A stretch of DNA of 39,542 bases, taken from assembly GCA_029252045.1 (NCBI GenBank), contig JAQXCD010000066.1:1-39542 (forward strand). The letters are read 5' to 3'. Positions 1 through 39,542 of this stretch are shown piece after piece; within the stretch, counting starts at the first letter, position 1, and each line of letters opens with the position of its first letter. Below the pieces are notes generated by a model. That model did no database searches. It had not been told where the DNA came from and saw only the letters and a program-made list of their open reading frames with translations. Origin of the DNA: Sulfitobacter sp. GTDB taxonomy: Bacteria; Pseudomonadota; Alphaproteobacteria; Rhodobacterales; Rhodobacteraceae. A program made the position numbers and the translations under genes.

Positions 1-38
1 AAGGCTGAGATTTCTATCGAATAACTATCTATGTGAAG

Positions 39-113
39 TGGCTGGGATGGTAGGATTCGAACCTACGGTACACTGTACCAAAAACAGTTGCCTTACCACT
101 TGGCTACATCCCA
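39..113 (-). tRNA. tRNA-Gln (anticodon TTG)
   Basis: Read on the minus strand, the stretch folds as a complete cloverleaf. The acceptor arms TGGGATG and CATCCCA pair over 7 bp, the D arm contains AGCC..GGTAAGGC, the anticodon stem ACTGT/ACAGT encloses the loop TTTTGGT with anticodon TTG, and the T arm is GTAGG-TTCGAAT-CCTAC. The discriminator base is G and the 3' CCA is encoded in the DNA (positions 39-41). Anticodon TTG reads glutamine CAA and, by wobble, CAG. It is the only tRNA seen in the window. Confidence 0.96.
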
Positions 114-135
114 ACGTGGGCTGGTAGATAGGACG

Positions 136-156
136 GGTTTGCGCGGGGCGCAAGCC
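136..156. terminator. Hairpin between mscS-like gene and tRNA-Gln
   Basis: A 9-bp stem (GGTTTGCGC / GCGCAAGCC, one G-T wobble) closes a 3-nt GGG loop. It lies downstream of the minus-strand channel gene and upstream of the tRNA. A short T-rich tail (TTTAT) follows only on the plus strand, so it may stop transcription with limited efficiency or act as an mRNA 3' end. Its role is inferred from position and structure. Confidence 0.35.
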
Positions 157-187
157 TTTATGTATCATTAAATTGGTAATCTTGAAG

Positions 188-1501
188 TTATTCCTGGTCT
201 GCGTTCGTGCGCAGCAAATCTAGATGATCTTCGGCACGCTCCAGATTGATTATGCGGGTCAGTTGTTTGTCCTCCAGCGCGTCGACATCCTGTGCGGGTG
301 GGGGCGGCATATCAGGCCCCTCAAAGGGCTCTGCGGGGGAGCCGGGTGCAGTGACCAGCCCGCCCTCGTGCAGGACGCGGTAGGCGGGGGCCTGTGCGGC
401 AATACCAGCAGTGTCATAGGACGCTTGAACCAGCCTGATTGCTTCGGAGCGTGCAAGGACGATGCTGGTGTCGTTCTGGTTGATCCAGCCGGCCATCCCC
501 ATATTCACCGAACTGTCACCAACCGATTCGATCCAGACCGAAGCCTGGGGTGTGGAAAGCACAAAGGGCAGACCCTCCAGCGTTATCAGGGCCAGGGATT
601 GAGCGTGGACCAGATCGGCGGCAGGGTCTACGCCCAACTCAAACGTAAACCGCCGCTCGGCGTTGCGTGAGAAGTTGACGATCCGGCTTTTGAAGACAGT
701 CGAATTGGGGATGCGGATGTGATTGCCGTCAAAGCTAAGCAGGATAGTGGCGCGCGATGTCAGGCGGATGACCTTGCCTGTGTCGCCTTCAATTTCCACC
801 GTGTCATTGGGGCGAAGGGGCTGGCGGATTGACAGCATGATTGACGCGATGAAATTTTCGACCGTGTCGCGCACCGCAAAACCGATGGCGAGGCCGACAA
901 TACCGGCCGCACCCAGAATGCCGGACAGAAGTGCGGTCGCGTTCACGATATCAAGAGCGGCCACCAGCCCGCCGATCACAAACGCCAGTCGCAGGATCTG
1001 ACGGTAAATGTCGGCGATAAAGGCGTTTGGGGCCAGCCTGTCCCAAGGCTGTTTGCGCCGTGCGATGGCGAAACCCAACAGGACAATGACCACAAACAAA
1101 CCCAGTGCAATCATCGCCAGCGGCAGAAAGGCAATCATCTGCTTCGCGCGGACCTTGAAGCGCTCAACAGCGGGGTTCAGGCGTTGCACGACATCCGTGG
1201 TTTCCGTCACTTCGTTCTCGATTGCCACCACACCTTCGACACGGCCCACCAATTCGTTCAGGCGTTGCGCAGTTGGCATATCCAGCGTGTTGCCCCGCAA
1301 CGTCACAATTCCCGAACTTACAGCGACGGTTATGTCGTCAAAGCCGTCCAGCTCTGCCAGAATGCCCCTGATCCGGACGGCAATCGCGGCGTCTTGCGTT
1401 ACACTGTCGGTGACGGTGATGGTACCGGTGGGTTGGCTTGCGGTCTGGGCCTGCGCGCCAAGCGGCATCGTCAAGCACAAAAGAAGAGCAAGAATGCGCA
1501 T
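188..1501 (-). CDS. MscS-family mechanosensitive channel with N-terminal BON domain
   Basis: Small-conductance mechanosensitive channel homologue of the inner membrane, expected to release solutes during hypo-osmotic shock. The 437-aa product begins with a signal-peptide-like segment (MRILALLLCLTMPLG), then a periplasmic BON domain at about residues 25-100 (the sequence VSSGIVTLRGN is typical). Two hydrophobic helices follow (about 125-148 and 170-190). The glycine/alanine-rich pore helix GILGAAGIVGLAIGFA then leads into the MscS beta domain (VEIEGDTGKV, IRIPNS). The chosen ATG at 1501 has AGAGG six bases upstream; an in-frame start at 1537 would add 12 residues before the signal peptide and lacks a good ribosome site. 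The C-terminal 40 residues are acidic and proline-rich. It appears to be a single-gene unit. Confidence 0.88.
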   Translation of the reverse strand: MRILALLLCLTMPLGAQAQTASQPTGTITVTDSVTQDAAIAVRIRGILAELDGFDDITVAVSSGIVTLRGNTLDMPTAQRLNELVGRVEGVVAIENEVTETTDVVQRLNPAVERFKVRAKQMIAFLPLAMIALGLFVVIVLLGFAIARRKQPWDRLAPNAFIADIYRQILRLAFVIGGLVAALDIVNATALLSGILGAAGIVGLAIGFAVRDTVENFIASIMLSIRQPLRPNDTVEIEGDTGKVIRLTSRATILLSFDGNHIRIPNSTVFKSRIVNFSRNAERRFTFELGVDPAADLVHAQSLALITLEGLPFVLSTPQASVWIESVGDSSVNMGMAGWINQNDTSIVLARSEAIRLVQASYDTAGIAAQAPAYRVLHEGGLVTAPGSPAEPFEGPDMPPPPAQDVDALEDKQLTRIINLERAEDHLDLLRTNADQE

Positions 1502-1582
1502 GAAACCTCTCATCAAAAAGGGCGGTCTGTAGGCCAAAGATTAGGGCCGCCTGCGAGAACATGCAATTCCGGCGCAAAGGGG

Positions 1583-2572
1583 TCAGGTGCAGTCCACCAA
1601 TATCGCCCCTGCGCGCCCGCCTGCCAGAACTGCGTCATGTGCTGCGGCGCACTTCTCTAGTGGATAGACTTGCGCCACCGGACATTTCAGTGCGCCTTCC
1701 GTCAGTGCGCTATGCAGCTGCGTGATACGCGTTTGCCGTTCAGCAAGCGGCAGCAAATAGATCAGAATGATATCCAGCGTTGCAGCTTTGAACAGCAAGG
1801 GACCAAAAGGCAGGGTCGGCGCCATTTCGATCTGGGAGCCATAGGCGGCAATGGTGCCGTTCGGGGCGATGACCTCTGTATTCATGGCTACGTTAGCGCC
1901 AAATTCGACCTCAAGAATACGTGCGACGGGCGCGCCACCGTTGGCGGCAAGGATGTCGGCGGCCAGCGTATCCGAGCGATAGTCCAGAACGCTATCGGCT
2001 CCCGCGGCTTTTACGCGATCCATATCGCGTGCGCTGCATGTAGCGATCACCTTTGCACCGGCCCAGGCGGCCAACTGCACGGCCAAATAGCCGACAGTGC
2101 CACCTCCGCCAGAGACCAGCAGGGTTTGCCCTGCAACGTCGCCACCACCAAATACGGCCTCAGCCGCCGTGAGGCCGGGTATGCCGAGGATGGCCCCTGT
2201 CTCAAGGCTGATCCCATCGGGGAGGGCAACTGCCTGATCGGCGGGCAGGGTGATGTGTGTAGACGCGGTGCCATATGCGCGCTGCCATTGGCCGTTCCAG
2301 ATCCAGACGCGGGTGCCGATGCGGTCGCGGTCCACGCCTGCGCCAACGGCTTCGATGGTGCCAGAGCCATCGCTGTGCGGTATTACCTGTGGGAAGGGCG
2401 GCTTGAGAACGCCGGGGCGGCTGCCCGCGCGGGCCTTGATGTCCGAAGGGTTCACACCTGAAAACGCCATCCGCACGGTTACTTCGCCTGCTGCCGGCTC
2501 CGGGGTGTCAAAGCTGGACAGGGTCAGCACATCGGCGGCAGCACCGAAACGGTCATAGGATATGGATTTCAT
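1583..2572 (-). CDS. NADPH:quinone reductase-like MDR oxidoreductase
   Basis: A 329-aa member of the medium-chain dehydrogenase/reductase superfamily, quinone oxidoreductase branch. The N-terminal GroES-like fold is visible (SGVNPSDIKARAG, then HSDGSGTIEAVGAGV). The cofactor domain carries the nucleotide-binding loop SGGGGTVGYLAVQLA. No catalytic or structural zinc cysteine cluster is present, which fits the zinc-free QOR-type reductases that reduce quinones or enones with NADPH. Length is normal for the family (about 320-340). The substrate cannot be read from sequence. It stands between the channel gene and the SH3 protein gene, all on the minus strand but with gaps of 63-81 bases, so cotranscription is possible but not evident. 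Confidence 0.85.
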   Translation of the reverse strand: MKSISYDRFGAAADVLTLSSFDTPEPAAGEVTVRMAFSGVNPSDIKARAGSRPGVLKPPFPQVIPHSDGSGTIEAVGAGVDRDRIGTRVWIWNGQWQRAYGTASTHITLPADQAVALPDGISLETGAILGIPGLTAAEAVFGGGDVAGQTLLVSGGGGTVGYLAVQLAAWAGAKVIATCSARDMDRVKAAGADSVLDYRSDTLAADILAANGGAPVARILEVEFGANVAMNTEVIAPNGTIAAYGSQIEMAPTLPFGPLLFKAATLDIILIYLLPLAERQTRITQLHSALTEGALKCPVAQVYPLEKCAAAHDAVLAGGRAGAILVDCT

Positions 2573-2636
2573 CAGGCAGGGTCCTTTGGATCAGGCAGGG
2601 AGTGCCCAGCATGATCCGAAAGACGCAGCGGTGCAA

Positions 2637-3173
2637 TCAGTCAAATACCTCAGTTGACTGCACACCCCAAAGCCGCGCCTTGGGCGCCCACCCTTTGAAG
2701 CCGCCTGACCGCAAAAGGCACCATTCCAGATTACACTCGCTGACGCGTGCAACCACGCCCAACTCTAGTGCTGCCACAACGGGTGCGGCGGGATCGGGGC
2801 GCGCATGCAGTGTCAGCATGTCTTTTTCGATCAGGACGGTGCGCGTGCCGGAAAGGAGCGAATAATGCACCCAACCGCCCATGCCGTCACGGTCTTCGAC
2901 GCGGCGCCAGTGACCGTGCTCGGCGGTGATGCGCAGCGGCATGTCGCGGCGCTTGAACACCCAGTCAATGCGGTGCGTCAGCGAAGGTCCGCGCCGCACG
3001 TTGCCCTCGGACGCTTTCATGGAGACAAAACGCGGGATAGGGCGGTTCGTCACTTTACCGGCATCGTCGTCATCGCTTGACGCGAGTACGGGGGTTGCAA
3101 AGCTGGTGGTCAGGATAACGGCAAGCGCGCCGAGAATGCCTGCGCCGATTTTGCGCATTTTTAATTTGTACAT
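2637..3173 (-). CDS. Secreted SH3-domain protein
   Basis: A 178-aa exported protein with an N-terminal signal peptide (hydrophobic run about residues 9-31 ending PVLAS) followed by an Asp-rich linker. The mature part has two bacterial SH3-like modules. The first (about 50-110) has the pattern ASEGNVRRGPS...W...GHWRRVED...GGWVH; the second (about 118-172) ends in WCLLRSGGFKGWAPK. Such modules usually bind cell-wall peptides or mediate envelope contacts; no catalytic domain is present. Two cysteines (CNLEWC) could form a periplasmic disulfide. The ATG at 3173 is used; an in-frame ATG at 3158 is an alternative. The gene is divergent from the 2-hydroxyacid dehydrogenase gene, with 129 bases between them. 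Confidence 0.8.
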   Translation of the reverse strand: MYKLKMRKIGAGILGALAVILTTSFATPVLASSDDDDAGKVTNRPIPRFVSMKASEGNVRRGPSLTHRIDWVFKRRDMPLRITAEHGHWRRVEDRDGMGGWVHYSLLSGTRTVLIEKDMLTLHARPDPAAPVVAALELGVVARVSECNLEWCLLRSGGFKGWAPKARLWGVQSTEVFD

Positions 3174-3302
3174 GATGTGCTGCCTGCACTGAATTTTATT
3201 GTTTTGGTCTTGCTCGGGAACGCGCGGGGTTCTTGTGCCTCGTCGCGTACTGGTTCACCATGCATCTACATGATGCCCACCGCCAAGTCCGGAGATTGAA
3301 TT

Positions 3303-4289
3303 ATGCCAAAACAACAGCTGAGTGTTGTAGTCACGCGACGGTTGCCAGAGGTCGTTGAGACGCGACTGGCCGAATTGTTCGATGTAAAACTGCGCGATAC
3401 CGATGCGCCGATGACGCGACAGGAGCTGGCAGAGGCCATCAAGACCTGTGACGTTCTGGTCCCGACCATCACCGATCAGATCGACAATGCGTTGATTTCG
3501 CAGGCAGGCGGGCGGCTGAAGCTGATCGCCAATTACGGTGCAGGGGTCGATCACATCGACGTGGCCACTGCGCGCCAGCAAGGTGTGCTTGTGTCGAACA
3601 CGCCCGGCGTGCTGACGGAAGATACAGCCGACATGACGATGGCGTTGCTGTTGGCCGTGACGCGGCGGATGCCGGAAGGCATGGCCAAGATGCAAAAAGG
3701 CGAATGGGACGGCTGGGCGCCCAATGCCTTGTTGGGCGGGCGAATTTCGGGCCGCCGCCTGGGTATCCTTGGTATGGGCCGGATCGGGCAGGCGGTGGCG
3801 CGCCGCGCAGCGGCCTTTGGTATGCAAATCCACTATCACAACCGCCGCCGCTTGCGCCCCGAAATCGAACAGGCTTTGGGCGCTACCTATTGGGAAAGCC
3901 TCGACCAGATGGTTGCGCGTATGGATGTCATGTCGGTCAACTGCCCGCACACGCCATCCACGTTCCATCTGATGAACGCGCGGCGGCTCAAGCTGATGAA
4001 GCCAGAAGCGGTGATTGTGAATACCTCTCGAGGGGAGGTGATCGACGAGAACGCGCTGACGCGTATGCTGCGCGCGGGCGAGCTGAAAGGTGCGGGGCTG
4101 GACGTCTACGAACACGGTGTGGAGATCAACCCGCGTCTGCGGGAGTTGGATAACGTCGTGCTGCTGCCGCACATGGGTTCCGCCACGCTGGAAGGGCGAA
4201 TCGAGATGGGTGAGAAAGTGATTATCAACATCAAGACTTTTGATGATGGCCACCGACCACCGGATCAGGTTGTGCCGTCGATGCTTTGA
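3303..4289 (+). CDS. D-2-hydroxyacid dehydrogenase (glyoxylate/hydroxypyruvate reductase-like)
   Basis: A 328-aa NAD(P)H-dependent 2-hydroxyacid dehydrogenase, closest in pattern to GyaR/GhrB glyoxylate reductases. The Rossmann loop GILGMGRIG lies at about residues 154-162. The substrate-binding stretch NYGAGVDHID, the catalytic arginine R243 (NTSRGE) and the catalytic histidine H290 (LPHMGS) are present. The third member of the classic Arg-Glu-His triad seems missing: where family members have FExEP, this protein has DVYEHGV, putting Gly272 at the usual Glu position. The ATG at 3303 has GGAGA seven bases upstream. The gene precedes ggt on the same strand. Reduction of glyoxylate or hydroxypyruvate is the likely reaction, but the altered residue makes activity and substrate uncertain. 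Confidence 0.86.
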   Translation: MPKQQLSVVVTRRLPEVVETRLAELFDVKLRDTDAPMTRQELAEAIKTCDVLVPTITDQIDNALISQAGGRLKLIANYGAGVDHIDVATARQQGVLVSNTPGVLTEDTADMTMALLLAVTRRMPEGMAKMQKGEWDGWAPNALLGGRISGRRLGILGMGRIGQAVARRAAAFGMQIHYHNRRRLRPEIEQALGATYWESLDQMVARMDVMSVNCPHTPSTFHLMNARRLKLMKPEAVIVNTSRGEVIDENALTRMLRAGELKGAGLDVYEHGVEINPRLRELDNVVLLPHMGSATLEGRIEMGEKVIINIKTFDDGHRPPDQVVPSML

Positions 4290-4361
4290 TATCGTTCTGC
4301 GGTGATTGTTGCTGGGACGGGAGAGTTTAGGGGCACAATGAAGATCAGCAGGGAGAAAGCG

Positions 4362-6140
4362 ATGCGCAGGGTTTTGACGGGTTTGTTTATGACGCTTGCG
4401 GGGGCTGTGGGGGCGCAACAGGCGGCAGATGCCGTGGCGCCCGAAGCTGCAAGTGTTGGCGCGTTTCAAAGCCTGTCGCCCGAGATTGCGCAGGCACTTG
4501 CGGTGAAGGCCGCGGGCAAGTCTGTCGAGGCGGATAGCTGGATGGTCGTTGCTGCGAATCCCCATGCGGTTAAGGCGGGCGCCGATATTTTGGCGGCGGG
4601 CGGTACAGCAGCGGACGCGCTGGTGGCTGTGCAGGTCATGCTGGGGCTGGTGGAGCCGCAAAGCTCTGGTTTGGGCGGGGGTGCGTTTTTGATATGGTAT
4701 GATGCGCACACTGGTGCGCTGACGACTTTTGACGGGCGCGAAACGGCCCCTTTGGCGGTGACGCCGCGGCTGTTTCAGGATGCTGCGGGCGCTCCGCTGA
4801 AGTTCTTTGATGCTGTTGTGGGGGGGCGATCAGTCGGGACGCCGGGCACGCCCGCGTTGCTGGCGGAAGTTCATGCGCGCTACGGGACGCAGAACTGGGC
4901 CAATCTGCTGGCACCTGCGCGGGAGTTGGCCGGAGCAGGTTTCCCCGTTAGCCCGCGTTTGGCGCAACTTGTGGCCGAGGATGCGGAGCGGTTGGCAAGT
5001 TCGGAGACAACGGCTGCCTACTTTCTGCCGGAGGGGCGACCGATTGCGGCGGGCGAGACATTGGTGAACCTGCCCTATGCACAGACGCTGGATGTTTTGG
5101 CGACGCAAGGTGTTGCTGCGTTTTATGCGGGTGATTTAGCGCGCTCGATCGTCGCAACTGTGCAAGGAGCCAAAGGCAATCCCGGCGTTCTGTCGGAGGT
5201 TGATCTGGCGGTTTACCGCGTTAAAGAGCGGCCTGCCGTTTGTGCCAGCTACCGCGCGCATGAGGTTTGCGGCATGGGGCCGCCTTCGTCGGGAGCCATT
5301 GCCGTGGGACAGACACTGGTCCTGCTGGAGGGATTTGATCTGAGCGCGGGGCCGGATGATGTGACCGTGCGCCGCCTGATCGGGGATGCGTCGCGGCTCG
5401 CCTTTGCGGATCGCGGGCGCTATGTCGCTGATAGCGATTATGTGCCTGTGCCCGTGGCGGGGCTGTTGGATACGGAATATCTGTCCGAGCGTGCCGAACT
5501 GTTGGCGGGGGATGACGCCCTGCCGGAAGTGACCGCTGGTGCGCCGGAGTTTGACCATGCGTTGAACTGGACGGACGATGAAGCAATCGAGCTGCCATCG
5601 ACCTCGCATATCTCCATCGTCGACAGCTTTGGTAACGTGGCGTCGATGACCACCACCATCGAGAACGGCTTTGGCAGCCGCTTGATGGTGGGAGGATTTC
5701 TGCTCAATAACGAACTGACGGATTTTTCGTTTCGCAGTCACAAGGACGGTGTACCAATTGCCAATCGGGTTGAGCCGGGCAAGCGGCCCCGTTCCTCTAT
5801 GGCGCCGACGATTGTGATGAAGGATGGCGCTCCAGTGATTGTGGCGGGGTCGCCAGGGGGGAGCCGGATTATCGGGTATACGGCTCAATCGATCATCGCG
5901 ATGATCGATTGGGGAATGGACCCGCAGGCGGCGGCGGCACTGCCCCATGCCATTAATCGTTTTGGAACTTATGATCTAGAGGAAGGGACCTCTGCCGCAA
6001 ACCTCGCGGATACATTAGGTGCCATTGGCTATGAGACAAAGGCAGCGGCGCTTACGTCTGGACTGCATTTGATTGCAATTGGTGATGGATTGCGCGGTGG
6101 GGCCGACCCACGCCGAGAAGGCATCGCATTGGGAGAGTAA
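4362..6140 (+). CDS. ggt: Gamma-glutamyltransferase, exported
   Basis: Gamma-glutamyltranspeptidase, an Ntn hydrolase that cleaves or transfers the gamma-glutamyl group of glutathione and related compounds in the periplasm. The proenzyme is 592 aa. A signal peptide (MRRVLTGLFMTLAGAVGA) is followed by the large subunit (SGLGGGAFLIWYD; FDGRETAP, with the substrate-binding arginine). Self-cleavage should occur before the threonine in PSTSHISIVD (codon at 5601, about Thr414), giving the small subunit, where PGKRPRSSMAPTIV and GSPGGSRI line the active site. The ATG at 4362 has AGGGAG six bases upstream and directly starts the signal peptide; ATG 4338 and GTG 4302 are upstream in-frame alternatives. 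The next gene begins three bases after the stop, suggesting an operon. Confidence 0.92.
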   Translation: MRRVLTGLFMTLAGAVGAQQAADAVAPEAASVGAFQSLSPEIAQALAVKAAGKSVEADSWMVVAANPHAVKAGADILAAGGTAADALVAVQVMLGLVEPQSSGLGGGAFLIWYDAHTGALTTFDGRETAPLAVTPRLFQDAAGAPLKFFDAVVGGRSVGTPGTPALLAEVHARYGTQNWANLLAPARELAGAGFPVSPRLAQLVAEDAERLASSETTAAYFLPEGRPIAAGETLVNLPYAQTLDVLATQGVAAFYAGDLARSIVATVQGAKGNPGVLSEVDLAVYRVKERPAVCASYRAHEVCGMGPPSSGAIAVGQTLVLLEGFDLSAGPDDVTVRRLIGDASRLAFADRGRYVADSDYVPVPVAGLLDTEYLSERAELLAGDDALPEVTAGAPEFDHALNWTDDEAIELPSTSHISIVDSFGNVASMTTTIENGFGSRLMVGGFLLNNELTDFSFRSHKDGVPIANRVEPGKRPRSSMAPTIVMKDGAPVIVAGSPGGSRIIGYTAQSIIAMIDWGMDPQAAAALPHAINRFGTYDLEEGTSAANLADTLGAIGYETKAAALTSGLHLIAIGDGLRGGADPRREGIALGE

Positions 6141-6143
6141 AAC

Positions 6144-7544
6144 ATGGTTCAGGCAACGGCGCTTACGCGCAATGAAGATGGTATCGGGCTGGCGCTTGGT
6201 ATCTTGAAGCAACAATTCGGAGAGCGGTTCCAGACCGGTGCGTCGATCCGTGAGCAGCATGCGCACACGACGACATGGATCATGAACCAGCCGCCGGATG
6301 GTGTGGTCTTTGCGCAGTCTACGCAGGAAGTGTCCGAGATTGTGAAGGCCTGTGCCGCGCATGATGTGCCGATCATTGCGTTCGGCACCGGCACCTCGTT
6401 GGAAGGGCAAGTCAACGCGCCTGCGGGCGGGATAAGCATTGACGTCAGCCAGATGAATAAGGTGCTGGAGGTAAATGCGGGCGATCTGGATTGTCGTGTG
6501 CAGCCGGGTGTGACGCGGATGGCCTTGAACACCCATCTGCGTGATCAAGGGTTGTTCTTCCCGATTGATCCCGGGGCCGATGCCAGCATTGGCGGCATGG
6601 CCGCAACGCGTGCCTCGGGCACCAATGCAGTGCGCTATGGCACGATGAAAGACAACGTGCTGAGTTTGGAAGTTGTGCTGCCGAATGGTGAAATTATCCG
6701 CACGGCCAGCCGCGCGCGCAAGTCCTCGGCAGGGTATGACCTGACGCGCCTGATGGTCGGTTCCGAAGGCACGTTGGGCATCATCACGGAAGTCACGCTG
6801 CGCCTTCAGGGTATTCCGGAAGCCATTTCTGCGGCCAGTTGCTCGTTCCCGACAGTAGAGGCTGCATGTGAGGCTGTGATGGCGGTGATCCAATACGGTT
6901 TGCCTGTCGCGCGGATCGAGTTACTGGATGCTTTGGTGGTGAAGGCGGTGAATGCCTATTCAAAGCTGACCCTGCCGGAGACGCCTTTGTTGCTGCTGGA
7001 GTTCCACGGCTCGGACGCAGGGGTTGCCGAACAGGCCGAAACCTTTGGCGCACTGGCGGCGGAATTTGGCGGCACGGGCTATGCCGCGACCACCACAGCC
7101 GAGGAGCGCAACAAGCTGTGGCAAGCACGACATGACGCTTATTGGGCCATGCTTGCCCTGCGGCCGGGGTCCAAGGCTGTGGCCACGGATGTCTGTGTGC
7201 CAATCTCCAAACTGGCTGAGGCCGTTGTCGGGGCCAATAACAAAGCTGCCGAATTGGGGTTGATTGCACCCGTTGTTGGCCACGCAGGTGACGGCAATTT
7301 CCACGCATCGTTGTTGCTGGATATGGATAACCCTGTAGAGGTCGCAAACGCGGAAATCTATGTCAGTTGGCTAAATGATCAAGCCATCGCGCTGGGCGGT
7401 ACCTGCACGGGTGAGCACGGGATCGGGCAGGGTAAACGCCCCTATCTGGTCAAAGAATTGGGCGGCGCCGTTGATGTAATGGTGGCGATCAAACAAGCGC
7501 TGGACCCGCAAGGCATCATGAACCCCGGCAAGATTTTACCCTGA
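6144..7544 (+). CDS. FAD-linked D-lactate/glycolate-type dehydrogenase
   Basis: A 466-aa flavoprotein of the GlcD/D-lactate dehydrogenase (cytochrome-type) family, which oxidises D-2-hydroxyacids and passes electrons to the respiratory chain. The FAD-binding-4 domain occupies about residues 45-225 (FGTGTSLEGQ, PGADASIGGMAATRASGTN, SSAGYDLTRLMVGSEGTLG). The FAD-oxidase C-terminal domain contains the metal/active-site histidine motifs GHAGDGNFH and GEHGIGQGK. Length fits the single-chain D-lactate dehydrogenases (LDHD/Dld1 type) rather than three-subunit glycolate oxidase, as no glcE or glcF follows. It starts three bases after ggt, so the two are probably cotranscribed. Substrate is inferred only as a D-2-hydroxyacid; the upstream 2-hydroxyacid dehydrogenase suggests related chemistry. 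Confidence 0.87.
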   Translation: MVQATALTRNEDGIGLALGILKQQFGERFQTGASIREQHAHTTTWIMNQPPDGVVFAQSTQEVSEIVKACAAHDVPIIAFGTGTSLEGQVNAPAGGISIDVSQMNKVLEVNAGDLDCRVQPGVTRMALNTHLRDQGLFFPIDPGADASIGGMAATRASGTNAVRYGTMKDNVLSLEVVLPNGEIIRTASRARKSSAGYDLTRLMVGSEGTLGIITEVTLRLQGIPEAISAASCSFPTVEAACEAVMAVIQYGLPVARIELLDALVVKAVNAYSKLTLPETPLLLLEFHGSDAGVAEQAETFGALAAEFGGTGYAATTTAEERNKLWQARHDAYWAMLALRPGSKAVATDVCVPISKLAEAVVGANNKAAELGLIAPVVGHAGDGNFHASLLLDMDNPVEVANAEIYVSWLNDQAIALGGTCTGEHGIGQGKRPYLVKELGGAVDVMVAIKQALDPQGIMNPGKILP

Positions 7545-7548
7545 AGCG

Positions 7549-7620
7549 AAGGGGGAGGGGCGCTGCCCCATCCTTGCCCAGGGGAAAGGACCCCCGGAGG
7601 ATTTAAGGCCAAATAAGATA
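7549..7620 (+). other. GC-rich intergenic hairpin element
   Basis: Directly after the dehydrogenase stop codon lies a G-rich run, a short hairpin GGGGC-GCT-GCCCC (7557-7569), a second nested inverted repeat (TCCTT...AAGGA, 7571-7590), then CCCCCGGAGGATTTAAGGCC. The arrangement of a G/C palindrome followed by CCCCCGGAG-ATTT-GGCC resembles a repetitive element recalled from between roseobacter genes; this is from memory and only one copy is present here. It may also act as the transcription end of the ggt operon. Bases 7621-7727 up to the next gene show nothing further. Confidence 0.35.
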
Positions 7621-7727
7621 GGCATGCCGAAGAGGTCGGTTTTCTACTCTGTCCCGTCGCGCCTTGGCTTCGGTTTTAGTTGGCTGGCGATAGAACGGAG
7701 CAAACGCGCGCAAAAGGGAATCGTGTC

Positions 7728-10220
7728 ATGAAAAGCAACGTCAAAGCATTGGTCGTCGGCGGCGGGGCCGTTGGCACCTCAATCGCATATCATCTGGCCC
7801 GCGCCGGATGGGATGATGTGATGCTGCTGGAGCGCGACGAGCTGACGTCGGGCTCGACCTGGCATGCGGCGGGCCTGCTGCCCTATTTCAACATGTCTTT
7901 CGCGACGACTCACATCCATGACTATTCCATCAAGTTCTACAAAACTCTGGAAGAAGAGACAGGCCTGAATGCGGGCTTTGCCGTGGTCGGTAACTTGCGC
8001 ATGGCACAGACGGACGAGCGTATGGATGAATATATGCTATACGCCTCCACCGCCGAGACCTGCGGCGTGCCGTACGAGTGGATGACACCGGAGCAGATTA
8101 AAGCGAAATGGCCGCTGATCCGTACCGAAGACCTGAAAGGTGCGCTGTACCACCAGACAGACGGCTATATTAACCCTGCAGATGTCACCATGGCGATGGC
8201 CAAGGGCGCGCGCCAGCGTGGCGTGATGATTGAACGTAAATGGCAGGCTGACGCATTCCACTGGAATGGTGAGACGTGGGAAGTGACTTGCACCAAAATG
8301 GTCGAGAAGGGTGGCAACCTTGTCCCCTCGGACGAGCAGATGGTGATCACCGCCGAGCATGTTGTGACGGCTTCCGGAAACCACGCGCAGCGCACTGCAC
8401 AGATGTTGGGCATCAAGATGCCTGCGATCCCCGTCGAGCACCAGTTCATCGTGATGGATCAGGACCCCGAGCTGGTCAAGTTCCGTGCCGAAGGCAATGT
8501 TGAGCATCCCGTCATCCGTGACGCGGATGCGCAGTCTTACGTTCGCGAAGAGCGGGGCGGTTGGATTTTGGGTGTGTACGAGCCGAAAGCACCTGCGCGT
8601 TTTGAGTACGGTGTGCCGGACAGCTTCCGCGCCGATCTGTTCCAGCTGGATCTGGACCGGATCGAAGACCAGTATATGGCAATGAACCATCGCATCCCTT
8701 CGGCTGAAAGCTGCGGCCTGAAAGATGATTTCAACGGCCCGATCTGCTATACGCCGGATGGGAACCCGCTGGTGGGGCCTGCACCCGGTCTGCGCAACAT
8801 GTGGCTGGCCGAAGGTTTTTCCTTCGGGATCACGGCGGCGGGCGGTACGGGCTATTACCTTGCCCAGTTGATGGTCAACGGCGAGGCCGAGATCGACATG
8901 GCATCGCTGGACCCCAAACGCTACGGCGACTGGATGACCACCGAGTTTGCTGCGCGCAAGAACGAAGAGGCGTATGAGCACGTCTACATCCTGCACCACC
9001 CTGACGAAGAACGCCCTGCCTGCCGCCCGTTGCGCACATCACCAGCCTATGACCGCCAAGCCGCACGTGGTGCGCAATTTGGTTGGGTGAATGGGTGGGA
9101 GCGCCCGAACTACTACGCGCCGATGGGCTTTAACGACCATGACGCACGCAGCTTCCGCCGCGGCGGTTGGTGGCAGTACGCTGTGGAAGAGGCGAAAGCC
9201 GTGCGCGAAGGCGTAGGCCTGATTGACGCTACTGCCTTTACCAAACATGTCGTCAAAGGGCCCGGCGCGACTGCCTTTCTTGACTGGTTTACTTGCAATA
9301 AGCTGCCGTCCGTGGGCCGCATCAACCTCACCTATGCACTGACAGGGGCAGGCACAACACGCACGGAATACACTATCGTGCGTCTGGCGCAGGATGAATA
9401 TTATCTGGTGAGTGCGGGCGCCTGGACTGCCTATGACAGCGACTATCTGCGCAAGGCGATCGAGGATAAAGCGCCGGAGTTCGGCTATGTCGAATGCCAT
9501 GATGTCACGACACAGTGGGGTGTTTTCGCCATCGCAGGCCCCAAGTCGCGCGATGTTCTGAACGAGATCGTCAAGGATGCAAACCCCGACACGGTCCTGT
9601 CCAACAAGCGCTTCCCATGGCTGACCATGCGCAACATCGAGCTGGGCATGGTGCCTGTGCGCGCGATCCGCGTGGCCTATACGGGCGAGTTGGGTTGGGA
9701 ATTGCACCACCCGATCGAGATGCAGAACCACCTGTTTGATCTGTTGGACAAGGCGGGCGAAAAGCACGGCATGAAGCTGGTGGGCGCGCGCGCGCAGAAC
9801 TGGCTGCGTCAGGAAAAATCCTATCGTGCCTTCGGTACCGAGCTGGGCCGTGACGCGACCCCGCTTGAGGCTGATCTGCCGCGTTTTGTTGATATGAACA
9901 AGGACTTCCATGGCAAGCAGGCGATGGCGGACCATGGCATCAATGCGAAATGTGTGACGCTGCTGATCGACGGGCCTGCGGACGCTGATCCGTGGGGCCG
10001 CGAAGTGCTGTATCACGGCGACACGCGCGTGGGACGTCTGACATCGGGTGGCTATTCGGTAGCTTTTGGTAAATCCATCGGCATGGGCTATGTGAAGCCT
10101 GAAATTGCTGTTGTTGGAACTAAACTGAAGGTCAAGATGTTCGACCAGCTGTGGGATGCCGAGATTGTCGAGGACAGCCCCTATGATCCGAAAAACACCA
10201 CCATTCGCGTGGACGGCTAA
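7728..10220 (+). CDS. FAD-dependent dimethylglycine/sarcosine dehydrogenase-like protein with GcvT domain
   Basis: An 830-aa two-part flavoprotein of the dimethylglycine dehydrogenase family, which oxidatively removes an N-methyl group from methylated glycines and hands the one-carbon unit to tetrahydrofolate. The N-terminal half is a DAO-type oxidase (VVGGGAVGTSIAYHL at residues 9-23; SGSTWHAAG, where His46 matches the residue that carries covalent FAD in family members). A short FAO-M linker follows at about 370-430. The C-terminal half is a GcvT-like aminomethyltransferase domain (GLIDATAFTKHVVKGPGA; YTGELGWELH) plus its C-terminal barrel (TSGGYSVAFGKSIGMGYV). ATG 7728 (MKSNVKALVVGGG) is chosen; an in-frame TTG at 7680 would only add a non-conserved tail. 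It is monocistronic, ending before a hairpin. The exact methylated substrate is unknown. Confidence 0.9.
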   Translation: MKSNVKALVVGGGAVGTSIAYHLARAGWDDVMLLERDELTSGSTWHAAGLLPYFNMSFATTHIHDYSIKFYKTLEEETGLNAGFAVVGNLRMAQTDERMDEYMLYASTAETCGVPYEWMTPEQIKAKWPLIRTEDLKGALYHQTDGYINPADVTMAMAKGARQRGVMIERKWQADAFHWNGETWEVTCTKMVEKGGNLVPSDEQMVITAEHVVTASGNHAQRTAQMLGIKMPAIPVEHQFIVMDQDPELVKFRAEGNVEHPVIRDADAQSYVREERGGWILGVYEPKAPARFEYGVPDSFRADLFQLDLDRIEDQYMAMNHRIPSAESCGLKDDFNGPICYTPDGNPLVGPAPGLRNMWLAEGFSFGITAAGGTGYYLAQLMVNGEAEIDMASLDPKRYGDWMTTEFAARKNEEAYEHVYILHHPDEERPACRPLRTSPAYDRQAARGAQFGWVNGWERPNYYAPMGFNDHDARSFRRGGWWQYAVEEAKAVREGVGLIDATAFTKHVVKGPGATAFLDWFTCNKLPSVGRINLTYALTGAGTTRTEYTIVRLAQDEYYLVSAGAWTAYDSDYLRKAIEDKAPEFGYVECHDVTTQWGVFAIAGPKSRDVLNEIVKDANPDTVLSNKRFPWLTMRNIELGMVPVRAIRVAYTGELGWELHHPIEMQNHLFDLLDKAGEKHGMKLVGARAQNWLRQEKSYRAFGTELGRDATPLEADLPRFVDMNKDFHGKQAMADHGINAKCVTLLIDGPADADPWGREVLYHGDTRVGRLTSGGYSVAFGKSIGMGYVKPEIAVVGTKLKVKMFDQLWDAEIVEDSPYDPKNTTIRVDG

Positions 10221-10229
10221 CAACACTCA

Positions 10230-10257
10230 GCACCGCTGCCGTTTCAGGCGGCGGTGC
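10230..10257 (+). terminator. Convergent-gene terminator hairpin
   Basis: An 11-bp stem GCACCGCTGCC / GGCGGCGGTGC (one G-T wobble) with loop GTTTCA begins nine bases after the stop of the dimethylglycine-dehydrogenase-like gene. It overlaps the last codons of the convergent HNH gene, whose stop is within the loop. There is no strong T-run, so termination may be weak, but position and stem strength support a shared 3' end. Confidence 0.55.
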
Positions 10258-10996
10258 TCATTGCTTGCATCCGTTGACGGTGATGATCAAGAAACGCGGG
10301 GTCAGGCAGGAATTTTTCAGGCAGCTTAATTTGGCTGTGAATGCCTCGGCTGAGGATTTTTTTCGTCTCTGGCGGTATATCTGCTGCGATGATCATGCGG
10401 TAATCATCGTCAAACGAGATGAGATGTCTGTCAAAAGCCCGGTCATGCAGCGCATTTAGGCAAATCCCGTTAGTCGGATTCAATCTTAGATTAACGTCTT
10501 CCTGCCAACCGATGATATGGCTTGCATTTAATAGTCTTGAATCCTCGACGCCGGTCAGGGCGCATTTCCCGCGATAGCTTGTCAGGATCATATCGCGGAA
10601 AAACGCCTGACCCCGGCGGATTTTTGTGACGGCTGTGCGGGTTTCATCTTGCTTGGATTCCCACGCAACCCGTGCAGTTTCTGAAAATCCGGGCTGTGGG
10701 GCAGCGGTTGTTTGCGCCTCGTAGGCGGCAACCACCGGTGCAGGGTCTTGCAAAAACGCGGCCCACACGCGGCGGTCTGTTGCGGATGCGTTTCCCATGC
10801 CTTTTTGCGGCAAGCTATCGTCAAGCGCAGCGAGATTGGCAAGCTTCAAAGCAACAGCAGATGGTGTCCTCCCGATCCTCGCGGCCAGCGCCCTGACTTG
10901 GGTATTAGGCTGATCGAACTGAGCGAAAGGCAATCGTAGGTAAAGTGCAAGCGCTTCGCCTACTTCGCGATCATCCCAGTTGCGCCGCGCTGTCAT
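10244..10996 (-). CDS. HNH endonuclease
   Basis: A 250-aa protein with an HNH nuclease domain of the HNH_2 kind in its C-terminal half. Cys145 (KCALTG), His160 (LLNASHIIGW), Asn176 (NPTNGICLN) and His184 (ALHDRAFD) give the expected zinc-finger/ββα-metal arrangement, followed by HLISFDDDYRM. The N-terminal 60 residues (NWDDREVGEALALYLRL...IGRTPSAVALKLANLAALD) look like a small helical DNA-binding module that commonly precedes this HNH type. It is the last gene of a minus-strand run, starting nine bases after the stop of the broken muramidase gene. Function may be DNA cleavage in defence or repair, but no methyltransferase partner is adjacent, so a classical restriction system is not shown. 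Confidence 0.8.
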   Translation of the reverse strand: MTARRNWDDREVGEALALYLRLPFAQFDQPNTQVRALAARIGRTPSAVALKLANLAALDDSLPQKGMGNASATDRRVWAAFLQDPAPVVAAYEAQTTAAPQPGFSETARVAWESKQDETRTAVTKIRRGQAFFRDMILTSYRGKCALTGVEDSRLLNASHIIGWQEDVNLRLNPTNGICLNALHDRAFDRHLISFDDDYRMIIAADIPPETKKILSRGIHSQIKLPEKFLPDPAFLDHHRQRMQAMSTAA

Positions 10997-11005
10997 TGGA
11001 GAGCC

Positions 11006-11791
11006 TCAGTTCAACGTTCGTGCGGCCAACCATGCAGTCCATTCAGCGGGCGTGCCGGAGAACGCGTTCAGGTCCACTTCGCCTTTGATCCCGTCAATCA
11101 AGCCTGTGGCTGAATACTGCCAAAAGCGCCAGCTTTGCCCCGGAAAGGTCTCGCGCGGTGTCTTGGCGGTTGTACGCAGCCAGTACTCATACCCTTTGAA
11201 ACCGGCCAGTCTGTTTTCTTCATAAAAGCGCGGAGTAGTGTAGATGATCGGGCGTTGACCGTAATGCGCCTCAATAATCTTCAGCCAGCGGCGCATCTCG
11301 TCCTGTACAACGCGGGCTTCGGGGCGACGGTGTGCACAAGTTGGTGAGAACGGGTTCCACTCCATGTCCAGCATGGGCGGCAACATGCCAACGCTGCGCG
11401 GAACATTCTCGATGAACTAGCGGGCCTGCACTTCGGGTGTCGTGCCGAAATAATAGAAGTGGTAGGCGCCCCGCGCCACGCCGGCCTTACCCGCACCGCG
11501 CCAGTGGCTCTTGAACATCGGGTCCAGAAGGTCACCGCCTTCGGTCGCCTTGAGGAAAGCAAAGTTCACACCATTTCGGCGCGCAGTCGTCCAATTAATA
11601 CTGGTCTGGAAACGTGCGGCATCAATACCGTGAACGGCAAAACGCGAGGGCGCGGGCTGTTTGAAATCCACCGGATCGGCATCGCGGAAATTTGGCGCAA
11701 TCGCGGCACCGATGGGTGCAGGTTTGTCATTTCCACCGCAGGCGGCCAGTAGGGAGAAAAGTGCAATCGTCAGGGCTGCGCGAATTTTCAT
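11006..11791 (-). pseudogene. GH25 muramidase lipoprotein interrupted by amber codon
   Basis: Reads as a 261-codon glycoside hydrolase family 25 (lysozyme-like) lipoprotein with a TAG at codon 125 (bases 11417-11419). Codons 1-124 hold a lipoprotein signal (LLAACGG, Cys18 as lipidation site) and the start of the GH25 barrel (HGIDAARFQ with Asp57; FAFLKATEGG). In the same frame, codons 126-261 continue with FIENVPRS, the catalytic strand LDMEW (Asp142, Glu144), IIYTTPRFYEEN and WRFWQYSATG. Nothing else is disrupted. A tryptophan TGG would be expected at codon 125 from the family pattern, so a single G-to-A change explains the stop. The first ATG overlaps the stop of the DUF938 gene (ATGA). Without read-through or reinitiation (ATG at 11386) the product lacks its catalytic residues. 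Intact family members hydrolyse peptidoglycan. Confidence 0.88.
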
Positions 11792-12444
11792 GTTGTCTCC
11801 GGTTGGGTAATAAAACTCAGGTTATTGGCAGGCATTTCACGCACCTCTGTCACGGTCAATCGGGAAGAAACCAATACCTGACGAACCCAATCATCATTCT
11901 TGTAACCGATTTCGGGGTCGGCTGCACAGAGTTCACCGTGGAATTTTCGGTCCCCCTCAGAGGTCAGGACACCTGCGCGCATAAACGGGCCGTATATCAC
12001 CAGCCTGCCTGTCGGGGTCAGCGCTTGTGCGGCTTCTTGCAGGACGGTCTGTGCTGCGTCTCGTGGGATGAGGTGGAGAAGGTTGCCCAGATAAATCAGA
12101 TCATAAGGAGTGTGGCTTGTGCCCCACCCGCTGCACGCCGCGTTTAGAATTGTGGCGGGGTATAAATTGGGCAAGCCCGCCGCTGTAGCATAGGCATCAA
12201 TGCTCGCCAGCCGGTCAGGAGCGATTTCTGTCGGATACCACCGTAGTGCGGGCAGGGCGGCCGCAAAGGCTGTCACATGCTGACCAGTTCCCGAGGCAAT
12301 CTCCAAAGTGCGGCCATGCGCAGGGGCAACCGCCTCCAGCAGCGCCAGAATAGCGGGCACATTCCGCTCTGCTGACGGGGCGAATAGTTTGCCTTGCTCC
12401 AACGGCAGCGCGACGCTGGCGCTGGGCGGCAACTTGCCCGTCAA
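11788..12444 (-). CDS. DUF938 SAM-dependent methyltransferase-like protein
   Basis: A 218-aa protein of the DUF938 family, which has a class I methyltransferase fold. SAM-binding motif I is seen as TLEIASGTGQHV (about residues 46-57), motif II region as WYPTEIAPD, and the post-motif strand as YDLIYLGNLLHLIP. The N-terminal signature KLFAPSAERNVPAIL and the ending RLVIYGPF...GVLTSEGDRKFH are characteristic of DUF938. The methyl acceptor is unknown. The only available start is a TTG at 12444 that overlaps the stop of the preceding gene (TTGA), with AGG nine bases upstream, suggesting translation is coupled to that gene. Its own stop overlaps the GH25 start. Confidence 0.82.
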   Translation of the reverse strand: MTGKLPPSASVALPLEQGKLFAPSAERNVPAILALLEAVAPAHGRTLEIASGTGQHVTAFAAALPALRWYPTEIAPDRLASIDAYATAAGLPNLYPATILNAACSGWGTSHTPYDLIYLGNLLHLIPRDAAQTVLQEAAQALTPTGRLVIYGPFMRAGVLTSEGDRKFHGELCAADPEIGYKNDDWVRQVLVSSRLTVTEVREMPANNLSFITQPETT

Positions 12445-13514
12445 TTGCGCAGCCTGTCGGGGGTGAGAGCGGCAATTGTTTTGCTATCAAGCACGGGTTT
12501 ACGCCCCATAACCAGATCAGCCACCAATGCCGAAGCTGCGGGTGAAGTCTGGAACCCGTATCCGCCCTGACCGGCACACCAGACAAAATCAGGCACCTCG
12601 TGGTCGCGGCCCAGCACCAGTGTGCGGTCGGGCGCAAAACTGCGCAGCCCTGCCCAAGTGGCGATAGGGCGGGTGACGGGCACAGCAACCATTTGTTGGT
12701 AGCGGTCCAGCCCCTCGGCCAGCGTCATGTCATCGGCGAAAGCGTCATGCGGGTGGCTTACCTCTTCCTCTGCGGGAGAGATCAGCAGCGCGCCTGCATC
12801 AGGTTTGGCATACCACGACTCGTTGACGCCAAAGAACATCGGCCATTTGGATACGTCATGCCCACCGGGTGACGCAATACGCGCCATCGAGCGGCGGTAG
12901 GGAGTGATACCCAAAGGCGCTACACCCGCGATGCCCGCGATCAGATCGGCCCACGCGCCTGCTGCGTTCACAAGCGTTCCTGCGTGATAATCCCCGCCGG
13001 CCTGCACATGCCAGCCCCCTGCATCGCGCTGGATATTTGTCACAACAGCATCGGTGATCACCTGCCCGCCGTTGGCGCGCAGCGTCCGGATGAAATCCTG
13101 CATCAAACGGTCTGTATCAATGTCGAATGCGTCGGCGTGATAACCCGCAAAGGCCACCTTGTCAGCATCAAGGATCGGGACCATCTCACAGGCCTCACGC
13201 GGGGATATCTGATCCACGCCCATGTGGTCTGCATCTGCCAGAAAGGCGTCCTTTTCTCCGGCTTCGGCAATGATCATCAGGCCGCGCTGGGACAGATACC
13301 CACCTTCTTGAAAATGCGCCATGCTGGCGCGGTTCAGCGCCTGCACAGACAGCGCGCCATAGTTCTCCTCGATCAGCGCGGCAGAACGGCCTGAGGTGTG
13401 GTAGCCGGTGACGCTCTCCATCTCCAGCACAGTCACCCGCGCATCTGCGGACAGTCGCGCGGCGGCGGAAAGGCCAGCAATGCCGCCTCCGATGACGATG
13501 ATATCGCTGTTCAT
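12441..13514 (-). CDS. DAO-family FAD oxidoreductase (D-arginine dehydrogenase-like)
   Basis: A 357-aa flavoprotein of the D-amino acid oxidase/dehydrogenase superfamily. The FAD-binding loop IIVIGGGIAGLSAAARLS opens the protein, followed by EMESVTGYHTSGRSAAL, which resembles the flavin-contacting segment of Pseudomonas D-arginine dehydrogenase (DauA). The second dinucleotide-contact region is VNAAGAWAD and the C-terminal flavin loop is WCAGQGGYGFQTSPAAS. Family enzymes oxidise D-amino acids or N-methyl amino acids to imino acids. The exact substrate is not certain; the D-arginine-like label rests on local motif similarity. The ATG at 13514 overlaps the stop of the aldo/keto reductase by four bases (ATGA). 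Confidence 0.83.
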   Translation of the reverse strand: MNSDIIVIGGGIAGLSAAARLSADARVTVLEMESVTGYHTSGRSAALIEENYGALSVQALNRASMAHFQEGGYLSQRGLMIIAEAGEKDAFLADADHMGVDQISPREACEMVPILDADKVAFAGYHADAFDIDTDRLMQDFIRTLRANGGQVITDAVVTNIQRDAGGWHVQAGGDYHAGTLVNAAGAWADLIAGIAGVAPLGITPYRRSMARIASPGGHDVSKWPMFFGVNESWYAKPDAGALLISPAEEEVSHPHDAFADDMTLAEGLDRYQQMVAVPVTRPIATWAGLRSFAPDRTLVLGRDHEVPDFVWCAGQGGYGFQTSPAASALVADLVMGRKPVLDSKTIAALTPDRLRN

Positions 13515-14446
13515 TGCTCTTCTGCCCGGTCAGTGGCCGGCGGGGGTGCCGGAACAAGTGCGGCCAGTTTGGAATAAAGCGCAGGAGACATCTTATACTC
13601 CAATGCGGACAGCGAGGGCGCCAGCTGCGCGGCGGAGCGTGCGGAAATGATTGGTGTCGGCTCGGTTGGATGTGCCGCTGCCCATGCCACTGCAAGGGTC
13701 GCAGGATGGACACCTTCACGGGCAGCAATTGCGCTCAGTTGTTCTGCAGCGCCATGCATATAGTCAAACCGGTAGCGCGCGGCATAGCGGTCATCTTCGG
13801 TCAGACGGCCCGTGCCGCCGCCTGCGTATTTGCCTGTCAGCAATCCGCCCCCCAGCGGCGAATAAGGCGCGCAGAGCATGCCGTAATCTTGCGCCATCGG
13901 CAGAATTTCAACCTCGGCCTGACGTTTGACAACGTTATACATCGGTTGGATCAGGGCTATTTCCAGATCGAACTTGGCCGCGATATGTGCGGCCTTGGCA
14001 GCCTGCCATGCGGAAAAGTTTGAAATGCCCACATGGCGGATGATGCCGCGCGCGCGCAAATCCGCCATCGCCTGAAAGCTGTGGTGCATGTCTGTATCCG
14101 CGTCAAAGCGGTGCAGATAGAGCGCATCAATCACGTCGATCTTCATGCGCTTCAGGGATGTCTCGGCAGAGCTGCGGATATTCTCGGGGGTGGCGCCACC
14201 TGTGTAAGCCGCCTTGGTTGCGATGATCAGCCTATCACGGTGAGGTTTAACCATCTCGCCCAGCAAGGTTTCTGATGCACCATCGGTGTAAACATGGGCG
14301 GTGTCAAAATGGGTGATTCCCGCCTCAACTGCGGCGTCAAACATCGCGTGTGACTGGGCGGCATCTGCGCGGCCGCCAAATTGCATGGTGCCAAACGCAA
14401 GGCGGCTGGCGCGGGTGCCATCAAGGCTTGTGATTGAATGTGTCAT
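13511..14446 (-). CDS. Aldo/keto reductase
   Basis: A 311-aa NADPH-dependent aldo/keto reductase with a TIM-barrel fold. The catalytic tetrad is complete: Asp48 and Tyr53 in HFDTAHVYTDG, Lys78 in IIATKAAY and His112 in LYLHRFD. Cofactor-binding segments RHVGISNFSAW, PYSPLGGGLLTGKY and ISARSAAQL are in the expected order. Length fits the family (about 310-330). The C-terminus is proline-rich. It is the first gene of a coupled minus-strand run that continues into the DAO-family enzyme, and the pairing suggests redox handling of the same small molecule, although the substrate cannot be read from the sequence. Confidence 0.88.
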   Translation of the reverse strand: MTHSITSLDGTRASRLAFGTMQFGGRADAAQSHAMFDAAVEAGITHFDTAHVYTDGASETLLGEMVKPHRDRLIIATKAAYTGGATPENIRSSAETSLKRMKIDVIDALYLHRFDADTDMHHSFQAMADLRARGIIRHVGISNFSAWQAAKAAHIAAKFDLEIALIQPMYNVVKRQAEVEILPMAQDYGMLCAPYSPLGGGLLTGKYAGGGTGRLTEDDRYAARYRFDYMHGAAEQLSAIAAREGVHPATLAVAWAAAHPTEPTPIISARSAAQLAPSLSALEYKMSPALYSKLAALVPAPPPATDRAEEQ

Positions 14447-14493
14447 GCCTATTTGGTGGCACCCTTGCGGGGGCTTGGCAATGGGGCAGGCGG

Positions 14494-15102
14494 CTATACT
14501 CCGCCTTTTTCCACTGCACGGATGTAAGCGGGCCGTGCTTCCAACATGTCAACAAACGCGGCCAGCTTGGGATAGGCTGCGCGCCGCTCCATCCGCATGG
14601 CGATTTGCGCGGGAAAGCTGAGCATAATGTCGGTGGCCGACAGATCATCCAGCACAAAATGGCCTGACGGGCGGATCACATTCTCCATATAGGAAAAATG
14701 GTTGTCCAGCTCGGCGGTGATGCGCGGATGCAGCGGCGCGCCTGCCTCACCCAGTTTGCCCACATAGAGATTCAGCAGAATCGGTGTCATGGCAGAGCCT
14801 TCGGCGAAATGCATCAGCTCCAGATGGCGCATATGCGCCGGGGTGCTGGCACCAGGGATCATCTGCGGCGCGTATTTGCTGCAGAGCAGCTCGGTTATCG
14901 CTGCGCTCTCGGTGATCATCTCGCCATCCATCTCGATCAAGGGAGACTTGCCCAGCGGGTGCAGCTTGCGCAGGGCGTCCGGGGCCAGATTGATCTTGGC
15001 ATCCCGTTCGTGCAGGACAAAATCATAGGGCGCGCCGATCTCCTCCAAGAGCCAGAGAATGCGGAGCGAGCGGGACCTGTTGAGGTGATGCAATGTGATC
15101 AT
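14494..15102 (-). CDS. Glutathione S-transferase
   Basis: A 202-aa cytosolic glutathione S-transferase. The thioredoxin-like N-terminal domain has the start HHLNRSRSLRILWLLEEIG, the cis-proline segment GKSPLIEMDG and the glutathione-contact motif ITESAAI. The helical C-terminal domain carries FVLDDLSATDIMLSFP, the conserved N-capping box/hydrophobic staple region. It would conjugate glutathione to electrophiles or act as a glutathione peroxidase/lyase; the class is not assigned. The gene is 47 bases upstream (in minus orientation) of the aldo/keto reductase and divergent from ectC with 72 bases between starts. No strong ribosome site is seen before its ATG. Confidence 0.88.
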   Translation of the reverse strand: MITLHHLNRSRSLRILWLLEEIGAPYDFVLHERDAKINLAPDALRKLHPLGKSPLIEMDGEMITESAAITELLCSKYAPQMIPGASTPAHMRHLELMHFAEGSAMTPILLNLYVGKLGEAGAPLHPRITAELDNHFSYMENVIRPSGHFVLDDLSATDIMLSFPAQIAMRMERRAAYPKLAAFVDMLEARPAYIRAVEKGGV

Positions 15103-15174
15103 GGGATTAGCTTAGATCGTTTGCACCGCCCCGCAAAGCGCGCCAATGTGTATATGACGCAACGGGAGTGCATT

Positions 15175-15567
15175 ATGATTATAGCAGATAAGCAGAACCT
15201 CACAGGGACCTCACGGGACGCAAGCGGGCCGGGCTGGGAGAGCCTCCGGCTATTGGTGCGATCCGACGGGATGGGGTTTTCTATGACCGAAACGCGCGTG
15301 CTTCCGGGCGCAGTTTTGCGCCTGCAATACAAACACCACATCGAGGCGTGTTATTGCATCGGCGGCGCGGGTGAGGTGGTTGAGCTGGACAGCGGCAAGG
15401 TCCATCCCATTCACGCAGGCGTCCTCTATGCGCCCAATGCACATGATCTGCACGAAGTCCACGTGCCCGCAGGTGGTGAGGCGCTGCATCTGATCTGTGT
15501 TTTCTCACCCGGACTGGAAGGCACCGAAGTTCACGGCCCCGATGGCAGTTATCCGGCGGCCGACTAG
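15175..15567 (+). CDS. ectC: L-ectoine synthase, solitary
   Basis: A 130-aa cupin that matches ectoine synthase along its entire length; the enzyme cyclises N-gamma-acetyl-L-2,4-diaminobutyrate to the compatible solute ectoine. Characterised EctC proteins bind iron through Glu57, Tyr85 and His93, and this protein has Glu57 (HHIEACY), Tyr85 (GVLYAPN) and His93 (HDLHEV) at the same numbers. Trp21, Arg25, Thr40 and Tyr52, described as substrate contacts, are also present, as is the tail VFSPGLEG...[11 protein letters not shown]. The ATG at 15175 has GGGAG six bases upstream. No ectA, ectB or ask_ect gene is adjacent. Its TAG stop overlaps the stop of the convergent amidohydrolase gene. Confidence 0.88.
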   Translation: MIIADKQNLTGTSRDASGPGWESLRLLVRSDGMGFSMTETRVLPGAVLRLQYKHHIEACYCIGGAGEVVELDSGKVHPIHAGVLYAPNAHDLHEVHVPAGGEALHLICVFSPGLEGTEVHGPDGSYPAAD

Positions 15568-16607
15568 ATAATCTCGTCCTCGTCAAACAGGGGGGCTTCT
15601 TCCAGTTGGGTGGCCAACTCACCCACGGCCGCCTCTGCCATGTCGCCGGATTTCACATCGGCGATATGGAACAATGCGTCGCCCTCATGCACAATCGGCA
15701 CAACGGCGCGGCCAACGATGATGCCCGCGTATTTGCTGGCGACCTCGATCTCTTCTTCGCCGAACGGGTCGGAAATGGCAGCGACGATATCGCCTTCTGC
15801 CACCACATCACCCTCGGCCTTATACATCCGTAGCAGCCCGCCCGCAGGGGCGCGCAGCCAGTGACTGTTGGAGCATAGCAGCGGCGCGGCCTTTGGCGCG
15901 GCAATGCCTGCACGCGGCAGCATACCGGTTTCTTTGAGTACGCGCAGGATGCCCGCAACGCCAGCGCGGACCGACATTTCGTCAAACCGCATGCCTTCGC
16001 CTGCCTCATAGAGCAGCACGTCCACGCCGGCCCTCTTGGCTTCTTGGCGCAAGCTGCCATCGCGCAATGACGAGGTCAGGATCACGGGTGCGCCAAATGC
16101 TTTGGCCAGCTTCATAGTCACGCGGTTGTTTGCAGATACCCGTACCTGCGGCAGGTTGATCCGGTTTACAGCGGCGGAGTGCAGATCAATCCCGAGAGAG
16201 CAGCGCGCGACAATCTCGTTCAGGAAAATATACGCCAGCCGCGAGCCGAGCGATCCATGCGGCGATCCCGGAAAACAACGATTCAAATCGCGCCGGTCGG
16301 GCAAATAGCGCGAGTGGTTGAGGAAGCCGAAGGTGTTCACAATCGGCACCACAATCAGCGTGCCATTCAGCGACTTGAGGTTTTTGGAGCGCAGCATACG
16401 CCGCACAATCTCGACGCCGATGACTTCGTCGCCGTGGATGCCCGCGCTGACAAAGGTTGTCGGTCCATCGTGGCGCCCGTGGATGATATGCGCCGACAAG
16501 GTAACAGGGGTGTGATCCGACAGGGTGCTGACGGGGATCTCGATGGTCTTGCGGGTGCCTGCTTCAACAGACTGGCCCGCAATCACAAAAGCGGCGCGTT
16601 TTGTCAT
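15564..16607 (-). CDS. AstE/AspA-family zinc amidohydrolase linked to RimK
   Basis: A 347-aa member of the succinylglutamate desuccinylase/aspartoacylase family, which are M14-like zinc enzymes that cleave amide or peptide bonds. The metal motif His58-x-x-Glu61 is in [11 protein letters not shown], the third ligand is in GIDLHSAA, and the substrate-carboxylate motif is [11 protein letters not shown]. The C-terminal third ([12 protein letters not shown]...[18 protein letters not shown]) resembles a barrel-sandwich/biotinyl-like domain, as in many family members. Its start overlaps the rimK stop (ATGA), so the two are translationally coupled. Inference: it may remove residues that RimK adds, or trim a related product. 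An ectoine-degradation role (DoeB/EutE type) was considered but the rimK linkage argues against it. Confidence 0.85.
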
Positions 16608-17509
16608 CCCTTGCCTTTGGTTTTGGTTGCGTTGGGTTTGGCGTTCTTTTCTAGATATTCGATGATCATGCCGGCAATATCCAGCCCTGTTGCATTCTCC
16701 ACGCCTTCCAGACCGGGGGAGGAGTTGACCTCCATCACCACTGGGCCGTGGTTGGAGCGCAGCATATCCACGCCGCAGACATTCAGCCCCATCGCCTTGG
16801 CAGACCGCACCGCTGTCGAACGTTCCTCGGGCGAGAGTTTGATCACCTTGGCCGAGCCACCGCGGTGCAGGTTGGAGCGGAAATCCCCCTCTGCACCGGT
16901 ACGCTTCATTGCCGCGACAACCTTGCCGCCCACAACGATCGCACGAATGTCGGTGCCGCCGGCTTCTTTGATGAACTCTTGCAGCAGGATGTTCACACCA
17001 GCACCGCGAAACGCCTCAACCACAGACACAGCCGAACGGTTGGTGTCGGCCAGAACCACGCCGATGCCCTGCGTGCCTTCCAGCAGCTTGATCACCACAG
17101 GCGCGCCACCCGCAAGTTTGAGCACTTCATCGGTCTGTTTCGGGTCATGGGCAAAAGTCGTGACAGGTAGGCCGATCCCGTCCCGCGCCAGCAATTGCAT
17201 CGAGCGCAGCTTGTCGCGCGAGCGGCCAATGCCGACGCTTTCATTCAGCGGATAGACGCCCTGCATCTCGAACTGGCGCAGAACGGCGGTGCCGTAGAAG
17301 GTGACCGAAGCACCGATGCGTGGAATCACGGCGTCATAGCCTTCCAGCTTTTCACCGTTGTAATAAACTTCAGGACGGCGTGACGCGATGTTCATATAGC
17401 AACGCAGCGTGTTGATAATATCCAGAGTATGCCCCCGTGCCTCTGCCGCCTCTTTCAGGCGTTTATGCGAGTACAGGTTCGGGTTGCGGGCCAGCATGGC
17501 TATTTTCAT
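16604..17509 (-). CDS. rimK: RimK-type alpha-L-glutamate ligase
   Basis: A 301-aa ATP-grasp ligase, almost the same length as E. coli RimK and closely similar throughout. E. coli RimK adds glutamates to the C-terminus of ribosomal protein S6 and can make poly-alpha-glutamate. Visible landmarks are MKIAMLARN at the start, [44 protein letters not shown], the ATP-grasp strand [29 protein letters not shown], and the metal-binding [15 protein letters not shown] 17509 is chosen: AAGGA lies seven bases upstream, it follows the protease stop by four bases, and it matches the E. coli N-terminus. A longer open frame up to 17593 only overlaps the protease gene. The last 15 residues are Lys/Asn-rich. Confidence 0.94.
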
Positions 17510-17513
17510 CGGT

Positions 17514-17996
17514 CTATCCTTCAAAGTCGGGCTTGTCGCTGACCAGATAGGACTGGTCGGGGTGGACAAGAATGTTTCGGCTGCGCAGCGCACGGCGCCC
17601 CAGTATCAGCGGAAAGCGCATGTTCCCGCGGTCGGTCAGCGAGATGTCGATCTTCCAACGCCGCCCCGCTAATACCATAGGCGTGCGGATTACGATACGC
17701 GTCTCCGGAGTGCCACTGGTATTTGTGATGTCACGTTTGGTAAACACCGGAAATTCACAGGTCTGCCCTTCGACGCCATGGGGCGAGGGTGCGGTAAAGC
17801 GCACCCATTTCCCGCCGTCTTTGGTAAACGTCTCGATATTCTGGGCATGCAGTGCGGTGGTCTTGGCACCTGTATCGACCTTGATGGCAAAATCCAGCAG
17901 GTTCATCTCGGGCAGGCTGATGCATTCATGCCAGCCGATGACGGTATAGGACTGCGACAGTTGGGTGGTCGTGGTTTTCATACTGGGGTTGTCCAT
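17514..17996 (-). CDS. RimK-linked retropepsin-like aspartic protease (RimB/Zn_protease family)
   Basis: A 160-aa protein of the ATP-dependent zinc protease/DUF785 family, which has a retropepsin-like fold. The catalytic aspartate motif is Asp41-Thr-Gly-Ala in [16 protein letters not shown], and the hydrophobic-hydrophobic-Gly flap-partner motif is [10 protein letters not shown]. In Pseudomonas a related protease (RimB) is encoded with rimK and acts in the same ribosome-modification pathway. Here the gene is upstream of rimK and separated from it by four bases. Starts at 17996 or 17981 are both possible; neither has a clear ribosome site. Active retropepsins are homodimers, which fits the short single-motif chain. 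The target is unknown. Confidence 0.85.
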
Positions 17997-18107
17997 AAGG
18001 GTGCGTAAGGCTTGGATATTGGTGTATTCGCGCGGAAGTTACCAGTCCATGCCGCGTGGCAGAACTGTTGGGGATTGCCGGATTATCTGCAATGATGCCT
18101 GAGGTAG

Positions 18108-18135
18108 AAAAAAAGAGACCCGAAGGCCTCTTTTT
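18108..18135 (-). terminator. Strong intrinsic terminator with UUCG loop
   Basis: On the minus strand an 8-bp stem (AAAAAGAG/CTCTTTTT) continues, after one mismatch, into CC/GG closed by a TTCG loop of the exceptionally stable C-UUCG-G type, and is followed by a run of seven T. On the plus strand the tail is five T, so it may work in both directions. It lies about 155 bases beyond the stop of the acidic secreted protein gene and upstream of the protease-rimK operon, preventing read-through between them. Confidence 0.8.
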
Positions 18136-18290
18136 CATCGTAATTTCCGAACAGCGAGGCGCAATTAGGGGCGCTTATATCCTTGCCATGCACATAGGAA
18201 CGCCACATATCTGGCTTTGTCAGTACAGGCATTTCCTTGTGTAGTGGCAGGTCTGTTATCGCCGTCACGAATGTCGCCGCTGACCTGGGC
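18136..18290 (-). other. Unassigned stretch before the UUCG terminator; possible 3' UTR or small RNA
   Basis: This 155-base stretch lies between the stop of the acidic secreted protein gene and the strong terminator at 18108-18135. It holds a short minus-strand frame (starting at MPVLTKPDMWRS) that runs through the terminator hairpin, which makes a protein unlikely. AAGGA is only one base from that ATG, too near for normal initiation. It could be a long 3' untranslated region or a 3'-derived small RNA. No promoter of its own was recognised. Bases 17997-18107 between the terminator and the protease gene show no gene. Confidence 0.25.
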
Positions 18291-18755
18291 TTAGGCCTGT
18301 GTATTCTCGTCACGGCTGGTCATTTCAATGCCAGTCACAGGCGCAACGTCTATGGCTACTTCCATAAACACAGGTTCCGCCAGCGAGGGATAAACCTGTG
18401 GGTCGTCATCGACCATTAGACCTTCATTGAGGTCGGTAACGCTATAGTCGATAGGTTGATTTTGCTCTGTTTGCTCAACGGATTCCATGAATATGCCGCT
18501 GTCATCCACAGGGCTGATATCTGTCCCGGCTTCAGAAACGGCAGTTGCGTCTTGTTCCTGTTGGTCGACGGATTCCGCGCGCGTGTCGCCTTCCGCAACG
18601 GAAATCGTGTTCGGCTCTGCGGCGGCTGTCGTTTCACAGCCGCTGCATTCTGATGTTTCGCTGCTCGCGTCCTGTGCGGATACAACGGAAAGAGATGTAA
18701 GAAATACTGCTAGTGCAAGTGTTCCGACCTTGATCGGGAACGAGGGGGTTTTCAT
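18291..18755 (-). CDS. Acidic secreted protein of unknown function
   Basis: A 154-aa protein I do not recognise. It begins with a clear signal peptide (MKTPSFPIKVGTLALAVFLTSLSVVSA), so it should be exported. The mature chain is strongly acidic and rich in Glu, Asp, Ser, Thr and Gln with no obvious fold. It has a single pair of cysteines close to the new N-terminus (SECSGCET, a CxxC), and the rest is probably disordered. Real expression is supported by an extended -10 promoter at 18801-18831 and a terminator downstream. The acidic, low-complexity nature could suit a cation-binding or matrix-associated protein, but that is only a guess. Confidence 0.6.
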   Translation of the reverse strand: MKTPSFPIKVGTLALAVFLTSLSVVSAQDASSETSECSGCETTAAAEPNTISVAEGDTRAESVDQQEQDATAVSEAGTDISPVDDSGIFMESVEQTEQNQPIDYSVTDLNEGLMVDDDPQVYPSLAEPVFMEVAIDVAPVTGIEMTSRDENTQA

Positions 18756-18800
18756 GTTTCACCATGGTTTATTTGTTAATCGCGGATTGCGACAATGACT

Positions 18801-18831
18801 ATTATAGCATCTTCGAAATAACAGACGTCAT
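18801..18831 (-). promoter_or_regulatory. Extended -10 promoter for the acidic secreted protein
   Basis: On the minus strand a perfect TATAAT (18801-18806) is preceded by TGC, forming an extended -10 element. A partial -35 (ATGACG, 18826-18831) lies 19 bases upstream, a long spacer that an extended -10 can tolerate. The predicted transcript would have a leader of about 40 bases before the ATG at 18755. Bases 18832-18980 contain no gene, only two copies of AATCTGGC about 25 bases apart. Confidence 0.55.
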
Positions 18832-18980
18832 GGTTCCTTGCGCAGTCCAGGAGCGGCTCGAAAATCTGGCCAATCTGCCACTATAGGCAATCTGGCTGGG
18901 GTTAATACGAGGGGTCTGGGAAAACGGTTACCCTGTGCTGCAATGGCCTTGGGCGGAGCCTCACTTTTCCACGGGCGCAT

Positions 18981-19012
18981 AAAGAAAGGCCCCGCCAACC
19001 GGCAGGGCCTTT
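18981..19012 (-). terminator. Intrinsic terminator of the purine operon
   Basis: The minus strand has AAAGGCCC-(mismatch)-GCC / GGC-(mismatch)-GGGCCTTT, an 8-bp plus 3-bp stem with a 4-base loop, followed by TTTCTTTAT. It starts 22 bases after the stop of the BMP-type binding protein, the last gene of the seven-gene operon. The complementary A-run on the other side gives little reverse activity, and no plus-strand gene lies upstream to use it. Confidence 0.85.
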
Positions 19013-19033
19013 CCTTGTTTCAAGAGCCGCAGT

Positions 19034-20125
19034 TTACTGCGGGATCTCGCCTTCGATGCCTTCAACGTAGAAGTTCATGCCAGCCAATGTGCCGTCATCC
19101 GCTGTAGCACCGGCTGCCAGAAACTCGGAGCCGTCCTGCTTGTTCAGCGGGCCGGTGAACGCGTGGTAAGATCCGTCCGCCAGTGACGCCTTTAGCGCCA
19201 GTGCTTCGGCTTTTACCTCAGCTGGTACCGCGTCGGAAATTTCGCCGATGCCAACCATGCCTGCGCCAATGCCGTCCCATGTATCTGTGGACGTCCATGT
19301 GCCGTCTTTGACCGCCTGAACGCGCGCGATATAGTAGGGCGCCCAGTCATCAATGATGGAAGACACGCGCGGGAATGGCGCGTACTGGCTCATGTCAGAT
19401 GCCTGACCGAAGGTCACGACGTTGCCCGCCTCCTGTGCCGCCGCCTGAGGGGCTGTAGAGTCGGTATGCTGCAGGATCACGTCCGCGCCCTGTTCGATCA
19501 GAACCTTGGCCGCATCGGCTTCTTTTGCCGGATCAAACCATGTGTAGGCCCAGACGATTTTGAACTGAACATCAGGGTTTGATTTGCGCGCATGAATGAA
19601 CGCCGAGTTGATGCCACGGATCACCTCGGGGATCGGATAAGAGCCGATATAGCCCACGGTGTTTGACTTGGTCATCTTGCCGGCGATGTGGCCCTGAATG
19701 GCGCGGCCCTCGTAGAAACGTGCCGAATAGGTGCTCACGTTGTCGGCGCGTTTGTAGCCTGTAGCGTGCTCGAACTTCACGTTCGGGAACTTCGCCGCGA
19801 CGTTGATCGTCGGGTCCATGTAGCCGAAGGATGTGGTGAAGATCAGGTCAGCGCCGTCCAGCGCCATCTGCGTCATTACACGCTCGGAATCGGGGCCCTC
19901 TGCCACGCTCTCGACAAACACGGTCTCGACGCTGTCGCCGAAATGCTCTTCAACGGCCAAACGGCCCTTGTTGTGCTCGTACGTCCAGCCGCCATCGCCG
20001 ACGGGACCGACATATACGAAGCCGATTTTGGTCTTGTCGTCTTGTGCAAAAGCAGGTGCGGCAAAGCTTGCCGCAAAGGCCGCGCTGGCAAGCAGTTTGG
20101 CCGCTTGGCGTTTGGTGAATTTCAT
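19034..20125 (-). CDS. BMP-family nucleoside/purine ABC transporter substrate-binding protein
   Basis: A 363-aa periplasmic binding protein of the BMP (basic membrane protein/PnrA-like) family, which binds purine nucleosides or bases for import. The signal peptide (MKFTKRQAAKLLASAAFAASFAAPAFAQ) is of the type with Lys/Arg followed by an Ala-rich core. The mature N-terminus KIGFVYVGPVGDGGWTYEHN is the family signature, and ligand-contact stretches such as FTTSFGYMDP, YIGSYPIPEVIRGINSAF and VILQHTDSTAPQ follow. ATG 20125 has GGAGA eight bases upstream; a longer open frame to 20248 is not conserved-looking. It is the last gene of the operon, 43 bases after the second permease, and the terminator follows. 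Confidence 0.92.
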   Translation of the reverse strand: MKFTKRQAAKLLASAAFAASFAAPAFAQDDKTKIGFVYVGPVGDGGWTYEHNKGRLAVEEHFGDSVETVFVESVAEGPDSERVMTQMALDGADLIFTTSFGYMDPTINVAAKFPNVKFEHATGYKRADNVSTYSARFYEGRAIQGHIAGKMTKSNTVGYIGSYPIPEVIRGINSAFIHARKSNPDVQFKIVWAYTWFDPAKEADAAKVLIEQGADVILQHTDSTAPQAAAQEAGNVVTFGQASDMSQYAPFPRVSSIIDDWAPYYIARVQAVKDGTWTSTDTWDGIGAGMVGIGEISDAVPAEVKAEALALKASLADGSYHAFTGPLNKQDGSEFLAAGATADDGTLAGMNFYVEGIEGEIPQ

Positions 20126-20168
20126 CGTGGAAGTCTCCCCAGTTGGTTTTCTATGGCAGTCATATGCC

Positions 20169-21089
20169 TCAGGATGAGGCGTGGAAAATGCGTCCCAGTG
20201 ATGCGGGTGCAGCACCCTTGTCGCGCGACAGGAACACAAGGACAACAATCGTTATTACGTAGGGCGACATTGCCAGATATTCCACAGGAATGGCAACGCC
20301 CGCGCCTTGCAGATTCAGCTGTAATTGTACCAAGCCGCCAAAAAGATAGGCGCCCAGCAGCAGCCGGAATGGCTTCCAACTGGCGAATACCACCAGTGCG
20401 AGAGCGATCCAGCCGATCCCGGCGGTCATACCCTCGGTCCATTGGGGTACGCGGATCAGGCTGATATAAGCGCCGCCTACACCTGCGCAGGCCCCGCCAA
20501 ACATAATGGCCAGCGTCCGGATGCGGACAACCTTGTACCCTAGTGCATGGGCGGCATCGTGATTTTCGCCAACTGCGCGCAACACCAACCCGATACGCGT
20601 GTATTTGAGCACAGCCCAAACCGCGACAACCAAGGCAAGACCCAGATAAACAATAAGATCATGGCTTAATATAATAGGACCAAATATCGGAATTTCAGCC
20701 AGCGAGCCAAAGTCTACATCGGCCAGCCGTGGCGGCTTTACCCCTACATAGCTTTGCCCCAGCAACGCCGAGAACCCCAACCCGAAAAGCGTCAGCGCCA
20801 AACCCGACGCCACCTGATTTGCCAGCATGACTTGGGTGAGAAAGGCAAACAGCAAGCTCAACACTGCGCCGCCAACCGCGGCGGCCGCAAAGCCCAGCAG
20901 CGGTGATCCTGTCTCTACGGCCGTGGCAAAGCCGCAGATTGCGCCGATGATCATCATACCCTCGACGCCGAGGTTCAGCACACCTGTTTTCTCGACCACC
21001 AGCTCGCCCACCGCAGCGAAGATCAGCGGCGTAGCGGCGACGAAGAAGCCCGCGATAAACAGGATCGGATTGATTGCTGACAGGTCCAT
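20169..21089 (-). CDS. Nucleoside-type ABC transporter permease (second)
   Basis: A 306-aa integral membrane permease of the BPD_transp_2 family, partner of the BMP binding protein. It is built of about eight to ten hydrophobic helices; the conserved family stretch GELVVEKTGVLNLGVEGMM lies at residues 28-46, and the coupling region with YTRIGLVLRAVGENHDAAHALGY is around residues 165-187. It resembles the smaller permease (YufQ/NupQ type) of nucleoside importers. It shares one base with the upstream permease gene (stop and start overlap) and has GGAGGT six bases before its ATG. With the other permease it should form the heterodimeric channel. Confidence 0.9.
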   Translation of the reverse strand: MDLSAINPILFIAGFFVAATPLIFAAVGELVVEKTGVLNLGVEGMMIIGAICGFATAVETGSPLLGFAAAAVGGAVLSLLFAFLTQVMLANQVASGLALTLFGLGFSALLGQSYVGVKPPRLADVDFGSLAEIPIFGPIILSHDLIVYLGLALVVAVWAVLKYTRIGLVLRAVGENHDAAHALGYKVVRIRTLAIMFGGACAGVGGAYISLIRVPQWTEGMTAGIGWIALALVVFASWKPFRLLLGAYLFGGLVQLQLNLQGAGVAIPVEYLAMSPYVITIVVLVFLSRDKGAAPASLGRIFHASS

Positions 21090-22171
21090 TACGCCACCTC
21101 CGTCCGGCCCAAGCGCAGCCGGTAATTTGTGAACAGATCAAAAGCCAGCAGGAAAAACAGCAGCATTCCCTGAAACACCTGAATGGCCGCAGCAGGCAGA
21201 CCCAGTTTGGACTGCGCAATGTCACCGCCGATATATGTCAGTGCCATCAGCCCGCCCGCCAGCAAAATGCCAACCGGATTCAAGCGGCCCAGAAATGCTA
21301 CGATAATCGCGGTAAACCCGTAGCCCACGTTGAAATCGATTGTGACCTGCCCTGCCGGACCGGATACCTCAAACACGCCTGCCAGCCCTGCAAGAAGGCC
21401 TGACATGCCCAGACAAAACAGCACAAGCCGGGCAGGATTCACACCAGAGAACGCCGCAGCACGCGGCGCATCACCCGTGACGCGAATGGCAAAGCCAAGG
21501 CGGTGACGCGCCAGCAGCACATAGCCAAAGATCACGGCAATGAACGCGGCAACCACACCCCAATGCATACCGGATCCGGTGATCAGTTCGGCGTTATGCG
21601 CACTGGCGTATTGCTGCAAGTTTCGCGAGCCGGGAAAGCCGAACCCTTCGGGGTTTTTCATCAGCCCCAGCGACATCGAAGCCAAAAACTGCTCAGCTAC
21701 ATAGACCAGCATCAAGGAGACCAGAATTTCATTGGTCCCGAACTTTACCTTCAACACCGCAGGGATCATGGCCCAGATCCAGCCACCAAATGCGCCTGCC
21801 AGCACCATCAGCGGAAAGATAAACACACTTTCCATCGGGTAGAACGCCAGCCCCACGCCCGCGCCGAACAGCGCGCCCATAATATACTGGCCTTCCGCAC
21901 CGATGTTCCAGATGCCCGCCTTGAACCCAAGGCTCAGACCAATGGCAATCAAGACCAGCGGCGCGCCTTTGATCAGCAATTGCGGACGGTAGAAAAACGC
22001 AAACTCGCCAAACAAGGGTTCCCAAAAGATGGTGCGGATGGCTTCCAGCGGGTCTTTACCCAGCAGCGCAAACAAAAGCCCGCCAAATAACATTGTTGCA
22101 AGGACCGCCAGCAAAGGGGCCGCAAGCGAGAACGTGCGGCTCGGCTCCGGGCGCTTTTCCAAAGCAATCAT
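21089..22171 (-). CDS. Nucleoside-type ABC transporter permease (first)
   Basis: A 360-aa integral membrane permease of the BPD_transp_2 family, similar to YufP/NupP. The N-terminal tail is basic (EKRPEPSR) and cytoplasmic; hydrophobic helices start at residue 17. The conserved region GFKAGIWNIGAEGQYIMGALFGAG and the coupling segment RHRLGFAIRVTGDAPRAAAFSGVNP are present. GGAGGT is placed five to six bases before the ATG, an ideal ribosome site. The gene starts 48 bases after the ATPase stop and overlaps the second permease gene by one base. Together with the ATPase and binding protein it completes a purine/nucleoside importer. Confidence 0.9.
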   Translation of the reverse strand: MIALEKRPEPSRTFSLAAPLLAVLATMLFGGLLFALLGKDPLEAIRTIFWEPLFGEFAFFYRPQLLIKGAPLVLIAIGLSLGFKAGIWNIGAEGQYIMGALFGAGVGLAFYPMESVFIFPLMVLAGAFGGWIWAMIPAVLKVKFGTNEILVSLMLVYVAEQFLASMSLGLMKNPEGFGFPGSRNLQQYASAHNAELITGSGMHWGVVAAFIAVIFGYVLLARHRLGFAIRVTGDAPRAAAFSGVNPARLVLFCLGMSGLLAGLAGVFEVSGPAGQVTIDFNVGYGFTAIIVAFLGRLNPVGILLAGGLMALTYIGGDIAQSKLGLPAAAIQVFQGMLLFFLLAFDLFTNYRLRLGRTEVA

Positions 22172-22219
22172 GTGCGACCTCCGGTCTTCATTGTGCCTCT
22201 AAACTCAAATCCTGCGGGC

Positions 22220-23737
22220 TCAAACATGCGCCACCTCCATGCCGTGGGCGCCACCCATCATCAAACCGATTTCTTCCACCGTGATCCCCTGTGCGGGACG
22301 TGGATCAGACAGACGGCCTTCGTTCAACGCGGCAAATCGGTCGGATATTTCCATCAACTCGTCCAGATCCTGACTGATTACAATCAAGGCGGCTCCGTTT
22401 TGCGCCAGATCCAGCAGCGCCTGCCGGATGGCAGCGGCGGCAGAGGCATCCACCCCCCATGTCGGCTGATTGACGACAAAGACCTCGGGCCGCTGCATGA
22501 CTTCACGGCCAATCACAAACTTTTGCAAATTCCCGCCCGACAAAGAACGCGCAGCGGCGTGCGGGCCGGGGGTACGCACGTCAAACTGCTTGATTACATC
22601 TTCTGCAAACTGTCTGGCTGCGGGCCAGTTCAAAAAGCCACCCTTGTCCAGCCCCTGACGCAAGGCACCGGTGAGCATGGCGTTCTCTGTCAGCGACATG
22701 TCAGGGGCGGCGGCATGGCCCATCCGCTCTTCGGGGGCTGTGAGCAGACCACGCGCGCGGCGCGCGGTAGGGCCAAGCGGGCCAATGTCTTCGCCCTTTA
22801 GTACCACCATGCCCCGTCCGGCAGGTCTCTCGCCGGATAGGGCCGCCAGCAGCTCGTCCTGACCGTTGCCCGCAACTCCGCCGATGCCCAGAATTTCGCC
22901 AGCCCGCAATTCAAGTGATATGTCCTTGAGGGCCATGCCAAATGTGTTGGGGGCTTTGGCACGAAGCCCTGTAAGGCTCAATAGTACGTCGCCTGCTGGT
23001 TGTGCTGCACGCGTTGGCGTTTGCAGCAGCTTGCCCACCATCAATTCCGCCATCTCGCGGGCGGTGGTTTCGCGCGGCATGCAATGGCCGACAACTTTAC
23101 CCAAACGCAAAATGGTGGCACTGTCACACAGGGTCCGGATCTCCTCCAGTTTGTGGGAAATATACAGGATCGCGGTGCCCTCGGCGCTGAGTTTGCGCAG
23201 GGTTTTGAACAGGATTTCGACCTCTTGAGGTGTCAGAACCGATGTCGGCTCGTCCATGATCAACAATTTGGGTTCTTGCAACAAGCACCGGATGATCTCT
23301 ACGCGCTGCCGTTCGCCTGCGGATAAATCACCAACAATCCGGTCGGGGGACAGCGGCAGGCCGTAAGCCTCGGAAACCGCGCTGATTCGAGCTGACAACT
23401 CGCTCAGTTTCGGGGCATTCTCCATCCCGAGTGCGATGTTTTCCGCCACACTCAACGCATCGAAAAGCGAAAAATGTTGGAACACCATGCCCACGCCAGC
23501 CGCACGCGCCGCACGCGGCTCGGACGGGGTGAAGGGGGCACCGTTCATGTGCATTTGCCCGCTATCGGGTCTCACCAATCCGTAGATCATCTTTACCAAT
23601 GTCGATTTGCCAGCCCCGTTTTCACCTAGCAGGGCATGCACTTCACCTGCTGCAATGCTCAGCGAAACATCGTCATTGGCAACGACACCCGGATAGGCTT
23701 TGGTCAGTGCATTGAGCGATAGCAGCGGTTGGGTCAT
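22220..23737 (-). CDS. ABC transporter ATPase, two-cassette (nucleoside-type)
   Basis: A 505-aa ATP-binding protein with two tandem ABC cassettes, the arrangement used by BMP-type nucleoside importers and by sugar importers. The first cassette is canonical: Walker A GENGAGKST (about residue 38), signature LSAGERQRVEI and Walker B LLIMDEPTSVL. The second has a degenerate Walker A (GVAGNGQDELL, lacking the usual Lys-Ser/Thr), signature LSGGNLQKFVIGRE and Walker B VFVVNQPTWGVD where Asn-Gln replaces the usual Asp-Glu. This asymmetry is normal for this family. GGAGGT lies six bases upstream of the ATG, and the start overlaps the xdhC stop by four bases. Confidence 0.93.
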   Translation of the reverse strand: MTQPLLSLNALTKAYPGVVANDDVSLSIAAGEVHALLGENGAGKSTLVKMIYGLVRPDSGQMHMNGAPFTPSEPRAARAAGVGMVFQHFSLFDALSVAENIALGMENAPKLSELSARISAVSEAYGLPLSPDRIVGDLSAGERQRVEIIRCLLQEPKLLIMDEPTSVLTPQEVEILFKTLRKLSAEGTAILYISHKLEEIRTLCDSATILRLGKVVGHCMPRETTAREMAELMVGKLLQTPTRAAQPAGDVLLSLTGLRAKAPNTFGMALKDISLELRAGEILGIGGVAGNGQDELLAALSGERPAGRGMVVLKGEDIGPLGPTARRARGLLTAPEERMGHAAAPDMSLTENAMLTGALRQGLDKGGFLNWPAARQFAEDVIKQFDVRTPGPHAAARSLSGGNLQKFVIGREVMQRPEVFVVNQPTWGVDASAAAAIRQALLDLAQNGAALIVISQDLDELMEISDRFAALNEGRLSDPRPAQGITVEEIGLMMGGAHGMEVAHV

Positions 23738-24501
23738 GCGTGAACCTCCGTATGGGATGCGGCGAGCAGGGATTGCACAACGCCATGTGCAATCTGGTGG
23801 GGGGCTTTGCCAAGGGATTTATCCCCGATGGGACAGGTAATCTGCTCGGGGTTCAGGCCCATAACGCTGAGGCGGTTGGAAAAGCGGCGCCACTTGGTGT
23901 CTGATCCGATCAACCCGATACTACCCGCCTGACGTCGCAGCAGGGCCGCGCAGAGCGCCAGATCAATATCGTGCGAATAGGTGAAAATCAGGTGATGCGC
24001 ATTTTCTGGCGCGCGCATCGCCAGTAGGGGCATATCGGCGGCCGGTACTTTGGGGATGTTCTTATGGTGCCGCTTGGGGAACCGGTCTGCGTGGCTATCA
24101 ATCCATGTAATATCGAACGCGGCAGGGGGGCAGGCCGCAACAACCGCACGCCCCACATGCCCCGCACCCCAAACCCACAGCGGAACAGGCCGCGCAGTTT
24201 GCCTTGGCCGCCCATGCATATGAAATTCGGGCTGGTCGATTTGCCTGTGGTCACGGGTGAAATGCAAGGTGACAGAGCCACCACAGCACTGGCCCAATGT
24301 TGGTCCCAGAGGGAATGTGCGGCTCTCGTCACCGGTGTTCGATACTAGCAAGCGCCGCGCATGGGCGATGGCCTCATACTCCAGTGCCCCGCCACCAATT
24401 GTGCCTTCAATCCGTGTTGGCGTAACTTTCATTGCGGTGCCCGCATCACGGGGCGCTGAGCCGCGGGTTTCGGTGATTTCGACATAAATGGCAGCGGTCA
24501 T
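23734..24501 (-). CDS. xdhC: Xanthine dehydrogenase accessory protein XdhC
   Basis: A 255-aa XdhC/CoxI-family chaperone, which binds the molybdenum cofactor, helps to sulfurate it and inserts it into xanthine dehydrogenase. The N-terminal XdhC/CoxI domain has ITETRGSAPRDAGTAM and GTIGGGALEYEAIAHAR; the C-terminal Rossmann domain begins VPLWVWGAGHVGRAVV and includes IGLIGSDTKWRRF. It is not itself an enzyme of purine turnover. ATG 24501 is selected because it has GGAG seven bases upstream and overlaps the xdhB stop (ATGA); a longer frame to 24621 reads back into xdhB. The close coupling ensures that chaperone and client are made together. Confidence 0.93.
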   Translation of the reverse strand: MTAAIYVEITETRGSAPRDAGTAMKVTPTRIEGTIGGGALEYEAIAHARRLLVSNTGDESRTFPLGPTLGQCCGGSVTLHFTRDHRQIDQPEFHMHGRPRQTARPVPLWVWGAGHVGRAVVAACPPAAFDITWIDSHADRFPKRHHKNIPKVPAADMPLLAMRAPENAHHLIFTYSHDIDLALCAALLRRQAGSIGLIGSDTKWRRFSNRLSVMGLNPEQITCPIGDKSLGKAPHQIAHGVVQSLLAASHTEVHA

Positions 24502-26795
24502 TCCGGTGCTCCGCGTTGCGTGTGGTGGATGGCTGTCAGCACAGCCTCTGCGGTGGCGGGTGTTTGTAGATCGGCATAGGCGGGCCCGCAGGCAGCTACG
24601 GCATCTGCCAGTGCAGACCACGCCGAAATCCCCAGCATAAAGGGCGGCTCGCCCACTGCCTTGGAGCGGTAGACAGTTTGCGCCGGATTGGGCTGGTCCC
24701 AGAGGGCTACATTGAACACGTCCGGCCTGTCCGAGCAGGCAGGAATTTTATACGTTGCGGGAGCGTGAGTTCTCAACGCGCCTTTGTCATCCCACACCAA
24801 CTCTTCGGTTGTGAGCCACCCTGCGCCTTGCACATAGCCCCCCTCGATCTGGCCGATGTCCAGCGCGGGGTTCAGCGACTGGCCCGCATCATGTAGGATA
24901 TCGGCGCGCAGAATGCGGTTTTCACCTGTCAGCGTATCAATCACCACTTCGGCAACGGCAGCACCGTAGGCAAAGTAGAAGAAAGGCTGTCCAACGCCCT
25001 TGATCCGGTTCCATTTGATGTCCGGCGTTTTGTAGAACCCTGTCGCCGAAAGGCTGATGCGGGCCTGATAGGTCAGTTGCGCCGCTTCGGCGAAGCTGAG
25101 TTGTGTCGCGCCGGCCTGCACCTGTCCGTCCTTGAACTGCACGTCACAGGCTGCGCAGTTGTACACCTCGCCCAGATGGGTTGCCATACGTTTCCGTATG
25201 GTTTGACATGCGCTCACCACAGCCATGCCGTTCAGGTCGGTGCCCGAACTTGCCGCAGTGGCGGAGGTATTGGGCACCTTCGCCGTATCGGTTGCGGTGA
25301 TCTTGATCTGCCCCGGTGGGACACCAAATTCGGACGCAGCAATCTGTGCGATCTTCTGGAACAGGCCCTGGCCCATCTCCGTGCCGCCGTGGTTCAGGTG
25401 GATCGACCCGTCCTGATACACATGCACCAAGGCACCCGCCTGATTGAGGTGCGTGAGGGTAAAGGAAATCCCGAACTTTACAGGCGTCAGCGCGATCCCA
25501 CGCTTAAGCACCTTCGATTGTGCATTCCACTGCGCAATCGCTGCACGGCGGGTTTCATACGCGGCGCTATGGCCCAAGCGTTCGACCAGCGCGTTGATAA
25601 TGCAATCGGTGACAGGCTGCTGATAGGGCGTGGTTTGCGCAATGCCTGCATTGCTATCGGCGTAGAAATTCTTGCGCCGCACTGCCAGCGGGTCCAGCCC
25701 CAAATGGCTGGCGATATGGTCCATCACCCTCTCGATCCCGACAATACCTTGCGGCCCGCCGAAACCGCGAAAGGCAGTGGCGCTTTGGGTGTTGGTTTTC
25801 AGGCGGTGCGAGGTGATGCGCACATCAGTGAGGTGATAGGCATTATCGGCATGCAGCATGGCGCGATCTGCCACGGGCAGGCTGAGGTCCATCGCCCAGC
25901 CGCAGCGCGCATAATGCGTGAAATCAACGGCGGTCAGGCGGCCATCTGCCTCAAAGGCCACGTCATATTCTATACGGAAATCATGGCGTTTACCCGTGAT
26001 GATCATGTCGTCGTCGCGGTCATAGCGCATCTTGCAAGGCTGGCCCGTGGCACGGGCAGCCACAGCGCAGGCCACAGCCAAGGCGTTGCCCTGACTCTCC
26101 TTGCCGCCAAAGCCACCGCCCATGCGCCGTGTCTCTACCCGCACAGCATGCATCGGCAGGCCAATCGCCTCAGCCACCTTGTGTTGTATCTCGGTGGGAT
26201 GCTGGGTCGAGCTGTGGATCAGCATATCTCCATTTTCACCCGGCAGGGCGAGGGCGGTCTGGCCTTCCAGATAAAAGTGCTCCTGACCACCAACCTCAAA
26301 GCGCCCGCTAAGACGGTTTGTACCAGTAGCAAGCGCCGCCTGCACATTGCCCTTCGCATAGATGCGGGGGCCATCCTCAAAGCGGCTGTTGGCGGCAAGT
26401 GCCTGATCTATGGTCAGGATCGGCGTTTCGGCGTCAATCCGGGCGTGCCCCAAGCGTGCAGCAGCGCGAGCAGCGTTGTGGCTGGTGGCTACCACCACAA
26501 ACAGCGGCTGCCCGACATAGTGCACAGTGTGCTCCGCCAGCAAAGGCTCGTCATGGTTGGATGGGGAGACGTCATTTTCAAACGGCAAATCCGAGGCTGT
26601 AAGAACGGTAACCACACCTGCGGCGGACCTGACCGCCGCCAGATCAAGCCCCGTAAGAGTGCCGCGTGCCACGTTACTAGTACCGAAGGCCAGATGCAGC
26701 GTGCCTGCGGGTGTGGGGATGTCATCAACATAACGGGCAGCGCCGGTCACATGCAGGCGGGCTGCGTCATGGGGCAGGGATTTGGAGACGCTCAT
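24498..26795 (-). CDS. xdhB: Xanthine dehydrogenase molybdopterin-binding subunit
   Basis: The 765-aa large subunit that binds the molybdenum cofactor and hydroxylates hypoxanthine and xanthine to urate. Length is near that of Rhodobacter capsulatus XDHB (about 777). Visible features are [18 protein letters not shown] at the start, [37 protein letters not shown] (Moco contacts and the substrate-channel arginine), [17 protein letters not shown], and the active-site base Glu716 in [16 protein letters not shown] lies six bases before the ATG. The start overlaps the xdhA stop by four bases, and the stop overlaps the xdhC start, so the three are translated in a coupled manner. Confidence 0.96.
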
Positions 26796-28162
26796 GCTCG
26801 AACCTCCTGCACGTCAGTCTCGGCACCGCTCAGGCTGTGATAGGCGCGCAGCAACATGTTTTGCGCAGCTTTCATACGGTAGCCAGCCGAGGCGCGCATG
26901 TCCGACATGGGCGTGAAATCCGATGCAAGTGCGACCATCGCAGCGTCGATGGTGGCGCGCGTTACGGGCTGTCCTGATAATGCCGCCTCCGCTCTGCTGG
27001 CGCGGGCAGGTGTGCCTGCCATACCGCCAAAGGCCAGCCGCACGGCGCCAAACCGGCCGTCCAAGACCGGCAGGTTCAGGCATCCGCACACCGCCGAGAT
27101 ATCCTGATCGAACCGCTTGGACAGTTTATAACCGTGCAGCGTGTCGGCTTGGTGTGGAACGGAAATTGTTTCTACAAATTCACCGGGCCTGCGGTTCTGT
27201 TTGCCGTAAGAGACAAAGAAATCCTCAAGTGGCATCTGACGGCGGGCATCGCCCATACGCAGGTGTATGGTGGCGCCCAGTGCTATCATCGCGGGGCTAC
27301 CATCACCAATAGGCGAGCCGTTGGCGATGTTCCCGCCCAGGGTCGCTGCGGCACGCACCTGCGCCGAGCCATAGCGGCGCAACATTGTGCCCAAACCCGG
27401 GAACAGTGGTGCAAAGCTACGCTCGACCTCTGCAATCGTGGTCATTGCACCGATGCGCCAGCCGTCCGGTGTCTCCGAAATGCCGCGCAGATCGGCGCAT
27501 TTATTGAGGAAGATCACATCCCCCAAATCGCGCATCTGCTTGGTCACCCACAGGCCGACGTCAGTCGCACCAGCGATCAACGTTGCATCAGGGTTAGACA
27601 TATAAAGGGCGGCCAGTTCATCCGATGTCATAGGCTGATTGACAGGTAAGGACGCAGCTGCAGGCAATGACTTTGACAGATCAAACAGGCGCGGCGGGAC
27701 GGGTGCCGACGCTGCCTCTTGTGCCGCGCGGATGATCGGCGCGTAGCCTGTGCAGCGGCAAAGATTGCCCGCTAGCGCCGTGTCATGGTCCGTGTCGCCG
27801 TTCAGATGGGCGGTGGCCATGCTCATCACGACACCGGGCGTGCAGAACCCGCACTGGCTGCCGTGGTGGACAATCATAGCGTCCTGCACCGGATGCAGCG
27901 TGCCGTCCGCCTCGCTCAGCCCCTCAACAGTTGTGACATGTTTACCCGCCAGTTGCGGTAGGAACAGAATACACGCGTTCAGCGGCAGCGCACCATCAAC
28001 ATCTGTGACCATAACGGTACAGGCCCCGCAATCCCCTTCGTTGCAGCCTTCTTTGGTGCCTTTCAGGCCGCGTTCCTCGCGGAGCCAGTCCAGAAGGGTC
28101 GTCGTGGGAGAGACGTCCGTCAAAGTGACGGATGTGCCGTTTAGCATAAAGGAGACGTCCAT
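26792..28162 (-). CDS. xdhA: Xanthine dehydrogenase FeS/FAD subunit
   Basis: The 456-aa small subunit that passes electrons from the molybdenum centre through two [2Fe-2S] clusters to FAD and NAD+. The plant-type cluster is Cys40, Cys45 and Cys48 ([12 protein letters not shown]) with a further cysteine downstream; the second cluster motif is CGFCTPG...CRCTGY. The FAD domain includes [12 protein letters not shown] and [15 protein letters not shown]. The ATG at 28162 (MDVSFMLNG) aligns with the start of R. capsulatus XdhA; a longer open frame to 28357 has no family resemblance. No typical ribosome site is present; instead the ATG follows a GGGG-TTAT-CCCC inverted repeat. It is the first gene of the purine operon. 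Confidence 0.94.
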
Positions 28163-28373
28163 GGGGATAACCCCGCCGCGGTACCAGATACCTGTTCCCA
28201 CCCCGGTTCGATGCGGCGTAGAACGCGGGATTTCGGAGAAGCTACGGCGACTGGATAGCATTTGGCAAGCGTTTTGGTATTTCTTGGGGCAATCTACGCA
28301 ATAAGGAGGAGGCCGACGCCTTGTTTTTTGGCATTTTGTTGCGCTGGGTTTGCACATTCTTTTTCAGATGATG

Positions 28374-28395
28374 CCACATCCTGCACTCTATGTGG
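28374..28395. promoter_or_regulatory. Inverted repeat in the xdhA-dnaE divergent region
   Basis: CCACAT and ATGTGG form a perfect 6-bp inverted repeat with a 10-base spacer, 42 bases before the dnaE start and about 210 bases before xdhA. The arms one helical turn apart (centre to centre about 16 bases) fit a dimeric regulator binding site. No purine riboswitch core was seen in the 274-base region. Chance occurrence cannot be excluded. Confidence 0.25.
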
Positions 28396-28436
28396 TTTTC
28401 TCTGTGGAGGCTTATCACGATCCGCTTTAGGTTAGC

Positions 28437-31400
28437 ATGATGAGCAATTCCCCCCGATTCATTCACCTGCGCACCCATTCCGAATATTCCTTGTTGGAAG
28501 GCGCGCTGCGGCTGAAAAAGCTGCCTGCCATGTGCGCTTCGGCGGGTATGCCTGCGATTGCTTTGACCGATACGAACAACATGTTTGCGGCGCTGGAGTT
28601 TTCCGTCACCGCGTCCGGTGCAGGTGTGCAACCCATCATCGGCTGTCAGGTTGATCTGGAATATGTCACGCCACAACCGGGCGAGAAGCCGCGCCTTCCC
28701 GCACCTGTTGTCCTGCTGGCGCAGAGCGAGCGGGGGTACGAGCATCTGATGAAGCTCAACTCCTGTCTGTACCTCGACAAAGGTGGCGCGCTGCCGCAAG
28801 TGACGATGGACGAGCTTGCACGCTATGCCGACGACGTGATTTGCCTGACGGGTGGTCCTATGGGCCCAGTGGGCATGCTGCTGCAAAACAACCAGCGCCC
28901 TGCCGCACAGGCCATGATGGACAAGCTGCACATCGCTTTTGGCGATCGTCTGTACGTTGAGCTGCAACGCCACCCCGGCGAGGGCGGCGCGCCGGAAGTT
29001 GAACGCCTGACAGAGCGCGCCTTTGTCGAGATGGCCTATGCGATGGACATTCCTTTGGTTGCCACCAACGATGTCTACTTTCCTGCCTCAAAGATGTACG
29101 AGGCCCATGATGCCCTGATCTGCATTGCGGAAGGTGCCTATGTGGACCAGCAGGAGGGCCGCCGCCGCCTGACCCCCCAGCACTATTTCAAAACACAGGC
29201 CGAGATGGTGACCCTTTTTGCCGATCTGCCGGAAGCCATCGACAATACCGTCGAGATTGCAAAGCGCTGCGCATTCCAAGCCTACCGCCGTGACCCGATT
29301 CTGCCAAAATTTGCAGACGACGAGGTGGCAGAGCTACGCCGTCAGGCCCAAGAGGGACTCAAGGCGCGTCTGGCGATTATTCCCCATGCGGCCGAGGTGT
29401 CTGTCTATGAGGCGCGGCTGGAGTTCGAGCTGGGCATCATCGAGGGCATGGGCTTTCCCGGCTACTTCCTGATTGTTGCCGACTTTATCAAATGGGCCAA
29501 GGATCAGGGCATCCCTGTGGGGCCGGGCCGTGGATCGGGCGCGGGGTCGCTTGTGGCCTACGCCCTGCTGATCACGGACCTTGACCCGCTGCGGTACTCG
29601 CTGCTGTTCGAGCGGTTTCTGAATCCCGAACGTGTCTCCATGCCCGACTTTGACATCGACTTTTGCATGGACCGGCGTGAGGAAGTTATCCGCTATGTGC
29701 AGGAGAAATACGGGCGTGATCGTGTGGGGCAGATCATCACATTTGGTGCGCTCTTGTCCAAGGCAGCTGTGCGCGACATTGGCCGCGTGTTGCAGATGCC
29801 TTATGGGCAGGTAGACCGGCTGTCCAAGATGATCCCTGTCGAGGGCGTAAAGCCCGTTAGCATCGAAAAGGCCTTGGCGGACGAGCCGCGCCTGCGTGAG
29901 GAAGCCCGCAACGAGGAAGTAGTTGCGCGGCTTCTGGATTATGGACAGCAAGTCGAAGGCCTGCTGCGCAACGCCTCCACCCACGCGGCGGGTGTTGTGA
30001 TTGGTGACCGCTCGCTGGACGAGCTGGTGCCGCTCTATCAGGATCCGCGCTCGGATATGCCAGCAACCCAGTTCAACATGAAATGGGTGGAACAGGCGGG
30101 GTTGGTCAAGTTCGACTTTTTGGGCCTGAAAACCCTCACCGTGATCCAGAACGCGGTGGACCAGATCAAGGCATCGGGACGGAATCTGCATATCGCTGCG
30201 GACGGTACCGAGTTGTTTGTCCCTCCTCAGGGGCTGATTGACGATATCTCGACCATCCCGCTGGATGATGAAGCATCGTATAAACTCTATGCAGCGGCCA
30301 AGACTGTGGCCGTGTTTCAGGTTGAATCCAGCGGCATGATGGATGCGCTCAAGCGCATGAAGCCGACCTGTATCGAAGACATCGTTGCCCTTGTGGCGCT
30401 GTACCGCCCCGGCCCCATGGAGAACATCCCGACCTATTGCGAGGTCAAGAACGGCCTGAAAGAGCGCGAAAGCGTTCACTCCTCGATTGATCACATTCTT
30501 GAGGAAACCCAAGGTATTATCGTTTACCAAGAACAGGTTATGCAGATCGCACAGGTCATGGCGGGTTACTCCCTTGGCGGCGCTGACCTGTTGCGCCGCG
30601 CGATGGGTAAAAAGATCGCCGAGGAAATGGCCAAGGAACGGCCCAAGTTCGAGAAAGGCGCCATGGAGAATGGCGTCGATAAGAAGAAAGCCAGTGAGGT
30701 TTTTGATCTTCTCGAGAAATTTGCCAACTACGGCTTTAACAAATCCCACGCCGCCGCCTATGCGGTGGTCAGCTACCAGACGGCATGGCTGAAGGCGAAC
30801 CATCCGGTTGAGTTTATGGCTGGTGTGATGAATTGCGATATTCACCTCACCGACAAACTGGCCGTGTATTTTGAAGAAGTGCGCAAGCGGCTGGAACTGC
30901 CTTGGGTGCCGCCCTGCGTCAACCGCTCGGATGCGACGTTCAAGGTGGTGGACGGCGCGCTGGTCTACGCTTTGGGCGCTCTCAAAAACGTAGGCGTGGA
31001 GGCCATGCGGCTTATCGAGCAGGGACGCGCGGGCAAGCCGTTTACCACGCTGTTTGATGTGGCACGTCGGGTAGATCTGAAACGCGTCGGCAAACGCCCG
31101 CTGGAAATGCTGGCGCGGTCGGGCGCGTTTGATGTGCTCGATTCCAACCGCCGCAGGGTTTTTGGCGCGCTGGATGCGCTGGTGGCCTATTCTGCCGCGA
31201 TCCATGAACAGAAGGCCTCTAATCAGGTATCCCTGTTTGGCGAGGCAGGCGATGATCTGCCCGAGCCGCGGATGATGCCGGGCGATGACTGGGAAGCGCC
31301 CGAGCGTCTGACAGAAGAATTCAAGGCCGTTGGCTTCTACCTGTCCGGCCACCCGCTGGATGATTACATGGGCCCGCTGAAACGCAAGTGGGGCAATGAC

Positions 31401-31964
31401 CGTGGCGTACCCTTCATGACACTGGACGAGCTGACGGAAAAAGTTTCTGAACGCGGTGCCATGAACGCCCGTTTGGCTGGTGTGGTCGCAGGCCGTCAGG
31501 AGCGTAAATCCGCGCGCGGCAACCGTTTTGCCTTTGCACAACTCTCGGACCCGACAGGGGCGTATGAGGTCACGCTGTTCTCTGACACGTTAGAGCAGTG
31601 CCGTGACCATCTGGAAACCGGATCAAAGGTTGTTGTGACCGTCGAGGCGACGATGGAGAGCGACCAGCTCAAGCTGTTGGGCCGTGGTGTGACGCCGATT
31701 GATACGGCTGTTGAGGGCGCGGGCAACATGGGCCTGCGAATCTTTATCGAGATGCCGGGCGCAATTGCTGCCGTCTCCGAGGTACTGGCCGGTGCGCGCC
31801 AAGCGGCCAAATCGGCAGGTAAGGGACCGATCCAACTGTGCCTGATGGATCCCACCTTGCCGGGGGAGGTCGAAGTTGATCTGGGCGGGGAATTCCCCGT
31901 CACCCCGCAAATCAAAGGCGCAATCCGGTCACTGGGCGGCGTGCTGGAAGTAGAAGAAATCTAG
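28437..31964 (+). CDS. dnaE: DNA polymerase III subunit alpha
   Basis: The 1175-aa replicative polymerase catalytic subunit (DnaE1 type). The N-terminal PHP domain starts FIHLRTHSEYSLLEGAL. The polymerase active-site aspartates are in MPDFDIDFCMDRR (Asp404, Asp406, Asp408); GPGRGSGAGSLVAYAL and ASTHAAGVVIG flank the palm; RPGPMENIP, GIIVYQEQVMQIAQ and YGFNKSHAAAYAVVSYQTAW lie in the fingers and nearby. The C-terminal OB-fold starts near AGVVAGRQERKSARGNRFAF and is followed by a tau-binding-type domain. Length and order match alphaproteobacterial DnaE1, not the error-prone DnaE2. The gene is divergent from xdhA. Start is ATG 28437, followed directly by a second ATG, with AGG five bases upstream. 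Confidence 0.97.
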   Translation: MMSNSPRFIHLRTHSEYSLLEGALRLKKLPAMCASAGMPAIALTDTNNMFAALEFSVTASGAGVQPIIGCQVDLEYVTPQPGEKPRLPAPVVLLAQSERGYEHLMKLNSCLYLDKGGALPQVTMDELARYADDVICLTGGPMGPVGMLLQNNQRPAAQAMMDKLHIAFGDRLYVELQRHPGEGGAPEVERLTERAFVEMAYAMDIPLVATNDVYFPASKMYEAHDALICIAEGAYVDQQEGRRRLTPQHYFKTQAEMVTLFADLPEAIDNTVEIAKRCAFQAYRRDPILPKFADDEVAELRRQAQEGLKARLAIIPHAAEVSVYEARLEFELGIIEGMGFPGYFLIVADFIKWAKDQGIPVGPGRGSGAGSLVAYALLITDLDPLRYSLLFERFLNPERVSMPDFDIDFCMDRREEVIRYVQEKYGRDRVGQIITFGALLSKAAVRDIGRVLQMPYGQVDRLSKMIPVEGVKPVSIEKALADEPRLREEARNEEVVARLLDYGQQVEGLLRNASTHAAGVVIGDRSLDELVPLYQDPRSDMPATQFNMKWVEQAGLVKFDFLGLKTLTVIQNAVDQIKASGRNLHIAADGTELFVPPQGLIDDISTIPLDDEASYKLYAAAKTVAVFQVESSGMMDALKRMKPTCIEDIVALVALYRPGPMENIPTYCEVKNGLKERESVHSSIDHILEETQGIIVYQEQVMQIAQVMAGYSLGGADLLRRAMGKKIAEEMAKERPKFEKGAMENGVDKKKASEVFDLLEKFANYGFNKSHAAAYAVVSYQTAWLKANHPVEFMAGVMNCDIHLTDKLAVYFEEVRKRLELPWVPPCVNRSDATFKVVDGALVYALGALKNVGVEAMRLIEQGRAGKPFTTLFDVARRVDLKRVGKRPLEMLARSGAFDVLDSNRRRVFGALDALVAYSAAIHEQKASNQVSLFGEAGDDLPEPRMMPGDDWEAPERLTEEFKAVGFYLSGHPLDDYMGPLKRKWGNDRGVPFMTLDELTEKVSERGAMNARLAGVVAGRQERKSARGNRFAFAQLSDPTGAYEVTLFSDTLEQCRDHLETGSKVVVTVEATMESDQLKLLGRGVTPIDTAVEGAGNMGLRIFIEMPGAIAAVSEVLAGARQAAKSAGKGPIQLCLMDPTLPGEVEVDLGGEFPVTPQIKGAIRSLGGVLEVEEI

Positions 31965-32059
31965 CCACCGGCAGGCATCAGCGCAGTCTGCCCTGACTTG
32001 CTGGACGGGACTGCAACCCTTCGTTAAGGCTCAGGTAATCTTTTCGAGGAGTGCACCCA

Positions 32060-33019
32060 GTGCGGCTTATACCAGTGATCGGAGTTGTCCTTGCCCTGTC
32101 TGCTTGCGGTGATCCGCTGGCGGGTGTGGACCGTCTCGCAGATGTGGATGTGGTGGACACCAACGCCGCGGCTGCGGCTTTGCCCGATGCGGAAGAAGTC
32201 GCGCGCGAAGGATTTATCGGCACCACGGCAGCCGAAGGTGACGTGCCTGCCGAAGTTTTGGCGGCACCCTTAGCAGAAGCGCCTGCCGGTGGTGGGTTTT
32301 TGCGTAACCTTGTCAAACGTGCATCCAAGGCCGATCCTGCCGCCGCCATTGCCGCTGATGTTGCACAAGCCCAATCTGCGGAACCCGCAGCTGATACAGC
32401 CGCACCGGTTGAGCTGGCGGCATTGCCCGCCGTCCCTGATGCCCCCGTAACCGATGCGGCACCCCGTCAGGGTGGCTTTGGGCTGTTCGGCGGGGGGAGT
32501 GCCGCGAAAAAGGATGCGCCGCGAAACGGGCCTGACGCGCGTGATGTGCCGTTCGGGACTGTCCTCGCTTTTGGTGAAATCGCCCGCGTCTGTGACGCAA
32601 AAGGCAAATCGCTGGGGCAGAAGGTTGATTCAAACGGGCGTCGCGGGTTTACTCTATATGACAGCAATTCTGGCATCCGCGAAAAACGTACATTCTATGT
32701 GACCGGTTTCAGCGATGATTGCCCACGCCAGTTCACGGCGGCAAATGCACTGTTTGGTGCGCCTTCGTTCTATGAACAAATCCGGTATAGTCCGGCAGGC
32801 AAAAACTTGCCCTTCGCTGCAACAGACAAAGCCTATGACAAGGTAAAATCATCCATCTGTGGGGCTGCAAAAAATAAACCTTGCGGCCGCAAGATTGACA
32901 CGCTGGATGGCAATACTGTCTTTCTCAGCGCATATGAGTTCGGCGAGATCAACAGCAAGTGGAAAGAATTCCTTGTGCACGACGGCACTGTTCTCGCGGC
33001 AGCCGTCAAATCCTTCTAA
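32060..33019 (+). CDS. Lipoprotein of unknown function
   Basis: A 319-aa predicted lipoprotein not assigned to a known family. A lipobox (LALSACG) gives Cys15 as lipidation site. Residues 20-155 are an Ala/Pro/Asp-rich linker, likely disordered, that would span from the membrane. The C-terminal domain (about 160-319) is compact, with aromatic and charged residues and four further cysteines in two clusters (ARVCDAKG and DDCPRQF; SSICGAAKNKPCGRK), which could form two disulfides in the periplasm. GTG 32060 is preferred because GAGGAG lies eight bases upstream; GTG 32051 in frame sits directly after that site. It lies 95 bases after dnaE and converges with slyX six bases away. Confidence 0.75.
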   Translation: MRLIPVIGVVLALSACGDPLAGVDRLADVDVVDTNAAAAALPDAEEVAREGFIGTTAAEGDVPAEVLAAPLAEAPAGGGFLRNLVKRASKADPAAAIAADVAQAQSAEPAADTAAPVELAALPAVPDAPVTDAAPRQGGFGLFGGGSAAKKDAPRNGPDARDVPFGTVLAFGEIARVCDAKGKSLGQKVDSNGRRGFTLYDSNSGIREKRTFYVTGFSDDCPRQFTAANALFGAPSFYEQIRYSPAGKNLPFAATDKAYDKVKSSICGAAKNKPCGRKIDTLDGNTVFLSAYEFGEINSKWKEFLVHDGTVLAAAVKSF

Positions 33020-33025
33020 CCAGGG

Positions 33026-33220
33026 CTAGTAGTGTGGCGGCCGCTCGTCGCCCACAACCACGCCGCCGCTGCCTGCGGCTTCACGCTCGCCCTCGCGCCG
33101 CATCAGCAATTCAACGCGACGGGTGAGGCGGTCAATATCGTTTTGCTGGCGCGCCACGATGTCTGACAGGTCATCAACGCTGCGCAGCAGGTGGGCCATT
33201 TGTTCTTCGATCTGTTCCAT
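33026..33220 (-). CDS. slyX: SlyX family protein
   Basis: A 64-aa protein of the SlyX family. Residues 2-45 form a heptad-type coiled coil (MEQIEEQMAHLLRSVDDL followed by SDIVARQQNDIDRLTRRVELLM), and the chain ends in the characteristic PPHY. The cellular role of SlyX is not settled. The gene is convergent with the lipoprotein gene and divergent from hisS. A GGGGAG site lies just upstream of the ATG. Confidence 0.88.
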   Translation of the reverse strand: MEQIEEQMAHLLRSVDDLSDIVARQQNDIDRLTRRVELLMRREGEREAAGSGGVVVGDERPPHY

Positions 33221-33337
33221 ATCTCCCCTCTAGGGCGCGGGCGCGATTTGCGCAATGGGGTTTGCGCCCTGCTGCTTGCCCCCCGTGGCTGCATCCGGTA
33301 GAGCCGAGGCAGGATTTTACCCTTGCAGAGGTACATC

Positions 33338-34834
33338 ATGGCCAAGCCCAAAAAGACCCCGCGCCCCAAGGCTGAAACGCCGCGCGGTTTTCGCGATTAT
33401 TTCGGTGCCGAGGTAACGCAGCGCAATGAAATGCTGGCAAAGATTGCAGGGGTTTATCATCGCTACGGCTTTGACGCGCTGGAGAGTGCAGGGGTGGAAA
33501 AGGTAGAGGCGCTGGGCAAGTTCCTGCCCGATGTAGACCGCCCGAACGAGGGTGTTTTCGCGTGGCAGGAGGATGCCGAGGCAGACAAGCCCGGCGACTG
33601 GCTCGCGCTGCGTTATGACCTGACGGCACCGCTTGCCCGCGTCTATGCCCAGCACCGCAATGAGCTGCCCACGCCTTACCGCCGCTATGCGATGGGTCCT
33701 GTCTGGCGGAATGAAAAGCCGGGACCAGGGCGGTATCGCCAGTTCTATCAGTGTGATGCGGATACGGTAGGTGCTGCGAGCGTGGCAGCAGATGCCGAGA
33801 TTTGCGCAATGCTGGCTGACTGTCTGGAAGAAGTCGGGATCGAGCGCGGCGATTACATTGTGCGCGTGAACAACCGCAAGGTGCTGAACGGTGTTCTAGA
33901 GGTAGCAGGCCTGTCGGGCGACGACAAAGATGCCGAGCGCGGCATCGTCCTGCGCGCCATCGACAAGCTGGACCGTCTGGGCGTGGACGGCGTGCGTGCG
34001 TTGCTGGGTGAGGGTCGCAAGGACGAGAGTGGGGATTTCACCGAAGGTGCGGGGCTGGATGAGGCATCAGCCGATGTGGTTATGGGCTTCATGCAAGCCA
34101 AACGCGACGATGGTGCAGCTACCTGTGCGCGACTGCGTGAACTGGTGGGACAAAGCACTGTCGGCCTTGACGGCGTGACCGAGCTGGAAACTATCGCTTC
34201 CCTTCTTGATGCAGGTGGTTACGGCCCCGATCGGATCGAGATTGACCCTTCCGTTGTCCGTGGCCTCGGCTACTACACCGGCCCTGTTTACGAGGCCGAG
34301 CTGACCTTCGAAATCCAAGACGAAAAAGGCCGACCGCGGAATTTCGGTTCGGTTGCCGGCGGTGGGCGCTATGACGATCTGGTCAAGCGTTTCACGGGTG
34401 AGGTGGTGCCTGCCACGGGTGTCTCGATAGGCGTTGACCGCCTGTTGGCCGCCCTGCACGCCAAAGGCCGGATGGATACGCAGGCGCAAGGCCCTGTTGT
34501 GGTCACCGTGATGGATAAAGGCCGCATGGCCGATTATCAGGCGATGGTGGCCGAACTGCGCACAGCGGGTATCCGCGCGGAGGTCTATCTGGGCAATCCC
34601 AAGAACTTCGGCAACCAGCTGAAATACGCAGACAAGCGTGGCAGCCCCGTTGCCGTGATTGAAGGCGGGGAAGAGCACGCGAACGGTGTGATCCAGATCA
34701 AGGATTTGGTGCTGGGTGCCAAGATGGCCGAAAACGCCACACTTGAGGAATGGCGCGACCGGCCTAGTCAATACGAGGTGCCGCGCGGTGATCTGGTTGC
34801 GAAGGTCCGCGAAATTTTGGAGCTGTACAGCTGA
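33338..34834 (+). CDS. hisS: Histidyl-tRNA synthetase, divergent alphaproteobacterial type
   Basis: A 498-aa class II synthetase that attaches histidine to tRNA-His. The core motifs are present but of the less usual type: [11 protein letters not shown] stands where E. coli HisRS has [33 protein letters not shown] forms motif 2, and the histidine-binding loop is RGLGYYTG instead of RGLDYYT. The final domain (VVVTVMDKG to REILELYS) is the anticodon-binding fold. These features resemble eukaryotic HisRS and the divergent HisRS of some alphaproteobacteria. ATG 33338 has AGAGG six bases upstream; an ATG at 33323 is less likely. The stop overlaps the hisZ start (TGATG). Confidence 0.94.
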
Positions 34835-35913
34835 TGCCCACCCGCGCCGAAGTGAATGCACGCGCCGCCGCGCTGCGTGCCGGATTTGAACGCCACGGCG
34901 CGCAAGCGGTTGAGCCGCCGATCCTGCAACCCGCGGACACCCTGCTGGACCTCTACGGCGAGGACATCCGCGCCCGCGCCTATGTGACGTCTGATGCGCT
35001 GCGTGGCGAACAGATGCTGCGCCCCGATTTCACTGTTCCCGTCGTCCAGATGCATATGGCCCATGGCGCCGACCCCGCGCGCTATACCTACGCGGGTGAA
35101 GTGTTCCGCCGTCAGGAACGTGATCCCTCGCGCGCCAATGAATATGTGCAGGTCGGCTATGAGGTGTTCGAGCGCGACGATCCAGCCGCCAGCGATGCCG
35201 AAGTGTTTGCCCTGATCTCGGCGGCGCTGGCCGATTTGCCGGTGCGGGCTGTCACAGGTGATATCGGGATGCTGATGGCAGTTGTGAACGGGTTGAACAC
35301 TTCCGACATTCGCAAGAGTGCCCTGATGCGCCACATCTGGCGCCCGCGCCGTTTCCGCGCGCTGCTGGAACAATTTGCCGGCCGCAAGCCTGTATCTGCC
35401 GCACGGCAGGCCTTGCTGGCGGGTGAAGTCACGTCAGGCGCACCCTTGGTTGGCGCCCGCCGCCAGCACGAAATAGATGCACGGATAGAAGTGCTCAAAG
35501 CGGATGCGGCGGAACCGCCAATCGCGGCAAAGGACGTTGATCTTATTGACGCGCTGCTGGATATTTCCGCGCCACTGCCGGATGCGCTGGGCCGTTTGCA
35601 TGATCTGTCGGTTGATCTGCCTGCGATCGTCCCTGCGGTGGCCCGTGTTGCTGCGCGCAAAGAGGCGCTGAAAGAGCGCGGCGTTGATGTGGGCGGGCTG
35701 ATGTTCGACGCGAACTATGGCCGCACTTCGATGGAATATTACGATGGCTTTGTCTTTGGCTTCCGTGCTGCCGGCCGTGCTGATCTGCCACCGCTGGCGA
35801 CGGGCGGCAGGTATGACGCGCTGACCCGCCGTTTGGGTGGGGGGCGTGAAATTCCGGCTGTTGGTGGCGTGATGCGCCCCTGCCTGATGCTGCTTCTGGA
35901 GGAAGGGCTATGA
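34834..35913 (+). CDS. hisZ: ATP phosphoribosyltransferase regulatory subunit
   Basis: A 359-aa HisRS-like paralogue that does not charge tRNA but forms a complex with short-form HisG and confers catalysis and histidine feedback control on the first step of histidine synthesis. HisRS-derived stretches remain, such as LRPDFTVPVVQMH, YAGEVFRRQERDPSRANEYVQVGYE and a C-terminal ATGGRYDALTRRLGG, but the anticodon-binding domain is missing, which is typical of HisZ. The central part (ARRQHEIDAR to SAPLPDALG) is variable. It overlaps both neighbours (TGATG with hisS, ATGA with hisG), so the three are one translationally coupled unit. Confidence 0.92.
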   Translation: MPTRAEVNARAAALRAGFERHGAQAVEPPILQPADTLLDLYGEDIRARAYVTSDALRGEQMLRPDFTVPVVQMHMAHGADPARYTYAGEVFRRQERDPSRANEYVQVGYEVFERDDPAASDAEVFALISAALADLPVRAVTGDIGMLMAVVNGLNTSDIRKSALMRHIWRPRRFRALLEQFAGRKPVSAARQALLAGEVTSGAPLVGARRQHEIDARIEVLKADAAEPPIAAKDVDLIDALLDISAPLPDALGRLHDLSVDLPAIVPAVARVAARKEALKERGVDVGGLMFDANYGRTSMEYYDGFVFGFRAAGRADLPPLATGGRYDALTRRLGGGREIPAVGGVMRPCLMLLLEEGL

Positions 35914-36599
35914 CGCTGAAACTGGGAGTGCCGTCCAAGGGGCGGTTGATGGAAAAGACGTTCGAGTGGTTTGGTGCGCGTGGTATCCAGCTGTCCCGCG
36001 CGGGGTCCGAGCGGGAATACGCAGGCCTTGTCGAGGGCATTGATGGTGTCGCACTTGTCTTGCTGTCAGCTGGGGAAATCCCGCGTGAGTTGGCAGCAGG
36101 CCGCATCCATCTGGGTGTGACGGGCACTGATCTGGTGCATGAGAAACTTGCGTTGTGGGACAAGTCTGTGGCTCCGGTTGCCGAACTGGGTTTTGGCCAT
36201 GCCGACCTTATTCTGGCAGTGCCGCAGGGCTGGACGGATGTGGATACGCTGCATGATCTGGACGCTGCTGCGGCCGCCTTTCGGGCTGTGCACGGCTACC
36301 GCATGCGCATTGCCACAAAATACCACCGCCTTGTGCGTGACTTTTTGCGCGAGGCGGGCGTGGCGGATTATGCGCTGGTCGACAGTCAGGGTGCAACAGA
36401 GGGCACGGTGGCAAACGAGACCGCCGAAGCGATTGCCGACATTACCTCCACAGGTGAGACGCTGCGCGCCAACCACCTCAAAATCCTGAGCGACGGAATG
36501 ATCCTGCGCAGTCAGGCGACCTTGTGGAAATCACGCAATGCCGTTGTTGATGGGACCGATCGTGAAGTTCTGGAAACCCTTCTGGCGCGGCTGGCCTGA
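35910..36599 (+). CDS. hisG: ATP phosphoribosyltransferase, short form
   Basis: A 229-aa catalytic subunit that condenses ATP with phosphoribosyl diphosphate, the committed step of histidine biosynthesis. Visible motifs are LGVPSKGRLMEKT at the N-terminus, HLGVTGTDLVHEK, and the PRPP-binding loop DSQGATEGTVANETAEAIADI. The length and absence of a C-terminal regulatory ACT-like domain identify the short form, which needs HisZ; hisZ is directly upstream and overlapping. Its TGA stop abuts the stop codon of the convergent DUF1489 gene without any gap. Confidence 0.95.
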   Translation: MTLKLGVPSKGRLMEKTFEWFGARGIQLSRAGSEREYAGLVEGIDGVALVLLSAGEIPRELAAGRIHLGVTGTDLVHEKLALWDKSVAPVAELGFGHADLILAVPQGWTDVDTLHDLDAAAAAFRAVHGYRMRIATKYHRLVRDFLREAGVADYALVDSQGATEGTVANETAEAIADITSTGETLRANHLKILSDGMILRSQATLWKSRNAVVDGTDREVLETLLARLA

Positions 36600-37049
36600 T
36601 TAAAGCACGCCGATATCTGCCAAGGCGCGGCTGAGCTCATCTGGCAACTTATCGTCTGTTCCACGTCCTTTGCTGAGGTCCGTCGGGGCGTCCTCGGAGG
36701 CGAGGTATCGCCAACCCTGAAAGGGCCGTTTGAGCGCGCTGGCCGTCGGCACAACCTCGGCATCCAGCACGATACCGCAGCGGCGGATGCCGTCTGTGCC
36801 AAACTTCTCGTCCAGATGGATGATGCGCTGGCGCGCGCAAATCTCGCCTTTTATGACCCAATATATTGATCCACCGTTGAGCAGCTCGGCCTCACGTTTT
36901 GGCCACATGCGGGTCTGATGATAATACAGGCCGTCAGCCATCAGGCTGGCGCGGTGGTTTTGCCATTCGATCAGCTGTTCGACGTTTTCTGTACCGACAG
37001 ACAGCTTCACCAGATGCACCAGTTTTTTGCTCACAGACTTACCCACCAT
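36600..37049 (-). CDS. DUF1489 family protein
   Basis: A 149-aa protein of the alphaproteobacterial DUF1489 family, function unknown. Family-like features are LVHLVKLSVGTENVEQLIEWQ near the start, GSIYWVIKGEICARQRII in the middle and a conserved AWRYL-like GWRYLASEDAPTDL near the end. It is soluble and lacks a signal peptide. ATG 37049 is selected because the family starts just before this lysine-valine segment; an open frame continues upstream to 37751 but overlaps nrdJ on the other strand and is not coding. It is divergent from nrdJ and abuts hisG at its 3' end, an arrangement recalled from other roseobacters. Confidence 0.8.
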   Translation of the reverse strand: MVGKSVSKKLVHLVKLSVGTENVEQLIEWQNHRASLMADGLYYHQTRMWPKREAELLNGGSIYWVIKGEICARQRIIHLDEKFGTDGIRRCGIVLDAEVVPTASALKRPFQGWRYLASEDAPTDLSKGRGTDDKLPDELSRALADIGVL

Positions 37050-37106
37050 ATTATCCACAGACTCACCCCAAGACACGACATAAGGTATTCCGTTTGGCGC
37101 GAGAAG

Positions 37107-37134
37107 CAAACTGTGGTAGTTTGTCTGCGACAAA
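37107..37134 (+). promoter_or_regulatory. Two overlapping inverted repeats in the nrdJ upstream region
   Basis: CAAACT-GTGGT-AGTTTG (37107-37123) and TTTGTC-TGC-GACAAA (37120-37134) are both perfect 6-bp inverted repeats sharing the bases TTTG. Only one hairpin can form at a time in RNA; in DNA each could be an operator. They lie 102 bases before the nrdJ ATG and 58 bases before the divergent DUF1489 gene. No cobalamin riboswitch core or clear NrdR box pair was seen in the 186-base gap. Confidence 0.35.
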
Positions 37135-37235
37135 ACGTGCCAGAAAAAATCGCCGGATAGGTGTAAACAGCGGTAGCGTTCCGGGCGTTGTCGTCTATGT
37201 TCTGCCTCCGCACATACCCCAATTAAGGAATCGCC

Positions 37236-39524
37236 ATGACCCGCTTTGCAGCCCCTATCGCCGAACAAATCTGGGACATGAAATACCGTTTCAAAGCGGC
37301 TGATGGTACGCCCCACGATGTCACGGTCGAAGACACTTGGCGCCGTATTGCACGCGATCTGGCACAGGTTGAGGATGACAAGGACGGCTGGGAAGAGACA
37401 TTCTTTGAAGCGCTGGAAGATTTCAAATATCTGCCCGCAGGCCGTATCACCGCAGGGGCAGGCACCGCGCGCCGCGTGACGCTGTTCAACTGCTTTGTGA
37501 TGGGCACTGTACCCGACAGTATGGCGGGTATTTTCGATATGCTGAAGGAGGCGGCGCTGACCATGCAGCAGGGCGGCGGCATCGGCTATGATTTCTCGAC
37601 CATTCGCCCCAAGGGCGCTGACGTGCTGGGCGTGTCGGCAGATGCTTCTGGCCCGCTGTCGTTTATGGATGTCTGGGATGCGATGTGCCGCACGATCATG
37701 TCCGCAGGCTCGCGCCGCGGTGCGATGATGGCGACCATGCGCTGCGATCACCCTGACGTTGAGGCGTTTATTACCGCCAAATCCGATGCCGCGCGCTTGC
37801 GCATGTTCAACATGTCCGTACTGATTACGGATCCATTTATGGCTGCGGTTAAGGCGAACGGCCCGTGGGATCTGAAATTCGACGGCAAAATCTACAAGAC
37901 CGTGCAGGCGCTGGACCTGTGGAACGCGATCATGAAGGCGACCTATGAGTTCGCCGAGCCGGGTGTGATCTTTATCGACCGCATCAACGAGGCCAACAAC
38001 CTCAGCTATTGCGAGACCATCGCAGCCACTAACCCCTGCGGCGAGCAGCCCTTGCCGCCCTATGGTGCCTGCCTTCTCGGCTCGATTAACCTTGCCCGTC
38101 TAGTGAGCGCCCCGTTCGAGGCGGATGCTGCGCTAAACATCGAGGCCCTGAACGAACTGGTCGCAACATCCGTGCGGATGATGGACAACGTGGTGGATGT
38201 CTCCCAGTTCCCGCTGGAGGCACAGCAGCTTGAGGCGAAGAACAAGCGCCGCATCGGTCTGGGTGTGACTGGACTGGCGGACGCGCTGCTGATGCTGGGC
38301 TTGCGCTATGGCTCGGACGAGGCGGCACAGCAGACCGAAGACTGGCTGCACGCAATCGCCCGCGCCGCCTATCTGGCCTCGGTTGAGCTGGCAAAGGAAA
38401 AGGGCGCATTCCCGCTGTTTGATGCAGAGGAATATCTGAACTCGGGCACGATGCGCGCCATGGATGAAGACGTGCGCGAAGCAATCCGCACCCATGGCAT
38501 CCGCAATGCCTTGCTGACTTCCATCGCGCCCACGGGGACGATCAGCCTCTATGCGGGCAACGTTTCTTCCGGCATCGAACCGGTGTTTGCCTACGCCTAT
38601 ACCCGCAAGGTTCTGCAAAAAGACGGCAGCCGCACGGAAGAAGAAGTAGTGGATTACGCCGTGCAGATGTGGCGTGATCTGAAAGGCGATGCACCACTGC
38701 CCGACTATTTCGTGAACGCCCAGACGCTTGCCCCGTTGGAGCATGTAAAGATGCAGGCAGCAGCGCAGAAATGGGTCGACAGTTCGATCTCAAAAACCAT
38801 CAACTGCCCCGAGGACATCTCCTTTGACACGTTCAAAGAGGTCTATATGGAGGCGTGGGATACAGGCTGCAAAGGCTGCACAACCTACCGTCCCAACGAT
38901 GTGACAGGGTCGGTTTTGTCTGTCTCTGAGGACAAGAAAGCAGCCCCCGAAGTTGTCAGCACCGACGGCGAAGAGCCGCTGACGCCCCATGGCGACGTGA
39001 TTTATATGTCCGATCCGCTGGACCGTCCAGAGGAGCTGGAAGGTGCGACCTACAAGATCAAATGGCCCGATAGCGAGCACGCGCTTTATATCACCATTAA
39101 CGATCTGGTTGTCGGTGGCCGCCGCCGTCCGTTTGAAGTGTTCATCAACTCCAAAAACATGGAGCACTTTGCGTGGACTGTTGCATTGACGCGTATGGTC
39201 TCGGCGGTGTTCCGTCGCGGTGGCGACGTGTCTTTTGTCGTGGAAGAGCTGAAAGCCGTGTTCGACCCACGCGGTGGCGCATGGATGGGTGGCAAATACA
39301 TCCCGTCCATCCTCGCCGCGATCGGCGGAGTGATCGAGCAACACCTGATCACCACCGGCTTCATTGCGGGCGAAGGCATGGGGCTCAAGTCTGACCCCCA
39401 AGCAAAAGTTGTAGGACTAGAGAAACCCCGCGGAAAGGCCTGTTCAAGCTGCGGTCAATTCGAACTCCGCATGGTCGAAGGATGTATGACCTGCGGCAGC
39501 TGCGGCCACAGTAAATGTGGCTGA
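37236..39524 (+). CDS. nrdJ: Adenosylcobalamin-dependent ribonucleotide reductase (class II)
   Basis: A 762-aa class II ribonucleotide reductase that makes deoxyribonucleotides with a B12-derived radical, independently of oxygen. The active site is complete: Cys86 (LFNCFVM) and Cys279 (YGACLLGS) as the redox pair, and Asn266, Cys268 and Glu270 in NPCGEQ as the radical-site residues. PTGTISLYAGN.SSGIEPVFA follows in the barrel. The C-terminal tail carries the zinc-finger-like cysteine cluster CSSCGQF...CMTCGSCGHSKCG, including the CxxC that re-reduces the active site. AAGGA is seven bases before the ATG. The gene ends within the window, followed by only 18 bases. Confidence 0.96.
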   Translation: MTRFAAPIAEQIWDMKYRFKAADGTPHDVTVEDTWRRIARDLAQVEDDKDGWEETFFEALEDFKYLPAGRITAGAGTARRVTLFNCFVMGTVPDSMAGIFDMLKEAALTMQQGGGIGYDFSTIRPKGADVLGVSADASGPLSFMDVWDAMCRTIMSAGSRRGAMMATMRCDHPDVEAFITAKSDAARLRMFNMSVLITDPFMAAVKANGPWDLKFDGKIYKTVQALDLWNAIMKATYEFAEPGVIFIDRINEANNLSYCETIAATNPCGEQPLPPYGACLLGSINLARLVSAPFEADAALNIEALNELVATSVRMMDNVVDVSQFPLEAQQLEAKNKRRIGLGVTGLADALLMLGLRYGSDEAAQQTEDWLHAIARAAYLASVELAKEKGAFPLFDAEEYLNSGTMRAMDEDVREAIRTHGIRNALLTSIAPTGTISLYAGNVSSGIEPVFAYAYTRKVLQKDGSRTEEEVVDYAVQMWRDLKGDAPLPDYFVNAQTLAPLEHVKMQAAAQKWVDSSISKTINCPEDISFDTFKEVYMEAWDTGCKGCTTYRPNDVTGSVLSVSEDKKAAPEVVSTDGEEPLTPHGDVIYMSDPLDRPEELEGATYKIKWPDSEHALYITINDLVVGGRRRPFEVFINSKNMEHFAWTVALTRMVSAVFRRGGDVSFVVEELKAVFDPRGGAWMGGKYIPSILAAIGGVIEQHLITTGFIAGEGMGLKSDPQAKVVGLEKPRGKACSSCGQFELRMVEGCMTCGSCGHSKCG

Positions 39525-39542
39525 TGAGGCCGTCGGCTGATG

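Follow-up and report, generated by a model that had tools for sequence, protein, structure and literature searches.

Three adjacent minus-strand genes on contig JAQXCD010000066.1 of a Sulfitobacter sp. raise the question of what an AstE/AspA-type zinc hydrolase does beside the glutamate ligase RimK and a RimB-like protease, and which acceptor receives the Glu added by RimK. The whole stretch of DNA analysed (39,542 nucleotides) is referred to as the window. As far as the available text of the RimK literature goes, rimK stands alone in E. coli and the Pseudomonas operons are rimBK or rimABK.

Organization of the operon

The gene order and spacing read from the window sequence agreed exactly with the original prediction, which had described a 4-base gap and an ATGA overlap. 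The features were as follows.

17514..17996, minus strand: RimB-like retropepsin-type aspartic endopeptidase, 160 aa (PF05618, 104 bits; DTGA at 17865-17876)
17510..17513, minus strand: 4-base spacer from the rimB-like stop to the rimK ATG (sequence)
16604..17509, minus strand: RimK alpha-L-glutamate ligase, 301 aa, C-terminal TKTKGKG (NF007764, 443.9 bits)
16604..16607, minus strand: ATGA overlap of the rimK stop and the hydrolase start (sequence)
15564..16607, minus strand: AstE/AspA-fold zinc hydrolase of a RimK-dependent clade, 347 aa, predicted Glu-releasing exo-hydrolase (PF24827, AlphaFold2, Foldseek, RimK co-occurrence)

No rimA was found between or beside the three genes, and a promoter and terminator scan of the operon gave no signal clear of shuffled sequence. 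A stand-alone RimK was present at 24 loci in the 149 host-family genomes surveyed. The hydrolase adjoined RimK in 20 of these and the RimB-like gene in 22, with all three together in 19. The proposed check of co-occurrence across related genomes thus did not refute the grouping, and the arrangement is not a matter of chance.

RimK matched PF08443 (220 bits) and PF18030 (151 bits), and exceeded the cut-off of the NCBIfam S6--L-glutamate ligase model over its full length (NF007764, 443.9 bits; cut-off 331). It had been called E. coli-like. Its identity as a RimK held, but the nearest solved structures were those of Pseudomonas (7qyr, 463 bits; 7qys, 450 bits), which outscored E. coli RimK (5zct/4iwx, 396 bits). 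Of seven polyglutamate-contact residues named for Pseudomonas RimK in the available text of PMC10092738, six are kept here (R8, S14, R64, S68, R189 and N262); position 7 is Ala rather than Ser.

The protease has the predicted DTGA motif as residues 41-44, and its PF05618 match (104 bits) includes the DTG catalytic Asp. Against the NCBIfam RimB model (NF052261) it scored 116.6 bits, below the cut-off of 200, and it is therefore termed RimB-like only. Its solved relatives were 9g59, 9g58 and 2pma. Pseudomonas RimB is described as cleaving polyglutamate in the portion of PMC11957791 available.

The hydrolase and its clade-specific residues

The motifs predicted for the hydrolase were borne out in the 15564-16607 product, which contains HGDE, DLNR, DLHS and YEAGE. 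The catalytic domain matched PF24827 (136.9 bits) and its HxxE...H...E site is complete (H58, E61, H143 and E201). The scores were far below the equivalog cut-offs for AstE (21 against 306 bits), aspartoacylase (29 against 180) and DoeB (79 against 403). For the AlphaFold2 model (pLDDT 89.6), Foldseek gave DoeB (6twm, TMq 0.77) as the closest PDB fold and also matched the cyanophycin dipeptidase CphZ (8ein, TMq 0.74, E 6e-22); the tubulin deglutamylase CCP5 matched less well (TMq 0.47). A role in ectoine catabolism, considered because the hydrolase resembles DoeB and EctC is a neighbour, was rejected: the DoeB cut-off was missed by far, and EctC gave no tblastn match at 1e-4 in 80 named loci (the best 80 of 569).

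Residues were compared between 21 members of the clade and 12 generic paralogs, the latter being those under 150 bits.

16425..16436, minus strand: H58-G-D-E61, predicted zinc ligands; H58 and E61 in 21/21 clade members and 12/12 paralogs
16278..16283, minus strand: N109-R110 (DLNR), predicted alpha-carboxylate clamp; 21/21 and 12/12
16179..16181, minus strand: H143, predicted third zinc ligand; 21/21 and 12/12
16140..16163, minus strand: R149-x-N151-x-P-Q154-x-R156, clade-specific, beginning six residues past H143; R149, N151 and R156 in 21/21 and 0/12
16047..16049, minus strand: R187, clade-specific Arg, 14 residues ahead of the catalytic Glu; 21/21 and 0/12
16005..16007, minus strand: E201, predicted catalytic Glu; 21/21 and 12/12

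The role of N109-R110 is one that we assume by analogy to the M14 carboxypeptidases. R149, N151, R156 and R187 were also kept in all 80 named loci (best 80 of 569). These loci had been located by the motifs HGDE and RYLPDRRDL, so conservation among them is circular for residues 53-61 and 100-108 but not for R149, R156 and R187. Position 187 was Asp or Glu in 9 of the 12 generic paralogs, and two sequences set aside at 151-158 bits (L339 and L342) likewise lacked R149, R156 and R187. An Arg in place of the paralog Asp/Glu, together with R149 and R156, would suit an acidic leaving residue; for position 187 the argument combines sequence comparison with carboxypeptidase rules, by which R187 is a candidate for the basic S1' residue that would give a CCP-like preference for acidic residues. 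In one 1.3-Mb genome with RimK (G426), neither the zinc ligands nor the catalytic residues of the homologue are retained, and it may have a non-catalytic role in that genome.

Association of the hydrolase clade with RimK

Across 299 Pseudomonadota genomes, the clade was near-obligately associated with RimK: all 77 genomes with the hydrolase also had RimK or RimBK (at least 264 bits; G395, at 221 bits, was scored absent), and the genes were adjacent in 53. Stratified within eight informative families, the association gave p of about 1.5e-15, a test that covers the listed genomes of the sample and leaves relatedness inside families in place. In a separate set of 36 genomes in which the clade gene is unlinked, three of them shared with the host-family sample, 35 had RimK or a RimB-RimK fusion at the threshold of at least 200 bits applied to that set. 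The exception was a Beggiatoa MAG of unstated completeness (G477) with no RimK match above 39 bits. Yoonia vestfoldensis DSM 16212 (L253) is an example of a strain in which the genes are linked. As the tie persists despite lost linkage and RimB-RimK fusion, it follows the activity rather than the locus. It is not a property of the AstE/AspA family in general, which was ruled out by the generic AstE paralogs (12/52 against 36/170 genomes, p 0.85). The write, trim and erase grouping originally proposed is thus well supported as a functional unit, with the hydrolase clade found almost only with RimK, whether linked or unlinked.

The reverse did not hold. The clade spanned 25 of the sampled families, and 48 of the 125 RimK genomes had no clade hydrolase, including those of families f43 and f38.

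Ribosomal protein S6 as a possible acceptor

Because RimK had been judged to favour S6, an acidic C-terminus of rpsF had been expected. Instead, S6 of this genome ends QKRDERPERRERR, with the basic terminus RRERR and no C-terminal Glu. In the host family, S6 was read in 24/24 genomes with a stand-alone RimK, in 17/33 with the fusion only and in 20 of those without RimK. No Glu end was seen in 23 of the 24 or in any of the 17, which runs against that expectation, nor in any of the 20, so that the tails were no different with or without RimK. With 14 other alphaproteobacteria included (24 + 17 + 14), only 1 of 55 S6 sequences read from RimK-bearing genomes of the class ended in Glu. At the level of the phylum, among genomes with an S6 match, S6 was read in 60/73 with RimK and hydrolase, 28/40 with RimK alone and 12/24 with neither, and the proportions ending in Glu were 23/60, 19/28 and 5/12, respectively.

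An S6 or ribosomal acceptor for the Glu added by the RimK of this operon is therefore considered unlikely. It would be consistent with the S6--L-glutamate ligase score of RimK and with the Glu ends seen in f43 (10/11 read, E. coli-type tails), f38 (5/5 read, with DE tails taken as Pseudomonas-like) and f47 (9/9 genomes with RimK and hydrolase). Gene neighbourhoods also offer some support. In Leisingera (L262) rpmC-rpsQ-rplN follow closely downstream of the hydrolase gene in the same direction, and r-protein genes are found 1.8-3.0 kb downstream in four related loci, probably through one event shared with L262. Set against these are the Arg end of S6 here, the 1/55 count beside 0/20 without RimK in the host family, and the lower proportion of Glu ends with RimK and hydrolase than with RimK alone. 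S6 was accordingly rejected as the chief target in alphaproteobacteria, and judging from these tails we think that the acceptor there is probably, in the main, something else. The textbook target does not seem to explain RimK in this class, which raises the question of what else RimK modifies.

Proposed mechanism and alternatives

The operon is probably a poly-alpha-glutamate turnover unit that writes, cuts, and erases or recycles Glu chains. RimK would add alpha-linked Glu, driven by ATP, to an acceptor carboxylate, either at the C-terminus of a protein or on an oligomer of Glu. The RimB-like retropepsin would make internal cuts in Glu runs and may stimulate RimK. The hydrolase, best read as a Glu-releasing exo-hydrolase acting on the poly-alpha-glutamate of RimK, would strip Glu from the C-terminal ends of tails and/or from RimB-released oligomers and return it to the pool. 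We infer that it acts on Glu chains and does so in exo mode, and the choice of acceptor is likewise inferred. Several observations weigh against the turnover unit: the 48 RimK genomes without the hydrolase, along with the E. coli and Pseudomonas gene arrangements, which indicate that RimK can work without it; the hydrolase without RimK in G477; the altered active site of the G426 homologue; and the sub-cut-off score of the protease.

Readings with S6 or with a free polymer as the acceptor both fall under this turnover unit. In the latter, RimK would form a polymer from free Glu, RimB would fragment it and the CphZ-like hydrolase would free Glu, as in the cyanophycin cycle; the polymer would serve as a reserve or as a counter-ion or osmotic pool, and no protein would be modified. 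We regard such a cycle as possible but on balance rather unlikely. In its favour, poly-alpha-glutamate is formed from Glu by RimK in vitro, a synthesis that RimB stimulates, according to the available part of PMC11957791, and the hydrolase fold matches CphZ, described in the text seen of PMC12661447 as splitting the dipeptide left by cyanophycinase. The case against S6 in alphaproteobacteria points the same way, as does, weakly, an MscS-type channel gene (cluster 13) within 10 kb on either strand in 7 of the 80 named loci (best 80 of 569). However, the cyanophycin analogy does not establish function, and the few recurring neighbour clusters that were annotated contained no recognisable storage gene. 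We also know of no report of a poly-alpha-glutamate polymer in these bacteria. The synthesis and breakdown of a small glutamate-containing peptide, the other option of the original prediction, is at least as well supported as S6.

Potentially, no chains are involved, and RimK would make a Glu-containing small molecule whose N-acyl cap the hydrolase takes off, much as aspartoacylase acts on N-acetylaspartate. AspA, AstE and DoeB, which share the fold family of the hydrolase, act on N-acyl amino acids, and vertebrate RimK homologues make N-acetylaspartylglutamate. The far-missed cut-offs of the AstE, aspartoacylase and DoeB models make this improbable, as does the RimB-type endoprotease gene present in 37 of the 44 named loci with an adjacent RimK (among the best 80 of 569), which points to chains. 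In addition, no acetyltransferase was recognised among the annotated neighbour clusters, which are a minority.

Comparison with known systems

The Pseudomonas RimBK/RimABK operons (PMC11957791, PMC7343187 and PMC4741518, in the text available) likewise combine RimK with a retropepsin partner, and they supply the nearest solved RimKs and the six shared polyglutamate-contact residues. The operon here differs in its added AstE/AspA-fold hydrolase, its lack of rimA, its protease below the RimB cut-off and a basic-tailed S6 without C-terminal Glu. The Rlo operon of P. aeruginosa (PMC12239564) also joins a RimB-related retropepsin to an ATP-grasp protein, and its RloA cuts RimB substrates in vitro. 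It differs in having a secreted protease and an inactive transglutaminase, and the portion of that text available makes no mention of a desuccinylase or aspartoacylase.

With the N-acetyl-diaminobutyrate deacetylase DoeB/EutE, the hydrolase shares the zinc motif and the closest fold, in contrast to its low model score and to the Asp found in DoeB at the R187 of the clade. The cyanophycin system resembles the operon in its ATP-grasp polymer synthase (CphA), dedicated depolymerase (cyanophycinase CphB) and hydrolase of the same fold (the isoaspartyl dipeptidase CphZ). Here, a retropepsin fills the depolymerase role, and the putative polymer would be an alpha-Glu homopolymer and not Asp-Arg; the Arg at 187 contrasts with the Asp/Glu of most generic paralogs, an alignment that does not contain CphZ itself. 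Eukaryotic TTLL/CCP tubulin polyglutamylation is similarly reversible, using a ligase and a zinc carboxypeptidase, and CCP5 was the distant fold match. The relation to the hydrolase is only at superfamily level, and the tubulin chains are side-chain branches as opposed to main-chain alpha-Glu.

A literature search returned no paper joining RimK with an aspartoacylase/succinylglutamate desuccinylase-type hydrolase; a 2009 amidoligase survey was outside its scope and priority is uncertain. The RimK papers found, as far as their available text goes, work in E. coli and Pseudomonas. Since f43 and f38, which are E. coli- and Pseudomonas-like by their S6 tails, have RimK and no clade hydrolase, a third RimK-dependent enzyme was probably overlooked in experiments. 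Should the hydrolase remove or recycle the added Glu, RimK polyglutamylation would be reversible beyond the action of RimB. More speculatively, and at somewhat less than an even chance, many alpha- and gammaproteobacteria may run a dedicated poly-alpha-glutamate cycle of synthase, endo-depolymerase and Glu-releasing hydrolase that does not chiefly serve S6, yielding either a cyanophycin-like homopolymer or a reversible tag on other proteins, and missed because RimK studies have used organisms without the third enzyme.

Neighbouring genes

In six genomes of two families (G234, G350, G182, G193, G221 and G240), rpsF lay within 4-16 kb of rimK or the hydrolase gene, a proximity of uncertain weight. 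Apart from the channel gene, annotated neighbour clusters included CorA, an aldehyde dehydrogenase, an ABC transporter and a peroxiredoxin; few clusters were annotated, and the other neighbour clusters recurred in at most 13 of the 80 named loci (best 80 of 569). A small orphan gene of about 95 aa, absent from the operon described here, was seen beside rimB in 18 loci, and it occurs in some alphaproteobacterial operons.

The trio in the window

The RimB-like protease, RimK and hydrolase genes follow one another in that order:

17996-17514, minus strand, RimB-like retropepsin (PF05618, 104 bits)
17509-16604, minus strand, RimK (Rimk_N/RimK, 151/220 bits)
16607-15564, minus strand, AstE/AspA-type zinc hydrolase (AstE_AspA_cat, 137 bits)

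The coupled operon of the original prediction was upheld, as the sequence gave exactly 4 bases between the first pair and an ATGA overlap shared by the second, and all three families were matched. Against the NCBIfam models, RimK passed the S6--L-glutamate ligase cut-off (443.9 vs 331 bits), the RimB-like protease fell below that for RimB (116.6 vs 200 bits) and the hydrolase scored far below those of AstE, aspartoacylase and DoeB. The closest solved structures to RimK were those of Pseudomonas, with E. coli RimK ranking behind, so its earlier description as 'E. coli-like' did not hold. Judged by the named proteins most similar to the hydrolase, the host is close to Yoonia/Loktanella.

The window RimK carries a basic C-terminal tail (16607-16627), and RimKs of this type end near-invariantly in [KR]G[KR]G: a motif search across 138 loci picked up 93 RimK frames, and 80 of them have this ending. 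The tail was also found on Pseudomonas 7qyr; the alignment to E. coli RimK stops short of it. An ectoine synthase gene (EctC, 15175-15567, plus strand) converges on the hydrolase gene, with both stop codons within CTAG at 15564-15567. EctA was not found in the window's genome (assembly 90% complete), and this is probably a lone EctC.

Conservation of the trio in the host family

Of the 149 host-family genomes, 24 had a stand-alone RimK of the window type (65-100% identity), 36 had a RimK match at 47-60% identity inside an open frame that was longer (472-634 aa), and three carried both. A RimB-like stretch preceded RimK in all six longer frames examined, identifying these as RimB-RimK fusions, an arrangement already known (PMC11957791); the other longer frames were assigned as fusions by length. 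The three families had been expected to co-occur and were found to do so, the whole trio being present at 19 of the 24 stand-alone RimK loci, with the hydrolase directly adjoining in 20 and the RimB-like gene in 22. The incomplete loci were L004, without a RimB match, L017, L020 and L026, without the hydrolase, and L018, without either; the genome of L018 carries an unlinked hydrolase, L291 (matching RimK coordinates). No hydrolase adjoined the fusion at the six fusion loci examined.

The hydrolase clade tracks RimK

When 299 Pseudomonadota genomes were searched with the hydrolase, 80 matches of at least 291 bits in 77 genomes defined a clade, below which were seven matches at 189-205 bits and all others at 100 bits or less. 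RimK or RimBK (at least 264 bits) was present in 125 of these genomes: 77 had both clade and RimK, 48 RimK only and 174 neither. RimK was thus present in 77/77 clade genomes, adjacent to the clade gene in 53 and separate in 24; there were 55 adjacent pairs, spaced by -1 to 64 bases in 53 cases. The chance of all clade genomes falling on RimK genomes was ~1.5e-15 within the eight mixed-state families, ignoring kinship inside families. As a control, RimK was found in 12/52 genomes with generic AstE paralogs only vs 36/170 other clade-less genomes (p 0.85). Because of this difference, it is the clade, and not the AstE/AspA family at large, that follows RimK.

In a second set, the best 80 of 569 loci from a scan of named genomes, 44 adjoined RimK, with RimB beside 37 of these, and 36 did not. 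RimK or RimBK above 200 bits was detected in 35 of the 36 genomes with an unlinked gene, a count that includes G442 (RimK in two pieces on separate contigs) and G459 (partial RimK) and becomes 36/36 only if generic ATP-grasp matches are counted. The sole exception was a Beggiatoa MAG, whose top RimK match reached just 39 bits. The association holds whether the genes are linked or unlinked, and whether RimB is fused to RimK or separate.

Structure and clade-specific residues of the hydrolase

An AlphaFold2 model built from a 21-member alignment reached pLDDT 89.6 and pTM 0.88. Its top PDB matches were DoeB (6twm, TMq 0.77), 3cdx (0.76-0.78), further structures of the AstE type and CphZ, the cyanophycin dipeptidase (8ein, 0.73-0.74); weaker ones were to succinylglutamate desuccinylases (~0.5) and to CCP5, a tubulin deglutamylase (0.47). 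The predicted zinc/catalytic residues H58, E61, H143 and E201 and the DLNR pair N109/R110 were common to 12/12 generic paralogs. R149, N151, R156, R187, E204 and W250 were confined to the clade (21/21 vs 0/12), and R105, R106 and Q154 almost so (1/12 paralogs).

Position 187 is Asp/Glu in 9/12 paralogs, Asp in DoeB and Arg in the clade (80/80 of the best 80 of 569 named loci). The DoeB product, diaminobutyrate, is basic. Since the acidic residue of most paralogs and of DoeB is replaced by Arg, we infer a switch from a basic to an acidic leaving residue. R187 lies 14 residues N-terminal of the predicted catalytic Glu, a spacing that we take to be near that of residue 255 to Glu270 in carboxypeptidases A/B.

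Longer clade relatives (L353-L356; G267, G249, G304, G313) were seen in four gammaproteobacterial genomes that also have RimK and the hydrolase. They carry a linker and what looks by eye like a signal peptide, keep R149, R156, R187 and the catalytic residues, and by analogy are possibly an exported counterpart of the hydrolase, as RloA is of RimB. At L357:2983-4005, in G426 (alphaproteobacterial, 1.3 Mb, RimK present), a homologue retains R187 with its zinc/catalytic residues replaced (H58K, N109A, R110N, H143Q, E201Q), and is likely a pseudoenzyme.

Proposed mechanism

According to PMC11957791, RimK adds Glu to RpsF and synthesises poly-alpha-glutamate, its synthesis is stimulated by RimB, and RimB cleavage needs no more than five contiguous Glu. 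Pseudomonas RimK holds 3-5 Glu residues via named contact residues (PMC10092738), 6/7 of which are present in the window RimK. RimB action would leave short tails and oligomers, which the hydrolase, as a Glu-releasing exo-hydrolase, would degrade to free Glu, completing breakdown. A parallel is the cyanophycin system, with its synthase, depolymerase and dipeptidase of the hydrolase's fold (PMC12661447). In P. fluorescens, Glu-tail loss independent of RimB has also been observed (PMC7343187). On balance, the hydrolase probably acts on Glu chains made by RimK, a reading held with moderate confidence.

Arrangements like the trio have reportedly been described in genomic surveys of ATP-grasp amidoligases. 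Our literature search, whose reach did not extend to the 2009 amidoligase survey, found no publication linking RimK with an AstE/AspA hydrolase. The present analysis contributes the strict RimK dependence of the clade with its control on generic paralogs, the clade's residue change, the S6 counts and the small gene beside rimB.

S6 as target

The original prediction favoured S6 and looked to its C-terminus for acidic residues; in the window genome S6 ends QKRDERPERRERR, with no acidic terminus. Among the S6 sequences read in the host family, a terminal Glu was found in 1/24 with stand-alone RimK, 0/17 with the fusion and 0/20 with neither, and in 0/14 further RimK-bearing alphaproteobacteria (1/55 across the RimK-bearing genomes). 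In the wider sample the counts were 23/60 with RimK and hydrolase, 19/28 with RimK only and 5/12 with neither, the Glu end being near-uniform in families f43 (10/11; E. coli-type GDSEE tails), f38 (5/5) and f47 (9/9, hydrolase present). Judged by these tails, the argument for S6 as acceptor falls away; addition to an Arg-terminated S6 is possible. The discussion in PMC11957791 (JBC 2025) allows for additional functions of RimK in cases where RpsF lacks a terminal Glu.

In the Leisingera/Epibacterium/Tritonibacter group, the hydrolase gene precedes r-protein genes of an apparent ribosomal S10/spc cluster. At the fully read Leisingera locus (L262:10001-12155) the hydrolase directly precedes co-directional rpmC-rpsQ-rplN; at four related loci (L265, L267, L268, L271) r-protein genes, named by eye, lie 1.8-3.0 kb downstream. 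Counted as one event, this is a hint to ribosomes.

An optional fourth gene and other neighbours

A small gene (~95 aa) adjoins rimB in 18/170 scanned sequences (some overlapping), co-directional just upstream in 14 and on the opposite strand in four:

L266:5776-6078, L297:8258-8560, L285:8226-8507 and 15 more loci, small orphan gene beside rimB

It often overlaps rimB and occurs in some alphaproteobacterial RimB-RimK-hydrolase operons; it is absent from the window's genome. In the 299-genome sample, three strong matches (118-136 bits) all lay beside RimB-RimK-hydrolase and two weak ones elsewhere. No Pfam, NCBIfam or PDB entry matched the protein significantly, and its model (pLDDT 82.9), winged-helix-like in helix/strand order, had no PDB match under E 0.1. 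It is likeliest a regulator, and possibly a substrate.

In Sulfitobacter-type genomes (L261, L264, L272, L274, L275, L289, L299), the unlinked hydrolase lies near apparent trp genes, with a trpE-like gene just upstream in 6/7 loci, as judged by eye from translations.
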